Shown one piece after another: positions 1 through 64,000 of a stretch of 64,000 bases of DNA. Location: NCBI GenBank assembly GCA_945906795.1, contig CAMDRO010000002.1, positions 48,295 to 112,294 of the forward strand. Reading direction: 5' to 3'. The DNA is from Spirosoma fluviale. Its GTDB lineage: Bacteria > Bacteroidota > Bacteroidia > Cytophagales > Spirosomataceae. Numbering within the stretch: the first letter of the stretch is position 1; every line of letters begins with the position of its first letter. Below the pieces are notes generated by a model that worked only from the letters and a program-made list of their open reading frames with translations, was not told the origin of the DNA and did no database searches. The translations under genes and the position numbers were made by a program.

Positions 1-379
1 CAACGCCACTGGTTAATGCTGTTTTTTCAGCGGTAAACGAATTTCCGTCTCCACCTCCATACACAGCGATGCAGCTGACATTGGTAAAATAGCCTAGGCC
101 CTCCATGTTGTCGGCAATTTGAATGGCCAACTCACGTGTGGGAACAATGATTAACGCATTTATTTTATTTTCTTCATGCGGCTCAGTAATTATTTTATTG
201 ACAATGGGCAATAAAAATGCAGCCGTTTTTCCCGTACCTGTTTGAGCGGATGCAATAATATCTTTGCCGGCTAATATGGGTTGGATGACTTGAGATTGTA
301 CTGGAGTTGCGGTTTTGTACCCCATGGAGTCAATTCCCGCTAATAAACTGTCTGTTAGACCTAATTCTTTAAATGTCAA
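1..379 (-). CDS. DEAD-box RNA helicase, N-terminal part (runs off left edge)
   Basis: Reverse complement reads ...LTFKELGLTDSLLAGIDSMGYKTATPVQSQVIQPILAGKDIIASAQTGTGKTAAFLLPIVNKI..., with Q motif and Walker A AQTGTGKT. Likely TTG start at 379. Confidence 0.85.
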   Translation of the reverse strand, partial: MTFKELGLTDSLLAGIDSMGYKTATPVQSQVIQPILAGKDIIASAQTGTGKTAAFLLPIVNKIITEPHEENKINALIIVPTRELAIQIADNMEGLGYFTNVSCIAVYGGGDGNSFTAEKTALTSGV

Positions 380-400
380 AATCCTTGATTTGTTAATGTA

Positions 401-432
401 TTGTATAAATTTAGAGAAATTTTATAGCTTTG
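401..432 (+). promoter_or_regulatory. Candidate Bacteroidota promoter (-33 TTG / -7 TAGCTTTG)
   Basis: TTG at 401-403, 21-nt spacer, TAGCTTTG at 425-432 (consensus TAnnTTTG); upstream of the 475-5829 operon. Confidence 0.45.
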
Positions 433-474
433 AGGCATCTTGCCTTAAATATAAAATACTAAACCTAATAATTA

Positions 475-1308
475 ATGGTAGGAATAAACTTCCGAAATGC
501 CCTTCGAGCAGGTAAAAATGTGTACGGGACTCAGATCTCATCCACTTCGCCTAAAATGTTTGATTCAGTCATTAGTCTTGGGCTTGATTTTGTTTTTTTT
601 TGCAATGAACATGTTCCATACAATCCCGAGACCTTAAGTTGGATGTGTCGCGCCTTCAAAGCTGCAGGCGTAAATCCTTTAGTACGCATTTTAGAACCAA
701 GTCCCTTTTTAGCTACTCAAGCATTGGATGCTGGAGCCTCTGCTATTTTAGTTCCTTATGTAGAAGAAATTGAAGACGTCATTGCCTTGATTGGCGCCGT
801 CAAATATAGGCCTTTGAAAGGGAGAAAACTGATGCGCATTTTGCATGGTGAGGAAAAGCCAACAGAAGAATTAAAACAGTATTTAATCAAACATAATAGT
901 AATAATGCATTGATTTTAAATGTGGAAAGTCAAAAGGGCGTTGAATCCATGAATGAATTTGCGAACATTCAAACCTTAGATGGCCCGGGCGTTGACGGCC
1001 TAATCATTGGCCCCCATGATTTATCTACCTCGTATGAAATGCCTGAACAATATAGGTCAAAGGCGTTTTTGGACTTAAGTTGCGGCATCATTAAAAACGC
1101 AAGGTCAAAAGGCATCGCTGTGGGTGGGCATACTGGATACCAAGATAGCCTAGATTTACAATTGGCCTGGGCCAAAGCTGGCGCTACTATTTTGCTCCAT
1201 TGTTCAGATGCTTATTTGTCGGCCAACCAATTAAACAATGATTTAAACCAAATCAAAAAATGTGTAGGCGATCAGCAACACCTCAATGCAAGCACAGAAA
1301 GCATATAA
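475..1308 (+). CDS. HpcH/HpaI-type aldolase family protein (2-keto-3-deoxy sugar-acid aldolase-like)
   Basis: NALRAGKNVYGTQI, ASAILVPYVE, LNVESQKGVESMNE, GVDGLIIGPHDLSTS motifs typical of the class II HpcH/HpaI aldolase fold. Confidence 0.85.
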   Translation: MVGINFRNALRAGKNVYGTQISSTSPKMFDSVISLGLDFVFFCNEHVPYNPETLSWMCRAFKAAGVNPLVRILEPSPFLATQALDAGASAILVPYVEEIEDVIALIGAVKYRPLKGRKLMRILHGEEKPTEELKQYLIKHNSNNALILNVESQKGVESMNEFANIQTLDGPGVDGLIIGPHDLSTSYEMPEQYRSKAFLDLSCGIIKNARSKGIAVGGHTGYQDSLDLQLAWAKAGATILLHCSDAYLSANQLNNDLNQIKKCVGDQQHLNASTESI

Positions 1309-1327
1309 TTAGATCTTGCACCAACTT

Positions 1328-3655
1328 ATGAAAAATATATATTTTCCTTTATTGTTTTTTTTCTTGGGCATGAGTTTAATGAGTGGAGGGCAAGTACTTG
1401 ATTTTTCTAAAGCTAAAATTCATGTATCAACTGCATTGAAATCGCCCCATCGAGAGACCTATATTCGAGTGCTTCAGGAGGAAATAAAGGCTCGGACTGA
1501 ATTGAATATACCTCTTCAGAATCAGTCGGATTTGTCGCCCATGATTGCATTGGTTCTTGCCACGGATCAAAATATAGACGGGGCGTCTGTACCCCAATTA
1601 GCAAAAAATGTGGCGGCATTTAAAAAGGATGGTTTTTGTATTTCGGTGGATGTCAACACAAAAAGGCCTATTCTATGGCTGATGGGTGGGGATGACCGAG
1701 GGGTATTATTTGCAATAGGGGAGTTTTTGCGTCAAGCGGATTTGTCCAAAAATAAAATCTGGGTAGATAAAAAAAATGAAATTACATCTGCCCCAACTTA
1801 TTCCATTCGCGGGCATCAATTGGGTTATCGAAATACAGCTAATTCATGGGATGCTTGGACTGAGAAACAATTTGAACAATACATTCGTGATTTAGCCTTA
1901 TTTGGTTCAAATGCCATTGAAAACATTCCCTTTCAGGATGGCCCTCCAGGACCTCACATGAAAATTCCGAGGGAAGAAATGAATCTTAAGTTAAGTCAAA
2001 TATGTTTGAATTATGGCTTGGATTATTGGGTTTGGACGCCTGCTGATATTGATTTGGCAGATGAAGCTAAGTTTAAGCAAGAGGTTCAATTTCATGCGAA
2101 TTTTTACAAAAAATGTCCCAAATTAGATGGAGTCTTTTTTCCTGGGGGTGATCCTGGAAGCAACCATCCCAAACATGTGATGCCTTTCCTGAAAGCCATT
2201 TCAGCGGAATTGAAAAAATACCATCCTGAGGCCGGCATGTGGATTTCTCTACAAGGTTTTAGCGATGAAGAAGTAAATTATTTTTATGAGTACCTCGAGA
2301 AAAATAAACCGGAATGGTTGGCCGGTGTCGTCTCTGGGCCCAGTAGCCCTGATATGGCCAATACCCGATATCGATTACCTAAGCAATATAAGCACCGACA
2401 TTATCCCGATTTAACGCATACAGTTCGCTGTCAATACCCCACGGAAAATTGGGATCAAGCTTTTGCTTTGACAGAAGGTCGGGAGGTTTCAAATCCTCAG
2501 CCCGCCTATTATGCTAAAATCCACAATCGCTTTGCCCCTTTAACCGATGGGTTTTTGTCTTATTCGGATGGCGTGCATGATGATGTCAATAAAGTCATTT
2601 GGAGCCAAATGTCTTGGGATCCGACCAAAGATGTACGTGATGTGATGGTAGAATATGCCCGATTGTTTTTTGGTCAGGCCATTTCAGAGCAGGTTGCTGA
2701 TGGAATATTAGCTTTGGAGCGAAATTGGGTAGGTCCTATTGAGGAAAATGGAGCGATTGAATCGACTTTCGCCTTTTGGAAAAATTTAGAATTTCAAAAT
2801 CCTGGACTTAAAACGAATTGGCGTTGGCAACAATTAATCATGCGCGCTTATTATGACACCTATGTAAAACGGCGCAAATTGTATGAGCAAAAATTAGAGC
2901 GCCAAGCGAATGAAGTATTGTCAAGAGCCCCTGAAATGGGTGCTCTTAAATCCATGGAAACGGCATTAAGGATAGTCAATGAAGCTGATAAATCACCAAT
3001 TAGTCCTGATTTACGTCAAAAGATTGTCGACTACTGTGAGGCTTTGTTTACCTCGATCGGCATGCAAACGAGTGTTCCTAAATATCAGGCCAGCGGTGCT
3101 GAACGGGGAGCTATTTTAGACTTTATCGATTACCCCTTGAATAACCGTTGGTGGTTAGCTGATGAATTTGAAAAAATCAAAAAAATACCTAGTGAAAAGG
3201 ATCAATTAGCACGTTTGGATGTTATTGTCCACTGGGAGAATCCGGGTCCTGGCAGTTTTTATGATAATATTTCTGATTTGTCTAAGGGTCCTCGGGTTAA
3301 AACGAGAACCGAAGATGCCACGGACGTGCTTTGGGCTGATAATGGGTTGAGTAGGCTCCGACTTTCATCTCAATTATATCAGAATTTTCCTAAATTGGAA
3401 TATGCAGATTTAGACCCCAATGCCATGTATACCATTCGGATTTCAGGGTATGGAGATGCATTATTGCGTGTAGACGGAGTTCGTATTGCTCCAACCTTGT
3501 ATAAAAAAGGAATGGAGGAATTTAAGGAATTTCAACTAAGCCCTCAGTATGTAAGTGATGGGAAAATTGATATAACTTTTGATGAGCCAGAAGAATCACA
3601 TTTAAATTGGCGTCAGCATTCCAAAGTTTTTGACATTTGGTTATTAAAAAAATAA
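1328..3655 (+). CDS. Secreted glycoside-hydrolase-like protein (alpha-glucuronidase/GH20-domain-2-like N-terminus plus TIM barrel)
   Basis: Signal peptide; GGDDRGVLFAIGEFLRQ resembles GH20/GH67 N-domains, then RGHQLGYRNTANSWDAWT and barrel-like sequence. ORF track starts at a TTG at 1316; ATG at 1328 preferred. Confidence 0.6.
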   Translation: MKNIYFPLLFFFLGMSLMSGGQVLDFSKAKIHVSTALKSPHRETYIRVLQEEIKARTELNIPLQNQSDLSPMIALVLATDQNIDGASVPQLAKNVAAFKKDGFCISVDVNTKRPILWLMGGDDRGVLFAIGEFLRQADLSKNKIWVDKKNEITSAPTYSIRGHQLGYRNTANSWDAWTEKQFEQYIRDLALFGSNAIENIPFQDGPPGPHMKIPREEMNLKLSQICLNYGLDYWVWTPADIDLADEAKFKQEVQFHANFYKKCPKLDGVFFPGGDPGSNHPKHVMPFLKAISAELKKYHPEAGMWISLQGFSDEEVNYFYEYLEKNKPEWLAGVVSGPSSPDMANTRYRLPKQYKHRHYPDLTHTVRCQYPTENWDQAFALTEGREVSNPQPAYYAKIHNRFAPLTDGFLSYSDGVHDDVNKVIWSQMSWDPTKDVRDVMVEYARLFFGQAISEQVADGILALERNWVGPIEENGAIESTFAFWKNLEFQNPGLKTNWRWQQLIMRAYYDTYVKRRKLYEQKLERQANEVLSRAPEMGALKSMETALRIVNEADKSPISPDLRQKIVDYCEALFTSIGMQTSVPKYQASGAERGAILDFIDYPLNNRWWLADEFEKIKKIPSEKDQLARLDVIVHWENPGPGSFYDNISDLSKGPRVKTRTEDATDVLWADNGLSRLRLSSQLYQNFPKLEYADLDPNAMYTIRISGYGDALLRVDGVRIAPTLYKKGMEEFKEFQLSPQYVSDGKIDITFDEPEESHLNWRQHSKVFDIWLLKK

Positions 3656-4987
3656 ATGCATTTTAAAATTCGTATTCTACTTTTTACGATACTTTTATTG
3701 CCTTGTACCCTTATTCAGGGGCAGCATAAAAATTTGTTGGATGCTCAGGATCTAAGGTTTTTGGAACAGATGGTCAAGGATGTGATGGAAGCATCTCGAA
3801 TTTATCCGGGTCAAAAAATTTCGAAGGACTTTGGGCCGAACCAAACAGAGGGCGTTTTGATCCGACCCGGTGGTCGAACTTCTTATCCGGCTTTTTGGAT
3901 ACGCGATTATGCCATGTCCATTGAAACGGGATTCGTGTCTGAAAAAGAACAAAAGCATATGTTGGACTTGACGGCAAGCACGCAATCAGACAGTCTATTA
4001 CGGACTAAATGGGGAACTAGTATTCCCAAAGGTTCCATTGCTGATCACATTCGGATCGATGACGGGAAGCCGATTTATTTTCCGGGAACCTACAGTTTTG
4101 AAAACCAAGGGGATAAAAAATGGGGGATGCAGCCGCCCTTTTGTGATCCATTTTTTTTCATACAAATGGCCTATTTTTATGTTCAATCGTTTTCCCAAAC
4201 AGCACAATTGTCGAAAGAAATTAAAGGTGTTAGATTGATCGACCGATTGGAATTAGCCTATCAAATGCCACCTTTTGATCCTGTTTCTAAGGTCATTGAG
4301 GTCAATGATGAAAATAGGGGAGTTGATTTTGGATTCCGTGATGCCATTTATATCACAGGAAAATTATGCTATGCCTCCCTTTTGAAATATCAAGCAGCTT
4401 TGCAAATGGCCTATTTGTATTCAAAAATGGGGAATAAACCGAAGGCCTTACGCCATCAACAAGAGGCGAAGCTATTGAAGGCATCGATTGCACAAACATT
4501 TATAGATACTCAAGGTATGCTTCGTGCTAGTACGGGAAGGAGTGCTCAAGCAGATGTTTGGGCTACTTCTCTAGCGATCTATTTAGGGGTTTTAACGGGC
4601 CAATCTCGGTTAAAAGCAGCTCAATATTTACGAGATGCTTATGTAAAAGGGGAGCTTGCTCAAAAAGGAAATATTCGGCATGTCATTAAATCGGATGATT
4701 TTAGTGCCACATCTGCTTGGGAAAAAAGTGTCGTTCCTATTAATACCTATCAAAATGGCGCCTATTGGGGTACGCCGGTAGCTTGGGTTTGTCAGGCCAT
4801 CGCATATGTGGATCCCCCATCAGCACAAAAATTAGCCAAAGAATATATGCAAGAATTACGAGAGGGAGACTTTAGGAAAGGGGAGAATTTTGGATCACCT
4901 TGGGAATGTTTTAATGAAAAATTAACACAAAATTCTGTTTATTTAACCTCTGTTGCTGTTCCATTCATTATATTTAAGAAAAATTAA
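3656..4987 (+). CDS. Secreted (alpha/alpha)6-barrel glycosidase-like protein
   Basis: Signal peptide; GGRTSYPAFWIRDYAMSIETG and GAYWGTPVAWVCQAIAY resemble six-hairpin glycosidases. Start abuts the previous stop codon. Confidence 0.6.
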   Translation: MHFKIRILLFTILLLPCTLIQGQHKNLLDAQDLRFLEQMVKDVMEASRIYPGQKISKDFGPNQTEGVLIRPGGRTSYPAFWIRDYAMSIETGFVSEKEQKHMLDLTASTQSDSLLRTKWGTSIPKGSIADHIRIDDGKPIYFPGTYSFENQGDKKWGMQPPFCDPFFFIQMAYFYVQSFSQTAQLSKEIKGVRLIDRLELAYQMPPFDPVSKVIEVNDENRGVDFGFRDAIYITGKLCYASLLKYQAALQMAYLYSKMGNKPKALRHQQEAKLLKASIAQTFIDTQGMLRASTGRSAQADVWATSLAIYLGVLTGQSRLKAAQYLRDAYVKGELAQKGNIRHVIKSDDFSATSAWEKSVVPINTYQNGAYWGTPVAWVCQAIAYVDPPSAQKLAKEYMQELREGDFRKGENFGSPWECFNEKLTQNSVYLTSVAVPFIIFKKN

Positions 4988-4989
4988 TT

Positions 4990-5829
4990 ATGAAAAATCA
5001 AGATCAACTCTCACGAAGACATTTTGTAAAAAATATCTCTTTTGCATCTGCTTTTTTTATGGGCGGAGGGTTTCAGTCTCTTTCTGCACAGGATGTAGAC
5101 GCATTAAAGGATCAGGTTAAAATGAGATTTGCGGTGGCCTCAGATGCACATTATGGACAGCCTAATACTCCTTATGAAGCTATGATGGATACAATCATTG
5201 AGAAAATTAATTTATTTCATGGTTCAAATCCTCTGGATTTTTGTGTCATGAATGGAGATATTGTGCATGATGAAAAGTCGTTTTTATCTCAAGCAAAACA
5301 GAAGATAGATGGATTAAAAGTTCCCTATTTTGTAACCCGAGGAAATCATGATAAATGTTCGTCGGACTATTGGGAGCAAGTGTGGAACATGCCTTTGAAT
5401 CATCAACAATTCGTAAAAAATTCATTGGTCTTGTTAGGCGACACCTCTAATGAGCAGGGAACTTATGTTTCTCCTGATTTGGCTTGGTTGGAAGCCCAAT
5501 TGGAAGCCAATAAAAAACGCAAAAATATATTTTTGTTTTTACATATTCCCCAAGCTAAGTGGACTAAGAACGGTATTGAAACACCTGCATTTTTTGAATT
5601 AATTAAAAAATATTCCAATATACGCGCCGTTTTTCACGGACATGAACATGATCAAGACGGGGTACAAATGGTCGGTAAATTGCCATTCTTATTTGACTCA
5701 CACATTGGAGGTAGTTGGGGAACTCCACACAAAGGTTTTCGGGTTGTCGAGCTTTTAAACAGCGGTACAGTGCTTACCTATTTAATGGATCCGACCGTTA
5801 AAAAGAATGAATTAACGTATTCAATTTAA
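4990..5829 (+). CDS. Exported metallophosphoesterase
   Basis: N-terminal SRRHFVKN (Tat-like), ASDAHYG, NGDIVHD, RGNHD, FHGHEHDQ calcineurin-like motifs. Confidence 0.85.
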   Translation: MKNQDQLSRRHFVKNISFASAFFMGGGFQSLSAQDVDALKDQVKMRFAVASDAHYGQPNTPYEAMMDTIIEKINLFHGSNPLDFCVMNGDIVHDEKSFLSQAKQKIDGLKVPYFVTRGNHDKCSSDYWEQVWNMPLNHQQFVKNSLVLLGDTSNEQGTYVSPDLAWLEAQLEANKKRKNIFLFLHIPQAKWTKNGIETPAFFELIKKYSNIRAVFHGHEHDQDGVQMVGKLPFLFDSHIGGSWGTPHKGFRVVELLNSGTVLTYLMDPTVKKNELTYSI

Positions 5830-6935
5830 AATTTGATTACGTAATCGATATATGGAATTCCCATGGCAGAGGTGCTAACGCCCATGGGGGATAAAATACC
5901 AAAGTCGAAGGAACTTTTTTCCAACATAATTCTTACTCCGCCCGAAAGGACGCCATTGTAATTGCTTTTAACGCCATTAGCTTGCATAATGCCATTGGCT
6001 TTCATTCGATCATCATAGGTATATTCATTCACCGCGAAAATCCAGTTTTCGCTGACCAACATACACCTTCGGGAAATTCGTGTCATTCCTGAAAATGTAA
6101 ACATGGGTTTATTGGCAAAACTCCATGAAGTCCTACTGGTGTTGCTTACCGCGTCATAGGAGTCGCCTTTAGTGGCGCCCCAGCCAACATTCAAAGTCAC
6201 ATTGTTTTCGTTTGAGCCCAAGGTTAATGAACCATATCCTACGCCAACGCCCAAATTCAAATTACTAATGAGGGAACTTGCGATTAAAATTCCACCGCCC
6301 ACATGCACATTTTCACTTATTTTTTTGCCAAACTTTGGGGTGATGTAAAATAAGAAGGGTACGACGACTCCTCCACCGATGGAAAACTGATCACTAAGGC
6401 CAATTTGTATACTGTTTGATAAAAGGTATGCGTTCTGAAAATATTTCTCGCCTTTTTTAAGTGGTATGGCTGATGGGCCGAAGAAATAACGCGTTGGGTG
6501 TGGGTTAGGAAAAAGGTATTGCCCATTTTTGATTTGACTGTCCTCGATGATTTTTATTGATTTAATGGCTGATTTTGAGAGGGTAATCTGACCTAAATTT
6601 TTTGTTAATATACGTAAAGTCGATTCCGTTTTTGAAGCTAATTTCCCTAAAATGGTTTTTCCATCATTTAAAATTAGTTCTACATATAGTTCACCTTTTA
6701 ACTCAGAAACTTTTAGAATATTCGATTTTTGTAGGCTGATTTCTCCCAAAGTGAAATCTCGAAACAAAATGCTCGATTCATTTTCGCTGATTTTATTTCC
6801 AGTTAGAATAAACTGGTCTTTCAGAATGATGGAAAAATTGGCTAGGGTTGAGTCCTGTGTATTTTTGTTTACCGTGTTTTGTCCGTTTGCGAAAGTGCTA
6901 AGAGCAAGGCATACAATTAAATAAATCGATTTCAT
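5826..6935 (-). CDS. Hypothetical exported protein: two tandem small-beta repeats plus predicted outer-membrane beta-barrel
   Basis: Signal peptide; two internally similar segments near the N-terminus; Gly/aromatic-rich alternating strands ending in ...YIDYVIKF. Confidence 0.6.
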   Translation of the reverse strand: MKSIYLIVCLALSTFANGQNTVNKNTQDSTLANFSIILKDQFILTGNKISENESSILFRDFTLGEISLQKSNILKVSELKGELYVELILNDGKTILGKLASKTESTLRILTKNLGQITLSKSAIKSIKIIEDSQIKNGQYLFPNPHPTRYFFGPSAIPLKKGEKYFQNAYLLSNSIQIGLSDQFSIGGGVVVPFLFYITPKFGKKISENVHVGGGILIASSLISNLNLGVGVGYGSLTLGSNENNVTLNVGWGATKGDSYDAVSNTSRTSWSFANKPMFTFSGMTRISRRCMLVSENWIFAVNEYTYDDRMKANGIMQANGVKSNYNGVLSGGVRIMLEKSSFDFGILSPMGVSTSAMGIPYIDYVIKF

Positions 6936-6989
6936 GAGCTTATTTTTATGCTTAAAGGTACAATTTATTTTATATTTGAGTAAATATAA

Positions 6990-8054
6990 ATGAACATGGA
7001 AAAATTAATCTTGAGGCCATTTCGATACTTGAGTCCTTTTTTTATTTTTGTATTGGCCATCATCAGTTTTAAATCACATGGACTAATTTGTTGGTTCGTG
7101 CCCATATACATTTTTTTTATCATTCCCATCTTAGAATTAATCATGAAACCCGTCCCTGAAAATGTCGGGGAAGAGGTTGAGAATCAAATCAGAAATGACA
7201 AATTTTATGATTGGATATTGTATGCGGTTGTGCTATTACAATATGGGAGTCTTTACGTTTTTCTTTCCAACATAGCAGAGCGTTCAGGATTTGATTTAAT
7301 GGGCCAAATAATTTCCATGGGAGTTTTATGTGGGACTTTTGGGATTAATGTAGGGCATGAATTAGGGCACAGGAAATCTGGTTTTGATCAGTTTTTGGCG
7401 AAAGTATTGTTGCTGACAAGTTTATATACCCACTTTTTTATCGAGCATAATAAGGGGCATCATGCACATGTGGCCACGGATCAGGATCCTAGTTCTGCCA
7501 TTTTAGGCCAATCGATTTATTCTTTTTGGCCACAGACCGTTTTTGGAACCTATGCCAAAGCTTGGAAAATAAACTTGGATGAATTAAAAAAGAAGGGATT
7601 AGGTTTTTTAAATCCTCAAAATGAGATGTTGTTTTTTACGCTTGCTCAGGTGATTTTAATGGTGTTGATCGGATATTTTTTTGGGCTTTATACCCTTTTG
7701 TATTTTCTGGTTTCTGCCATCATTGGCGCATTATTGCTGGAAACCGTTAATTATATTGAACATTATGGACTTTTGCGCAAGCGTAATCCAAACGGAAATT
7801 ACGAACGAGTTTTGCCCAAACATTCATGGAATAGCAATCATTTGTTAGGGCGATTGATGCTTTTTGAATTAAGCAGACATAGCGATCACCATTATTTAGC
7901 CTCTCGGAAATATCAAGTGCTACGGCATCATGATGATGCGCCACAAATGCCCACAGGATATCCTGGGATGATTGTTTTAGCTTTATTTCCGCCTATTTGG
8001 TTTCGAGTGATGAACCGCCAATTAAAAAAATATGAGTCCATTATTTCTGCTTAG
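6990..8054 (+). CDS. alkB: Alkane 1-monooxygenase (AlkB-type membrane di-iron hydroxylase)
   Basis: Histidine motifs HELGHRK, EHNKGHHAHVATDQDP, NYIEHYGL and RHSDHHY; multiple TM segments. Confidence 0.88.
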   Translation: MNMEKLILRPFRYLSPFFIFVLAIISFKSHGLICWFVPIYIFFIIPILELIMKPVPENVGEEVENQIRNDKFYDWILYAVVLLQYGSLYVFLSNIAERSGFDLMGQIISMGVLCGTFGINVGHELGHRKSGFDQFLAKVLLLTSLYTHFFIEHNKGHHAHVATDQDPSSAILGQSIYSFWPQTVFGTYAKAWKINLDELKKKGLGFLNPQNEMLFFTLAQVILMVLIGYFFGLYTLLYFLVSAIIGALLLETVNYIEHYGLLRKRNPNGNYERVLPKHSWNSNHLLGRLMLFELSRHSDHHYLASRKYQVLRHHDDAPQMPTGYPGMIVLALFPPIWFRVMNRQLKKYESIISA

Positions 8055-8823
8055 ACATATCCAGCAATTCAATATTTTTAAAATCAATTTCTTGGCCTTC
8101 ACTTTGCAAGGCTATAAATCCACTTTTTAAAAGTTGGCCATCGATTTTAAATGCCGGATTAAAGCGATTAGCGACTCCTCCCCCCATTTGAGGATTTGTG
8201 TATTCCAATACGGTTTCACCATTAATCATATGAGTGACTAAAGAATCTCCTCTCACGATCAACTCCACGTGAATCCATTGGTCTCCATCATACGTTTTTG
8301 ACGTTGAATTGATACAATGTCTTGGGTCAATTCTGCCATTGTAAACCACGTCAGTACCCGGAGAACACATATTTCCTGTGGGCCTTGGTTTGCCATCGGC
8401 AAGCATACCTAGAAATTGCATTTCCACTGAAATCGGCCAGTCTTGCTCTTTGAGAATTGTTTTTGGGTCCTGGGAATGAAACATAATACCAGAATTTCTT
8501 TCTGTGTAGGAGGGCGCATCTTTACGCCAAATGCCCGTAAACCTGTAATCTAATTTTAAGGTATAATAGGAGTAAGGTGTGTTGAAAAATAAATGCCCGT
8601 AACGCTCATTGAACTTATCATATTGATCATATCGAACTTTGATGATCCCATCTTCGACTCTAAATGTATTGCCAAAATTTTCCCCCACTTCATGGTGATG
8701 GATTTTAACCGTCCAATTTTTTATATTTTTACCATTAAAAAGTTTAATCCATTTCTCTTTTTTGGGAGAAGAAACAGATTGAAATGAAATGAATAGTAAG
8801 CATAATAAGGTTACATTTTTCAT
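8041..8823 (-). CDS. DUF1080 domain protein (3-keto-disaccharide hydrolase-like)
   Basis: Signal peptide; WIKLFNGKNIKNWTVKIHHHEVGENFGNTFRVEDG...; NSGIMFHSQ; VEMQFLG. Confidence 0.85.
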   Translation of the reverse strand: MKNVTLLCLLFISFQSVSSPKKEKWIKLFNGKNIKNWTVKIHHHEVGENFGNTFRVEDGIIKVRYDQYDKFNERYGHLFFNTPYSYYTLKLDYRFTGIWRKDAPSYTERNSGIMFHSQDPKTILKEQDWPISVEMQFLGMLADGKPRPTGNMCSPGTDVVYNGRIDPRHCINSTSKTYDGDQWIHVELIVRGDSLVTHMINGETVLEYTNPQMGGGVANRFNPAFKIDGQLLKSGFIALQSEGQEIDFKNIELLDMSKQK

Positions 8824-8836
8824 AAGTTGATTTGGT

Positions 8837-9295
8837 TTAGAAGCTTCTTACGGCCATAATATTGCATTTGAAATCTTTAAAATAACTGGATTGCATTCCC
8901 GTATTTAAATTGTGAGTCCATGCATTTCCTTTGTCAATTTCAGACGATGTCCAGTACCAATTTGATTTAAAAATTCCTGCATTACCCATTTTTTTAAAAT
9001 TTAATTTGGGATGAATAAGGTCAAATTCTTCTTTGGTCGGTAGTCGCCAATCATCAAATCCATTAGCATTTAAGTCATCACATTTTTTCTTGGCGTCGCT
9101 GAAATCTCCTTTGCCAACAAGCTCCACCGTGGCGATAAGCCCATGACCATTTTTTTCATAAATCAAGTATCCGCCTAATTTGATAGGGGGAGTTTTTTTT
9201 ATATTGTCCTGTCCAAACATGCTCGTCGCAACTAGCAAAAATGTAGCACAAATAATAAAATGGATGGTATTTTTAAGATATGATAGAACGGCCAT
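8837..9295 (-). CDS. DUF1566 (Lcl C-terminal-like) domain protein
   Basis: DDWRLPTKEEFDLI...WYWTSSEID...AVRSF typical of DUF1566. Confidence 0.75.
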   Translation of the reverse strand: MAVLSYLKNTIHFIICATFLLVATSMFGQDNIKKTPPIKLGGYLIYEKNGHGLIATVELVGKGDFSDAKKKCDDLNANGFDDWRLPTKEEFDLIHPKLNFKKMGNAGIFKSNWYWTSSEIDKGNAWTHNLNTGMQSSYFKDFKCNIMAVRSF

Positions 9296-9442
9296 TTCTT
9301 GGTTTATTTATTAATTTTCAAATTTATAGAAAATTGTGGCATTTATTAATAATTAAATTCTTAAATAACCGTTTAATATCCGATTATATATTGAAATTTA
9401 TGTTGTATTATTGTATTAACCCTAATTATTCTATTGGTTTTA

Positions 9443-12349
9443 ATGAGAAATAGTATATCCTTTTTTCGATTACTTATATTTTTATTTTTTATTTCTTGTG
9501 GATCGGTTTTTGGTCAACAAACTCAAAGTTCTACCGATCATTTAATTCATTATCGGCAAGGTAAATCCTTTTTTGAAGCTAGAAATTATTTGGCTGCCCA
9601 AGAGGCATTTAGGACCTATCTGTATGGACTAACCGAAACGAATGCTGAAATGCTCAGTGAAAAAATATCAGCTGAATATCTATTGTGCATGTGTTCAATT
9701 TATTCTATGCGTCCAGAGGCTGAGGTTTTGGCCAATCGCTTTGTCGAAAATTATCCCAAAAATCCGTATTCAGCAGATCTCGTTCGTGATTTAGGAATCT
9801 ATTTTTACGAGGCGGGGGATTGGAAACGCGCTATCAAGTATTTGTCCAAAGCTTCATTGACCAACATAGAATTCAAGTTTAAACTGGCCGTGGCCTATTA
9901 CCAAATAGGTCAAAAAGACGAAGCGCATGGTATTTTTAATCAAATAAAGTCTGAACCGGAAGAAGAGTTTTCACAACCTGCTGCTTATTTTTCTGGCCTA
10001 ATAAATTTTAATAGCAAGCATTATGATTTGGCTATTGAAGATTTTAAATTCATTGAAGGGGAATCAATTTATGGCCTTGAAGCGCCACGATGGATTACAA
10101 GTGCCTTACTAAAACAAGAAAAGTTCACGGAGCTTTTAGCTTATGCAGGTCCTCTTTTGAAAAATTCAAATTCCAAAATTAAGCTCGATGACATTGGCTT
10201 GATGGTCGGTAATTTAAGGTTTCAGCGGGAAGACTTCCAAGAGGCTTATCAGGTATACCAACAATTATTCACGAGATATCCAGAGCGAATTACACGATTA
10301 TTGACCTTTAAAAAAGCATTTGCCTTATTTAAAATCAAGAACTACAAAGATGCCAAAAGTGAGTTTGAATCCATGGCCTTTGTCAAGGATTCATTAGGAC
10401 AGCATGTCGAATATAATAAAGGGTTGGTGTTGGAAGCTTTGGGTCAAAAGGATGTGGCGCTTAAGTCTTTTGATTTAGTTAAATCGGCCAACTTTGATCC
10501 AATGGTTTCCCAAGATGCCTATCTCAAGAAAATTGGTATTCTGAATGATCAAAAGAAATTTACCGCTGCATTAAGTGAGATTGATGAGTGCAACAAACGT
10601 TTTCCTAAAGGAAAAAATCTCAATGATTTGTTGAAGTTGAGGGTTTTTACGGTAAGCAATTGGGGTAATTTAGGTGCGATTGAGGCTTATTTGAAACAAT
10701 CAAAAGGTCAAAATGCAGATGTGCAAGCTATTTATCAGTCCTTGTTATATGAAAAGGCTAATCGAGCATATAAATCCAGTGATTTGACTGAAGCCTTGTC
10801 TGATTTCAAAAAATCGATGAGCTATCCGGTGAATTCCGAAATAGCTGCTTATGCTAAATACGGACAGGGAGAAATACTGTCTAAGACCAATCGGAATCCT
10901 GAAGCGGTTAAAGTATACATGAATTTATTATCAGATATTTCATCAAATGCCGACATGGATGGCCTTAAGCAGCGAGTTAGGTTAAGTTTAGCTCAGTCTT
11001 TTACCTATATGGCGATGTATGAAAAAGCCCAACAATATTTTGTGGAGTATGAAACCAACATCAAAGATTTAACGGCCAAATACAATACCTATTTAAATTT
11101 AGCTGAGGTATCTGTGGCCGCGGGTAAGTTAACCGAAGGAATTAAATATTTTGACTTAGCCAGCTCGATTTCACCTGAAAATAAATTTGAAATAATCATG
11201 CGTAAAGCTTCTATTTTGTATGATCTAAGAAAATACAAGGAGGCTTCAATAGAATACGAAAAGCTATTGAAAGTGGGTAAATCTGGAGAAGAGACAGATT
11301 TTAATACCTATCGCTATTATGATTGTCTTTTCAGATTGCAAACAAATGAGGCCTATGCTAAAGTTATTAAAGGTCTGTATGAGTTAGTTAATCAACCTAA
11401 TTTGGCACCGGCGCTTTTAATAAAATCATTAATGATTAAGGGGCAATCCTATGAAAATACTGGGCAGTTTTTTGCGGCTTCCGATGATTATAGGCGGATA
11501 GTGACTGAATTCCCTAAAGATCCATCCGCTAAAGATGCCATTGTCGGACTGCGGGAAATGTTAACCCGAACCAATCGTTCGCTTGAATTTATCGCAATTT
11601 CAGAAAAATTCGAATTAGCCAACCCAGAGGATGAAGACAATGCGGATAGGAGTTTTGAAAATGTTCGAATGAGTTTTATTTCAAAACGATACAAAGAAGT
11701 AACGCTTTTAGGTCAAAAATTTTTATTAAAATATCCAACATTCGAAAGTGTTGTTCAGGCCAATTATTATGTTGCAGAATCTCATTTCCAATTAAAAAAT
11801 TATTCTCAGTCGACGGATCTCTATAAAAAAGTATTTAGAAGTTCGGTTGATTCGCTTCATGCCTTATCGAGCACGGGCATTATGAAAGGATATTTGAAAA
11901 TGGGGTATTTAGACTCTGCGGCAAATCAATTTGGCCAATTGGCGACCAAAGATTCACTCGTTTTATCCACCTACACGGAGGAAATCGCAAAAGGTTATGA
12001 ATTGAAAGGGGACAAGCAAAAAGAAATACAATGGTTAAACGAAACGACAAAATTCGACTCATTTTCAAAAGGAGCTCAGGCCTCCTTGCGACTGGCGACC
12101 ATGATGTCGAATGATTCCAAATACAAGGAATCGAATGATTTTATTAAGTTAAACTTTGTGGATAAGGCCGGTCGTTTTTATGATGCGGAAGCCTCAATTG
12201 TAGGGAAAGCATTTTTATTATTGGCAGATAATTTTGCCAATTTGAAAAATGTTCCACAAAGTAAAGCTATTTTATCTAGTTTAATTGAAAGTTCGAGCGA
12301 TGCTGACGTTAAAAAGTTAGCCAAAGTTAAATTACAAGCATTAAAATAA
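9443..12349 (+). CDS. Large exported tetratricopeptide-repeat protein
   Basis: Signal peptide and many TPR-like units across about 970 aa. ATG at 9443 preferred over the TTG at 9434. Confidence 0.85.
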   Translation: MRNSISFFRLLIFLFFISCGSVFGQQTQSSTDHLIHYRQGKSFFEARNYLAAQEAFRTYLYGLTETNAEMLSEKISAEYLLCMCSIYSMRPEAEVLANRFVENYPKNPYSADLVRDLGIYFYEAGDWKRAIKYLSKASLTNIEFKFKLAVAYYQIGQKDEAHGIFNQIKSEPEEEFSQPAAYFSGLINFNSKHYDLAIEDFKFIEGESIYGLEAPRWITSALLKQEKFTELLAYAGPLLKNSNSKIKLDDIGLMVGNLRFQREDFQEAYQVYQQLFTRYPERITRLLTFKKAFALFKIKNYKDAKSEFESMAFVKDSLGQHVEYNKGLVLEALGQKDVALKSFDLVKSANFDPMVSQDAYLKKIGILNDQKKFTAALSEIDECNKRFPKGKNLNDLLKLRVFTVSNWGNLGAIEAYLKQSKGQNADVQAIYQSLLYEKANRAYKSSDLTEALSDFKKSMSYPVNSEIAAYAKYGQGEILSKTNRNPEAVKVYMNLLSDISSNADMDGLKQRVRLSLAQSFTYMAMYEKAQQYFVEYETNIKDLTAKYNTYLNLAEVSVAAGKLTEGIKYFDLASSISPENKFEIIMRKASILYDLRKYKEASIEYEKLLKVGKSGEETDFNTYRYYDCLFRLQTNEAYAKVIKGLYELVNQPNLAPALLIKSLMIKGQSYENTGQFFAASDDYRRIVTEFPKDPSAKDAIVGLREMLTRTNRSLEFIAISEKFELANPEDEDNADRSFENVRMSFISKRYKEVTLLGQKFLLKYPTFESVVQANYYVAESHFQLKNYSQSTDLYKKVFRSSVDSLHALSSTGIMKGYLKMGYLDSAANQFGQLATKDSLVLSTYTEEIAKGYELKGDKQKEIQWLNETTKFDSFSKGAQASLRLATMMSNDSKYKESNDFIKLNFVDKAGRFYDAEASIVGKAFLLLADNFANLKNVPQSKAILSSLIESSSDADVKKLAKVKLQALK

Positions 12350-12351
12350 GT

Positions 12352-14055
12352 ATGTCATCAATGAAAACACACGTGGTTAATGGCAATAGGATACTTCTGA
12401 CTCATTTTTTGTGGCTTGTTGGCTTGCTTGCTACTCCTACCTTATGGGCGCAAAAAGGTACGATTGATCGGAGTATAATAACCACGTTTGGAGGAGCAAA
12501 AAAGACGATTGATTTAAAGGTTTCAGATCGTAAATTTGAAGAATTGCCTTCCTTTAAAATAGAATCACCATCCGTTATATTAAAAATGGATTCAAGGGAT
12601 TGGCCCTTAGATTCGTTGGCTAAGTTTATGGAACCTGAAGCTTTGAAATTACAAGTTAATGGTTCAAAACTAGCTATTATAACCGTTAAAAACACTAATA
12701 TTGCCAAATTTGGAATTGGAAATTATGGCCGAACTTTATTTAATTTTAATACAGGTTATGCGCCGAGTGAGAATAAGTTTTTAGGTTTATATGTTAATCA
12801 TGATGCCAATCAATCAGGCTCTGTGTTAAATGAATTTTCTGGAAGAAGTGAGAATGAATTTCGTTTCTCGAGTCGGAGTTTTGGTAAGAAAGTTTTTTGG
12901 GATAGTCGAGTTTCGTATAAAGAAAACACCTCTGCTTTTTATGGAATGGCAGAAATCCCCAAGTATTATACGATACGGGATATAGAGCTTGTCAATAATC
13001 GCTTTCTAGTTTCAGGTAATTTTAGTAATTCGGACAAGGAGGGTAAATCTGATTATTCAGGTGCTACATCCTTTAATTATTTCTCAAACCAACGAAATGA
13101 GACGGAATGGGTTTCTCAATCCAAATTTCAATATTCAAGCGATTTTAGTTCTACTTTAACAGGCCAACTAGATGCAGATTTTATCTTATCGGAACTCAAG
13201 CAGGGCATAAATCTCAGTAGACAATTTTATCGATTAAAGCCTAAAATTCAGTTTTCTGGTGCTCGGATCGCTTTGCAGGTCGGTTTAAATATCATTAATT
13301 CGAGTGATGGGATAGCGACTAAATCACAAGGAAGCGTTTTTCCTCAAATTTCTATTGACTATGCCCCTTCTGATATTTTTCATTTGTTTGGTGGGGTAGG
13401 AGGCGATGTGCAGTTTAATTCGTTGGCCAACTTCTCAGCAGAATTGCCTTGGCTTGGAGCCAAAACCCAGATTAAAAATACAAGTCAAGTTGGAAATGTG
13501 TATGGAGGAATCAAAGGGACTACAGAAAAATATGTCGATTTTGAGCTTAAGTATGCTTATTCTGAATATGCTGATCTTCCATTTTTTGTTAATTCAACGG
13601 CACAGAATGGGGCTTTTGAATTGATTTATATGGGGGATGAGAAGAAGGTGAAAGTAGTCAATTTAACGGGTCACTTTAATTTTAAGATGGCTGAGGGAAT
13701 TACGACGGGAATAAAATTTGACGCGGCGTCGTACGATAATCTAATCATTGACAAACCGTTTCATCGACCTAATTTGATGGCTTCTTGGACCAACTCGATT
13801 CGACTATCGGACAAACTTTTATTGTCACCCGATGTATATATCATTAAAGGCTTATTTGCCCGTGATGCAAAAACTCAAAAGGCTGTAGAATTAGAGGACA
13901 TCATGGACTTAAATGTTAAGTTGCACTATCAATTCAACCCCAACACGAGTTTTCACATTCAGGGAAATAATTTGACTGGCAAAGCGTATCAACGCTATAT
14001 GAATTATGCGGTTCAAGGACTTAATTTTAATGCCGGGTTTGGCTATTCCTTTTAA
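12352..14055 (+). CDS. Outer-membrane receptor-like beta-barrel protein
   Basis: Signal peptide; alternating aromatic strands; C-terminal NLTGKAYQRYMNYAVQGLNFNAGFGYSF as in TonB-dependent receptor barrels. Follows the TPR gene by 2 nt. Confidence 0.7.
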   Translation: MSSMKTHVVNGNRILLTHFLWLVGLLATPTLWAQKGTIDRSIITTFGGAKKTIDLKVSDRKFEELPSFKIESPSVILKMDSRDWPLDSLAKFMEPEALKLQVNGSKLAIITVKNTNIAKFGIGNYGRTLFNFNTGYAPSENKFLGLYVNHDANQSGSVLNEFSGRSENEFRFSSRSFGKKVFWDSRVSYKENTSAFYGMAEIPKYYTIRDIELVNNRFLVSGNFSNSDKEGKSDYSGATSFNYFSNQRNETEWVSQSKFQYSSDFSSTLTGQLDADFILSELKQGINLSRQFYRLKPKIQFSGARIALQVGLNIINSSDGIATKSQGSVFPQISIDYAPSDIFHLFGGVGGDVQFNSLANFSAELPWLGAKTQIKNTSQVGNVYGGIKGTTEKYVDFELKYAYSEYADLPFFVNSTAQNGAFELIYMGDEKKVKVVNLTGHFNFKMAEGITTGIKFDAASYDNLIIDKPFHRPNLMASWTNSIRLSDKLLLSPDVYIIKGLFARDAKTQKAVELEDIMDLNVKLHYQFNPNTSFHIQGNNLTGKAYQRYMNYAVQGLNFNAGFGYSF

Positions 14056-14136
14056 TAATTGATTTTTGTCAGGTAACTAGTTTCGAAAACCTGTATCTTT
14101 TTCTTTTGATTATTTTTGTTTTTAAATCATTCAAAT

Positions 14137-14808
14137 ATGTTTCAAAGGTCATTCTTGTTTATTTTAATTGTATTCTCAATTGCCTGTTCACAGGAAAAAA
14201 AGCAAATCCAAGCCTTGGGTAGTTTAAATGAAGTGCTTGATTGTCAGACTTTAGATGGCTTACATTTGAAATATGGAGCGGAAAATGTCATCAATGATAC
14301 TTCTTGGGTGATTGGGGATGATACCTTGAGGGGCAGTATTATTTTCCCTAATTCGACTAAACAAGCGTTTGTGTATTTTCATGATGCGAACATTGTAGAT
14401 GTGACGATTAAAGGAGAGAGTTCTGATTGGAAAACAAATTCAGGTCTTTACTTGGGCATGACATTGACTGAAGTCCAAGCAGTAAACGCGAAAAACTTTA
14501 CCATGTCTGGTTTTAATTGGTCTCATGGAGGCTCAGTAGTAAGTTGGGAAGGGGGGAAATTAACAGGAGATTCGACTCTGAGCCATTTGGCAGTATTTTC
14601 TGATGTTTCAAATGAACATGAAGGCCTTTCGGATGAAGCATATCAAATGATTTCTGGAGAAGTTGAGTTCGATGTGAGGCATCCTGATATTCAAAAACTA
14701 AATCCTAAACTAGATTTAATATCCATTGTCATCCCCAAAATCCCTTCAAAATCAGAAGGAAAGAAAATAGGCAGCCGTATTCAGAAAAGCCAAGTCCCTA
14801 AAAATTAG
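14137..14808 (+). CDS. Hypothetical lipoprotein
   Basis: MFQRSFLFILIVFSIACSQEKK lipobox. ATG at 14137; ORF-track TTG at 14116 lies inside a TATTTTTG element. Confidence 0.7.
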   Translation: MFQRSFLFILIVFSIACSQEKKQIQALGSLNEVLDCQTLDGLHLKYGAENVINDTSWVIGDDTLRGSIIFPNSTKQAFVYFHDANIVDVTIKGESSDWKTNSGLYLGMTLTEVQAVNAKNFTMSGFNWSHGGSVVSWEGGKLTGDSTLSHLAVFSDVSNEHEGLSDEAYQMISGEVEFDVRHPDIQKLNPKLDLISIVIPKIPSKSEGKKIGSRIQKSQVPKN

Positions 14809-15754
14809 GGTTGACGCAGTTGACTTTAGTGCTTTTTAGATACATCGACAATGTATTCTCTAGTGAAGTGACAATCCTTTTTCTTGCTTCCAAGCTAATC
14901 CAAGCAATGTGAGGAGTGATGACGGCATTTGGAATTCCAATGAGTGGGTGGTCAGCTGCCGGTGGTTCTACCTCTAACACGTCCAGGAGCGCCGCGCTTA
15001 TTTGGCCTGAGACCAAAGCTGATTTTAAATCGAACGAATGAATTAATCCCCCTCTCGAAGTATTAATTAAAATTGCACTGTTTTTCATAAGGGAAAGAAA
15101 TTCACGATTGATCATTTTATCCGTCTGTACCGTGAGGGGGCAATGTAAACTAACGACATCTGACGCTGATGCTAATTCATTTATGCTGACAAATTTGCGA
15201 TTGACTAGGTTTAAATCTTTCGTATGATGATAAATCACTTGCATGCCTAAGCTTTCAGCCATGCCGGCAAATGCCTGTCCTATGTTGCCCATTCCAACAA
15301 TCCCTACAATTTTCCCATGCCATTCGCGAATGGGACTAAGGGTATAGGAAAAATCTTGATTGTTACTCCATTCTCCTCTTTTGACCGATTTTTCATGTAA
15401 ATCTACCTGATTACTGTAATTCAGCAACATCGCTAAGGCATGTTGGGCTACCGAAAACGTTCCATAATTGGGGACATTGGAAACTTGAATTCCTTTTTTC
15501 GTACATGCCTGAACGTCCACGATATTATATCCAGTGGCTGAAACCAAAATCAGTTTCAGGTTTGGAAATAAAGATAGATCATCGGCGCCAATGGGACATT
15601 TATTAGTTGAAATTACCTCGATGGATTGGTCTACTTTTTTTAATTCTTCTCGAGAAGTACGATCTCGAAAAATTACTTCACCGTATTTTTCAAAAATTGA
15701 CCTGTCTAAATCCTTTTGAAACAGGGTAAACCCATCTAAAAATAAAATTTTCAT
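14798..15754 (-). CDS. D-2-hydroxyacid dehydrogenase
   Basis: GKIVGIVGMGNIGQAFA Rossmann motif; NTSRGGLI; NAVITPHIAWIS. Confidence 0.88.
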   Translation of the reverse strand: MKILFLDGFTLFQKDLDRSIFEKYGEVIFRDRTSREELKKVDQSIEVISTNKCPIGADDLSLFPNLKLILVSATGYNIVDVQACTKKGIQVSNVPNYGTFSVAQHALAMLLNYSNQVDLHEKSVKRGEWSNNQDFSYTLSPIREWHGKIVGIVGMGNIGQAFAGMAESLGMQVIYHHTKDLNLVNRKFVSINELASASDVVSLHCPLTVQTDKMINREFLSLMKNSAILINTSRGGLIHSFDLKSALVSGQISAALLDVLEVEPPAADHPLIGIPNAVITPHIAWISLEARKRIVTSLENTLSMYLKSTKVNCVNPNF

Positions 15755-16080
15755 GATTTTAGTTTTGGGTTATTCTGATGTCTTTCCTGATCTCTTTCGG
15801 TTTTTTTCAATAGACTTTTAGTGAATGCCTCTTGTAAATCAACTCCCGTTTGGTTGGCCAAACAGATCAGCACAAACAAAACATCCGCCATTTCTTCCCC
15901 TAAATCTTTGTTTTTGTCGGACTCTTTTTCTGATTGTTCCCCATATCTTCTGGCAATAATGCGGGCCACTTCACCCACCTCTTCTGTCAGCATGGCCATG
16001 TTGGTGAGCTCGTTAAAATATCGAACACCCACTTCTTTGATCCATTTATCGACTAATTCTTGTGATTCTTGTAGGGTCAT
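15751..16080 (-). CDS. MazG-like nucleotide pyrophosphohydrolase
   Basis: MAMLTEEVGEVARIIARRYGEQ...DLGEEMADVLFVLICLANQTGVDL: EExxE/ExxD metal-binding motif. Confidence 0.85.
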   Translation of the reverse strand: MTLQESQELVDKWIKEVGVRYFNELTNMAMLTEEVGEVARIIARRYGEQSEKESDKNKDLGEEMADVLFVLICLANQTGVDLQEAFTKSLLKKTERDQERHQNNPKLKS

Positions 16081-16532
16081 TAGCTTGGATTTTTTGAGTC
16101 GATCATGATGGTTACAGGTCCATCATTAATCAATGAAACTTGCATATCTGCGCCAAAAACTCCTGTTTGAATAGGTTTAGCGAGTTTAAACGTTAATTGT
16201 TTTTTCATTTCCTCATAAAGGGGCATCGCATTTTCTGGTCGAGCCGCCTCAATGAAACTAGGCCGATTTCCTTTTTTGGTCGATGCGATTAAGGTAAATT
16301 GGCTGACCAATAAAATGTCGCCATCAACTTGGGACAGGTCTAAATTCATTTTTCCTTCTTCATCTGAAAAAATACGCAAGTCAGAAATTTTACTGGATAA
16401 ATAGTTGACATCTTCGATGGTATCTGATTCATGTATACCCAAAAGGACCACAAAACCTTTATCTATTTTGGCATGTAATTGACCGTTGACATGAAGCTGA
16501 GCCTCTGAAACCCGTTGGACTACCGCGATCAT
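16080..16532 (-). CDS. dtd: D-aminoacyl-tRNA deacylase
   Basis: MIAVVQRVSEAQL, LLVSQFTL, GNRPSF, TGVFGADMQVSLINDGPVTI. Confidence 0.95.
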   Translation of the reverse strand: MIAVVQRVSEAQLHVNGQLHAKIDKGFVVLLGIHESDTIEDVNYLSSKISDLRIFSDEEGKMNLDLSQVDGDILLVSQFTLIASTKKGNRPSFIEAARPENAMPLYEEMKKQLTFKLAKPIQTGVFGADMQVSLINDGPVTIMIDSKNPS

Positions 16533-16535
16533 CCC

Positions 16536-17912
16536 CTACAATAATAAATAGACAATCATAAAATAGACCCCATACCCTAATATATCATTGGTCGTGGTGA
16601 TAAATGGGCCACTCGCCACGGCAGGATTAATTTTCAATTGGTTTAAAATCAAAGGAGTGATGGTTCCCATCAATGAGGCTAGCATAACTACGGCAAAGAG
16701 TGAAATCGACACGGTTGTTGACAACATAATTTCGCCTGAATCAACAAGTAAGGAACATCCAAAAGCAAAAATGGCAGCAATGGTGGCATTGATGAAAGCC
16801 ACGATTAAAACTTTTTGAAGTCGTTTCCAAAGGGTGGTATCGAGACCACTTTTGTCGGCCAAACTTTGAACGATTAAAGAAGAAGATTGAATCCCCACAT
16901 TACCTCCCGTTGAGCCAATTAAAGGGATAAATGCGGAAATGGCTGGTAAAAGGGCTATGGTATCGTCGAATCGATCGATGATTTTGGCGGCTAGAAAACT
17001 GCCGACCATACCGCCAATTAACCAAGGTAGACGGGAACGAACTAAAAGCCAAATGGAGTCATCTTCTTCCACGTCCTCGGAGATACCGGCCATGACTTGA
17101 ATATCCTCTTGGGCTGATTCAGTGATAAAATCGACCACATCGTCAATGGTAATTCGGCCTAATAAACGACCTTGAATGTTGATCACAGGAATCGCTTCAA
17201 GGTCATATTTTTGCATAATGTCGGCTACTTCTTCCCCGGCCACGTAGGTTTGAACGGACACTATTTCATCGTCTTCGTATACATCTTGAATTTTAGACCC
17301 TCGTTTGGCTAAAATTATTTTCTTTAAAGAAACGGTTCCTAGCAATTTGCCATCGTCATCTACCACATAAACGGAATATACTTTCTCCACATCTTCGGCT
17401 TGTCGGCGAATTTCCTCCACACATTCAGTAACCGTTTGCTTGACATTTATTTTGATTAATTCCTTTTGCATTAATCCCCCAGCACAATCCTCATCATAAT
17501 GCATGAGGTCAATAATGAACCTGGCTTGCTCGCGATCTTTTAAAAGCGCGATCACTTCTTCTCGCACGCGAACGGGTTGCTCGTTTAAAATATCAACCGC
17601 ATCATCTGAATCGATGACGTCGATATATTCGGCTATTTCATTTGACGTGAAATTTTTTAAAAACTTTTTACGGTCATCCGCGTCGATGGTTGAGATAATC
17701 TCAGCGGCAATTTTAGTATCTAAAAGGAGTACGATATATTTAGCTTCTGCCCCCGTTAATTCAATTAAGATATTGGTGATATCAGCCGGAAAAAGTTCGT
17801 CTGTTTTTTGAATAATTTCTTCTGTCGCCTGATTTTGGATCAACAAGCGAACCTCTTCTAAATACTCTTTTGTGAGTTCAAACGGAAGGTGTTGTGTGTT
17901 TACTACTTCCAT
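16536..17912 (-). CDS. mgtE: Magnesium transporter MgtE
   Basis: MgtE N-domain, CBS pair (AGGLMQKE..., AIPVINIQGRLLGRITIDDVVDFI) and TM domain RLPWLIGGMVGS...GSTGGNVGIQSSSL. Confidence 0.95.
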   Translation of the reverse strand: MEVVNTQHLPFELTKEYLEEVRLLIQNQATEEIIQKTDELFPADITNILIELTGAEAKYIVLLLDTKIAAEIISTIDADDRKKFLKNFTSNEIAEYIDVIDSDDAVDILNEQPVRVREEVIALLKDREQARFIIDLMHYDEDCAGGLMQKELIKINVKQTVTECVEEIRRQAEDVEKVYSVYVVDDDGKLLGTVSLKKIILAKRGSKIQDVYEDDEIVSVQTYVAGEEVADIMQKYDLEAIPVINIQGRLLGRITIDDVVDFITESAQEDIQVMAGISEDVEEDDSIWLLVRSRLPWLIGGMVGSFLAAKIIDRFDDTIALLPAISAFIPLIGSTGGNVGIQSSSLIVQSLADKSGLDTTLWKRLQKVLIVAFINATIAAIFAFGCSLLVDSGEIMLSTTVSISLFAVVMLASLMGTITPLILNQLKINPAVASGPFITTTNDILGYGVYFMIVYLLL

Positions 17913-17996
17913 GATTTGAGGTTAAGAAAATGAATAATCTACAAATTTATAAAATATTGGCTTAAATCAGGCAATTTGAAAGGAAGATATCGTGAA

Positions 17997-18779
17997 TTAA
18001 GCCCCTGGGTATCCCTGAGCTTTCCACAATTCAGTCAATTCGGTGAATTCGGGAACGCCTAATTGCTCAGCTCTTTTGCTTAGAAGAGGATGTTCCGGTA
18101 ATTGCAAGGATCTAAGGGCATTTCTCAGTGTTTTCCGCCTTTGGTTAAACGCCATTTTGACCAAGGCTTTAAATTTTAAAGGGTCACATTCGAGTTTTTT
18201 GTCCCAATTGCGGACCAATCGTATGACGCCTGAATTGACTTTTGGGGGCGGCACAAACGCCTCAGGTCCTAAGCTGAATAAATATTCGATGTCATAATAG
18301 GCCTGAAGTAAAACACTTAATATGCCATAATCCTTGTTGCCGGGTTTTGCCGCTAATCTTACGGCCACTTCCTTTTGCAACATGCCTACGATTTCGACAC
18401 ATTGATCTTTGTATTCAAGGACTCGGAAAAATATTTGGGTCGAGATGAAGTAGGGGAAATTGCCAACAATCCCGAATTTTTCTTCACCAAAAATATTTTC
18501 TAATGGATACCTTAAAAAGTCGCCATCGATCAACCTAGGTCCGGTAAACTCCAAGTAATTTTTTCTTAAGTAGGCGACTGATTCCTGATCTATCTCAATT
18601 AATGAAGTTTGGTATTCCGTTTTTTTGACCAAAAACTGCGTCAAAACCCCCATTCCTGGTCCTATTTCCAACACTTTTTGATAAGCACCATTAGGTTGAA
18701 GCCCATCCACAATTCGCTTGGCAGCATCTAAGTCCTTTAAAAAATGCTGTCCTAGACTTTTCTTTGCTCTTACTTGCAC
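17997..18779 (-). CDS. rsmA: 16S rRNA (adenine1518-N6/adenine1519-N6)-dimethyltransferase
   Basis: AKKSLGQHFLKD, VLEIGPGMGVLT, IVGNFPYFIST, FNQRRKTLRNAL. Confidence 0.95.
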   Translation of the reverse strand: MQVRAKKSLGQHFLKDLDAAKRIVDGLQPNGAYQKVLEIGPGMGVLTQFLVKKTEYQTSLIEIDQESVAYLRKNYLEFTGPRLIDGDFLRYPLENIFGEEKFGIVGNFPYFISTQIFFRVLEYKDQCVEIVGMLQKEVAVRLAAKPGNKDYGILSVLLQAYYDIEYLFSLGPEAFVPPPKVNSGVIRLVRNWDKKLECDPLKFKALVKMAFNQRRKTLRNALRSLQLPEHPLLSKRAEQLGVPEFTELTELWKAQGYPGA

Positions 18780-18850
18780 GTGCGCTCCTGGGTTTATGGA
18801 GTAAAATTAAGCCCTTTTTCGTACATTTAAGCAAAATTTTAAATTTACCC

Positions 18851-21800
18851 ATGGAGCAGGCTTCCACTGATAATTTGATAAGGACATTAGAGGGTGTCAA
18901 GCTTTTTGGTCTTATTATGTCAACGGACGGGATCATTGTCCATGCCAATGCCTTTACACATACTATTTTAGGCTATGAGCCATCGGAATTAAATGGGAAA
19001 GATTTTTTCTCTACTTTATTGCCCCCCGATGAAAGTGATGCAAGACGTGCTTCATTTAATAAGGCAATTGCGTCTGGTGGATTATTTGAAGAAAGAGAAA
19101 GGAATTACATCACCAAAACTGGCGCCGTAAAATGGGTGGAGGTTTCTTCCACTATCGTGAGTGAATCGGATTCAAATACCTTTTTGAGTATCATAGGAGA
19201 GGATGTTACGGAGCGAAAAAAGGTAAGCGAAGCGCTAAATAGATCGAACTCCCAACTTCAAGACTTGATCAACAATACCACCGATCTGATCCAAATTACA
19301 GGTATTTCGGGTCGGTTTTTGTTTGTCAATAAGGCTTGGCTTGAGACCATGGGCTATACAGAAGAGGAAGCGAAGGATTTGAAATTACAGGATGTTTTAC
19401 ATCCTGAGTTTGCGCATATTACCCTAGATCAATTTACAAAACTGGGCAAAGGAGAAGAACTCTCAGAGTTTACCGCCGTGTTTAAGCGCAAGGATGGTCG
19501 CCGATTGTACGTTAGTGGCTCGGTAACTTGTCGCTTTGAAAAGGGGGTGCCAACGGCCTATCGGTGTATTTTACATAATTCAACCGCAAAAGTTCGAGCT
19601 GAGCGAGCCAATAAATTGTTTTCTTCCATTGCCCAAGTGGCGATAAATTCCACGAACCTGGATGATTTGTATGTGAATATCCACAAACAATTAGGGGAGG
19701 TGATCGATGTGAAGAATTTTTTTATTGCCCAATATGATCCGGCTAAAAGTTTTTTGTATTTCCCTTATTACATCGATGAATATTTCAATTCTAGGGTTCA
19801 TTTTACGAAGCGAAAATTAGGAAATGGTTTGACTGAATATGCCATTATGGCGAATAAGCCATTGATTTTGCACGATGATGAAATTCGTAAATTGGCCGAA
19901 GAGAAGGTCATTTATTTATATGGTGTGGTGCCTAAAGTGATGCTTTGTGTGCCTTTACGAATCGGTGATCGGGTTACGGGTATTATTGGGGTCAAATCGT
20001 ATGAAAGGGTCAACAAGTACGAAAATCGCGATTTAGAGTTGTTGAATTTTATCTCGGGCCAAGTAGCGCTAGCTATCGCGAGGAAACAGGCAGAAGAGGC
20101 TTTGGCTCGAGAAACAGCTCGATTAAGTGCTATTTTCGAGGGCAGTTCTCATTTAATGTGGTCGGTCAACAAGCGATTGATGTTGACAAGTTTTAACCTC
20201 GAGTATGCTGAATTATTAGAGGAACAGCTTAATATGAAGCCTCAATTAAATTTTTCAACGGAGACTATGGGTTTTAAACTCGTGCCACCTGAAGAGCGCC
20301 GTCCCTTGGAAGAAAAATACAAAGCTGCTTTTCGGGGTAATAAACAGCATTTTCAGCTTGAGTTAAAGACGACGGAGGGCGTTGAAAAATGGCTTGAAGT
20401 TTATTTAAATCCAATTTCAGCCCAGGGGTCGATCCAAGAAGTTTCAGGTATCGCCCGTGATATTACCGATTTGAAAAAATACCAAAGGGATTTGGTATAT
20501 GCTCGCGAGCAGGCGGAATATTCGCTCAAAGTTAAGGAGCAGTTTTTGGCTAATATGAGCCATGAGATTCGCACGCCGATGAATGGAGTAATTGGGATGG
20601 TGGATATGCTGAGTGATACGAGCTTGGATATGGAACAAATGGATTATGTTCAAACGATCAAAAAATCATCGGATACGCTTTTAAATATCTTAAATGATAT
20701 TTTAGATTTAGCGAAAATCGAATCGGGTAAAATGGCTTTACATCCTCGAGATATTATTTTAAGGGATGTTTTCGAGCGTTTGATGGCTTTGTTTTCTCAA
20801 ATTGCTAAGCAGAAAGGAAATAAATTAACCTTTGATTTGGCAAAAGATATTCCTGAATGTGTACAGGTGGATGAAACTCGTTTGTTGCAAATATTATCAA
20901 ATCTGACTTCAAATGCACTCAAATTTACGGAGAATGGTAACATTCAAATTTCCGTTTCGGTCTTAAATAAAATAGATGATCGGTTTGATTTACATGTTAA
21001 AGTAACTGATACGGGAGTTGGAATTAGTGAGGACGATTTGAAAATACTATTTAATTCGTTCCAGCAACTTGATAATTCCACCACGAAAGTTCATGGAGGA
21101 ACAGGCTTAGGTTTAGTCATTTCGCGTGAGCTATGTAAACTGATGGATGGAGATGTGGGCGTTGAATCTACGGTGGGCGTGGGTAGTACTTTTTGGTTTA
21201 CCATCAATTTAAAAATAGGAGACCGTGCATTTGCTATTGAACATAAAGAGGATAAAATATTTGAGATTCGTGGGAAATTGAGTGAATTAAGGCCCACTAT
21301 TTTATTGGTCGACGATAATGCGACAAACCGAAAAGTCGCGAGTCAAATATTGGTTAAGTCGGGATGTCAGGTCGATTCAGTATCGAGTGGAAAAGAGGCT
21401 ATTTTAAAATTGCAAACTGATGTGACTTATGACGTAGTTTTGATGGATATTCAAATGCCTGAGTTGGATGGAATGGAAACGACAAAGCAATTGAAGCAAT
21501 TGAATCTAGCTGATTTGCCTCCTATCATAGCCATGACGGCTTACGCGATGAAAGAAGATCGTGAGCGATTTATGGCAGCTGGCATGGATGATTATTTAGC
21601 CAAACCTATCCGCGCTCAATCGTTAATTGAGATGGTGACTCAGTGGGTTACAGGAAAAAAAGAAAAAAATCTGAAGACAGAATTCGGCCTAGCCCTAAAA
21701 AACAAAACTCAACTTGTGGTGGACACAGATGTTATACATGCACTGTCTGAGGCCATGGGGGGTGATTTGGCTTTTGTCAAAGGGATGTTATTGGAATTTA

Positions 21801-22048
21801 TTATCGAAGCCAAAGAGCAAATTGAATCCGCTAAAAAGGCGGGTCAATTGGATAATTGTCAGGGGGTTCAGGCTGAATTGCATACCTTAAAAGGAAATTC
21901 TGGGACTTTGGGTGCTTCTCAAGTCCACGCAATTTGTGAGAAGATTGAGGCTAAGGCCAAAGTGTGTGATTTTAAAAACTTTGAACAAGAAATGACTGTA
22001 CTTATAGCTGCATTACTTACATTTGAAATTGAAATAACTAACCTTTAA
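18851..22048 (+). CDS. Hybrid sensor histidine kinase (PAS-PAS-GAF-PAS-HisKA-HATPase-REC-Hpt)
   Basis: MSHEIRTPMNGVIGM (H box), GTGLGLVISRELCKLM (G box), LLVDDNATNRKVA...VVLMDIQMPELDGMETT (REC), LHTLKGNSGTLGAS (Hpt). ATG at 18851 clears the rsmA start. Confidence 0.93.
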   Translation: MEQASTDNLIRTLEGVKLFGLIMSTDGIIVHANAFTHTILGYEPSELNGKDFFSTLLPPDESDARRASFNKAIASGGLFEERERNYITKTGAVKWVEVSSTIVSESDSNTFLSIIGEDVTERKKVSEALNRSNSQLQDLINNTTDLIQITGISGRFLFVNKAWLETMGYTEEEAKDLKLQDVLHPEFAHITLDQFTKLGKGEELSEFTAVFKRKDGRRLYVSGSVTCRFEKGVPTAYRCILHNSTAKVRAERANKLFSSIAQVAINSTNLDDLYVNIHKQLGEVIDVKNFFIAQYDPAKSFLYFPYYIDEYFNSRVHFTKRKLGNGLTEYAIMANKPLILHDDEIRKLAEEKVIYLYGVVPKVMLCVPLRIGDRVTGIIGVKSYERVNKYENRDLELLNFISGQVALAIARKQAEEALARETARLSAIFEGSSHLMWSVNKRLMLTSFNLEYAELLEEQLNMKPQLNFSTETMGFKLVPPEERRPLEEKYKAAFRGNKQHFQLELKTTEGVEKWLEVYLNPISAQGSIQEVSGIARDITDLKKYQRDLVYAREQAEYSLKVKEQFLANMSHEIRTPMNGVIGMVDMLSDTSLDMEQMDYVQTIKKSSDTLLNILNDILDLAKIESGKMALHPRDIILRDVFERLMALFSQIAKQKGNKLTFDLAKDIPECVQVDETRLLQILSNLTSNALKFTENGNIQISVSVLNKIDDRFDLHVKVTDTGVGISEDDLKILFNSFQQLDNSTTKVHGGTGLGLVISRELCKLMDGDVGVESTVGVGSTFWFTINLKIGDRAFAIEHKEDKIFEIRGKLSELRPTILLVDDNATNRKVASQILVKSGCQVDSVSSGKEAILKLQTDVTYDVVLMDIQMPELDGMETTKQLKQLNLADLPPIIAMTAYAMKEDRERFMAAGMDDYLAKPIRAQSLIEMVTQWVTGKKEKNLKTEFGLALKNKTQLVVDTDVIHALSEAMGGDLAFVKGMLLEFIIEAKEQIESAKKAGQLDNCQGVQAELHTLKGNSGTLGASQVHAICEKIEAKAKVCDFKNFEQEMTVLIAALLTFEIEITNL

Positions 22049-22056
22049 ACCTATTA

Positions 22057-23355
22057 ATGATGTTGAAACGTATTCAGTTTATTGGATTATTGTCCATGAT
22101 GGCCATGTCTGTGGCATTGGGCCAACCTACAGAAAAAATCATTAAGGTAGCCGTTGCTGCTGATCATGCTAATTGGAATTATCAGGTAGGGGAGAAAGTT
22201 AATTTTACCATTACGGTAACTAAGAATGGAAGTCTTGTTCCCAATGCTTCAGTTCGGTATGAAATAGGGCCTGAGAAACAGGATCCTACTCAAAAGAAAA
22301 CGGAGATTGCCGCTTCGGGTAGTATTAAAGTCGACGGAGGAACGTTGACAAAAGCGGGATTTCTTCGTTGCATTGCCATTGCTGAAGTAGATGGAAAGGA
22401 ATACCGTAATCTGGCCACGGCGGGATTTGCTCCTGGAAACATCCAGCCAACCGTTGAGAATCCAACGGACTTTGATGCTTTTTGGCAAAAAGCTAAAGAG
22501 GATTTGGCCAAGATTCCGATGGATGCAAAAATGACTTTGATGCCAGAAAGGTGTACAGAAAAAACAAATGTATATCATGTGAATTTGCAAAATTATCGCC
22601 TAGGTTCCCGACTGTATGGAATTTTATGTGTGCCTAAAAAAGAGGGAAAATATCCCGCTTTATTGCACGTTCCCGGTGCAGGTGTTCGAGCTTATGGAGG
22701 TGACATGGCCACGGCAGATAAAGGGGTGATTACATTTCAAATTGGCATTCATGGAGTTCCTGTTGACATGAACCCATCAGTTTACACCGATTTGGGAGCA
22801 GGTCCATTATCAGGGTATCATAATTACAATATGGATGATAGAGATCGTTTTTATTACAAAAGAGTATATTTAGGATGCGTACGGGCAAATGATTTTCTGA
22901 CGAGTTTGCCTCAATATGATGGTAGTAATTTAGCGGTTACGGGGGGAAGTCAGGGAGGCGCTTTGTCCATTATTACCACGGCTTTAGATTCACGCGTTAA
23001 AAGTTTGGGGGCTTTTTATCCAGCATTATCAGATGTGACGGGATATTTATTTGGCCGTGCAGGTGGCTGGCCACATTATTTTGATCAAGCAAATCGGTCT
23101 TGGAATGAGAAAAAGGATAAAATTTCGACCTTATCTTATTACGATGTGGTGAATTTTGCGCGACGCGTAAAAGTTCCTGGTTATTATTCTTGGGGTTATA
23201 ATGATGAAACCTGTCCTCCTACTTCGATGTATGCGGCTTATAATGTTATATCAGCTCCAAAAGAATTATACTTAGCGCTAGACACGGGCCATTGGACCTA
23301 TCCTGAACAAGGTGAGAAAATGAATGCTTGGTTGCTGAGTCGCTTAAAACCCTAG
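22057..23355 (+). CDS. Acetylxylan esterase (AXE1-like alpha/beta hydrolase), exported
   Basis: DFDAFWQKAKEDL, GGSQGGALSIITTALD, YNDETCPPTSMYAAYN, DTGHW. Confidence 0.88.
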   Translation: MMLKRIQFIGLLSMMAMSVALGQPTEKIIKVAVAADHANWNYQVGEKVNFTITVTKNGSLVPNASVRYEIGPEKQDPTQKKTEIAASGSIKVDGGTLTKAGFLRCIAIAEVDGKEYRNLATAGFAPGNIQPTVENPTDFDAFWQKAKEDLAKIPMDAKMTLMPERCTEKTNVYHVNLQNYRLGSRLYGILCVPKKEGKYPALLHVPGAGVRAYGGDMATADKGVITFQIGIHGVPVDMNPSVYTDLGAGPLSGYHNYNMDDRDRFYYKRVYLGCVRANDFLTSLPQYDGSNLAVTGGSQGGALSIITTALDSRVKSLGAFYPALSDVTGYLFGRAGGWPHYFDQANRSWNEKKDKISTLSYYDVVNFARRVKVPGYYSWGYNDETCPPTSMYAAYNVISAPKELYLALDTGHWTYPEQGEKMNAWLLSRLKP

Positions 23356-23436
23356 TTCAAAAGCTTAATCAGGATATTTTGGTTAATATTTTCAAGGTCT
23401 CTTAGAAATTGAGCTATTATTCTCGATTTTCAAATA

Positions 23437-23464
23437 AAAAAGCCAGCTGAGAAGCTGGCTTTTT
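23437..23464. terminator. Bidirectional Rho-independent terminator
   Basis: Perfect 12-bp stem AAAAAGCCAGCT-GAGA-AGCTGGCTTTTT between convergent genes. Confidence 0.9.
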
Positions 23465-23495
23465 ATGGATAAAATCAATTATAAATTCATCCCAA

Positions 23496-24986
23496 TTATG
23501 GAATCATGTCACTCGAAAAATTCTGAAAACAAACCGGTCTCGTAAACCGATAAATGGCTTGAGTTCCTACGGAAGTTGACCTGGAATCCGTAGTAGATGG
23601 GAAAGGACCCCCATGTACCATAGCGCCAGAAACCTCTACTCCAGTAGGAAAACCATTTAATAAAATACGACCTACTTTTTGAGTTAGGGATTCTATTAAA
23701 TCCTCAGAGTTCTTTAATTCACTTAATTCACCTTGCACCGTAGCGGTCAATTGGCCAGGCAAAGAATCTATAAATGCAATCATTTCTTCCCTATCTTCAG
23801 CGACCACGGCTAAGGTACTTGGCCCAAAAACTTCCTCCAATACCTCGGGATTATCCATAGCTTCCTTTGCACTCGTTTTAAATAGGGCAGGAGATGGTAA
23901 ATCGGCCGCTGTTAATTGCTGAACGCCTGCATGATTGGCTAATGATTTAGTTCCATTTACGTAAGCATCTTTGATCCCTTTCGTCAAAAAGGAACCTAAA
24001 GGCATGGTGTTTAGTCGGCTGGCTAAAAGATCAAGAAAGACTTCATCTGACTTTAATAGGATTAAAAGACCTGGATTGGTGCAAAACTGTCCTACGCCCA
24101 TGCAAACCGATTGGCTTAATCCGTCGGCCAATGCCTCACCAGCCAATTTAATTTTTTCCGACAGTAAAACAACAGGATTGATGCTACCCATTTCAGCATA
24201 AACGGGAATAGGTTGGGCTCTGCGAACGGCTAAATCATATAATGCTTTTCCACCGCGGTATGAACCCGTAAAGCCAACGGCCTGAGTGATGGGATGAGTG
24301 ACTAAATAACCCCCTATTTCGTGGCTCGTTGCGTGAACCATTGAAAATATACCTTCAGGCATGTGTGTTTTTTGGGCTGCTTTTTGAATGGCGGTGCCTA
24401 TTAACTCACAGGTATTTGGGTGGGCAGGGTGTGCTTTAAAGATGACTGGGCAACCCGCAGCGAGGGCCGACATCGTATCTCCGCCGGCTACTGAAAAGGC
24501 TAAAGGGAAATTACTTGCCCCAAAAATAACGCTTGGGCCTAAAGGAATCTGCTTTTGAAATAAATCGGGTTTCGGTAAGGGTTGTCGGTCTGAAAGGGCA
24601 GGGTCGTGAATTTCTTTGCGCCAACTTGCATTTGAAATAAAATCTGCGAAGGCCTTAATTTGGCCTGTGGTTCTTCCCCTTTCTCCCGTGATTCTTGCCT
24701 CAGGTAAACCGGATTCTGCACAAGCTGTTTTGATTAAATCATCGCCTATGGCATTGATTTCCTCTATGATGGCCAATAAAAATTGGGCTCGATCTAAGTC
24801 AGAAATTTTTCTGTATTTTGGGAAGGCTGATTTAGCTAATATTAATGCAACATCTACTTCATCGATTGTTGCTTCGTAAAATGTAGGCCCTACCACCTCG
24901 CCCGTAGATGCATTTAATCCATGAAATTCCCGAGAACCCTTTTGGGAATTCGAAAATCCTATCATTTGTTTTCCTTTCAATTCCAT
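23496..24986 (-). CDS. Aldehyde dehydrogenase (NADP+), alpha-ketoglutaric semialdehyde dehydrogenase-like
   Basis: GPSVIFGASNFPLAFSVAGGDTMSALAAGCPVIFKAHPAHP, GQFCTNPGL; typical KGSADH clade motifs. Confidence 0.85.
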   Translation of the reverse strand: MELKGKQMIGFSNSQKGSREFHGLNASTGEVVGPTFYEATIDEVDVALILAKSAFPKYRKISDLDRAQFLLAIIEEINAIGDDLIKTACAESGLPEARITGERGRTTGQIKAFADFISNASWRKEIHDPALSDRQPLPKPDLFQKQIPLGPSVIFGASNFPLAFSVAGGDTMSALAAGCPVIFKAHPAHPNTCELIGTAIQKAAQKTHMPEGIFSMVHATSHEIGGYLVTHPITQAVGFTGSYRGGKALYDLAVRRAQPIPVYAEMGSINPVVLLSEKIKLAGEALADGLSQSVCMGVGQFCTNPGLLILLKSDEVFLDLLASRLNTMPLGSFLTKGIKDAYVNGTKSLANHAGVQQLTAADLPSPALFKTSAKEAMDNPEVLEEVFGPSTLAVVAEDREEMIAFIDSLPGQLTATVQGELSELKNSEDLIESLTQKVGRILLNGFPTGVEVSGAMVHGGPFPSTTDSRSTSVGTQAIYRFTRPVCFQNFSSDMIP

Positions 24987-25822
24987 TATAAAACAATATT
25001 TTTTAAGGTACCAATGGGTTCAATCGTAATTAGAATTTCGTCACTTGATTGCAAGGTAAATGGAGGGTCTGGAACGATACATGTGCCAGTCATTAAAAAG
25101 GTGCCGTGAGGAAAACTCATTTCCATGGTTAAGTAATGAACTAATTCAGAATGCGTTCTTTTCATTTGGGAAATTTGTGTATCTCCTTGAAAAACTTGAT
25201 TTCCCTCTCTGAAAATTTCCATATTAATGACTGTTTCAGGAGCAATTGGTTTTTCGGTGACCAGAAGGCAGGGTCCCAAACCTGCCGCTCCATCATATAC
25301 TTTTGCTTGAGGTAGGTATAATGGATTTTCGCCTTCAATATCTCGAGAGCTCATATCGTTACCAATGCTGTATCCGGCTAATTCTCCATGTGAATTAATG
25401 AAAAGTGTTAATTCAGGCTCAGGTACATTCCATTTAGAATCTTTTCTGATTTTCACTTTTCCTCCTGGGCCTACCGACCTTAATTTATTGCCTTTATAGA
25501 ATATCTCAGGTCGCTCCGCTGAATACACCTTATCATAAAAAGTATCTCCTCCTGATTCCTTAGATTCTTCCATTCGAGCGACTTTACTGCGCAAATAGGT
25601 CACCCCAGCAGCCCAAATTTCTTGTTGGTCTATCGGGCATTTCGGATTAGAGATTTGTGAAATAGCCTGTTCTGAGTTTCTTATTTCTGATTTACATATG
25701 TCAAAAAGATTCTTTTGATTAATGAATAAATCCCAATTAGCTTCTTTCGCTTGGACACATTTCCCTTCTTGATCTTGAATTTGAATTCCTTGAGGGGTTA
25801 AATAAATTTTAAAATAATTCAT
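24986..25822 (-). CDS. Fumarylacetoacetate hydrolase-family protein (2-keto-3-deoxypentonate dehydratase-like)
   Basis: EIWAAGVTYLRSKVARMEES, EPELTLFINSHGELAGYSIGNDMSSRDIEGENPLYLPQAK. Confidence 0.8.
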   Translation of the reverse strand: MNYFKIYLTPQGIQIQDQEGKCVQAKEANWDLFINQKNLFDICKSEIRNSEQAISQISNPKCPIDQQEIWAAGVTYLRSKVARMEESKESGGDTFYDKVYSAERPEIFYKGNKLRSVGPGGKVKIRKDSKWNVPEPELTLFINSHGELAGYSIGNDMSSRDIEGENPLYLPQAKVYDGAAGLGPCLLVTEKPIAPETVINMEIFREGNQVFQGDTQISQMKRTHSELVHYLTMEMSFPHGTFLMTGTCIVPDPPFTLQSSDEILITIEPIGTLKNIVL

Positions 25823-25826
25823 ACAG

Positions 25827-26416
25827 TTAAATTTTTAATATTTCTAGAGCTAAGCCAATTTCCTGTTGGACCCGAATAGGATACGAAATGTCAAATATAC
25901 AAAGGTTGTCGATCTTTGTACTCACAATTTTAATGGGTTGTTTCTTGATTATTTTCATAAACTCATTTAATTGTTCATAATTAAATGTTATTTGTTGATT
26001 GATTTCAGGTATTATGGTCACTATTTCAGCCTGTTTTAAGGTATCTGCACTGGCTTCTTTATAGGCATGAATTAATCCTGGTACGCCTAATAATGTTCCC
26101 CAAAAATAGCGAACAACGGCCAAAAAACAAAAATGAACGTTGAACGAAAATAGGGTATTTTGTATCGGTTTTCCAGCAATCCTGCGGGTTCTGCATCGTC
26201 ATTTGACCTCGTTTCCTCGGGTGTAAAACCTAATCGATAGGCATAGCAGACGTGCCTAGCTTTAGGGTGTTCCAATTTTAATTGAACTAATATATTTTTA
26301 ATTTCTTCTAAATCTTTCACGGGAAAGGCCTTAGCGATGAATTTACTTCCTTTATCTTTGTAAATTCCATCCGAGGCCTGCTTGATTGACATATAGGAAT
26401 TAGGAGGATCGATCAT
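25827..26416 (-). pseudogene. YigZ/IMPACT family protein, interrupted by an apparent -1 frameshift near 26179-26182
   Basis: N-part ...HPKARHVCYAYRLGF...RSNDDAEPAG then shifts; the C-part AGKPIQNTLFSFNVHFCFLAVVRYFWGTLLGVPGLIHAYKEAS is in another frame (ORFs 26087..26479 and 25827..26123). Confidence 0.8.
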
Positions 26417-26437
26417 AGGTCTAAATTTAATCATTAC

Positions 26438-27997
26438 ATGCATAATAATTATTTTTTCCTGCAAAAATTGGTGGTTCAATTAAGGCAAATGTTAATGTAT
26501 GCACGGCTGAAGCAATGTTTTTCACAGGAAAAGGATGAATTAGTGTTGGGCTTTGAACGCCAAAATGGGGAAGATTTTTGGATAAAATGTGTGCTAGGTT
26601 CGCAATTTTCTATCCTCCAGTTTCCAGACCAATTTCATCGGGCGGGTAGAAATTCAGTGGATTTGTTTTCTGAATTATTATTGGCCGAAGTGCAAGCGGT
26701 GGAAATGTTTGAGAACGAACGTGCTTTTTCAATTCATTTATTGGGTGATTTTGTCTTGGTATTTAAACTGTTTGGCAATCGGTCTAACTTGATTTTATTT
26801 CGCGATTCTACTTATCAATCTCAATTTCAAGGGAGGTTGAAAAATGACCAATCAATAGATCTTCGGCAAATTGACCGCATCATTCGACAAGATGCTCAAG
26901 CCTTCATTGAAAATGATTGTGATGTATTTTCATTGTTCCCCACTTTAGGGAAAGAGGGTTTAGCGTATTTAAATCGGAATGGATTTGAGACATTAGCGGC
27001 CCAAGATCGCTGGTTGCTTATCGAGCAGATGCTTGACGTGTTAGATCAAAATACATTTTTTATTGCCGAATCTGAAAAGGGGGTTTATTTGACCTTATTT
27101 CCGGCGGATGACTACTTATATAAGTCGACGAGTCCCATCGAAGCCTTAAATAAACTGTATAGCTTTCATTTTTCTATTGGCGAATTTAAGAAGGAGAAAA
27201 ATTTGATTTTAGCTGCCTTAGATCGGAAATTGACCAAGACTCAAAACTACTTGACTGAGTTGCAACGTCAAAAAGTCCTTCGGGATTCGAATGTTCCCTA
27301 TGAAGAAATTGGAAATATTTTGATGGCTAATTTGCACGCAATTCCAGCGAACATTTCACAAGTGATTTTAGAAGATTTTTACCGAAATCAAGCTATTCAA
27401 ATAAAATTAAATGCCACGCTTTCGGCTGCTCAGAATGCTGAAAATTATTACCGTAAGTCTAAAAATTACAGCAAAGAACTGGCTTACTGGCAAGTCAATG
27501 TGGACAAAAAGAGTCAAGAAATTAGCCATATTCAAGAACAAATTTCCGCAGTAGACCAAGCTGAAACCCGAAAAGCATTAAAATCTTTTGCAGCTATTTT
27601 AACGCAAACTAAAAAGGCGGAGGTGGTAGGAAATGAAATTCCTTTCAAGCAATTTGAGGTGGATGGTTGGGTTATCTGGGTAGGTAAAAGTGCTAAAAAC
27701 AATGATTTATTGACGCTCAAATATGCGAAAAAATTTGACCTTTGGCTGCATGCCAGAGATGTGGCTGGGTCGCATGTCATCATTCGAAATCCTAACCAAA
27801 AAATAGTTCCGAAATACGTGGTTGAAAAGGCTGCGGGGTTAGCCGCTTATTTTTCAAAAAGACAATCGGACTCCTTATGTCCCGTGATTGTTACGCCCAA
27901 AAAATATGTGCGAAAAACGAAAGATTTGTTGGCAGGCCAAATGATCGTTGACCGTGAAGAAGAAGTCATTTTAGTCAAACCTGAACTCATTGAATAA
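26438..27997 (+). CDS. NFACT family protein (RqcH/Rqc2/FbpA-like)
   Basis: MHNNYFFLQKLVVQL start, coiled-coil middle, C-terminal GWVIWVGKSAKNNDLLTLKYAKKFDLWLHARDVAGSHVII (NFACT-R). Confidence 0.88.
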   Translation: MHNNYFFLQKLVVQLRQMLMYARLKQCFSQEKDELVLGFERQNGEDFWIKCVLGSQFSILQFPDQFHRAGRNSVDLFSELLLAEVQAVEMFENERAFSIHLLGDFVLVFKLFGNRSNLILFRDSTYQSQFQGRLKNDQSIDLRQIDRIIRQDAQAFIENDCDVFSLFPTLGKEGLAYLNRNGFETLAAQDRWLLIEQMLDVLDQNTFFIAESEKGVYLTLFPADDYLYKSTSPIEALNKLYSFHFSIGEFKKEKNLILAALDRKLTKTQNYLTELQRQKVLRDSNVPYEEIGNILMANLHAIPANISQVILEDFYRNQAIQIKLNATLSAAQNAENYYRKSKNYSKELAYWQVNVDKKSQEISHIQEQISAVDQAETRKALKSFAAILTQTKKAEVVGNEIPFKQFEVDGWVIWVGKSAKNNDLLTLKYAKKFDLWLHARDVAGSHVIIRNPNQKIVPKYVVEKAAGLAAYFSKRQSDSLCPVIVTPKKYVRKTKDLLAGQMIVDREEEVILVKPELIE

Positions 27998-28114
27998 GTA
28001 TTATTTTCTCTCTAAAAATTTATAAAACTTTTATTTTTGTGACTATTCCTCTAAATTAGCATTTATTAGACTCCTTAAAACCCCAATAAGACTCCTTAAT
28101 TAACCAAAAATTTT

Positions 28115-29812
28115 ATGCAATCACAAGGTTTACAAACATTAGATTACCTCGTATTTTTATTTTATTTCGTCGTTGTCGCTGGGTATGGTTATTGGGTATA
28201 CCAACGAAAAAAAGCCTTGATTACTACTTCCAGTGATTTTTTCTTAGCTGAGGGATCTTTGACTTGGTGGGCCATCGGGGCTTCATTAATAGCCTCTAAT
28301 ATTTCTGCTGAGCAATTTATTGGCATGTCGGGAAATGGTTTCCGATTAGGTTTGGCGATCGCTACCTATGAGTGGATGGCCGCCGCTACTTTATTAATTG
28401 TGGCTATTTTCTTTATGCCTATTTATTTGAAAAATAAAATTTTTACGATGCCTCAATTTTTGGCGCAACGTTATAGTCCTTCCGTAAGTTTAATCATGGC
28501 CATCTTTTGGTTGATGCTGTATATTGCAGTTAACCTGACATCGATTTTATATTTAGGGGCCTTAGCCATTACCACCATTTCAGGCATTGACGTGACCATT
28601 TGTATGATTGGTATGTCGGTTTTCGCGATCATCATCACCTTAGGCGGGATGAAGGTGATTGGTTATACCGATGTAATCCAAGTGTTTTTCTTGGTTTTAG
28701 GTGGCTTAGCCACTTCCTATTTAGCCTTGACGATGGTGACGGATCGTTTCGGCGGTTCAAGTGTTTTTGACGGAATTAGTCATTTATTGAATAAAGCTCC
28801 CGAGCATTTTCACATGATTTTGAATAAGGATTTAGGTCCAGATGGTAAATTATTAAATCCTAATTACCCAAGTTTGCCAGGATTGGCTGTGCTAGTCGGC
28901 GGTATGTGGATTATCAATTTGAATTATTGGGGATGTAATCAATACATTACTCAAAGAGCCTTAGGTGCTAATTTAAATACGGCCCGCAATGGTATTTTGT
29001 TTGCGGCCTTTTTGAAATTAATGATGCCCATTATCGTGGTCTTGCCGGGTATCGCCGCCTATTTATTATACAAGGACGGTATGTTCCAAACGGAAATGTT
29101 GAAGGATGGGGTTTTAAACCAAGATAGTGCGTATCCGGTGTTATTGAATTTATTGCCAACCGGCCTTAAAGGTTTGTCATTTGCCGCGTTAACCGCTGCG
29201 GTGGTTGCGTCGATGGCTGGAAAAGCGAATTCAATTTCAACTATATTTACCTTGGATATTTATAAAAAATACATGAATCCAAGTGCTGATGAGAAAACCT
29301 TAGTACGTGTAGGTCGGATCGCGATCGTTGCGTCGATGGTCGCGGCTGTGGTCATTGCCCCTTTAATGGGTATCGATAAAAAAGGGGGTTTTGAGTTTAT
29401 CCAAGAGTATACTGGATATGTATCTCCAGGTATTTTTGCTTTGTTTACCATGGGTTTCTTTTGGAAGAGAACTACTTCAAAGGCTGCTCTATTTGCGCTT
29501 TTAGGGGGAGTAACTTTTTCCATCATGACCAAGTTTATCCCTACGTGGACGGGCTTAAACGATACCCTATTTTATACTGCTTTTGCCGATGAAACAGGTA
29601 CCATGATGATTCCTTTTATGGACCGCATGGGCTGGGTATTTATATTCTGTATTATTTCGATGGTGGTAATCACTTTATCAGATCCTGAAAGCAAAAATAA
29701 TCCACAAGGATTGGAGATCGACGTAAAAATGTTCAAGCTGTCGCCAACCTTCATTTTTGGTACCGTGGTGATTTGTTTATTTTTAACTTTGGTGTATACG
29801 TATTTTTGGTAA
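28115..29812 (+). CDS. Sodium:solute symporter (SGLT/SSS family)
   Basis: FFLAEGSLTWWAIGASLIASNISAEQFIGMSGNGF and 13-14 predicted TM segments. Confidence 0.92.
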   Translation: MQSQGLQTLDYLVFLFYFVVVAGYGYWVYQRKKALITTSSDFFLAEGSLTWWAIGASLIASNISAEQFIGMSGNGFRLGLAIATYEWMAAATLLIVAIFFMPIYLKNKIFTMPQFLAQRYSPSVSLIMAIFWLMLYIAVNLTSILYLGALAITTISGIDVTICMIGMSVFAIIITLGGMKVIGYTDVIQVFFLVLGGLATSYLALTMVTDRFGGSSVFDGISHLLNKAPEHFHMILNKDLGPDGKLLNPNYPSLPGLAVLVGGMWIINLNYWGCNQYITQRALGANLNTARNGILFAAFLKLMMPIIVVLPGIAAYLLYKDGMFQTEMLKDGVLNQDSAYPVLLNLLPTGLKGLSFAALTAAVVASMAGKANSISTIFTLDIYKKYMNPSADEKTLVRVGRIAIVASMVAAVVIAPLMGIDKKGGFEFIQEYTGYVSPGIFALFTMGFFWKRTTSKAALFALLGGVTFSIMTKFIPTWTGLNDTLFYTAFADETGTMMIPFMDRMGWVFIFCIISMVVITLSDPESKNNPQGLEIDVKMFKLSPTFIFGTVVICLFLTLVYTYFW

Positions 29813-29829
29813 TAAATCTTTAGCTATTC

Positions 29830-29868
29830 AATGGGTTATTTAGCTCTTTGCTGAATAACCCATTTTTT
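29830..29868 (+). terminator. Rho-independent terminator after the SSS transporter
   Basis: Hairpin AATGGGTTATTTAGC-TCTTT-GCTGAATAACCCATT followed by TTTT. Confidence 0.85.
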
Positions 29869-29872
29869 ATAG

Positions 29873-30379
29873 ATTAAAAAGGAGCAAATACTTTTTGACG
29901 AAAGCCAACGATTTAACCAATGGTGGATATGGGCAATCATATTGGTCGCCATGGGTGTTTCCATTTATGTCAATATTCAAACGATTCAACTCCAAGAATC
30001 TCTTTTTAATTGGACCATTCTCAGTTTAATCATCCCCGGTTTATTGATTCCTTGCTTATTTTATTTCTTAATGCTCAAAACGAGAATTGAGACAAATGGA
30101 ATCTATGTGCGATTTATCCCGTTTCATTCGAAAGAAATTTTTATTGCTTGGGATCAGCTTGCGTCTTGCTACATTCGAACTTATAGCCCTTTGGATGAAT
30201 ACAGGGGATGGGGGATCAAATATGGTCTTGGTGGCGCGGGTAAAGTCTATAATGTCAGTGGAAACCAAGGTTTGCAATTAGTCTTTACGAATGGTTCTAG
30301 GTTGTTAATTGGCACTAAAAAACCAACAGAATTGCAAGAAGTGATTAACCAATTAGGTTTATTTCAAACCAATAAATAA
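29873..30379 (+). CDS. Hypothetical membrane protein; possible ATT start
   Basis: ORF track begins at TTG 29942, but the frame upstream to TAG 29870-29872 reads I-KKEQILFDESQRFNQWWIWAIILVAMG, coding-like and completing the first TM helix. No ATG/GTG/TTG there. Confidence 0.6.
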   Translation: MKKEQILFDESQRFNQWWIWAIILVAMGVSIYVNIQTIQLQESLFNWTILSLIIPGLLIPCLFYFLMLKTRIETNGIYVRFIPFHSKEIFIAWDQLASCYIRTYSPLDEYRGWGIKYGLGGAGKVYNVSGNQGLQLVFTNGSRLLIGTKKPTELQEVINQLGLFQTNK

Positions 30380-30444
30380 GCTTTTTAGACTTAGGTCTTA
30401 GCGCGCATAATTCACATGTAGGCGATTAGCAAAAATTAAAGCGC

Positions 30445-30452
30445 TATCTTTG
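30445..30452 (+). promoter_or_regulatory. Candidate -7 element TATCTTTG upstream of a DEAD-box helicase
   Basis: Matches TAnnTTTG; no clear -33 partner at 19-21 nt. Confidence 0.35.
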
Positions 30453-30507
30453 TGAAAATTATGAGGATGATGTTTTATTTCTCATAGCACACATTCTTAT
30501 AAAATTT

Positions 30508-31809
30508 ATGACATTTGAATCATTAAGCCTCATTGAGCCAATTTTAAGGGCGCTCAAAGAAGAGGGATATAGTATACCCACACCCATCCAGGCACAAGCC
30601 ATCCCCATCGTTCTTAAAGGAGCCGATTTATTGGGTTGCGCGCAAACAGGAACTGGAAAGACCGCCGCTTTTACTTTACCGATTATCCAACGATTATTGT
30701 CCAATCGACCTCAAGGTGTTCGCAGGACCGTAAAGGGTTTAATTGTTACGCCCACAAGGGAACTTGCCATACAAATTGGCGAAAGCTTTAATGCCTATGC
30801 CCGACATACGAATTTAAAATGCACCGTTATTTTTGGCGGTGTGGGTCAAAGTCCCCAAGTTTCTGCCTTACGCAACGGGGTCGATGTAGTTATCGCAACT
30901 CCAGGGAGATTATTGGACTTAATGAACCAAAAGCATTTAAGTCTACATGACGTAGAATATTTTGTGCTTGACGAGGCCGACCGAATGCTTGACATGGGTT
31001 TTATCCACGATGTTAAAAAGTTGTTAGCCGTTTTACCTCGCAAACGTCAATCCTTATTTTTCTCGGCAACCATGCCCCCTGAAATTGTAAAATTAGCCAG
31101 TACTATTTTGCATAATCCGGCTGAGGTTTCAGTTACTCCCGTTTCATCGACTGTTGATATAATAAACCAATCGGTTTATTTTGTTGACAAAGGAAATAAA
31201 AATGCCCTTTTGCTGACCATCCTACAAGATGAAAGCATTAAAACGGCTTTGGTATTTACACGAACCAAACACGGTGCGGATAAAGTGGTCAAGGTTTTAC
31301 TAGCCAAAAGCATAAAAGCAGAAGCCATTCATGGCAATAAATCTCAAAATGCCCGGCAAAATGCTTTGAAGAATTTCAAGGCACAAACAACGCGCGTTTT
31401 AGTGGCGACTGACATAGCTGCCAGAGGAATCGATGTAGATGAATTGGAATATGTGATTAATTTCGAATTGTCTAATATTGCGGAGACTTATGTGCATAGA
31501 ATCGGCCGGACCGGTCGTGCGGGTGCAAAGGGAACTGCTATTTCATTTTGTGATATTGAAGAAAAAGAATATTTACGCGACATAGAAAAGTTAATAGGCA
31601 AGAAAGTGCCTATCATTGAGGCGCATTTATATCCAATGAAAATATTTAAAGTGGAAAAGGCTGCCAAAACTCCACAAGGAAGAAGTGGGGGAGCTCAGCG
31701 CACTTCTGCCGATTTCAAACCTAGTAATAGCAATCCTGCTGCCTCACCCAGGTCTTTTGATAAAGCCAAAGGAGGGAAAAAGTGGTATGGAAAGAGTAAT
31801 AATTATTAA
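30508..31809 (+). CDS. DEAD/DEAH-box RNA helicase (RhlE-like)
   Basis: AQTGTGKT, PTRELAIQ, DEAD, SAT, ATDIAARGIDVDELEYVINFE, HRIGRTGRAG. Confidence 0.95.
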   Translation: MTFESLSLIEPILRALKEEGYSIPTPIQAQAIPIVLKGADLLGCAQTGTGKTAAFTLPIIQRLLSNRPQGVRRTVKGLIVTPTRELAIQIGESFNAYARHTNLKCTVIFGGVGQSPQVSALRNGVDVVIATPGRLLDLMNQKHLSLHDVEYFVLDEADRMLDMGFIHDVKKLLAVLPRKRQSLFFSATMPPEIVKLASTILHNPAEVSVTPVSSTVDIINQSVYFVDKGNKNALLLTILQDESIKTALVFTRTKHGADKVVKVLLAKSIKAEAIHGNKSQNARQNALKNFKAQTTRVLVATDIAARGIDVDELEYVINFELSNIAETYVHRIGRTGRAGAKGTAISFCDIEEKEYLRDIEKLIGKKVPIIEAHLYPMKIFKVEKAAKTPQGRSGGAQRTSADFKPSNSNPAASPRSFDKAKGGKKWYGKSNNY

Positions 31810-31814
31810 TTTCA

Positions 31815-32720
31815 ATGGAGTGGGTGAATAAAACGCTTTTGGTCATTGTAGGTCCTACTGCGGTAGGAAAAACAGACCTTTGCGTCCAATTAGCCCAGGA
31901 GTTGAATACTGAAATTATTAGTGCCGACTCACGTCAATTTTACAAAGAATTATCGATTGGTACCGCTAAGCCTAGTTTAAAAGAACAAGGTGGAATCACA
32001 CATCATTTCATTGATTCACATTCCATTCATGATTATTTTTCACCAGGAGATTTTGAACGCGAAGCATTGTCGCGTTTAACATCCTTGTTTGAACAAAATG
32101 ATTTTGTGATTACCACGGGAGGTTCTGGACTTTACCTCAAAGCATTGGTGGAAGGATTGGATGAAATGCCCGAGTTGGACATGGAATTAAGGAATTCATT
32201 GATGTCGAGGTTGCAAGCGGAGGGATTGGACGCCTTATTGGATGAGCTAAGAAAGCTAGATCCTGAGTACGCAGGCCAAGTCGATGTAAAAAATCCTCAG
32301 CGGGTAGTGCGTGCGTTGGAAGTGTGTAGGTCAAGCTCCAAAACCTATTCAGAATTCAGAAAAAGCAAGTCGGACATTCGTTCTTTTAAGATGTTAAAAT
32401 ACTGCTTGGATCGACCTAGAGAAGAATTATACCAACGAATCGATGCAAGAATGGATGCGATGCTCGAAAAAGGGCTAGTCGACGAAGCCAAAAAATATGC
32501 TGATTTTCAGGCCAATTATGCGCTTAAAACGTTGGGCTATAAGGAAGTTTACGGCTATTTACGTCAAGAATATGATGAAGCTGAATTAATCAGGTTGTTG
32601 AAACGAAACAGCCGACATTATGCTAAAAAGCAGTTGACCTGGTTTAGGCATCAAGATGAATATGTGTGGTTACATCCTGACCAGGCAAAAAATAGAATTT
32701 TAAAAGATTTAGAGCGATAA
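31815..32720 (+). CDS. miaA: tRNA dimethylallyltransferase
   Basis: IVGPTAVGKTDLCVQLA, ISADSRQFYKELSIGTAKP, HHFIDSHSI, TTGGSGLYLKAL, KRNSRHYAKKQLTWFR. Confidence 0.95.
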   Translation: MEWVNKTLLVIVGPTAVGKTDLCVQLAQELNTEIISADSRQFYKELSIGTAKPSLKEQGGITHHFIDSHSIHDYFSPGDFEREALSRLTSLFEQNDFVITTGGSGLYLKALVEGLDEMPELDMELRNSLMSRLQAEGLDALLDELRKLDPEYAGQVDVKNPQRVVRALEVCRSSSKTYSEFRKSKSDIRSFKMLKYCLDRPREELYQRIDARMDAMLEKGLVDEAKKYADFQANYALKTLGYKEVYGYLRQEYDEAELIRLLKRNSRHYAKKQLTWFRHQDEYVWLHPDQAKNRILKDLER

Positions 32721-32990
32721 ATATGCTTCTAGTCCACCCTCTAAATTTTGGCAATTTTTAAAACCTTTTGCGCTTAAGATTTGGCATGCAATCTGACTCT
32801 GCGTCCCATTGTAACAAATCAATGTATAGGCTTTTTCTGGAGAAATTTCGTTGATTCGTCGGAGTAAATCATCTAAAGGAATATGAATTCCCCCTACATT
32901 AAAATCGTCCCATTCTCGTTGGGTCCTAATGTCTAACACCGAAAGAGTCTCCAAGTTTTGTTTGAATACTTGGGCTGGAATGCCATTCAT
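32709..32990 (-). CDS. Rhodanese-like domain protein
   Basis: LDIRTQREWDDFNVGGIHIPL; active-site loop CYNGTQS. Confidence 0.85.
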   Translation of the reverse strand: MNGIPAQVFKQNLETLSVLDIRTQREWDDFNVGGIHIPLDDLLRRINEISPEKAYTLICYNGTQSQIACQILSAKGFKNCQNLEGGLEAYLSL

Positions 32991-32991
32991 G

Positions 32992-33294
32992 TTAATATCC
33001 GGCTGACTGCCATGCGACCATCCCGCCGATTAAATTACGTGGATTGGCAAATCCTTCCGAAATTAAATACTCTTTTGCTCGACCTGAACGCGCGCCAGAC
33101 CGACAATGAAGAATAATTTCTTGGTTTTTCCAATCTTCAATTTCATCCAACCGATCGGCTAATTCACCTAATGGAATCAAAGTCGCTCCAATATTGAATT
33201 CGTCAAATTCATATTCCTCTCTCACATCGATGATGTGTAGTTTTTCGCCTTGATCCAATCGGTTTTTAAGTTCTTCTATTTGAATATCTTCCAT
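32992..33294 (-). CDS. Rhodanese-like domain protein
   Basis: IIDVREEYEFDEFNIGATLIPLGEL; active-site loop CRSGARS. Confidence 0.9.
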   Translation of the reverse strand: MEDIQIEELKNRLDQGEKLHIIDVREEYEFDEFNIGATLIPLGELADRLDEIEDWKNQEIILHCRSGARSGRAKEYLISEGFANPRNLIGGMVAWQSAGY

Positions 33295-33297
33295 GAA

Positions 33298-34068
33298 TTA
33301 TTGATTTTCTCCGCCTACAACCCACACATCTATCGCATCTCCTGGGTGGATGCTTGTTCCGGTGCAAGTAGCGCAACTTTGTTTAAATACAGTTCCAGCC
33401 GGGAATTCACTATTGGCTTCATAGGTCACTTTTCCTATTTTTAAATTCATTCCTGCTAATATGATGTTGACTTCATCCATGGGCTTGCCTACTAAATCAG
33501 GCAATTCCATTTCGACATTTGCCGTACCATTTCCGATGAAAAGGTCTACGGCTGTGCCCTTGGGTATGTTGGCGCCAGCCTCTATTTTTCTGCCAAAAGC
33601 CTGAACTTCAATCACTTCTTTAATTCTGGGGTCGTTAACTTCGTGTACGATTCCTTTTCTCAAACCTAAGATAAATAGTTGTTGCTCTGCACTTCTTACG
33701 GATAAGCCGACCAAAGTGGGTAATTTAATCGTAGGAGGAGTTTCTGAATTGATGGTAATGTATATTTTTCTACCTGATTTGACCAATGAATTTGGCATCG
33801 GATATTGAGACAAAATAGTTAATGGCGGTTTATCTGCGGTGAAGGTACAATCTGAAATTTCATATTCCAACTCATTTTCACTGATCAATTCTTCCATTTT
33901 CTCAACGCTCATTCCTTTCAGGTTGGGAACTTTGATGGTTTCGCCATGGTGTGTACTCCAAGGTAAATAGACAAAGAAGAAAGCGAAAAACAAGACTAAA
34001 AATAAGGAAATAATGATCGCTATGTGCGTGTAAAGATCTTTCTTTCTTTGAGTCGGAATGATGGCCAT
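33298..34068 (-). CDS. PASTA domain membrane protein
   Basis: N-terminal TM helix and three PASTA repeats (VPNLKGMSVEKMEEL, LPTLVGLSVRSAEQQL, LPDLVGKPMDEVNIIL). Confidence 0.88.
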   Translation of the reverse strand: MAIIPTQRKKDLYTHIAIIISLFLVLFFAFFFVYLPWSTHHGETIKVPNLKGMSVEKMEELISENELEYEISDCTFTADKPPLTILSQYPMPNSLVKSGRKIYITINSETPPTIKLPTLVGLSVRSAEQQLFILGLRKGIVHEVNDPRIKEVIEVQAFGRKIEAGANIPKGTAVDLFIGNGTANVEMELPDLVGKPMDEVNIILAGMNLKIGKVTYEANSEFPAGTVFKQSCATCTGTSIHPGDAIDVWVVGGENQ

Positions 34069-34159
34069 GTGCTGTAAATTCGAATTTAATGCAAGTTATA
34101 ATAAATATGTGGCAATTTGGAAATTGTCTAATGGAAAATACGGCAGTTTTTGATTAAAA

Positions 34160-34187
34160 AAAGAGACGCGATGAATCGCGTCTCTTT
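34160..34187. terminator. Palindrome/terminator of the agacgcga family, copy 1
   Basis: Perfect 13-bp inverted repeat AAAGAGACGCGAT-GA-ATCGCGTCTCTTT; minus-strand reading ends in a T-run downstream of the Gfo/Idh gene. Confidence 0.85.
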
Positions 34188-34210
34188 CGTATTTTAGAAT
34201 TTTTAAACTT

Positions 34211-34241
34211 GCATTCAAATGCGTTTTGACGCATGGAATGC
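34211..34241. repeat. Nested imperfect hairpin
   Basis: GCATTC-AA-ATGCGT-TTTG-ACGCAT-G-GAATGC: two 6-bp stems stacked with a small internal bulge. Confidence 0.7.
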
Positions 34242-34263
34242 GGGGCTGTCAATTCTTTTTTTA

Positions 34264-35601
34264 TTAATATTTAAACACTTTATTTCCTGCCATAACCTCT
34301 TGCGATTTCTCGTCGAAAGTTACACGCATTCCTGTACGATATGCCGCATTTGACATGATCGTTGCAATAGAATGTTGGTATCCAGCTTCGATAGGCGCAT
34401 TTGGTGTTTTGCGAGAACGAACACATTCCATCCAATTTTTAATGTGGTTGAATGTTAATTGGTCTCCACCTGTATTGGCACTTGTTTCTACTACGATAGC
34501 TTCACCCAATTTCATGCTAGGTAATAGGTTGGCTTGCATCCCCATTTCTTTTGCATCTCTTTCACGAAGACCCCCATTTGGAGAAATGGTATTCGTGTCT
34601 AAGTTTAATTCACCAGAATTTGAGTAATAGATTTCTTTCGTTCCGCCGGCTCCATTTGAGAAGCGAGAAGTAAATTGAACTTGGAATCCTTTTGTTTTAT
34701 CATCTGAAGGGCCGTAATCAAATACAGTGGTTTGAGTATCTGCATTTACACGACCATCATTCCATTGGTAAATACCTCCGTTAGAAACCGCAGAACGAGG
34801 ATGCGTTAAACCAGAGAACCAGTGTACGGTATCAATTTGGTGTGACATCCATTGGCCCGAAATACCTGATGAATATGGCCAGAATAAACGATATTCTAAA
34901 TATTTACGCGGATCAAACGTATCTTTTGGACGGTTAATTAAGAAACGATTCCAATCAATATCGGATTCCTTTAAAATTTTAGTTAAGGCTGGACGTCTCC
35001 ATCTTCCTGGTTGGTTAACATTCCATAGCAACTCAACCATTTTGATGTCTCCGAATTTACCTGACTTGATAAAATCTTCTGCCGCAAAATAATTTGTTCC
35101 TGAACGACGTTGAGATCCAATTTGTACAATTTTATTGGATTCTTTTACCGCCTTTAAAACCGCACGGTTATCTTCCATGGTTTCTGCCAAAGGCTTCTCG
35201 CAATACGCATCACAACCCGCTTTTACGGCTTCAATTAAGTGAATTGCATGTTGGAAATCGGCAGTTGAAATAAATACAGCATCAATACCTTTTGACGCAT
35301 ATAACTCATCATTATTGCGGTAGGTTGTCACTTTGCTGCCCAATTGACTTTGGTAATAGGCTGCACCTTCTTCTCTACGGCGATTCCAAAGATCAGAAAG
35401 TCCGACCATTTCAAAATTCATCTCTTTCGATAAAGTTTTAAAAGGGGATACGTGTGATGATCGATGACGATCTGAAAAACCAACTGCAGCAACGCGCACC
35501 CGGTCATTGGCTCCTAAAATCTTGCTATAAGACTTAGGGCTAAAGGCAAAAGTACCTAGCGAAGCTATGGCACTTTTTTGAATAAATTCTCTTCTTTCCA
35601 T
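34264..35601 (-). CDS. Gfo/Idh/MocA family oxidoreductase
   Basis: N-terminal ERREFIQKSAIASLGTFAFSP export signal; IDAVFISTADFQHAIHLIEAVKAGCDAYCEKPLAETMEDNRAV. Confidence 0.92.
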   Translation of the reverse strand: MERREFIQKSAIASLGTFAFSPKSYSKILGANDRVRVAAVGFSDRHRSSHVSPFKTLSKEMNFEMVGLSDLWNRRREEGAAYYQSQLGSKVTTYRNNDELYASKGIDAVFISTADFQHAIHLIEAVKAGCDAYCEKPLAETMEDNRAVLKAVKESNKIVQIGSQRRSGTNYFAAEDFIKSGKFGDIKMVELLWNVNQPGRWRRPALTKILKESDIDWNRFLINRPKDTFDPRKYLEYRLFWPYSSGISGQWMSHQIDTVHWFSGLTHPRSAVSNGGIYQWNDGRVNADTQTTVFDYGPSDDKTKGFQVQFTSRFSNGAGGTKEIYYSNSGELNLDTNTISPNGGLRERDAKEMGMQANLLPSMKLGEAIVVETSANTGGDQLTFNHIKNWMECVRSRKTPNAPIEAGYQHSIATIMSNAAYRTGMRVTFDEKSQEVMAGNKVFKY

Positions 35602-35619
35602 GGTAATAGGTTTATAATT

Positions 35620-36981
35620 TTATTTAATTTCTCTGATTTTTATGTTCTTGTAAAAAACGGAATCACCATGCTCTTGAAATAAGATGGGTCCTGAGGCTTG
35701 AGCACCATAACCATCCCATTTGGCATGCTTGCTATGCGCCACTAATACTTTAAAGATATTGGAATTTCTTTCGTATTCTAACACTTTAAATCCATTTAAC
35801 CAGTGTTGAACGATGTTATTTGGATAAACGATGATACGTCCTTGATTCCATTCGCCTATTTTCTTTTGAAAACGTTTGTCGTTTTTGTCCGATGGAATGA
35901 TGTCATATAAACTGGCTAGTGTACGATTTCCAACGGTTCCTAATTTGGCATCTGGATGTTTCTCGTCATCTAACACTTGGTATTCTAAGCCGATAGCCGA
36001 CATGCCAGAAGCATATGTTTCGTTAACAAAATATTTAACACCAGAATTTGCTCCTTCGGTTAGTTTAAAATCAAAAACAAATTCAAAAGCCCCAAATTTC
36101 TCGTTGGTCAATATATCACCTCCATTACCTGATTCTTTTCCACCTGAAGAATTTACGTGTAACATTCCTTCTTCTGCAGTCCAAACTTTAGGAGGAGCTG
36201 TAGTTTTAAAAGCAGATCTGAACCCAGTTAAATCTTTCCCATTAAATAATAATTTAAATCCTAACGATTTTTCCTGAGCTGAAAGTGTATTCAAGGTATA
36301 GTTTTCCACGGGAGTCACACCATCTGCTGCGCGTGGTTGCATGTCTTTACCCGTTTGAATTCGAACATTTTTCCACATCACCTGCTTTCCAGCCGCCGCT
36401 TCTTTACCTATTGCATGTACCTGTAGCGCAATAAAACCAGAAGGGGTCATGTCGTCGATTAAGTTGGCCACCGGCACATCATTAATCCAAGTACGAATGA
36501 CACTGCCAATCGCCTCGATGCGGTATTTATTCCAAGCATCACGCTTGAAGGCTTTTTTAGCGGCAGGATTCATTTCATTTTGGTACAACCAACCTCTGCG
36601 GGCTTCGTCGTAGATTCCGCCGGACCAACCGCGATCCGAGGGATCTATTTCGACTTGGTATCCATGTACGCGGCCATTGTTAAACTCTGGTTTTGATAAA
36701 CTGCGGATTTGAATGCCTGAATTCATCGAGTTATCCACTTTTAATTCTAACTCAAGAATGAAATCACCATAGGTTTTCTCCGTCGACATGAAAGAATTTG
36801 GGGTGTTGGCCACCGTGGTGCCAATGATCACTCCATTTTTAATTTCGTATTTCGCTTGGCCATTTAATTGTTTCCAACCAGCAAATGTTTTTCCGTCAAA
36901 AAGGTTAGTCCATTTTTGCGCTTGCATGGCAGTTGGCAAAAGCATTACTGCTACAAGCATTGAGTAGATTGTTTTTTTCAT
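35620..36981 (-). CDS. Exported protein with two DUF1080 domains
   Basis: Two LFDGK/LFNGK-type repeats: WTNLFDGKTFAGWK...SGIQIRS and FKLLFNGKDLTGFR...SGVKYFV. Confidence 0.9.
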   Translation of the reverse strand: MKKTIYSMLVAVMLLPTAMQAQKWTNLFDGKTFAGWKQLNGQAKYEIKNGVIIGTTVANTPNSFMSTEKTYGDFILELELKVDNSMNSGIQIRSLSKPEFNNGRVHGYQVEIDPSDRGWSGGIYDEARRGWLYQNEMNPAAKKAFKRDAWNKYRIEAIGSVIRTWINDVPVANLIDDMTPSGFIALQVHAIGKEAAAGKQVMWKNVRIQTGKDMQPRAADGVTPVENYTLNTLSAQEKSLGFKLLFNGKDLTGFRSAFKTTAPPKVWTAEEGMLHVNSSGGKESGNGGDILTNEKFGAFEFVFDFKLTEGANSGVKYFVNETYASGMSAIGLEYQVLDDEKHPDAKLGTVGNRTLASLYDIIPSDKNDKRFQKKIGEWNQGRIIVYPNNIVQHWLNGFKVLEYERNSNIFKVLVAHSKHAKWDGYGAQASGPILFQEHGDSVFYKNIKIREIK

Positions 36982-37125
36982 AATTTGTATTTAAAGGTAT
37001 ATTTCTATTTCTTATAAAGATATAACCAATATTTTTTTACTCAAATTTTTATCCATAAATAGATTATTTTTTAACTGAATTTTTAATGTTAATCTATTAT
37101 TTTTGTAGATTATTAATTGAAATTT

Positions 37126-38289
37126 ATGAAAAAACAGACTCAATCGATCCGAATTCAGGTACCTAAGTCCCTTAATCACGAACATTCTGTGCCTCTTTAT
37201 TTAACGTCGAGTTTTACGTTTGAAGATGCAGAGCAAAGTAAAGCCGTGTTTGCGGATGAAATGGAAGGAAATATTTATTCGCGATTTATGAATCCCAATG
37301 TGGATGAGTTTGTTTCGAAAATGTGTATGCTGGAAAATGCGGAGGATGGAATTGCCTTCTCCACAGGGATGGCAGCCATTTTTGCGTCGATAGCAGGATT
37401 GCTAAAATCAGGCGATCATATTATAGCCTCAAAAGCTTTGTTTGGTTCAGCGATTCAAATATTAACTAAAATCACCTCCAAGTGGGGTATAGAGTGTACT
37501 TTTGTTTTGGGTAGCGATTTAGATGCTTGGAAAAATGCGATGAAGCCCAACACAAAATTCATGTTTTGTGAGAGCCCGTCAAATCCAGGTTTAGAGATGG
37601 TCGACATACAAGCATTGAGTGATTTGAAGTCTGGTACGGATATTGTTTTGGTGGTCGACAATTGTTTTGCCACGCCGATATTACAAACGCCCTTAGATTT
37701 AGGGGCTGATTTAGTCATTCATTCGGCGACTAAATTTATCGACGGTCAAGGGCGAGTTTTAGGTGGAGTTATTTGTGGCAAAAAAGAATTGATTCAAGAA
37801 ATACGGTTTTTTGCCCGGCATACCGGTCCTTCTTTATCGCCTTTTAATGCTTGGGTTTTATCGAAAAGCTTAGAATTACTTGACCTTAGGATGCAAAAAC
37901 ATTCAGAAAATGCGCTGGCCTTGGCTTTGGCACTAGATGGTCATCAAGCGCTTAATGGAGTTAATTATCCTTTTCTTCCTGCACATCCTCAGTATGAGTT
38001 GGCTAAAAAGCAAATGAAATATGGGGGTGGCATTATTACCATCGATATAAAGGGTGGATTTGAAAAGGTCAATACCTTTTCGAAACAGTTGAAATTCATT
38101 ACAATCTCATCCAATTTAGGGGATTCTCGGACGATAATGACACACCCGGGCTCAACGACCCATTCAAAATTGTCCATGGAAGATAAGGCCGAGGTAGGCA
38201 TCACCGATGGATTAGTTCGTATTTCAGTAGGCTTAGAACACATCGATGATTTAATTGAGGATATCACGCAAGCCTTAAATCATTTATAA
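37126..38289 (+). CDS. metZ: O-succinylhomoserine/O-acetylhomoserine sulfhydrylase (Cys/Met metabolism PLP enzyme)
   Basis: IYSRFMNPNVDEF, ENAEDGIAFSTGMAAIFA, VVDNCFATPILQTPLDLGADLVIHSATKFIDGQGRVLGG. ATG at 37126 preferred over TTG at 37117. Confidence 0.85.
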   Translation: MKKQTQSIRIQVPKSLNHEHSVPLYLTSSFTFEDAEQSKAVFADEMEGNIYSRFMNPNVDEFVSKMCMLENAEDGIAFSTGMAAIFASIAGLLKSGDHIIASKALFGSAIQILTKITSKWGIECTFVLGSDLDAWKNAMKPNTKFMFCESPSNPGLEMVDIQALSDLKSGTDIVLVVDNCFATPILQTPLDLGADLVIHSATKFIDGQGRVLGGVICGKKELIQEIRFFARHTGPSLSPFNAWVLSKSLELLDLRMQKHSENALALALALDGHQALNGVNYPFLPAHPQYELAKKQMKYGGGIITIDIKGGFEKVNTFSKQLKFITISSNLGDSRTIMTHPGSTTHSKLSMEDKAEVGITDGLVRISVGLEHIDDLIEDITQALNHL

Positions 38290-39377
38290 TGTGGATCGCG
38301 CTTCTTATTTGCCTAGTTTTAATCACCCTCAATGTGGTGGTCGGCGTGTATGTGGAGCGGAAATTATCAGCATTTATGCAGGACCGTTTGGGCCCGACCG
38401 AAGTGGGAAAATGGGGCCTTTTACAGGTTTTTGCCGACTTACTAAAGCTATTGCAAAAGGAGGATATCGTTCCATATGCAGCCCAAAGAAAGCTTTTTCT
38501 CGCAGCACCCTGGATCATATTTTTGTCTATTTTTGGCGCATTTTCAGTTATTCCCTTAAGCTCAGGTGTTTGGCTTCAAGGTAGCCAAACGGAAATGGGT
38601 TTAATGCTCCTGATGGGGATAATATCCTTGGATACACTGGGAATATTGCTGGCCGGCTGGACGTCCAATAACAAATATTCTTTATTAGGGGCGATCCGTT
38701 CGGCGGCCCAATTAGTTTCTTATGAAATACCCTTAGGACTTGCGATTTTGTCGGTTGTCATTTTGTCTTCTAGCTTGAACTTGCAGGAGATTGCGGGCCA
38801 ACAAGGAATTTTTGCCGAAGGGAAACAATATTTATTTGGCATCAGAAATACAGGTATTGAAGTGGGAAGCATGGGCGGAATTTTGACTTGGAATGTAGTC
38901 CGAATGCCTTTCCTGTTTTTTTTATTCATCGTGTTTTTTATTGCCAGTTTAGCTGAAGCTAATCGGGCACCCTTTGATATTCCAGAAGCTGAATCTGAAT
39001 TGGTCGGCGGTTTTCATACCGAATATTCAGGAATGCGATGGGCATTGTTATTTTTATCTGAATACGGTATTATGCTATTAGTGAGCATCTTAGGCGTGAT
39101 CCTTTTCTGGGGTGCTTGGTACTCGCCCTTTCCTAATGTAGGAAGTTTAAAATTAGCGGATTGGACTAATGGAATACCGGGAACTGTGTTGGGAACAGCT
39201 TTGGGTTTTTTCTGGTTGATGCTAAAATCGTATGTATTGATTGCCTTGCAAATGTGGGTTCGCTGGACGCTTCCTAGGTTGCGTGTGGACCAGCTTATGT
39301 ATTTGTCTTGGAAAGTGTTGACCCCCATTGCTTTATTTTTCGTCGCAATATCCTCGGTTTGGTCGCTATTAAAGTAA
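38289..39377 (+). CDS. nuoH: NADH-quinone oxidoreductase subunit H
   Basis: YVERKLSAFMQDRLGPTEVG, LVSYEIPLGLAIL, EANRAPFDIPEAESELVGGFHTEYSGMRW. Confidence 0.95.
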   Translation: MWIALLICLVLITLNVVVGVYVERKLSAFMQDRLGPTEVGKWGLLQVFADLLKLLQKEDIVPYAAQRKLFLAAPWIIFLSIFGAFSVIPLSSGVWLQGSQTEMGLMLLMGIISLDTLGILLAGWTSNNKYSLLGAIRSAAQLVSYEIPLGLAILSVVILSSSLNLQEIAGQQGIFAEGKQYLFGIRNTGIEVGSMGGILTWNVVRMPFLFFLFIVFFIASLAEANRAPFDIPEAESELVGGFHTEYSGMRWALLFLSEYGIMLLVSILGVILFWGAWYSPFPNVGSLKLADWTNGIPGTVLGTALGFFWLMLKSYVLIALQMWVRWTLPRLRVDQLMYLSWKVLTPIALFFVAISSVWSLLK

Positions 39378-39426
39378 ATTCTATCGCGGAATTTTCGTAT
39401 TTTTAGTTTTATCTACTCCGTTATTT

Positions 39427-41832
39427 ATGAATAAACTCTTACTAAGAGTACTACCCATAGTTCTTTTGTTGGCCGGAAGCCAATTCTTACTCGCCCAAAC
39501 AACCACTTTACCTTCCGTTTACGGTCGTGTCTTAGACGCTCAAACTGGCGAACCTTTACGGGGCGCTGATATTTCCGTAGATTTTAAAAAATCGGGTGTT
39601 TCTACTGACTCTGCAGGCCGGTATCGATTGTATCTTCCTTTTGGTGAATATGTATTAAAAGTGAGTCGTGTGGGCTTTAATCCCTATCGAACTAAATTTT
39701 ATCTGAAAGCCGATTTTGAATTAAATGTCCAATTGAACGACGTGACCAAGCAATTGGAAGAAGTTATTGTTTCTAGTGCAGCGACCAAACGCGATATTCA
39801 AACTCCTTCCTTAGGGGTGACGGTGTTAAGTTTAAAAGGAATTAAAAAATTGCCTACCATGATGGGTGAGGTGGATGTGATTCGAAGTTTACAAACTTTG
39901 CCCGGGGTTTCTTCGGTGGGTGAGGGGGCAAATGGACTTAATATTCGAGGAAGTAATGTGGATCAAAATTTAATTTATATTGACGATACTCCTATTTTTA
40001 ACCCGACGCATATGTTTGGGTTATTTTCTGTTTTTGCTTCGGACGCTATTCGAGATTTAGAATTATATAAAGGAGGTATTCCTTCTAGGTTTGGTGGCCG
40101 TTCAGCCGCGGTGTTGGATATCAAAATGATTGAACCTAATACAGATAAATTCAAAATGCAAGGTGGAGTCGGTTTAGTCTCTAACCGACTGCTGGCCGAA
40201 ATACCTATTATTAAAGAAAAGTTATCGGTCATGGTCGCTGGCCGTTTATCTTTAAATGATTTTATGTTCAAGTGGTTTGCACCTAATTATTTGAAAAATA
40301 TTCGGGCCAACTTCTCTGATGTGGCGACCAAAGTTTTTTATAGACCCAACAATAAGAATACGATTTCCTTTTCTAGTTATTTAAGCCAGGATTACTACCG
40401 GGTGGATTCATTGTTTAGTATTGAAAATGTGATTGCCAAACGGACTTCGTTTGATTATGGTCACACAAATTTTGCGATCCATTGGAATCATTATTTTTCT
40501 GAGAAGTTGAATTTGATGCTAAGTGCGGCAAGCACCGTTTATAAAACAAAGACGTATGCTCCTGATACGGTGAATACGATTGATTTAAATAGTTTCATCA
40601 AATACAAAAATCTATCGGCAAGCTTTGATTTTCAGCCGAATGATAAACATAAGGTGAATTTTGGAGGTACCATTACCCGCTATGATATTGATCCGGGATC
40701 CTTAAATATAGGTGTGGTTTCCCGAGTGGCTACGGTTAAAATTCAAGATGAGCAATCGATGGAAGCTGCGATTTTTGCGGATGATGAATTTAAAATGAAC
40801 GAGAAATTTACCATTCAATATGGTTTACGGTATTCGCAATATTGGCGAATTGGCGGAGGAACCGTAAATGAATACACCCCTAACCGCATGCCTTCCTTAA
40901 ATTCCATCGTGAATAAAAAGACCTATGCGGATGGTGAGGTTATGTCTTCTTATGGTGGATTTGAACCTCGTTTAACGATGAAATATTCAATTGGCGAAAA
41001 TTCAACGATGAAGTTTGGATACAATCGGATGCAGCAGTTTTTCCAATTGCTTTCTAATAACACGACTCCTTTGCCCACTTCTCGTTGGAAGACGGCTGAT
41101 CAGTTTATCAAGCCCCAACAAAGTGATTTTCTTTCTTTGGGTTTATTTAAAACCTATAACGAAAACGTCTACGAAGCATCTTTAGAGACGTATTACCGGG
41201 ATGTTCGCAATACCCTTGATTTTATTTCTGGGGCTAATTTGCAATTAAATCCCAACATCGAAACTCAGTTGGTGACCGGAAAAAGTAAAGCCTATGGAGT
41301 TGAGTTAATGGTTCAAAAGAAAAAAGGGGAAGTAAGCGGTTGGGTTTCCTACACCTATGCGCGTGCCTTCAGTCAAATGATCGGTGATTATCCTGAGGTG
41401 CAATCCATCAATGGTGGTGACTGGTTTGCGACCAATTACGATAAACCGCATACTTTTAATATGATGCTGAATGTTCAGCCGACTACCCACCATAGCTTTT
41501 CGTTTACTTTTGCATATAATACAGGTAGGCCTTTTTCATCGCCATCTGGGATGTATGAAATTGGAGGTAAAAAGTATCCAGTATTCCAAGAGAGGAACAA
41601 TGACCGTATTCGAGATTACCACCGCTTAGATTTTTCTTGGACGATTAACAATCCGTCGATGAAAAGTCAGCGCTGGGAAGGTAGTTGGGTTTTCACCGTC
41701 TACAACCTCTATGGAAGGCAGAATCCGTATTCGGTGTTCTTTAAATCCTCCAAAACAGGACTTAGAGCCTATGAGCTAAGCGTTTTTGCTTCTCCTTTTA
41801 TTTCTCTTACGTACAATTTTAAATTTTTATAG
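39427..41832 (+). CDS. TonB-dependent receptor with carboxypeptidase-regulatory-like N-domain
   Basis: SVYGRVLDAQTGEPLRGADISV, plug GLNIRGSNVDQNLIYIDDTPIFNPTHMFG, long beta-barrel. Confidence 0.93.
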   Translation: MNKLLLRVLPIVLLLAGSQFLLAQTTTLPSVYGRVLDAQTGEPLRGADISVDFKKSGVSTDSAGRYRLYLPFGEYVLKVSRVGFNPYRTKFYLKADFELNVQLNDVTKQLEEVIVSSAATKRDIQTPSLGVTVLSLKGIKKLPTMMGEVDVIRSLQTLPGVSSVGEGANGLNIRGSNVDQNLIYIDDTPIFNPTHMFGLFSVFASDAIRDLELYKGGIPSRFGGRSAAVLDIKMIEPNTDKFKMQGGVGLVSNRLLAEIPIIKEKLSVMVAGRLSLNDFMFKWFAPNYLKNIRANFSDVATKVFYRPNNKNTISFSSYLSQDYYRVDSLFSIENVIAKRTSFDYGHTNFAIHWNHYFSEKLNLMLSAASTVYKTKTYAPDTVNTIDLNSFIKYKNLSASFDFQPNDKHKVNFGGTITRYDIDPGSLNIGVVSRVATVKIQDEQSMEAAIFADDEFKMNEKFTIQYGLRYSQYWRIGGGTVNEYTPNRMPSLNSIVNKKTYADGEVMSSYGGFEPRLTMKYSIGENSTMKFGYNRMQQFFQLLSNNTTPLPTSRWKTADQFIKPQQSDFLSLGLFKTYNENVYEASLETYYRDVRNTLDFISGANLQLNPNIETQLVTGKSKAYGVELMVQKKKGEVSGWVSYTYARAFSQMIGDYPEVQSINGGDWFATNYDKPHTFNMMLNVQPTTHHSFSFTFAYNTGRPFSSPSGMYEIGGKKYPVFQERNNDRIRDYHRLDFSWTINNPSMKSQRWEGSWVFTVYNLYGRQNPYSVFFKSSKTGLRAYELSVFASPFISLTYNFKFL

Positions 41833-41834
41833 AG

Positions 41835-42983
41835 ATGCCTACTCATTTATTCCGATATATACTTTTTTCTACGATCATTGGCATGATTTCTTGGGCTTGT
41901 ATCAACCCCATCATGGATTTCAAGCAAATTGATTCCACCTCCTACATGACCATTGAAGCCGATATTTCTGATGATGCGGCTTTAAATAAAATTCGAATTA
42001 CAAGTTCAGCGAATCGAATTATTTCTCAAAACCCTTTGGCTGTGACGAAAGCTGAGGTTTATGTGTTGGACCAAACTGGGGTAAAAACTATCTTCAAAGA
42101 AGGAGTTGCCCTAGGTACTTATTTGCCTCCCGAAGGATTTGTGGGTAAGGTGGGGTCCACCTATCGACTATTCGTAAAAACACTTACAGGAAAGCAATAT
42201 GAAAGTGTCGAAGAAAAAATGGTTCCTGCTCCTGAAATTGAAAATATTGTTACCCAGTTTGAGGTGAGGGATCAATATGATAAAGTAGATCCGCGACGAA
42301 ATGGTTTTTCAGTGTATGTCGATTTTAAAGATAGTCCTCAAGAAGGTGATTTTTACATGTGGAATTGGAGGCATTTTGAAAAGATTTCAATCTGTGAAAC
42401 TTGTGAGGGTGGGGCAACTTGGAATTTCAAAACCAATGTTTGCGTAGCTCCTAGAGTTCCCACCGAAGATATCTTAAATTATATGTGTAATGGAAATTGC
42501 TGGGATATTTCCAATAACAATGAATTAAATGTGTTTTCTGATGTGCTGACCAACGGACAAAAAATTTCAGGACGTCAGGTAGCCCGAGTGCCTTTTGATG
42601 GCTATTCGCCCTATTATTTACGTCTAGAGCAACGTTCAATCACCAAGAATGCATTCAATTTTTATCAATCTTTGATTGCTCAGGTGCAATCTAGCGGTTC
42701 TTTGTTTGACGTGCCAGCACAGACTCGTTTTAGTATGAATATTAAACCTATTACTGATCCTAAGGAAAGAGTTTTGGGTATTTTTAATGTCTTTTCTGTT
42801 CGTAAAAAGATTTACTTCATCGATCGATTAAAGAGTGTACCTAAGGAAGAATTCGCTTTAATCACGTATTTGACGGGAGAAATTTATACGTGTCCTCCAG
42901 GTTCTGTGAATTGTCAAGACCGCGTTCCTTGTGTAGAATCTGCCTATCGAACAAAAATTACTCCAGAAGGATGGAATTTATAA
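41835..42983 (+). CDS. DUF4249 family lipoprotein
   Basis: Follows the TonB receptor by 2 nt; lipobox-like ISWACINP; EADISDDAALNKIRITSSANRI, YVLDQTGVKTIFKEG. Confidence 0.8.
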   Translation: MPTHLFRYILFSTIIGMISWACINPIMDFKQIDSTSYMTIEADISDDAALNKIRITSSANRIISQNPLAVTKAEVYVLDQTGVKTIFKEGVALGTYLPPEGFVGKVGSTYRLFVKTLTGKQYESVEEKMVPAPEIENIVTQFEVRDQYDKVDPRRNGFSVYVDFKDSPQEGDFYMWNWRHFEKISICETCEGGATWNFKTNVCVAPRVPTEDILNYMCNGNCWDISNNNELNVFSDVLTNGQKISGRQVARVPFDGYSPYYLRLEQRSITKNAFNFYQSLIAQVQSSGSLFDVPAQTRFSMNIKPITDPKERVLGIFNVFSVRKKIYFIDRLKSVPKEEFALITYLTGEIYTCPPGSVNCQDRVPCVESAYRTKITPEGWNL

Positions 42984-43018
42984 TTTTTGAATGATCTTTG
43001 TGCTTTCAAATTTTTCCT

Positions 43019-44029
43019 ATGGTAGGTGTATTAATCGTTAATTTAGGGACTCCAGATGATCCAGGAACTCCCTCTGTCCGTAAATATTTACGTGAATTTT
43101 TGATGGATGGTCGGGTAATCGACATTCCATACTTGATCCGTTATATTTTAGTTAAGGGAATTATTGCTCCTTTTCGAGCACCCAAATCAGCTAAAATTTA
43201 TAAGGAATTATGGGAAGAACGTGGCTCGCCTCTAAAATTTTATGGGGAAGATGTGGCGCGCGACTTACAAGCAAAACTAGGTGATTCCTATTATGTGCGC
43301 TTAGCGATGCGCTATCAAAGCCCTGATTTGGCCTCAGCTATGTCGGATATGGAAGCTAAAAATTTAAAGAAATTAATTGTCATTCCATTTTTTCCGCAAT
43401 ATGCCTCAGCTTCTACAGGCTCCGTTTTTGAACGTGTGATGCAATTGATGTCCAAATGGCAAGTCATGCCATCTCTTTTCATTGCGAGTTATTTCTATGA
43501 TCATCCAGCTTTCTCAAGTTATTTTGCCGCTAAAGCAGCGAATTACCAAAAGGAGATTAACTTTGATTATTATTTATTCTCTTACCACGGAATTCCTGAA
43601 CGACATGTGCGCAAGGGCGATTTAACTAAAACTACTTGTGTTTTTGGTACTTGTTGTGAGTCTATCACCGACAAAAATCATGGTTGCTATCGGGCACAAT
43701 GCCATGAAACTACCCGATTGATTGCAGGTAAAATGGGTTTAAAGCCAGGGACTTATAGTACCTCGTTTCAAAGTAGATTAGGCCGAGATCCTTGGCTAAA
43801 GCCTTATACAGACGAAGTGATTCCCAAATTGGTGGCTGACGGGCATAAGAAAGTATTGGCTTTTTCTCCCGCTTTTGTGGCCGATTGCCTAGAGACAACG
43901 ATTGAAGTGGGTGAGGAGTATAAAGAAATATTTGAAGAAGCAGGTGGTGAGCATTGGCAATTAGTGGAGAGTTTAAACAATTCTCCTGAGTGGGTTGGTA
44001 TTTTAGAGGAACTTGTAAAAAAATCATAA
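43019..44029 (+). CDS. hemH: Ferrochelatase
   Basis: MVGVLIVNLGTPDDPGTPSVRKYLREFL, FFPQYASASTGSV, YLFSYHGIPERHV, TSFQSRLGRDPWLKPYTDEV. ATG at 43019. Confidence 0.95.
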   Translation: MVGVLIVNLGTPDDPGTPSVRKYLREFLMDGRVIDIPYLIRYILVKGIIAPFRAPKSAKIYKELWEERGSPLKFYGEDVARDLQAKLGDSYYVRLAMRYQSPDLASAMSDMEAKNLKKLIVIPFFPQYASASTGSVFERVMQLMSKWQVMPSLFIASYFYDHPAFSSYFAAKAANYQKEINFDYYLFSYHGIPERHVRKGDLTKTTCVFGTCCESITDKNHGCYRAQCHETTRLIAGKMGLKPGTYSTSFQSRLGRDPWLKPYTDEVIPKLVADGHKKVLAFSPAFVADCLETTIEVGEEYKEIFEEAGGEHWQLVESLNNSPEWVGILEELVKKS

Positions 44030-44030
44030 G

Positions 44031-44900
44031 ATGCTTTATTTGATTCTTTCCGTCGTATTTTCAGTTCTATTGCTCGTGAATTTCAGAGCGCATGCTAAAT
44101 TCCAAGTGGATACGCGAATTGCCATTTTATTGAATTATCCAGTTTGTTTTTTGACTGCTTATTTTCATCAGCCTTCTGCTATTCCATTTCATTGGCCCTC
44201 CACTGGGAATACATTTTTATTAATGGCTATGGGCGTGGGATTTGTCATCACCTTTTTATTGTCGGGTTTTTCTACCCAGAAAAATGGGATGGCACCTACT
44301 TCGCTGGCCAACAATATTTCATTAGTTATACCAGTCCTTATTAATTTATTTATTTTAAAGACGGGTGGCGAGATCAATTTGCCCATTGCCTTAGGTTTGC
44401 TTTTTTCTTTTGTGGCCATTTATTTCTGTGGTCCTCAAATGGCTTCTGCAGATGGAGTCAAGCCCGTTTTATGGTTGTTGTTGGCCGTTTTTGTCGCCTA
44501 TGGTTTGACCAATACCCTTTTTAGTTATCTCAATAGCTCATTGACTTATTTTGTGGGGGGGACTTTGCCCTTCATCATGATGATACTCATCGGTTCCATG
44601 ATTAGTTCAGCGATTGTTCTTATTTGGAAATCGGCCAATGGCACCTTAGCTTGGAATCGTAATTCTGTTTTAGCAGCGATTCCTTTGGGCTTGCCCAACT
44701 TTTTTTCCTTTTATTTTCTTCTGAAAGCCTTAGATGCCTATCAAAACAACGCTGCAGTGGTGTTGACGATGTACAATTTAAGCGTGATTCTATTGAGCGC
44801 GATTACTGCCTATGTATTTTTTAAGGAGCGATTGACGAACCGACAATGGATCGGTTTAGGGATTGGTTGTGTCGGGATTGCCTTATTAAACGGTTTGTAG
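44031..44900 (+). CDS. EamA/DMT family transporter
   Basis: About 10 TM segments; C-terminal NLSVILLSAITAYVFFKERLTNRQWIGLGIGCVGIALL. Confidence 0.8.
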   Translation: MLYLILSVVFSVLLLVNFRAHAKFQVDTRIAILLNYPVCFLTAYFHQPSAIPFHWPSTGNTFLLMAMGVGFVITFLLSGFSTQKNGMAPTSLANNISLVIPVLINLFILKTGGEINLPIALGLLFSFVAIYFCGPQMASADGVKPVLWLLLAVFVAYGLTNTLFSYLNSSLTYFVGGTLPFIMMILIGSMISSAIVLIWKSANGTLAWNRNSVLAAIPLGLPNFFSFYFLLKALDAYQNNAAVVLTMYNLSVILLSAITAYVFFKERLTNRQWIGLGIGCVGIALLNGL

Positions 44901-44919
44901 AGACGCGATAATCGCGTCT
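44901..44919. repeat. agacgcga palindrome, copy 2
   Basis: AGACGCGAT-A-ATCGCGTCT immediately after the TAG stop (44898-44900) of the DMT gene. Confidence 0.8.
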
Positions 44920-44973
44920 ATTGTTCATGAATTCAAATGAGACATATTTATTTTATTTTACAGGCATAAAAAA

Positions 44974-44993
44974 AGACGCGAGGTGTCGCGTCT
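44974..44993 (-). terminator. agacgcga palindrome, copy 3; probable terminator for yicC
   Basis: AGACGCGA-GGTG-TCGCGTCT; the minus-strand reading is followed by a run of seven T. Confidence 0.8.
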
Positions 44994-45011
44994 CTACAGG
45001 AATTGGGAATA

Positions 45012-45031
45012 AGACGCGAGGTATCGCGTCC
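45012..45031. repeat. agacgcga palindrome, copy 4
   Basis: GACGCGA-GGTA-TCGCGTC next to the yicC stop codon (CTA at 45032-45034). Confidence 0.75.
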
Positions 45032-45922
45032 CTAAAGCACATTCGCCGTCTGCTCCTTAATTTTCTCCAACTCATCTTTCATGTTGACCACTAAGCGTTG
45101 GATTTGAGAATCATTGGCCTTTGAGCCGATGGTATTTATTTCTCGACCGATTTCCTGTGCCATGAAGTTGAGCTTCTTGCCATTCCCCTCCGCCAGGATA
45201 TCAATAAAATATTCCAAATGCGTGCTTAGGCGTACTTTTTCTTCCGAAATATCAAATTTTTCAATGTAATAAACCAACTCTTGCTCGAATCGATTTTTGT
45301 CGAAATCCTCATTCAAACCTAATTCCAAAAGCGACTTTTTCATTCGCTCACGAATGCCCGGCATACGCACTAAATCTTGCTCCGCCACCTGATCCAAGCC
45401 TGTCGAAATCGAAGCAATGTATTCTCTGAATTTATCTTCCACTATTTTCCCCTCGCGAGCTCGGAATTCTTTGCACTCGGCAACGGCCTCTTGGATCGCC
45501 TCAAAAATCACCTGCCATAAAGCATCAATCTCCTCTTCATTTTCCTGATTTGTTTCTTGAGAAATGCTCGTTGGCACATTTAAAGCCTGTAAATACAAGG
45601 CCCCTTCATCCAAATTCGAAACGCCTAATTCAGCAGCCATTCGCTTTAACTCCGCATAATACAAGGCAATTTGCCCCTGAGGTAAAATATTGGCTTCAAC
45701 TCCGTCGTGATTTTTCTGAATAAGTACATTCAACTCAATTTTCCCCCGTTCTAGTTGCTGAGTTAAAAAATTTCGAATCTCAATCTCCCGCGCCGAAATG
45801 GATTTTGGGAGTCGACAAAAAATATCGGTAAACTTCGAATTCAAGGTCTTTACCTCCACCCGAATTTGTAATTCTTGCGCCTCTTTTTGGGATTTCCCAA
45901 AACCTGTCATCGAATAAATCAT
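45032..45922 (-). CDS. YicC/YloC family endoribonuclease
   Basis: [69 protein letters not shown]. Confidence 0.93.
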
Positions 45923-48354
45923 ATCTTATTTTTAAATGCTAAGCCCAAACTTAAGGCTATAAATAGTAATAATGCAATGGATGCGGCTGCATCTATTTTA
46001 TTGCCCATCTCAACTGAATAGGGCTTAAATTTAAACTCAACTATGTGCTTTCCTGCGGGTACCAAAAGGCCACGTAATATATAATTGGCCCTCACGTGAT
46101 CCACTTCTTTCCCATCGATGTAAGCTTTCCAGTCTTTATTTCCTCTATAATAAATCTCCGAAAATACGGCGAGCGAAGGCTTGCTTACATTAGAAGAATA
46201 GCTAAGGTGATTAGGTTTGTACTTCTTCAAGTAGATGACTCCCACCGACATCGAGTCAGGTACAAAGTTTTGTAATATGGTTTTATCCTGCACCTCGATG
46301 ATGGCCGTATTTTTAGGATCTATTTTTTCAATACCTGTTAAGGCATCATCCGGGTTATTAGCCCATTGAATATTTTTCACAAACCAGGCGTTTCCTAAGG
46401 CATTAGGATTTACTTGGGCGATTGGGCTACCTAAGGAATCTGCGCCAATAATATATTTGGTGTTTAACATGTTTAAAACACTCATTTGGGCTGGGCTACC
46501 GGCAAAATATTTCTCAATTAATTCTTGATACCGACGAAGTTTTGCCCCATGATAACCTCCCAACGATTGATGATAATACGAAGTGGTGGCATCATTCATG
46601 AAGGAAACCGTTGAATTCAATACTCTGAATTGAGTTTTATCGGCTAAAATTTGTTGGTCCGCTGGACTCGGTTGAACTTGTTCCTCCAACGTGCTTTTGG
46701 AAACAAAAGCATCATTTCCAAAATAGCGTTTAGCGACGGGTGTTAAATCAAAAATGCTTAAAAGGACTAGGACGATTAACCAGATCGATTTCTTCACCTT
46801 TTTACTGGTGGCTAACCATAAGATTCCTGTCCCTGATGCGATTACAAAAAAGCTCCTTAGCGCATCAGATCTAAACAAAACGATTCGGTCTAAATGAATA
46901 CTATTCCAAATGGCTGCATTGATATTGGCATCCTGTAAGATCCCGGCTCCGTCCTGTGCACCCTTAAAATCAAAAAACAAATTGGGTAATAAGGCAAAAA
47001 ACAAGCAAATTCCCCCACTTAAACCAAATGAATATAGGAGAGGTTTTTTGATCTCATTAAAACTAGGTTTCTCCTTGATGAATCTTTGTAATCCTAAAAT
47101 CCCTAAAGCCACCAAGCCTAATTGCACAAAAGATAGAACCATCGTGATGGCCCTAAATTTATTGAATAGCGGAAAGTAGTCAAAAAGAATTCCATTAAAG
47201 AAAAAGTTTTTGCCCCATGAAAAAGTAATGAATAAGACTGTCACTCCAATGAGCCACCATTTTTCAGCTGTTTTTAGATAGAAGGCTGCAAATAAAAATA
47301 AAAAGATAACCAAGGCTCCTGCGTAGGCTGGACCTGCCGTATAACTCTGTTCACCCCAGTAGGTCGGTCCCTTTTCAACAAATTCAAGGACCTGCTCTTC
47401 GGCTAGACCTGCGTCCACCATCGTTTTGTAGGTGGCCGATTTGGCGCCTCCCAAATTTCCTTGGGATGCACCTCCCTTAAAGTTAGGTATTAATAAAGTC
47501 CCTGTTTCTGAAATTCCATAAGACCAGTCAAATGCGTAGTTTTTATCCAATCCACTACCTCTTTCTTTGTTCGTTTTTAATTCCGAAGCGCCCCGAGTGG
47601 TTTCTTTGCTGTAATCATAGTTGTTCCAAAGTCGCATGGAATGTGTTCCTACGGCAAATACTAATCCGATGGCCAATACTATTCCTTTGCCAAACCAATC
47701 GGCCATAGCTTTTTCTTGAATTGCTTTGGTAAACGTATACAGTTTGTAGGCTCCTATAATAAAAAACAAATAATAGGTAATCTGGATGTGATTGGCATAT
47801 AGTTCCAGCGCCATTCCGATGGAGAAAATCGCGGCGCCCAGCCACTTATTTCGCTCCCAGCAAATTTTAATTCCTGCTAATACGACCGGTGCATAGGCTA
47901 ATGCCAATACTTTTGAGGTATGTCCCGCTGGAATAATGACCATATTATAAGTCGCAAAGGCATATAAAACAGCACCTGCAAATCCCAAAATAGGAGAGGC
48001 CCCCATCGCCCATAAAAATAGGTACATACCTAGTAATTGAAGAATTAATAAGTTGACCGGATTGGGAAATAAATTCGTTAAAAAACTCCCTACATAACTG
48101 GATACACTATATGGATAGCTTCCGGAAATTTGAAATGTAGGCATTCCGCCAAACATGGAATTAGTCCACCAGGCATCTTCGCCACTTATTTTTTTAAATT
48201 GAACGCTTTCTTGGGCCGCCGCTTGTGCTTGTTGGATGTCATGCTGAATCAACACTTTTCCTTGGAGTACCGGTCCACAATAAACGAATGCCAACACGAC
48301 AAAACCTAAGATAACCAGTCCATGGGGGACGAAAGAGGGTAAGTCAATTTTCAT
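45919..48354 (-). CDS. YfhO family membrane protein
   Basis: About 13 TM segments; [67 protein letters not shown]. Confidence 0.88.
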
Positions 48355-48359
48355 ACAAT

Positions 48360-48788
48360 TTATTGAATGCTAACAAGTTCAAGGTCAAATGTCAAATCTT
48401 TTCCAGCCAATGGATGATTAGCGTCCAAGGTAACATGAGTCTCAGTTAATTCAGTAATGACTACTTCAATCATCTGTCCACCATCTTGATGCATATTCAA
48501 GGAGGAGCCTAAGACCAGTTCGATATGAGACGGGATTTGCGTTCGTTCCATACTCACTGTACTTTCGGGAGAATATTCTCCATAAGCTTCTGCTGCAGGA
48601 ATGACGATTGTTTTTTTGTCCCCGATGCTCATACCTGTCACTCCATCGTCGAAGCCTTTGATGACCATACCGGAGCCAATTTGAAATTCTAATGGAGTTT
48701 TTCCTTCTGAGGAATCAAAAATGGAACCGTCAGTGTGTTTACCTGTGTAATGTACGGCGACCTGATCGCCAGCTTTTGCAATAGACAT
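48360..48788 (-). CDS. FKBP-type peptidyl-prolyl isomerase (SlyD-like)
   Basis: [44 protein letters not shown]; insert domain then [19 protein letters not shown]. Confidence 0.92.
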
Positions 48789-49054
48789 AAAAAATCGTTA
48801 AAAATTTAATAAAGACAAAGGTCAATATTTTTAGCGATTTATTAGGCAATATGAAGGGCAAATTTTTGCTGTAGAGATATTCAAAACCCATATATTTAGT
48901 GGGGTATCTGTCGTAAAAGATAAGCCCATCACTGGGATATAAAATTTGTGATTAGTGAATTATGATTGTGAGTGAGTCATCTTGCTGTTTTAGGAACAGC
49001 AAAATTACGGCTAATTCAAAAAATAAAAGGGATGAAAATTAGTTTAGCCAATTC

Positions 49055-49564
49055 TTACTCGGCTTTTGGAATAATTTCTTTTCGACAATACACATTTTTA
49101 AACTTGATCGATAAGGTGTCGCCTAGGTCAATGGCCGTTTGAAAATCTTGGCAGGCCTCAGATAAATACCCCGTATTTAATAATTTGATTCCTCGATTAT
49201 AATAAGCTTCAGGGAAATAAGGGTAAAGTTGAATGGTCATTGAAAAATCTTCGATCGCACCTTTTTCTTTCCCAAATTTGGATTTGAAATATCCTCGATA
49301 AAAATAATAATTCGCATTATTGGGGTCAAGCTTGATAGCTCTCGTTAAATCATTGATGGCTCCTGTATAAAGTCCATAAAAACCTCGGCTTAATGCGCGG
49401 GCAAAAAGTATTTCTGGATTATAGGGATCTTTTTGGTAAGCAATGCTTAGGTCTTCATTAGCCCCTTTATAGTCTTCAGATCGAAGTTTGGCTAATCCAG
49501 AACTGTATTCCAACATACAACTGGAACAAAAAATGAGTATAAAAAATAGTGAAAATCGCCCCAT
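49055..49564 (-). CDS. TPR lipoprotein
   Basis: FFILIFCSSCMLEYSSG lipobox; repeated NDLTRAIKLDPNNANYYFYRG-type TPR units. Confidence 0.88.
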   Translation of the reverse strand: MGRFSLFFILIFCSSCMLEYSSGLAKLRSEDYKGANEDLSIAYQKDPYNPEILFARALSRGFYGLYTGAINDLTRAIKLDPNNANYYFYRGYFKSKFGKEKGAIEDFSMTIQLYPYFPEAYYNRGIKLLNTGYLSEACQDFQTAIDLGDTLSIKFKNVYCRKEIIPKAE

Positions 49565-52009
49565 CTATTTAAACGTTACTATGGTTACACCTGCTCCTCC
49601 TCGATCTGCATGTTCATCGACAAATGACTTAATTTGACTATAGCGCTTGAGTTGTTCGCGTACCAAATTACGTAAAATTCCATCTCCTTTTCCATGGAGG
49701 ATTTTAATTTCATTGGAACCTAACAACAAAGCATCGTTCATGTATTGATCTAAAATCACAAATACTTCTTCTCCTCTTTTTCCACGTACATCTAACGTGA
49801 TGGAAAATTGGGCCATGCGATCGTTGAAATCAATCCCTTGTAGCGCAGAAATTTTTTGTTTTTCTTGCTTGGGGGCATGAACTTTTTGTAATCGGTTGAC
49901 TTTGATGGTACTACTTATTCCGCCGAGTGCCACCACCACATCTTTTCCTTTGAATGCCATAATTTGACCAATGGCAGATTCTCCTTGGCCTTGATCTAAA
50001 GCCACCCAATCACCGATTGTCATAGGCCCTTTTAGACTTTTTGGATTGGGCTTTTCTAGGGGAATGAAGATTTTAGAAGGTATTTCGATCAATTCTTTTT
50101 TGACAAATGCGTCTAATTTGCCCCTGATTTCTTTTGTTTCTTCCTTTTGAGCCGACTTCTCTTTGATTTCACGAATGGTTTGTTCAATGCGGCCATTGGC
50201 TTCTTGGATTATTTTTTTTGCCTCTGCTTTGGCTTGATTAATGAGTCTTTTTTGTTCTTCCTCTACATGGTTTTTTAAGCTGGAGTATTGTTGTTTTATG
50301 GCTTCCGCTTGTTCGCTGGCTAAGGTTAATCGAATGTTTTTCGATTCCCATATTTGCTTCTCAGTTTCTGTTTCCATCAACATCTTATCGAAATCTACTT
50401 GCTTGGTCCCTAATTTCCTTCGAGCATTTTCAATGATATTAGCAGGTAAACCAATTTTTTGGGCAATCTCAAAAGCAAAAGAACTGCCCGGTTTCCCCAT
50501 ATCCAAAATGAATTGAGGTTCCAAATGTTCTGTGTCATAACGCATCGCGGCATTAAACAATCCGGCTTGTCGGTCTGCTAAATTTTTCAAATTCCCAAAG
50601 TGCGTATTGATCGCTCCAAAGCAACCTTTTTCTGCCAATTTTTCTAGGATGGATTCTGCTATGGCACCTCCTAGGGAAGGTTCCGTCCCCGTCCCAAATT
50701 CATCGACCAGGATCATTGTTTTAGGATTGACATGCCCTAAAAAATAATTCATATTACTCAAATGGGAGCTGTAGGTACTTAATTCATTTTCGATATTCTG
50801 ATCGTCCCCCATATCTAAAAAGATCTGGTCGAAAAACCCCATTGTAGATCCCTCAGCCATGGGAACTAAACAGCCTGTTTGGAATAGGTATTGCAATAAT
50901 CCCAAGGTGCCCAGGGTGACCGATTTTCCTCCGGCATTTGGCCCTGAGACGACCATGATTCTTTTTTTATCGTCGAGCATTATCGACAGGGGCTTTATTT
51001 TTTTTCCTATTTTATGTAAGGATTGTTCTAAAATGGGGTGCCTTGCATCTCGCCAATCAAGGGTAGGAATAGCTTTGATTTTGGGTAAAATAGCATTTAC
51101 CTCTGTAGCCCAAATAGCTTTGGATCTGATAAAATCGATCAGCCCGAGCCATTGAAACCAAGAACTTAGCATGGGAACTAAAGGTCTTATTCGGTCCGAC
51201 AAGCGGCTAAGAATTAATATAATTTCTCTGCGCTCCGCAGATTCCAATGATTTGATTTCGTTGTTGGCAATTAATGCATCCGCAGGTTCTAAAAACACCG
51301 TTTTTCCTGTATCGGATTCATCTTGAACAAAACCTTTTATTTTCCTTTTATGTTCCGCTGCAAGTGGAATGACCATTCGGCCATTTCGTAAAGTCAGGGA
51401 AAAGTCCTTGCTAACCCAACCTTCTTTATAGGCCTGATTGATCAAGCTGTCCAATTTTTTTCTCAGATTTTGTTCTTCTGCAAATCGCTTTCTGCGTAAT
51501 TCGCCTAAGGCTGGGGAGGCACTTTCCTTGATTTGGCCATTGCTGTCAAAAACTCGATCTAACTCCTTTATGATGGGCAGGATTTCCCTGAAATCCCCAT
51601 GTTCTTGCCCTTCCCATTTTTCCTTGAAAACTTGGGTAATCCGATGAATTTCCGGGTATTTCTCTGAATCTAATTTATAAAAAAAGCGGACACATTGATA
51701 TAAAATATCTAGTCCCCTTTGCCAATCACGCCATTCGTCGGCCGTTAAATAATGCCCTTCTAAATTTAAAGGGCCAAACCATTCGCGCAAATCATAATAA
51801 TCTTGTTGGGGCCACTCATCTCCATGCTCAGCCATCAACTGCTTCATCTCGCTAACTTGTTGGACCCATTGATTCACCAAAACAAAGCGGTTTGAAAACT
51901 TCATTTTATCTGCATATTCAGCGCCCATATTACTGAGGCATAGCGACTTAATGTGATTTTGAATCTGATTAAATCCTAGCTTTTCACCTATATTTTCTGG
52001 ATAATTCAT
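49565..52009 (-). CDS. mutS2: Endonuclease MutS2
   Basis: GRMVIPLAAEHKRKIKGFVQDESDTGKTVFLEP, VVSGPNAGGKSVTLGTLGLL, DEFGTGTEPSLGGAIAE, C-terminal Smr LDVRGKRGEE...ILHGKGDGILR. Start MNYPENIGEKLGF. Confidence 0.95.
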   Translation of the reverse strand: MNYPENIGEKLGFNQIQNHIKSLCLSNMGAEYADKMKFSNRFVLVNQWVQQVSEMKQLMAEHGDEWPQQDYYDLREWFGPLNLEGHYLTADEWRDWQRGLDILYQCVRFFYKLDSEKYPEIHRITQVFKEKWEGQEHGDFREILPIIKELDRVFDSNGQIKESASPALGELRRKRFAEEQNLRKKLDSLINQAYKEGWVSKDFSLTLRNGRMVIPLAAEHKRKIKGFVQDESDTGKTVFLEPADALIANNEIKSLESAERREIILILSRLSDRIRPLVPMLSSWFQWLGLIDFIRSKAIWATEVNAILPKIKAIPTLDWRDARHPILEQSLHKIGKKIKPLSIMLDDKKRIMVVSGPNAGGKSVTLGTLGLLQYLFQTGCLVPMAEGSTMGFFDQIFLDMGDDQNIENELSTYSSHLSNMNYFLGHVNPKTMILVDEFGTGTEPSLGGAIAESILEKLAEKGCFGAINTHFGNLKNLADRQAGLFNAAMRYDTEHLEPQFILDMGKPGSSFAFEIAQKIGLPANIIENARRKLGTKQVDFDKMLMETETEKQIWESKNIRLTLASEQAEAIKQQYSSLKNHVEEEQKRLINQAKAEAKKIIQEANGRIEQTIREIKEKSAQKEETKEIRGKLDAFVKKELIEIPSKIFIPLEKPNPKSLKGPMTIGDWVALDQGQGESAIGQIMAFKGKDVVVALGGISSTIKVNRLQKVHAPKQEKQKISALQGIDFNDRMAQFSITLDVRGKRGEEVFVILDQYMNDALLLGSNEIKILHGKGDGILRNLVREQLKRYSQIKSFVDEHADRGGAGVTIVTFK

Positions 52010-52935
52010 AGGCTGAAAAGGTGTTTGATCTTCTCTAGTAAAACGGTATTGATTTTGATGTAACTCTCCGCGGTCCAACCGGCAATATGAGGGCTAAAAA
52101 GCGTATTAGGATAGGATTTTAATTGTACAAAAAGTATTTGTTCCTCTTTTGACCAAGCATTAATTTTTTCATTGGGCAATACATCTAAGGCCAATCCTGA
52201 AATAATTCCTTGTTCTAAACCCCAAACTAAATGTTCTAAGGGCGTTATTGGGCCTCTCGAGCTATTCATCAAGACAATGGGTTTTTTAAAAGAGCTTAAA
52301 AATTCTTGATTAACCATTCCATTCGTTTCCTTCGTTAATGGAATATGCAAGGATATAATGTCAGCCTGTTGAAATATATCAGCTAAATCGGCCCCAAAAG
52401 GGGACGGAGCCGGGTTGTATTTATCATAAGCTAAAATCTGTAAACCAAAACCCAGCAATCGTTGGCACAGCGCTTGGCCCATATTTCCAAAACCAATAAT
52501 GCCGATGGTTTTGCCATGTATTTCCCAGCCTCTATTCGCTTCTCTTTTCCAGATGCCATTTCGAACTTCTGCATCTGCCGTATTTAAACGATGAGCGATG
52601 GTCAGTAATTGGCCCATGACATGCTCCGCCACCGCATCTTTATTTCCTTCGTTGGCTGAAAAAACGCGAATATTTTTCTTTTTGCACAAGGCTAAATCAA
52701 TTAGATCTAAACCTGCACCGGCTCTGGCTATAAAGCTTAACTGACTGGCAGACTCAATAAACTCAGCATCTAAGGTAAATTTGCTACGTAAAATCAAACC
52801 GCTATATTGGCCGATAATCAGCATGGTTTCCTGCTTGGATAAAGTCAACAACTCATCTACCTGAAAGCCCAAGGATTGTAAGCCCTCAGCCAAGGAGGAA
52901 TGTACCTCGTCGATGATGAGTACTTTTTTGACCAT
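52006..52935 (-). CDS. D-2-hydroxyacid dehydrogenase family protein
   Basis: GKTIGIIGFGNMGQALCQRL; MNSSRGP; SPHIAGWT. Confidence 0.9.
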   Translation of the reverse strand: MVKKVLIIDEVHSSLAEGLQSLGFQVDELLTLSKQETMLIIGQYSGLILRSKFTLDAEFIESASQLSFIARAGAGLDLIDLALCKKKNIRVFSANEGNKDAVAEHVMGQLLTIAHRLNTADAEVRNGIWKREANRGWEIHGKTIGIIGFGNMGQALCQRLLGFGLQILAYDKYNPAPSPFGADLADIFQQADIISLHIPLTKETNGMVNQEFLSSFKKPIVLMNSSRGPITPLEHLVWGLEQGIISGLALDVLPNEKINAWSKEEQILFVQLKSYPNTLFSPHIAGWTAESYIKINTVLLEKIKHLFSL

Positions 52936-52936
52936 A

Positions 52937-53944
52937 TTAAGCTTGCATTCGATTTTTGATTAATTCGATGGCCAAGAAAAAGGCATGTAAAAAAGAGCTA
53001 GGATCAGCTTCGTTTTTACCTGCAATATCATAAGCGGTTCCATGGTCTGGAGAGGTACGAATGATCGGCAATCCAGCGGTGAAATTAACCCCTGTTTCAA
53101 ATGCGATATACTTAAAGGGAATTAATCCTTGGTCATGGTACATGGCCAATACTCCGTCAAATTCTTTGAATTGCGCTTTGCCGAAGAACCCGTCGGCCGG
53201 ATAGGGTCCAAAAACCAATTGGGATTTCGATCTAAACTCTTCCACCACGGGTTGAATGATGTCTAATTCTTCTTGGCCCAACAACCCTGAATCGCCTGCA
53301 TGCGGGTTTAAACCTAATACCGCCAATTTGGGTTTTTCAATGGAGAAATCTTCTTTTAAACTCAGAAGAAATAACTCAATTTTCTCTTTAATTAATTCTT
53401 TGGTCAGCGTTTTTGCGACCTCTTGGAGCGGTAAATGTCCTGTCACGACGCCCATGCGTATGTCTTCGGAAACCAACATCATCAAGGAGGATTTTGCCTC
53501 AAATCGGTCTGTCAAATATTCCGTATGTCCAGGGAAATTAAATTCCTCGGATTGAATGTTATGTTTGTTGATTGGTGCCGTCACTAACGCAGATAAAAGT
53601 CCTTTGTCTAAATCTTTCGCAGATCTGTCTAAGCAATCAAAAGCAGCTTTTCCCGCCTCGGGAGTTTCCTTTCCAGGCTCTACTAGGGTGTTCGCATCGT
53701 CCCAGCAATTAACCAAATAGATTTGATCAGGTGCGAGGTCGCTAATTTCGCTAGCCGTTTTAAATTGAAAGTCCCTAGCTTCCATTCCATTTTTATAGAA
53801 ATTAAGTACTTTTTGAGAACCATAGATAATGGGCACACACCATTGTAAAATTTGCGGATTAGATAAAGCTTTTATAATGACTTCAGGGCCTATGCCATTA
53901 TAATCTCCTAACGTTATACCGATTAAAGGTTTTTTAGTGCTCAT
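52937..53944 (-). CDS. pdxA: 4-hydroxythreonine-4-phosphate dehydrogenase
   Basis: PLIGITLGDYNGIGPEVIIKAL, TAPINKHNI, FPGHTEYL, GLNPHAGDSGLLG, YHDQGLIPFK. ATG at 53944. Confidence 0.95.
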   Translation of the reverse strand: MSTKKPLIGITLGDYNGIGPEVIIKALSNPQILQWCVPIIYGSQKVLNFYKNGMEARDFQFKTASEISDLAPDQIYLVNCWDDANTLVEPGKETPEAGKAAFDCLDRSAKDLDKGLLSALVTAPINKHNIQSEEFNFPGHTEYLTDRFEAKSSLMMLVSEDIRMGVVTGHLPLQEVAKTLTKELIKEKIELFLLSLKEDFSIEKPKLAVLGLNPHAGDSGLLGQEELDIIQPVVEEFRSKSQLVFGPYPADGFFGKAQFKEFDGVLAMYHDQGLIPFKYIAFETGVNFTAGLPIIRTSPDHGTAYDIAGKNEADPSSFLHAFFLAIELIKNRMQA

Positions 53945-54165
53945 TAAAAATTCATATTTTTTCGATCTGCAAGTTAAGAAATTTCGAGGGAAGGCATACA
54001 ATATTTTTAATAGGCATTTATTTTACGATCATTAGAATTTTAATTTTTAGGATCGAACCCAATAATTATTGTAGCTTTTTAAGTTATTCAAAATAAAATA
54101 GTCTCTTGACTATAAATTTCCCAATATATTTATCATTTTTGTTACAATGCACGAAATATATTGAT

Positions 54166-57100
54166 ATGCCAAAATCATACGTAAATAAAATCTCTAGTCT
54201 TCTTGTTGCCAATCGAGGTGAAATTGCGATTCGAATTATGCGCGCTGCTTCTGAATTAGGAATTCGGACCGTAGCTGTATATACATTTGAAGATCGTTAT
54301 TCTCTTCATCGCTATAAAGCTGATGAGGCCTACCAAATAGGAAAAGAGAACGAACCGCTTAAGCCCTATTTAGATATTGAGGGATTGATTTCTTTATGTA
54401 AATCCAAGAAAATAGATGCCATTCATCCCGGATATGGTTTTCTTTCTGAAAACGTGAAGCTTGCTTTGCGTTGCCGAGAAGAAGGAATCGTATTTATAGG
54501 GCCTTCCCCAGAAGCCATGAAAGCGCTTGGGGATAAAGTAGCCGCTAAGGTAGCTGCTCATAAGGCTAATGTGCCTATGATTCAGGATTCGAAGGGAGAT
54601 TTAAGCGATTATGACTTGGCCTTGTCGGAAGCTAAGCGAATTACTTTCCCTGTTATGGTTAAGGCTGCTGCCGGTGGAGGAGGTCGGGGTATGCGCGTGG
54701 TGCGGAAGGAAGAAGACTTGGAGAAAGCATACCAAGAAGCAAGAAATGAAGCTAAAAATGCCTTTGGCGACGAAACAATTTTTATTGAAAAGTTCATTGA
54801 CGAGCCTAAACATATAGAGGTACAGTTATTGGGGGACCAACATGGAAACCTAGTCCATTTATATGAGCGCGATTGTTCAGTTCAAAGAAGATTTCAGAAG
54901 GTGGTTGAGATAGCTCCTTCCTTTGGATTAAAAGAAGAAACAAAGCAAAAACTATATGCGTATGCGTTGTCGATAGGGAAGGCGGTTAATTATTATAATG
55001 CTGGAACGGTCGAGTTTTTGGTCGATAAGGATGAAAATATTTTTTTCATCGAAGTGAATCCCCGGATTCAAGTAGAGCATACCATCACCGAAGAGGTAAC
55101 AGGCATCGATATTGTACGTACTCAGATTTTAATTGCCCAAAATTACAAGTTGTCCGATTCTGGAATTTATATTTTGAGCCAAGCCGATATTCCATTGCGT
55201 GGTTACGCTATCCAATGTCGGATTACCACTGAAGATCCTTCAAATGGCTTTAAGCCCGACTTTGGTACTATTATTGCCTATCGAAATGCCGCTGGTTTTG
55301 GGATTAGGTTGGACGAAGGATCCTCATATCCAGGAGTAAAAATTTCGCCTTATTTCGATTCGATGTTGGTAAAAGTAAGTGCCAAAGGTCGGACGCTAAG
55401 AGGTGCTTCAGAACGTTTAAATAGAGCATTAACGGAATTTAGAATTAGAGGGGTAAAAACAAATATTCCATTTTTACGCAATGTCATTACCCATCCGATT
55501 TTTCAGGATGGTCAGTGTACGGTACAATTTATTGACACACATCCTGAATTGTTTAAATTTAAACCGACTCGGGATCGTTCCACTAAGGCTCTTCGTTATT
55601 TGGGAGAGGTGATTGTGAATGGGAACCCTGATGTAAAAGTAAAGCCCACGGCTCCCTTTAGATTAGCTAAGATTCCTTTTGTGGATCCAGCGAAGGAATT
55701 TCCTAGAGGCAATAAGCAATTATTGGATGAATTGGGTCCAGAGAAATTTGCCAAACATATTCTAGACTCCAAGCAAATATATTTTACCGACACGACGTTT
55801 AGGGATGGGCATCAATCTTTGTTAGCGACCCGAGTAAGAACGCAGGATATGTTAGCGGTGGCCAATGGTTTTGCTAAGTCGTTTCCTTCTTTGTTTTCGA
55901 TGGAAGTTTGGGGAGGTGCCACCTTTGATGTGGCCATGCGGTTTTTACAGGAATCTCCTTGGAAGCGTTTACATGAATTTAGAGAGGCAATGCCTAACAT
56001 GTTGCTTCAAATGTTATTTAGGGGTTCCAATGCGGTGGGTTACTCCGCTTACCCCGATAATCTCATTGAGAAGTTTGTTGAGAAGTCTTCCGAAGCAGGA
56101 ATTGATGTCTTCCGTATATTTGATTCATTGAATTGGATTGAGGCGATGAAAGTGTCCATCAAAGCGGTTAGGGAAAGAACTCCCGGTATCGCTGAAGCGG
56201 CGATTTGCTATACCGGTGATTTATATACGAATCCCAAATACAATTTGTCTTATTATTTGGATATGGCGCGCCAATTGGAAGACGCAGGCGCACACATGCT
56301 AGCTATCAAAGACATGGCTGGTTTATTGAGGCCATTTCAGGCGGCTACTTTGGTGACTGAATTAAAAAAGACGATCGACATTCCGATTCATTTACATACG
56401 CATGATACGGCCTCAGTTCAGTCTGCTACCTATTTGAAGGCGATTGAGGCGGGAGTTAATATCGTGGATGGGGCATTGGGTGCAATGTCGGGCTTGACTT
56501 CCCAGCCTAATTTGAATTCTCTCGTGGCGATGTTGCAAGGTCAAAAAAATGAAAGCCATTTGGATTTGAATTTACTGAATGAGTATTCCAATTATTGGGA
56601 GGCGGTGCGCGCCATGTATGCGCCTTTTGAATCTGAATTGAAAGCGGGAACAGCTGAGGTATACAACAATGAAATTCCTGGGGGGCAGTATACTAATTTA
56701 CGTGGTCAGGCTATTGCCTTAGGGGTAGGGGATAAATTTGAGTTATTAAAAGATAATTATTCGGAGGCCAATAAGTTGTTTGGTGATATCGTGAAAGTTA
56801 CTCCTTCGTCAAAAGTTGTGGGAGATATGGCCATTTTCATGACCGCTAACTCACTGACGGCGGAGGATGTTTATGCGAAGGGAAGTACTTTGTCCTTCCC
56901 TGAATCGGTTAAAGACTTTTTCAAAGGGGGATTAGGCCAACCTTATCAAGGATTTCCCAAGCAATTACAAGAGATTATTTTAAAGGGCGAAGTGGCCTTA
57001 GAGGGTCGGCCTAATGACCATTTAGCGCCTATTGATTTCGATCAAGATTTCAAAGAATTTTCTTTGAAGTTCCCGGATATTGAAGACGGTTTCTTTGATT

Positions 57101-58026
57101 ACCTGTCCTATAAAATGTATCCAAAAGTTTTCGAGGACTATTATAAAAACCATGCACTTTATGGGGAATTATCTGCCTTGCCGACTCCCGCTTTTTTCTA
57201 TGGTTTAAAGCAGGATGAGGAGATCATGATTACGATCGAGCCTGGAAAGACGATTATTGTCAAGTTCCTATATATGTCAGATGCGGATGAGTCGGGCTTG
57301 CGGAATGTGACTTTTGATTTGAATGGTCAAGCCAGGCGAATTAAGATTTTAGATCGAAATATTAAGATTGAGAAAGCCCAGCATGCGAAGGCGAAGGCGA
57401 AGGGGGATATTGGAGCACCATTGCAAGGTCGATTGAGTCGTATATTAGTCAAGTCCGGAGATGAGGTAAAGAAAAATGCGCCTTTGTATATCATTGAGGC
57501 TATGAAAATGGAATCCATTGTTTCCGCTCCTTTTGAAGGCTTAATTGGGAATGTTGTGTTGAATGAGGGTACGGTTGTGGAGCAAGATGATTTAGTATTA
57601 ACGCTAGAGAAGGCTAAATTGCCAGAGCCAGATGTGGAGGAGTATTTATTTGTATATGGCACTTTGAGACGTGATTGTGGCAATGACCTACATCGATTAA
57701 TTGCCCGAAATTCTGATTATACTGGTATGGCAACATTCCAAGGACAAATGTATCAAATAGCAGATTATCCAGGTATTGTAGCTTCTGATAACGTTTCAGA
57801 CCAAGTGGTGGGGGAATTATATTTATTATCCAAAACGATTAAATTACTGAATGTATTAGATGAATACGAGGAATTTGATGCGGAAGATTTAACAGCTAGT
57901 TTATTTGTCAGAAATAAAGTGGATGTAAATTTGATGGGAAAAGTAATCAGCTCGTATGCGTATTTATACAACCGGCCAGTGGATTCGCTGAAACGGATTG
58001 CATCAGGTGATTTTATAAATGGATAA
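54166..58026 (+). CDS. pyc: Pyruvate carboxylase with C-terminal gamma-glutamylcyclotransferase/AIG2-like domain
   Basis: Biotin carboxylase (LLVANRGEIAIRIMRAA, HPGYGFLSEN), carboxyltransferase (DTTFRDGHQSLLATRVRT), biotinyl EAMKMES (57496 onward), then in frame VEEYLFVYGTLRRD...GELYLLS...LNVLDEYEEFD. Confidence 0.93.
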   Translation: MPKSYVNKISSLLVANRGEIAIRIMRAASELGIRTVAVYTFEDRYSLHRYKADEAYQIGKENEPLKPYLDIEGLISLCKSKKIDAIHPGYGFLSENVKLALRCREEGIVFIGPSPEAMKALGDKVAAKVAAHKANVPMIQDSKGDLSDYDLALSEAKRITFPVMVKAAAGGGGRGMRVVRKEEDLEKAYQEARNEAKNAFGDETIFIEKFIDEPKHIEVQLLGDQHGNLVHLYERDCSVQRRFQKVVEIAPSFGLKEETKQKLYAYALSIGKAVNYYNAGTVEFLVDKDENIFFIEVNPRIQVEHTITEEVTGIDIVRTQILIAQNYKLSDSGIYILSQADIPLRGYAIQCRITTEDPSNGFKPDFGTIIAYRNAAGFGIRLDEGSSYPGVKISPYFDSMLVKVSAKGRTLRGASERLNRALTEFRIRGVKTNIPFLRNVITHPIFQDGQCTVQFIDTHPELFKFKPTRDRSTKALRYLGEVIVNGNPDVKVKPTAPFRLAKIPFVDPAKEFPRGNKQLLDELGPEKFAKHILDSKQIYFTDTTFRDGHQSLLATRVRTQDMLAVANGFAKSFPSLFSMEVWGGATFDVAMRFLQESPWKRLHEFREAMPNMLLQMLFRGSNAVGYSAYPDNLIEKFVEKSSEAGIDVFRIFDSLNWIEAMKVSIKAVRERTPGIAEAAICYTGDLYTNPKYNLSYYLDMARQLEDAGAHMLAIKDMAGLLRPFQAATLVTELKKTIDIPIHLHTHDTASVQSATYLKAIEAGVNIVDGALGAMSGLTSQPNLNSLVAMLQGQKNESHLDLNLLNEYSNYWEAVRAMYAPFESELKAGTAEVYNNEIPGGQYTNLRGQAIALGVGDKFELLKDNYSEANKLFGDIVKVTPSSKVVGDMAIFMTANSLTAEDVYAKGSTLSFPESVKDFFKGGLGQPYQGFPKQLQEIILKGEVALEGRPNDHLAPIDFDQDFKEFSLKFPDIEDGFFDYLSYKMYPKVFEDYYKNHALYGELSALPTPAFFYGLKQDEEIMITIEPGKTIIVKFLYMSDADESGLRNVTFDLNGQARRIKILDRNIKIEKAQHAKAKAKGDIGAPLQGRLSRILVKSGDEVKKNAPLYIIEAMKMESIVSAPFEGLIGNVVLNEGTVVEQDDLVLTLEKAKLPEPDVEEYLFVYGTLRRDCGNDLHRLIARNSDYTGMATFQGQMYQIADYPGIVASDNVSDQVVGELYLLSKTIKLLNVLDEYEEFDAEDLTASLFVRNKVDVNLMGKVISSYAYLYNRPVDSLKRIASGDFING

Positions 58027-58029
58027 TAC

Positions 58030-58776
58030 ATGAAAAATTTTATTTTAATCGCTTTTTGTTTGATTTCTGCGTCTGTAATCGCCCAAGAAAATCTTAAAAA
58101 AGCGCATGCTCATAATGACTATGAACATGCTAAGCCATTTCTTGAGGCGTATAAATTAGGCTACGGTTCTATTGAAGCGGATGTGTATGCGATCAATGGC
58201 GAGTTGTTAGTCAGTCACAACTTAGCGGATGTAAAAGCAGATAGAACTTTGCAATCTCTTTATATTGACCCCATAGTAGCCGTATTAAAGGCGAAAAAGC
58301 AAGGTAATTTCCATCAGTTTTTAATTGATTTTAAAACGAATGCGGACTCAACTTTACCTTTATTGATTAAATTTTTAGCACCGCACAAAGACTTATTTGT
58401 CAAATCGGGTTTGCGCATTGTTATTTCAGGCAATCGTCCGCTGATCAAGGATTACATTAATTTCCCGACTTGGATCACGTTTGATGGACGGTCTACGGAA
58501 ACTTATCCGGCCGGACTTGGAAGCTATGTGATCTTGGAGAGTGAATCTGTCTATAAATTTGGGATGTGGAGTGGGCAATCGCCAATGCCTGCAGCCATGA
58601 AAGAGAAACTTAAGGTGTATGTGGAAAAAGTTCATGGAGCTGGTAGGAAATTGCGACTTTGGGGAACGCCAAATACATTAATGGCCTATCAAGCCTTGTG
58701 GGATTTGGGCGTGGATTACATTGGATCAGATAATTTGTCTGAATTGGCCGACTTTTTGAAATTAGCCGCAAAGTAA
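58030..58776 (+). CDS. Exported PI-PLC/GDPD-like phosphodiesterase
   Basis: Signal peptide; KAHAHNDYEHAKPFLEAYKLGYGSIEADVYAINGELLVSHNLADV. Confidence 0.8.
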   Translation: MKNFILIAFCLISASVIAQENLKKAHAHNDYEHAKPFLEAYKLGYGSIEADVYAINGELLVSHNLADVKADRTLQSLYIDPIVAVLKAKKQGNFHQFLIDFKTNADSTLPLLIKFLAPHKDLFVKSGLRIVISGNRPLIKDYINFPTWITFDGRSTETYPAGLGSYVILESESVYKFGMWSGQSPMPAAMKEKLKVYVEKVHGAGRKLRLWGTPNTLMAYQALWDLGVDYIGSDNLSELADFLKLAAK

Positions 58777-58817
58777 ATAGCTTTGCTTTTTTCCTTTTAT
58801 ACATAAAACCTATTTTA

Positions 58818-59714
58818 ATGATAACTCGACAATCTTTTATTCAACAATCTTCTTTGTTGGCCTTCACGACTTTACTCCCTTTTTCTGCCAATAAAACCTA
58901 TCAAATGGGGTATTCTGCCATCACTTGGTCTGGAAACGACGAGCAGGCCATCACGGATATTGCCTCTTTAGGCTTTAAGGGAATTCAATTACGGGCCAAC
59001 TCATTTCCGGTGTATAAAGATGATCCTTCTGTGTTAAAAGCGAAGTTGGATGCCGCCAAATTGAAGTTGGTCATGTTTTCAAGTGGCAATGTTGAAATCG
59101 ATCCGGCGAAGGAAATGGCGACCATAGACCAACATGTAAACCATGCAAAATTTGTTAAGGCTTTGGGTGGAACATCAATCCAATTGACCAACAGTCTTCG
59201 CAAAAAAGGAGTTTTACCTACTGAGGCGGAGTTAGTTCGTTTGGCCCAAGTGATGAATGAAATTGGCAAACGCACAAAAGAAATTGGCATTCAGACGACA
59301 TATCACAATCACATGAACCAATTTGGGGAGACGCCTGAGGAGGTGGAAACGTTAGTTAAAAATATGATTCCAGCTTATGCCAAATTGCTTTTGGATGTAG
59401 CTCATTATTTTCAAGGTGGTGGGAATCCTGCGGAGGCCGTTTTAAAGTATAAAGATGTGATTCATGCTTTTCATATCAAAGATGTGGAGGCTCCAGTGAA
59501 AGGCCAAGAATCAAATCCCAAATCATATAAGTTTGTTGAGTTGGGCCAAGGAAAGGTAGATTTAGTAGCTGTTTTCAAGAATATAGATCAAATTAAATTT
59601 AAGGGTTGGGCCATTGTGGAATTAGATGCTGTCCCTGATAAGGCCAGAACTCCTTTGCAATGTGGCGAGATCAGTAGAAATTTTTTGAGAGATAAAATTG
59701 GCTATCAATTTTAG
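58818..59714 (+). CDS. Exported sugar phosphate isomerase/epimerase (xylose isomerase-like TIM barrel)
   Basis: QMGYSAITWSGNDEQAITDIASLGFKGIQLRAN, TTYHNHMNQFGETPEEVE, LLLDVAHYFQGG, HAFHIKDV. Confidence 0.88.
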   Translation: MITRQSFIQQSSLLAFTTLLPFSANKTYQMGYSAITWSGNDEQAITDIASLGFKGIQLRANSFPVYKDDPSVLKAKLDAAKLKLVMFSSGNVEIDPAKEMATIDQHVNHAKFVKALGGTSIQLTNSLRKKGVLPTEAELVRLAQVMNEIGKRTKEIGIQTTYHNHMNQFGETPEEVETLVKNMIPAYAKLLLDVAHYFQGGGNPAEAVLKYKDVIHAFHIKDVEAPVKGQESNPKSYKFVELGQGKVDLVAVFKNIDQIKFKGWAIVELDAVPDKARTPLQCGEISRNFLRDKIGYQF

Positions 59715-59735
59715 TGAATTTTTAAATTTAAATAG

Positions 59736-60953
59736 ATGGCTTCTAAGCGCAACCCAGCGATAGGTTTTATTTTTATTACTTTGTTGATTGATGTGATGGG
59801 TATCGGCTTAATTATACCCATTTTACCTACCTTAATTCGCGGGTTTACTGGGGGTGATTTAAGTACGGCATCTCAATATTCTGGTTGGCTTATGGCTTCA
59901 TATGCCATCATGCAGTTTTTTTTCTCCCCTGTGTTGGGTGGTTTATCGGATCAGTTTGGACGTCGTCCTGTCATTTTAGCATCTCTTTTTGGCTTTTCCA
60001 TTGATTATTTAATTTTGGCGAATGCGCCTAACATCACTTGGTTGTTTATAGGCCGATTATTGGCTGGTATCACGGGAGCTAGTTTTACTACTGCTCAAGC
60101 GTATATAGCTGATATTTCAAAAGCAGAGGATCGAGCTAAGAATTTTGGAATGGTGGGCGCTGCTTTTGGTATCGGGTTTATTATTGGCCCTGCCGTCGGT
60201 GGGTTTTTAGGAAGTTATGGGGTTCGAGTACCTTTTTATGCTTCAGCCGTTTTGACCTTGGTGAATGGCTTGTATGGATATTTCGTCCTGCCAGAATCTT
60301 TGTCCAAAGCTAATCGGAGGCCTTTTGATTGGCGTCGCGCTAATCCATTGGGGTCTTTAAAAAACATTTCAAAATACCCACTGATCGCAGGTTTGGTCGG
60401 TGGATTCTTTTGTCTGCAGTTGGCCGGTCAGGCACATCCCAGCACCTGGTCCTATTTTACGATGAAAGTTTTTGGTTGGAGTCCAAAGGAAGTGGGTTAT
60501 TCTTTAGCTTTTGTGGGTTTAATTGTGGCCATCGTTCAGGGTGGTTTGAATCGATTAATTATACCCAAAATAGGCGAAGTTAAAGCCATATTTTATGGCT
60601 TAATTTTGTATGCCATCGGATTTTTTCTTTTTTCCTATGCCTCTAAAGCGTGGATGATGTACGTATTTATGGTGCCATTTGGCTTAGGGGGAATTGCGGG
60701 TCCAGCATTACAAAGTTTGATCACCCAACAAGTGGGTCCGGATGAGCAGGGGGAATTGCAGGGTGGATTAACGAGTTTGCAATCCGTTACGACCATTTTA
60801 GGGCCTTTATTGTCGTCCAATTTGTTTGCTTATTTTACTTCTTCGAGTGCAGGAATCTATTTTCCTGGAGCGGCGTTTTTTATGGCAGGTGCCCTTGTGG
60901 TGGTGGGTTGGTTTGTGGTGATGCGATCTGTTCCTTCTTCCAAGGCGACATAG
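59736..60953 (+). CDS. MFS transporter (TetA/MdtG-like)
   Basis: LLIDVMGIGLIIPILPTL, FFSPVLGGLSDQFGRRPVIL, 12 TM segments. Confidence 0.92.
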   Translation: MASKRNPAIGFIFITLLIDVMGIGLIIPILPTLIRGFTGGDLSTASQYSGWLMASYAIMQFFFSPVLGGLSDQFGRRPVILASLFGFSIDYLILANAPNITWLFIGRLLAGITGASFTTAQAYIADISKAEDRAKNFGMVGAAFGIGFIIGPAVGGFLGSYGVRVPFYASAVLTLVNGLYGYFVLPESLSKANRRPFDWRRANPLGSLKNISKYPLIAGLVGGFFCLQLAGQAHPSTWSYFTMKVFGWSPKEVGYSLAFVGLIVAIVQGGLNRLIIPKIGEVKAIFYGLILYAIGFFLFSYASKAWMMYVFMVPFGLGGIAGPALQSLITQQVGPDEQGELQGGLTSLQSVTTILGPLLSSNLFAYFTSSSAGIYFPGAAFFMAGALVVVGWFVVMRSVPSSKAT

Positions 60954-61008
60954 TTTTTTAATCGGCGATCTTACAGGATGAATGGAAATTAAGTTGAAAT
61001 AAAAATTT

Positions 61009-61016
61009 TACCTTTG
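61009..61016 (+). promoter_or_regulatory. Candidate -7 element TACCTTTG
   Basis: TAnnTTTG match about 30 nt upstream of the ATG at 61046. Confidence 0.4.
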
Positions 61017-61045
61017 TTAACTCAAACCCTTAAAATAATTAAAAA

Positions 61046-61783
61046 ATGAAATTAATAAAAGGAAGTATCGCTTTAGCCATTTTATTTTTGACGAGTGCTG
61101 GAATTTTCGCGCAAACCGCGGATGAAATTATAGCGAAACATCAGTCTGCGATGGGAAGTCCTGAAAAATGGGCCTCGGTTAAGTCGATGGTGATGTTAAA
61201 TAAGTTCAATGTGCAAGGCATGGACATTGTGAGTAAAACATCTATTATGGTAGGGAAATCGTTCAGGACTGAAATCGAAGTGATGGGAAATAAAATAATT
61301 ACCGTTGTGGATGGTGAGGGTGGCTGGATGAATCGCCCTGCGATGATGGGTGGAACGGGTGAGCCAGAAGATTTACCTCGTGAGCAGGTAAAAGCAACTA
61401 TTTCGCAGAAGAATATTGGTTCATCCTTATTGATTGCCAAAAATGAGGGGGCCAAAATTGATTTGGTGAGCAAAGAAAAGTTGGATGGTGCAGAAGTGTA
61501 TTTGTTGAAAATCACGAAAAAATCGGGAGAGGAATCTCAGGTATTTGTTTCAGCGTCCACGGGTTTTATCGTTAAGGCGATTAATAAAATGAATGTACAA
61601 GGGCAGCAAGTTGAGGCGGAAGTTTTGTATTCAAATTACAAGTCCATCGACGGATTGTTTTTCCCTTTTACTATTGAAACGCCAAGTCCCATGGGTGGCG
61701 GAAATATGGTGGTAGAAACATCATCCATCGATCTAAATCCAGCTTTAGATGCATCTATCTTTGCAAAACCTGTAAAAAAATAG
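61046..61783 (+). CDS. Exported outer-membrane lipoprotein-sorting (LolA-like) protein
   Basis: Signal peptide; TADEIIAKHQSAMGSPEKWASVKSMVML...; beta-rich sequence with YSNYKSIDGLFFPFTIE. Confidence 0.7.
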   Translation: MKLIKGSIALAILFLTSAGIFAQTADEIIAKHQSAMGSPEKWASVKSMVMLNKFNVQGMDIVSKTSIMVGKSFRTEIEVMGNKIITVVDGEGGWMNRPAMMGGTGEPEDLPREQVKATISQKNIGSSLLIAKNEGAKIDLVSKEKLDGAEVYLLKITKKSGEESQVFVSASTGFIVKAINKMNVQGQQVEAEVLYSNYKSIDGLFFPFTIETPSPMGGGNMVVETSSIDLNPALDASIFAKPVKK

Positions 61784-61811
61784 GGGAAATTAATCATTTA
61801 TAAACCAATTT

Positions 61812-61848
61812 AAAACGCTCCCAAAAATATTTTTGAGAGCGTTTTTTT
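61812..61848. terminator. Bidirectional terminator
   Basis: AAAACGCTCcCAAAAATATTTTTGaGAGCGTTTT with T-runs, between convergent genes; its edge overlaps the stop codon of the minus-strand CDS. Confidence 0.85.
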
Positions 61849-62767
61849 AGGGTAAAAATTGGTTTAAGTGGTTTCTTGCCGATCGAATGGCCTTAACAAT
61901 ATCCTCGTCAGAACCTTCATAGGCTTTATCTTCCACTTCGATCACGATCGGGCCGCGGTATCTCACGTCATTTAAGGCACTGATGAAGGAACCCCATTGA
62001 ATATCTCCCAATCCAGGGATTTTAGGGGAATGATATTCTAATGGATTGGCTAAAATACCTACTTGGTTTAGTTTGTCATGATATACTTTAACATCCTTCA
62101 GGTGAATATGATGCAATTTTTCTTTGTAGGCATAAATGGGGTATAGGTAATCCATCATTTGCCAGACCATATGAGAAGGATCATAATTCAGTCCAAAATT
62201 GTTTGATGGGATGATGCTGAATAATTGATCCCATATTTTAGGTGTTGTGGCTAAATTTTTCCCGCCAGGCCATTCGTCATCTGAGAAAAACATGGGACAA
62301 TTTTCGATGCCAATTTTAATATTTAGGCTATCGGCTAGGTCAATAATCTCCGGCCATACCTCTTTGAATTTTGAAATGTTATAATCGATATTTTTGGTGA
62401 AATCTCGGCCGACAAACGTATTCACATTTCCGATGCCTAAAACGGCTGCCGCTTTTATGATTTTTTTGATGTGGTTTCTGTAAAATGAAGCCTGCTTTTC
62501 ATCGGGGTCCATTGGGTTTGGATAGTAGCCAAGCGCCGAAATTTTAATGGGCTGTTGGGCTAATTTATTTTTCAAATCCAATAATTCTTGTTGGCCAAGT
62601 GCATCCACAGCTATATGTGAAACACCTGCATACCTTCTTTTATCAGCATTCTCAATGGGCCAGCACATCACTTCCACACAGGCAAATTGTTCTTTTTGGG
62701 CAAATGCTAATACCTCATCTAAATTTTTATTGGGTAAAATAGCGGAAACAAAACCAAGGTCTAACAT
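61847..62767 (-). CDS. Sugar phosphate isomerase/epimerase
   Basis: CVEVMCWPIENADKRRYAGVSHIAVD, FGLNYDPSHMVWQMMDYL, HHIHLKDVKV, VIEVEDKAYEGS. Confidence 0.88.
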   Translation of the reverse strand: MLDLGFVSAILPNKNLDEVLAFAQKEQFACVEVMCWPIENADKRRYAGVSHIAVDALGQQELLDLKNKLAQQPIKISALGYYPNPMDPDEKQASFYRNHIKKIIKAAAVLGIGNVNTFVGRDFTKNIDYNISKFKEVWPEIIDLADSLNIKIGIENCPMFFSDDEWPGGKNLATTPKIWDQLFSIIPSNNFGLNYDPSHMVWQMMDYLYPIYAYKEKLHHIHLKDVKVYHDKLNQVGILANPLEYHSPKIPGLGDIQWGSFISALNDVRYRGPIVIEVEDKAYEGSDEDIVKAIRSARNHLNQFLP

Positions 62768-62768
62768 C

Positions 62769-63128
62769 TTATTTTTTTTGATTTAATAGGTAATAAATAA
62801 CAAGAGAAAAGGAAGCAATCCATAGGCCTACCGCCTCGCGAGCCAATTCTTGGTTCATTGTTTTCATACTAAGTCCATCTGTAATAAATCCTTCCCATGC
62901 AGTCATTTCGGACCATATTTGCAAGCCGGCTGTGGCTGATAAGACAAATAATACAATGAGTAATTCTGAATTAGTTTTATGCCGAAATGCCTGAATAGAC
63001 ACATAGGTGGCAACGCCATAAATGGGTACCCATAAGATGGGATCTGGATCATTCAATTGCCAATATGCGAAAAAGAAAAAAGCGATGGCAAAGATTGCAC
63101 CCAGATAAGTTTGTAGTTTTTCAATCAT
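62769..63128 (-). CDS. Small multi-pass membrane protein (transmembrane family 220-like)
   Basis: FFFAYWQLNDPDPILWVPIYGVATYVSI; four hydrophobic segments. Confidence 0.7.
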   Translation of the reverse strand: MIEKLQTYLGAIFAIAFFFFAYWQLNDPDPILWVPIYGVATYVSIQAFRHKTNSELLIVLFVLSATAGLQIWSEMTAWEGFITDGLSMKTMNQELAREAVGLWIASFSLVIYYLLNQKK

Positions 63129-63133
63129 GATTT

Positions 63134-63847
63134 TTATTTACATAGGTTTTTTAGTGCATCTTTTGCACCGGGGTAATTTAATTTATTTGCTTGATTAAAT
63201 GCCAAGCAAGATTTTTCGAAATCATTTTTTTTGTAATAGCTGAGTCCCAACGCGTAATAAGCTTTTCCATATTCCGAATTGATTGAAATAGATTGTTCAA
63301 AATCTAAAATGGCCGAATCTAATTTATCTTGTTGGAAATACAGGTTGCCCCGATTGTAATACGCATTTATTTCTTTGGGATTTAATTTTATGCTGTTGGT
63401 GAAATCTTGTTTTGAAAGGTCAATTAAATGCAGTGCAGCTCGAATGATTCCTCTTTGTACATATCCGGCACTTGAATCTGGAGCTAATTGAATGGCTTTG
63501 TCAATAGGAGCTACGGCATCTTTCCAGGCATTTTTTTCCATGAAAGCCGACGCTAAGTTTAATTGGCCCAAGTAATTGGACGGTTTTAAGTCGACCGATT
63601 TCTGATAATCAAGAATGGCTTCATCTATTTTTTTTTCTTGAAAATTAATGACTCCGCGTAAATTATAGGCTTCAGAATAACCTGGATTTTTTTCAAGTGC
63701 TTTTTCAACGGCTTCTCTAGCTGTAATTAAATCACCTTTTTTCATGCGTGCTTTGGCTTCCTCGAACCAAGATTCTGCTGAACTTGAACATCCTAAGGCT
63801 AGAATACTTGAAATGATAAACAAAATAATATAATGGGCTAAGCGCAT
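63134..63847 (-). CDS. TPR lipoprotein
   Basis: ISSILALGCSSSAES lipobox; TPR units (YSEAYNLRGVINFQEKKIDEAILDYQKSVDLKP). Confidence 0.9.
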   Translation of the reverse strand: MRLAHYIILFIISSILALGCSSSAESWFEEAKARMKKGDLITAREAVEKALEKNPGYSEAYNLRGVINFQEKKIDEAILDYQKSVDLKPSNYLGQLNLASAFMEKNAWKDAVAPIDKAIQLAPDSSAGYVQRGIIRAALHLIDLSKQDFTNSIKLNPKEINAYYNRGNLYFQQDKLDSAILDFEQSISINSEYGKAYYALGLSYYKKNDFEKSCLAFNQANKLNYPGAKDALKNLCK

Positions 63848-63900
63848 AAAGAATCCTTTTTATAAAGGTATTAATGAGAATGCAAATTATCCATTATTAT

Positions 63901-63931
63901 TTTGAAAAAAGCAGGTTTTATGCCATATTTG
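63901..63931 (+). promoter_or_regulatory. Candidate promoter (-33 TTTG / -7 CATATTTG, 19-nt spacer)
   Basis: TTTG at 63901-63904; CATATTTG at 63924-63931 (one mismatch to TAnnTTTG); no ORF follows before the window end. Confidence 0.5.
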
Positions 63932-63934
63932 CAA

Positions 63935-64000
63935 CGGCAAATTACCAGCTCCCGCTGAATCCCCCAGATTTTGATCAAAGCAAGGGTAGGTTGGTTGAGC
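63935..64000 (+). ncRNA. ffs: Probable bacterial small SRP RNA (4.5S-like), 3' end beyond window
   Basis: ggcaaattaccagctcccgctgaatcccccag...agcaagggtaggttggttgagc resembles the domain IV region (CAG...AGCAAGGGTA) of Bacteroidota SRP RNAs, placed just after a promoter-like element. Recognition by eye only. Confidence 0.6.

Follow-up and report, generated by a model that had tools for sequence, protein, structure and literature searches.

Does the pyruvate carboxylase (PYC) gene of this locus really continue past its biotinyl domain into a second enzyme, a gamma-glutamylcyclotransferase (GGCT)/AIG2-like domain, and if so, how did the two become joined and what might the joined protein do? The window analysed here is the whole 64,000-nucleotide stretch, and all coordinates refer to it.

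Structure of the fused gene

A single open frame occupies positions 54106-58026 on the forward strand and runs from the biotinyl domain into the GGCT part uninterrupted by any stop codon. The frame is open from a TTG at 54106, the likelier start is the ATG at 54166, and from this ATG the protein is 1286 aa long with a computed mass of 143.9 kDa, in keeping with the ~143 kDa product initially proposed. Residue numbers used below (1184-1187, E1255, F1267 and others) are those of the frame from TTG 54106. The features are as follows.

54166-57609, forward strand: pyruvate carboxylase part (BC, CT, PYC_OADA and biotinyl domains), frame residues 21-1168
57409-57606, forward strand: biotinyl (BCCP) domain, PF00364 at aa 1102-1167, with the biotin-accepting Lys codon at 57505-57507
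57610-57642, forward strand: linker KAKLPEPDVEE, 11 residues, with LPEP invariant in 49 distinct fusions; contains the non-conserved GTG at 57634
57643-58023, forward strand: GGCT/AIG2-like (GGACT) domain, frame residues 1180-1306, assigned by PF06094, AF2 model and Foldseek
57655-57666, forward strand: YGTL substrate-loop motif, residues 1184-1187, corresponding to Tyr7-Leu10 of mouse GGACT (PMC2954230)
57868-57870, forward strand: codon of E1255, aligned with catalytic Glu82 of GGACT (PMC2954230) and invariant in fused and free relatives
57904-57906, forward strand: codon of F1267, matched to active-site Tyr88 of GGACT from the alignment and PMC2954230

The domains found by hmmscan are, from N to C terminus, Biotin_carb_N/CPSase_L_D2/Biotin_carb_C, HMGL-like, PYC_OADA, Biotin_lipoyl (aa 1102-1167) and GGACT PF06094 (aa 1181-1303). 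Biotin carboxylase, carboxyltransferase, PYC_OADA and biotinyl domains are all present in one chain, which scores 1680 bits against the NCBIfam pyruvate carboxylase equivalogs (cut-off 965), and the biotin-accepting Lys is present in EAMKMES and is kept in all fused sequences among those listed; by domain content the N-terminal part is a full pyruvate carboxylase. The stretch that follows the biotinyl domain reads LTLEKAKLPEPDVEEYLFVYGTLRRD... and matches PF06094 at 1.5e-18 in the whole protein and 2.4e-20 with the tail alone, scoring 68 bits against a gathering cut-off of 22.8 and covering profile positions 1-118 of 120. Open frame and hmmscan agree with the initial annotation that the pyc frame runs on into a complete GGCT/AIG2 domain.

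Only three bases separate the fused gene from a 248-aa open reading frame (58030-58776) that is conserved directly downstream in Aquirufa and in one further genome (G066). It has no Pfam match at 0.001 and reads like a putative secreted glycerophosphodiesterase-type protein (KAHAHNDYEH...EADV). Elsewhere the fused gene is followed by a DUF6934 reading frame (PF22028, 6.5e-44; locus L083 of genome G087, forward strand, ~5551-6363), after which the final 237 nt of the GGCT part recur at 94.5% identity; the arrangement looks like the insertion of an element at the 3' end of the gene that carried its own copy of that end. At locus L084 a reading frame related to the DUF6934 one likewise lies 3' of the fused gene.

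Distribution of the fusion

The survey covered 223 genomes of the family, 392 of the order and 398 of the phylum. Within the family a GGCT match is present in 218 of the 223 genomes, and in 55 of them it lies inside the PYC frame; the architecture is thus shared by related Cytophagales. These 55 belong to eight of the 36 genera (g1, g2, g6, g10, g11, g28, g30 and g36), namely Aquirufa, to which the window itself probably belongs, and seven related genera of Cytophagales, and include isolate genomes such as those of Aquirufa beregesia, A. nivalisilvae and A. rosea. The fused frames are ~1290 aa long except where a contig end cuts them. The only Aquirufa genome with no GGCT match (G026) also lacks the C-terminal region of pyc, so assembly incompleteness is the likely cause.

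Every GGCT match in the eight genera is fused, with one copy per genome by GGCT-domain search (a single one in the window's own genome), the exception being the partial duplicate in G087. In the remaining 28 genera GGCT is a gene of its own, and among the matches listed most frames measure ~130-180 codons. No PYC-length frame with a GGCT domain was found outside the eight genera among the 392 order and 398 phylum genomes; one genome in that survey (G355) has a 6170-aa frame with a marginal GGCT match. Literature searches for a PYC-GGCT or PYC-AIG2 fusion returned nothing relevant, an absence that is not proof. Both parts belong to known families, and the fusion is a new architecture built from them.

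Origin of the fusion

In a tree of the C-terminal 317 residues of PYC a branch with SH-aLRT support of 99 separates all fused sequences from the rest, and the nearest free PYCs are those of genomes G069, G081 and G094. The GGCT tree, with 129 columns and weak at depth, also places all fused domains together (95/97) and groups the free sequences of the same three genomes, with some external sequences, around them. Both trees are consistent with a single fusion and vertical descent thereafter; any assignment of the GGCT donor would be tentative.

Unfused PYC frames are ~1150-1190 aa long and terminate where the biotinyl domain does (...DDWVVTVE* or similar), just before the point at which the fused linker starts, consistent with the earlier statement that pyruvate carboxylases end with the biotin carrier domain. 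The initial annotation gave stop-codon loss between two tandem genes as one possible reading and recommended looking for adjacent separate genes in relatives. No relative was found with separate pyc and GGCT genes side by side, and where unfused relatives have both on one contig they are 0.7 to 3.5 Mb apart (positions 4.40 and 2.50 Mb in G062; 2.82 and 0.10 Mb in G080). Tandem-gene stop loss is accordingly rejected as the direct source of the fusion, with relocation of GGCT to the 3' end of pyc the simpler account on this gene order; a transient tandem state before fusion is possible.

One address of the free gene can be recognised. In several genera the order is IspG-MmcQ-x-GGCT (names assigned to IspG, MmcQ and TPR by reading the sequences), with GGCT adjoining the IspG-MmcQ locus in G057, G080, G084 and G107, and G070 sharing part of it. 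Four fused genomes (G038, G042, G072 and G087) retain IspG-MmcQ-TPR with no GGCT. Unfused G060, G062 and G081 likewise have no GGCT there, so this locus is just one of the addresses of the free gene. The IspG-MmcQ-TPR(-CinA) order is itself widespread in the family (loci L115-L123), with GGCT inserted in some genera. In the scenario that we propose, a single relocation in the common ancestor of the eight genera would have brought a free GGCT/AIG2-type gene to the 3' end of pyc, where it would have become an obligatory C-terminal domain of PYC; in the fused genomes this domain takes the place of the free gene.

Selective constraint and the junction

Median dN/dS values within Aquirufa, for which many pairs were omitted because of synonymous saturation, rise from 0.021 in the biotinyl tail through 0.032 in the linker to 0.061 in the GGCT domain. 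No Aquirufa pair exceeds 1, and close pairs agree in direction (e.g. the window and L002, with dN 0.05 and dS 0.40). At 80-90% PYC identity the ratio of GGCT to PYC distance is ~3.5 for fused and ~5.0 for free pairs, the pairs being non-independent, which suggests a modestly lower divergence of fused than of free GGCT relative to PYC.

Loss of the reading by resequencing, through discovery of a stop or frameshift at the junction, had been named as the outcome that would overturn the fusion. Because 55 genomes and 49 distinct junctions carry it, a sequencing frameshift or lost stop is excluded, and the probability of an assembly artefact, or of a recent stop loss in one strain, is negligible given the occurrence in eight genera, isolate genomes included, and the purifying selection on the GGCT domain. 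Taken at the level of genome comparison, these data show a fusion that is real, of single origin and under purifying selection.

The junction aligns without gaps across the 49 distinct fused sequences. The GTG at 57634 is present as first described, along with the proposal that it lets one locus yield both the fusion and a free GGCT. This proposal did not hold up: of the 49 sequences, 20 have GTG at that position and the others GTA, AAA, CAA, ATC or further codons, all 49 lack an in-frame ATG at the junction, and in 20 the stretch from LPEP to VYGTL contains no ATG, GTG or TTG at all. An internal start at 57634 is rejected on this lack of conservation. The broader idea that the fusion is a genomic format only, resolved into two ordinary proteins by linker cleavage or an internal start, is improbable; the GTG in the window and some relatives and a Pro-containing, probably exposed linker speak for it, but a linker that is conserved and does not vary freely, as well as the missing start codons, speak against it.

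Fold and active site of the GGCT domain

An AF2 model of the GGCT domain has a pLDDT of 85.9, and its top Foldseek matches are YtfP, YkqA and human and mouse GGACT, with probabilities of 1.00 and TM scores in the 0.6 range; model and matches agree on the GGCT/AIG2-like (PF06094) fold. The catalytic site of GGACT comprises Tyr7, Gly8, Thr9, Leu10, Ile50, Glu82, Tyr88, Tyr115 and Tyr143 (PMC2954230). In a profile alignment to the mouse protein YGTL falls at residues 1184-1187, and Glu82 corresponds to E1255 within LDEYEE, the conserved acidic segment picked out in the initial annotation. Its other landmark, the signature VYGTLR, includes the YGTL loop, which like the catalytic Glu is invariant in the 49 fusions; the Glu is also present in all aligned free relatives. 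By motif, Tyr 1286 near the C terminus (YLYNR) is the probable equivalent of Tyr115.

The complete GGACT set is absent. The position aligned with Tyr88 is Phe (F1267) in every fused domain and Tyr in 30 of 32 free homologues from the family and order, and Tyr143 has no counterpart, the domain ending near position 130. Six further residues (R1188, G1192, N1193, L1195, H1196 and Q1212) are, like F1267, invariant in the fused set and not in free homologues. On these grounds the fused domain is assigned to the broad PF06094 family, and a narrower assignment to GGACT proper would go beyond the residues seen. Since the Tyr88 equivalent is Phe in all fused copies, activity or specificity may have changed, and this clade-wide pocket substitution hints at an accessory or sensor role.

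Pathway context and candidate substrates

The tested Aquirufa genomes each have two gamma-glutamyltransferases (GGT), and three of the four have PxpA, which all further fused genomes examined lack. The search for gamma-glutamylcysteine ligase covered PF04107 and PF04262, two families beside type-3 GshA (PF08886), and found no match in the tested Aquirufa. Genome G046, which is fused and has an estimated completeness of 100%, has no GGT, PxpA or PF04107 match and keeps the fusion. Among the neighbours identified, no gamma-glutamyl or 5-oxoproline gene was recognised beside the fused gene.

With no PF04107 or PF04262 in Aquirufa, and with the fusion kept in G046, it is unlikely that the domain is retained for the breakdown of glutathione. 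The glutathione role, one of those first put forward for the cyclase, is thereby disfavoured, a glutathione-cycle explanation is rejected, and glutathione is an unlikely substrate in Aquirufa; gene content makes gamma-glutamyl amines or amino acids the likelier candidates. Recycling of 5-oxoproline by PxpA is also rejected as the reason for the fusion, PxpA being confined to three of four Aquirufa among the tested fused genomes.

Proposed role of the fused protein

We favour, with a probability of about 0.6, a bifunctional chain in which the GGCT domain would remain a working cyclotransferase, with co-expression or placement as the advantage of the link. The PYC part would make oxaloacetate as usual, and the GGCT domain, keeping its fold and catalytic Glu, would convert gamma-glutamyl amines or amino acids to 5-oxoproline and the freed amine. 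A short Pro-containing linker (~11 residues) would tie it to the swinging biotinyl domain, which would have to carry it while travelling between active sites. Single-chain PYC is a homotetramer (PMC5059739), so that four GGCT domains per tetramer would be expected. An AF2 model of biotinyl domain, linker and GGCT from a shallow alignment has a pLDDT of 30, and for this reason the placement of GGCT on the biotinyl domain is one that we infer. From the link a housekeeping cyclotransferase would gain fixed co-expression, stability or placement, rather than substrate channelling. Against an active enzyme, the lack of GGT, PxpA and PF04107 leaves no obvious pathway partner in G046.

That same retention in genomes with no GGT, PxpA or PF04107 would suit an accessory role, in which the domain serves PYC as a ligand sensor (for a gamma-glutamyl compound, glutamate or 5-oxoproline) or as a structural cap tuning biotinyl-domain movement, coupling anaplerosis to glutamate status with turnover low or lost. 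The residues invariant only in fused copies (R1188, G1192/N1193, L1195/H1196, Q1212 and F1267), the slower GGCT divergence and the short linker with its invariant LPEP point the same way. We consider such a role possible but less likely, however, since the YGTL loop and catalytic Glu, superfluous for pure binding or structure, are invariant in all 49 sequences, and no further GGCT that could supply the activity turned up when fused genomes were searched. A built-in regulator acting through binding or turnover of a gamma-glutamyl compound, linking carbon entry into the TCA cycle to glutamate or gamma-glutamyl status, is more doubtful again; to our knowledge, PYC control of this kind has not been described.

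The fusion makes bacterial GGCT/AIG2 proteins, and with them the question of their physiological substrate, testable, because a physical tie to anaplerosis that is conserved gives a strong clue from context. Given equivalog scores far above the cut-off, automatic annotation probably names such proteins plain pyruvate carboxylase, hiding the GGCT function.

Comparison with known systems

Up to residue 1168 the protein has the BC-CT-PYC_OADA-biotinyl order and length of single-chain pyruvate carboxylase (NF009554/TIGR01235); its unfused relatives end at the biotinyl domain, whereas the fused protein adds the linker and GGCT. A very stable multidomain enzyme, PYC ends in its mobile biotin carrier. 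A second enzyme domain was tethered to this carrier once, and no sampled genome of the clade has gone back to a free copy, which indicates that the join brings a benefit or at least does no harm. The added domain shares the fold, YGTL loop, catalytic Glu and YLYNR Tyr of the PF06094 proteins (E. coli YtfP, B. subtilis YkqA and animal GGACT/A2LD1), but it is covalently attached to PYC, has Phe at the Tyr88 position and lacks the C-terminal extension with Tyr143 of animal GGACT.

Urea amidolyase (urea carboxylase plus allophanate hydrolase) is likewise a biotin-dependent carboxylase chain with an extra enzyme, and the GGCT domain model weakly matches K. lactis allophanate hydrolase 4iss by Foldseek (E 0.018, TM 0.51), presumably in its C domain. 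The carboxylase of urea amidolyase feeds its hydrolase. The two systems differ in the carboxylase and in domain order, and the enzyme attached in urea amidolyase uses the carboxylase's product, whereas no such tie is known for PYC and GGCT.
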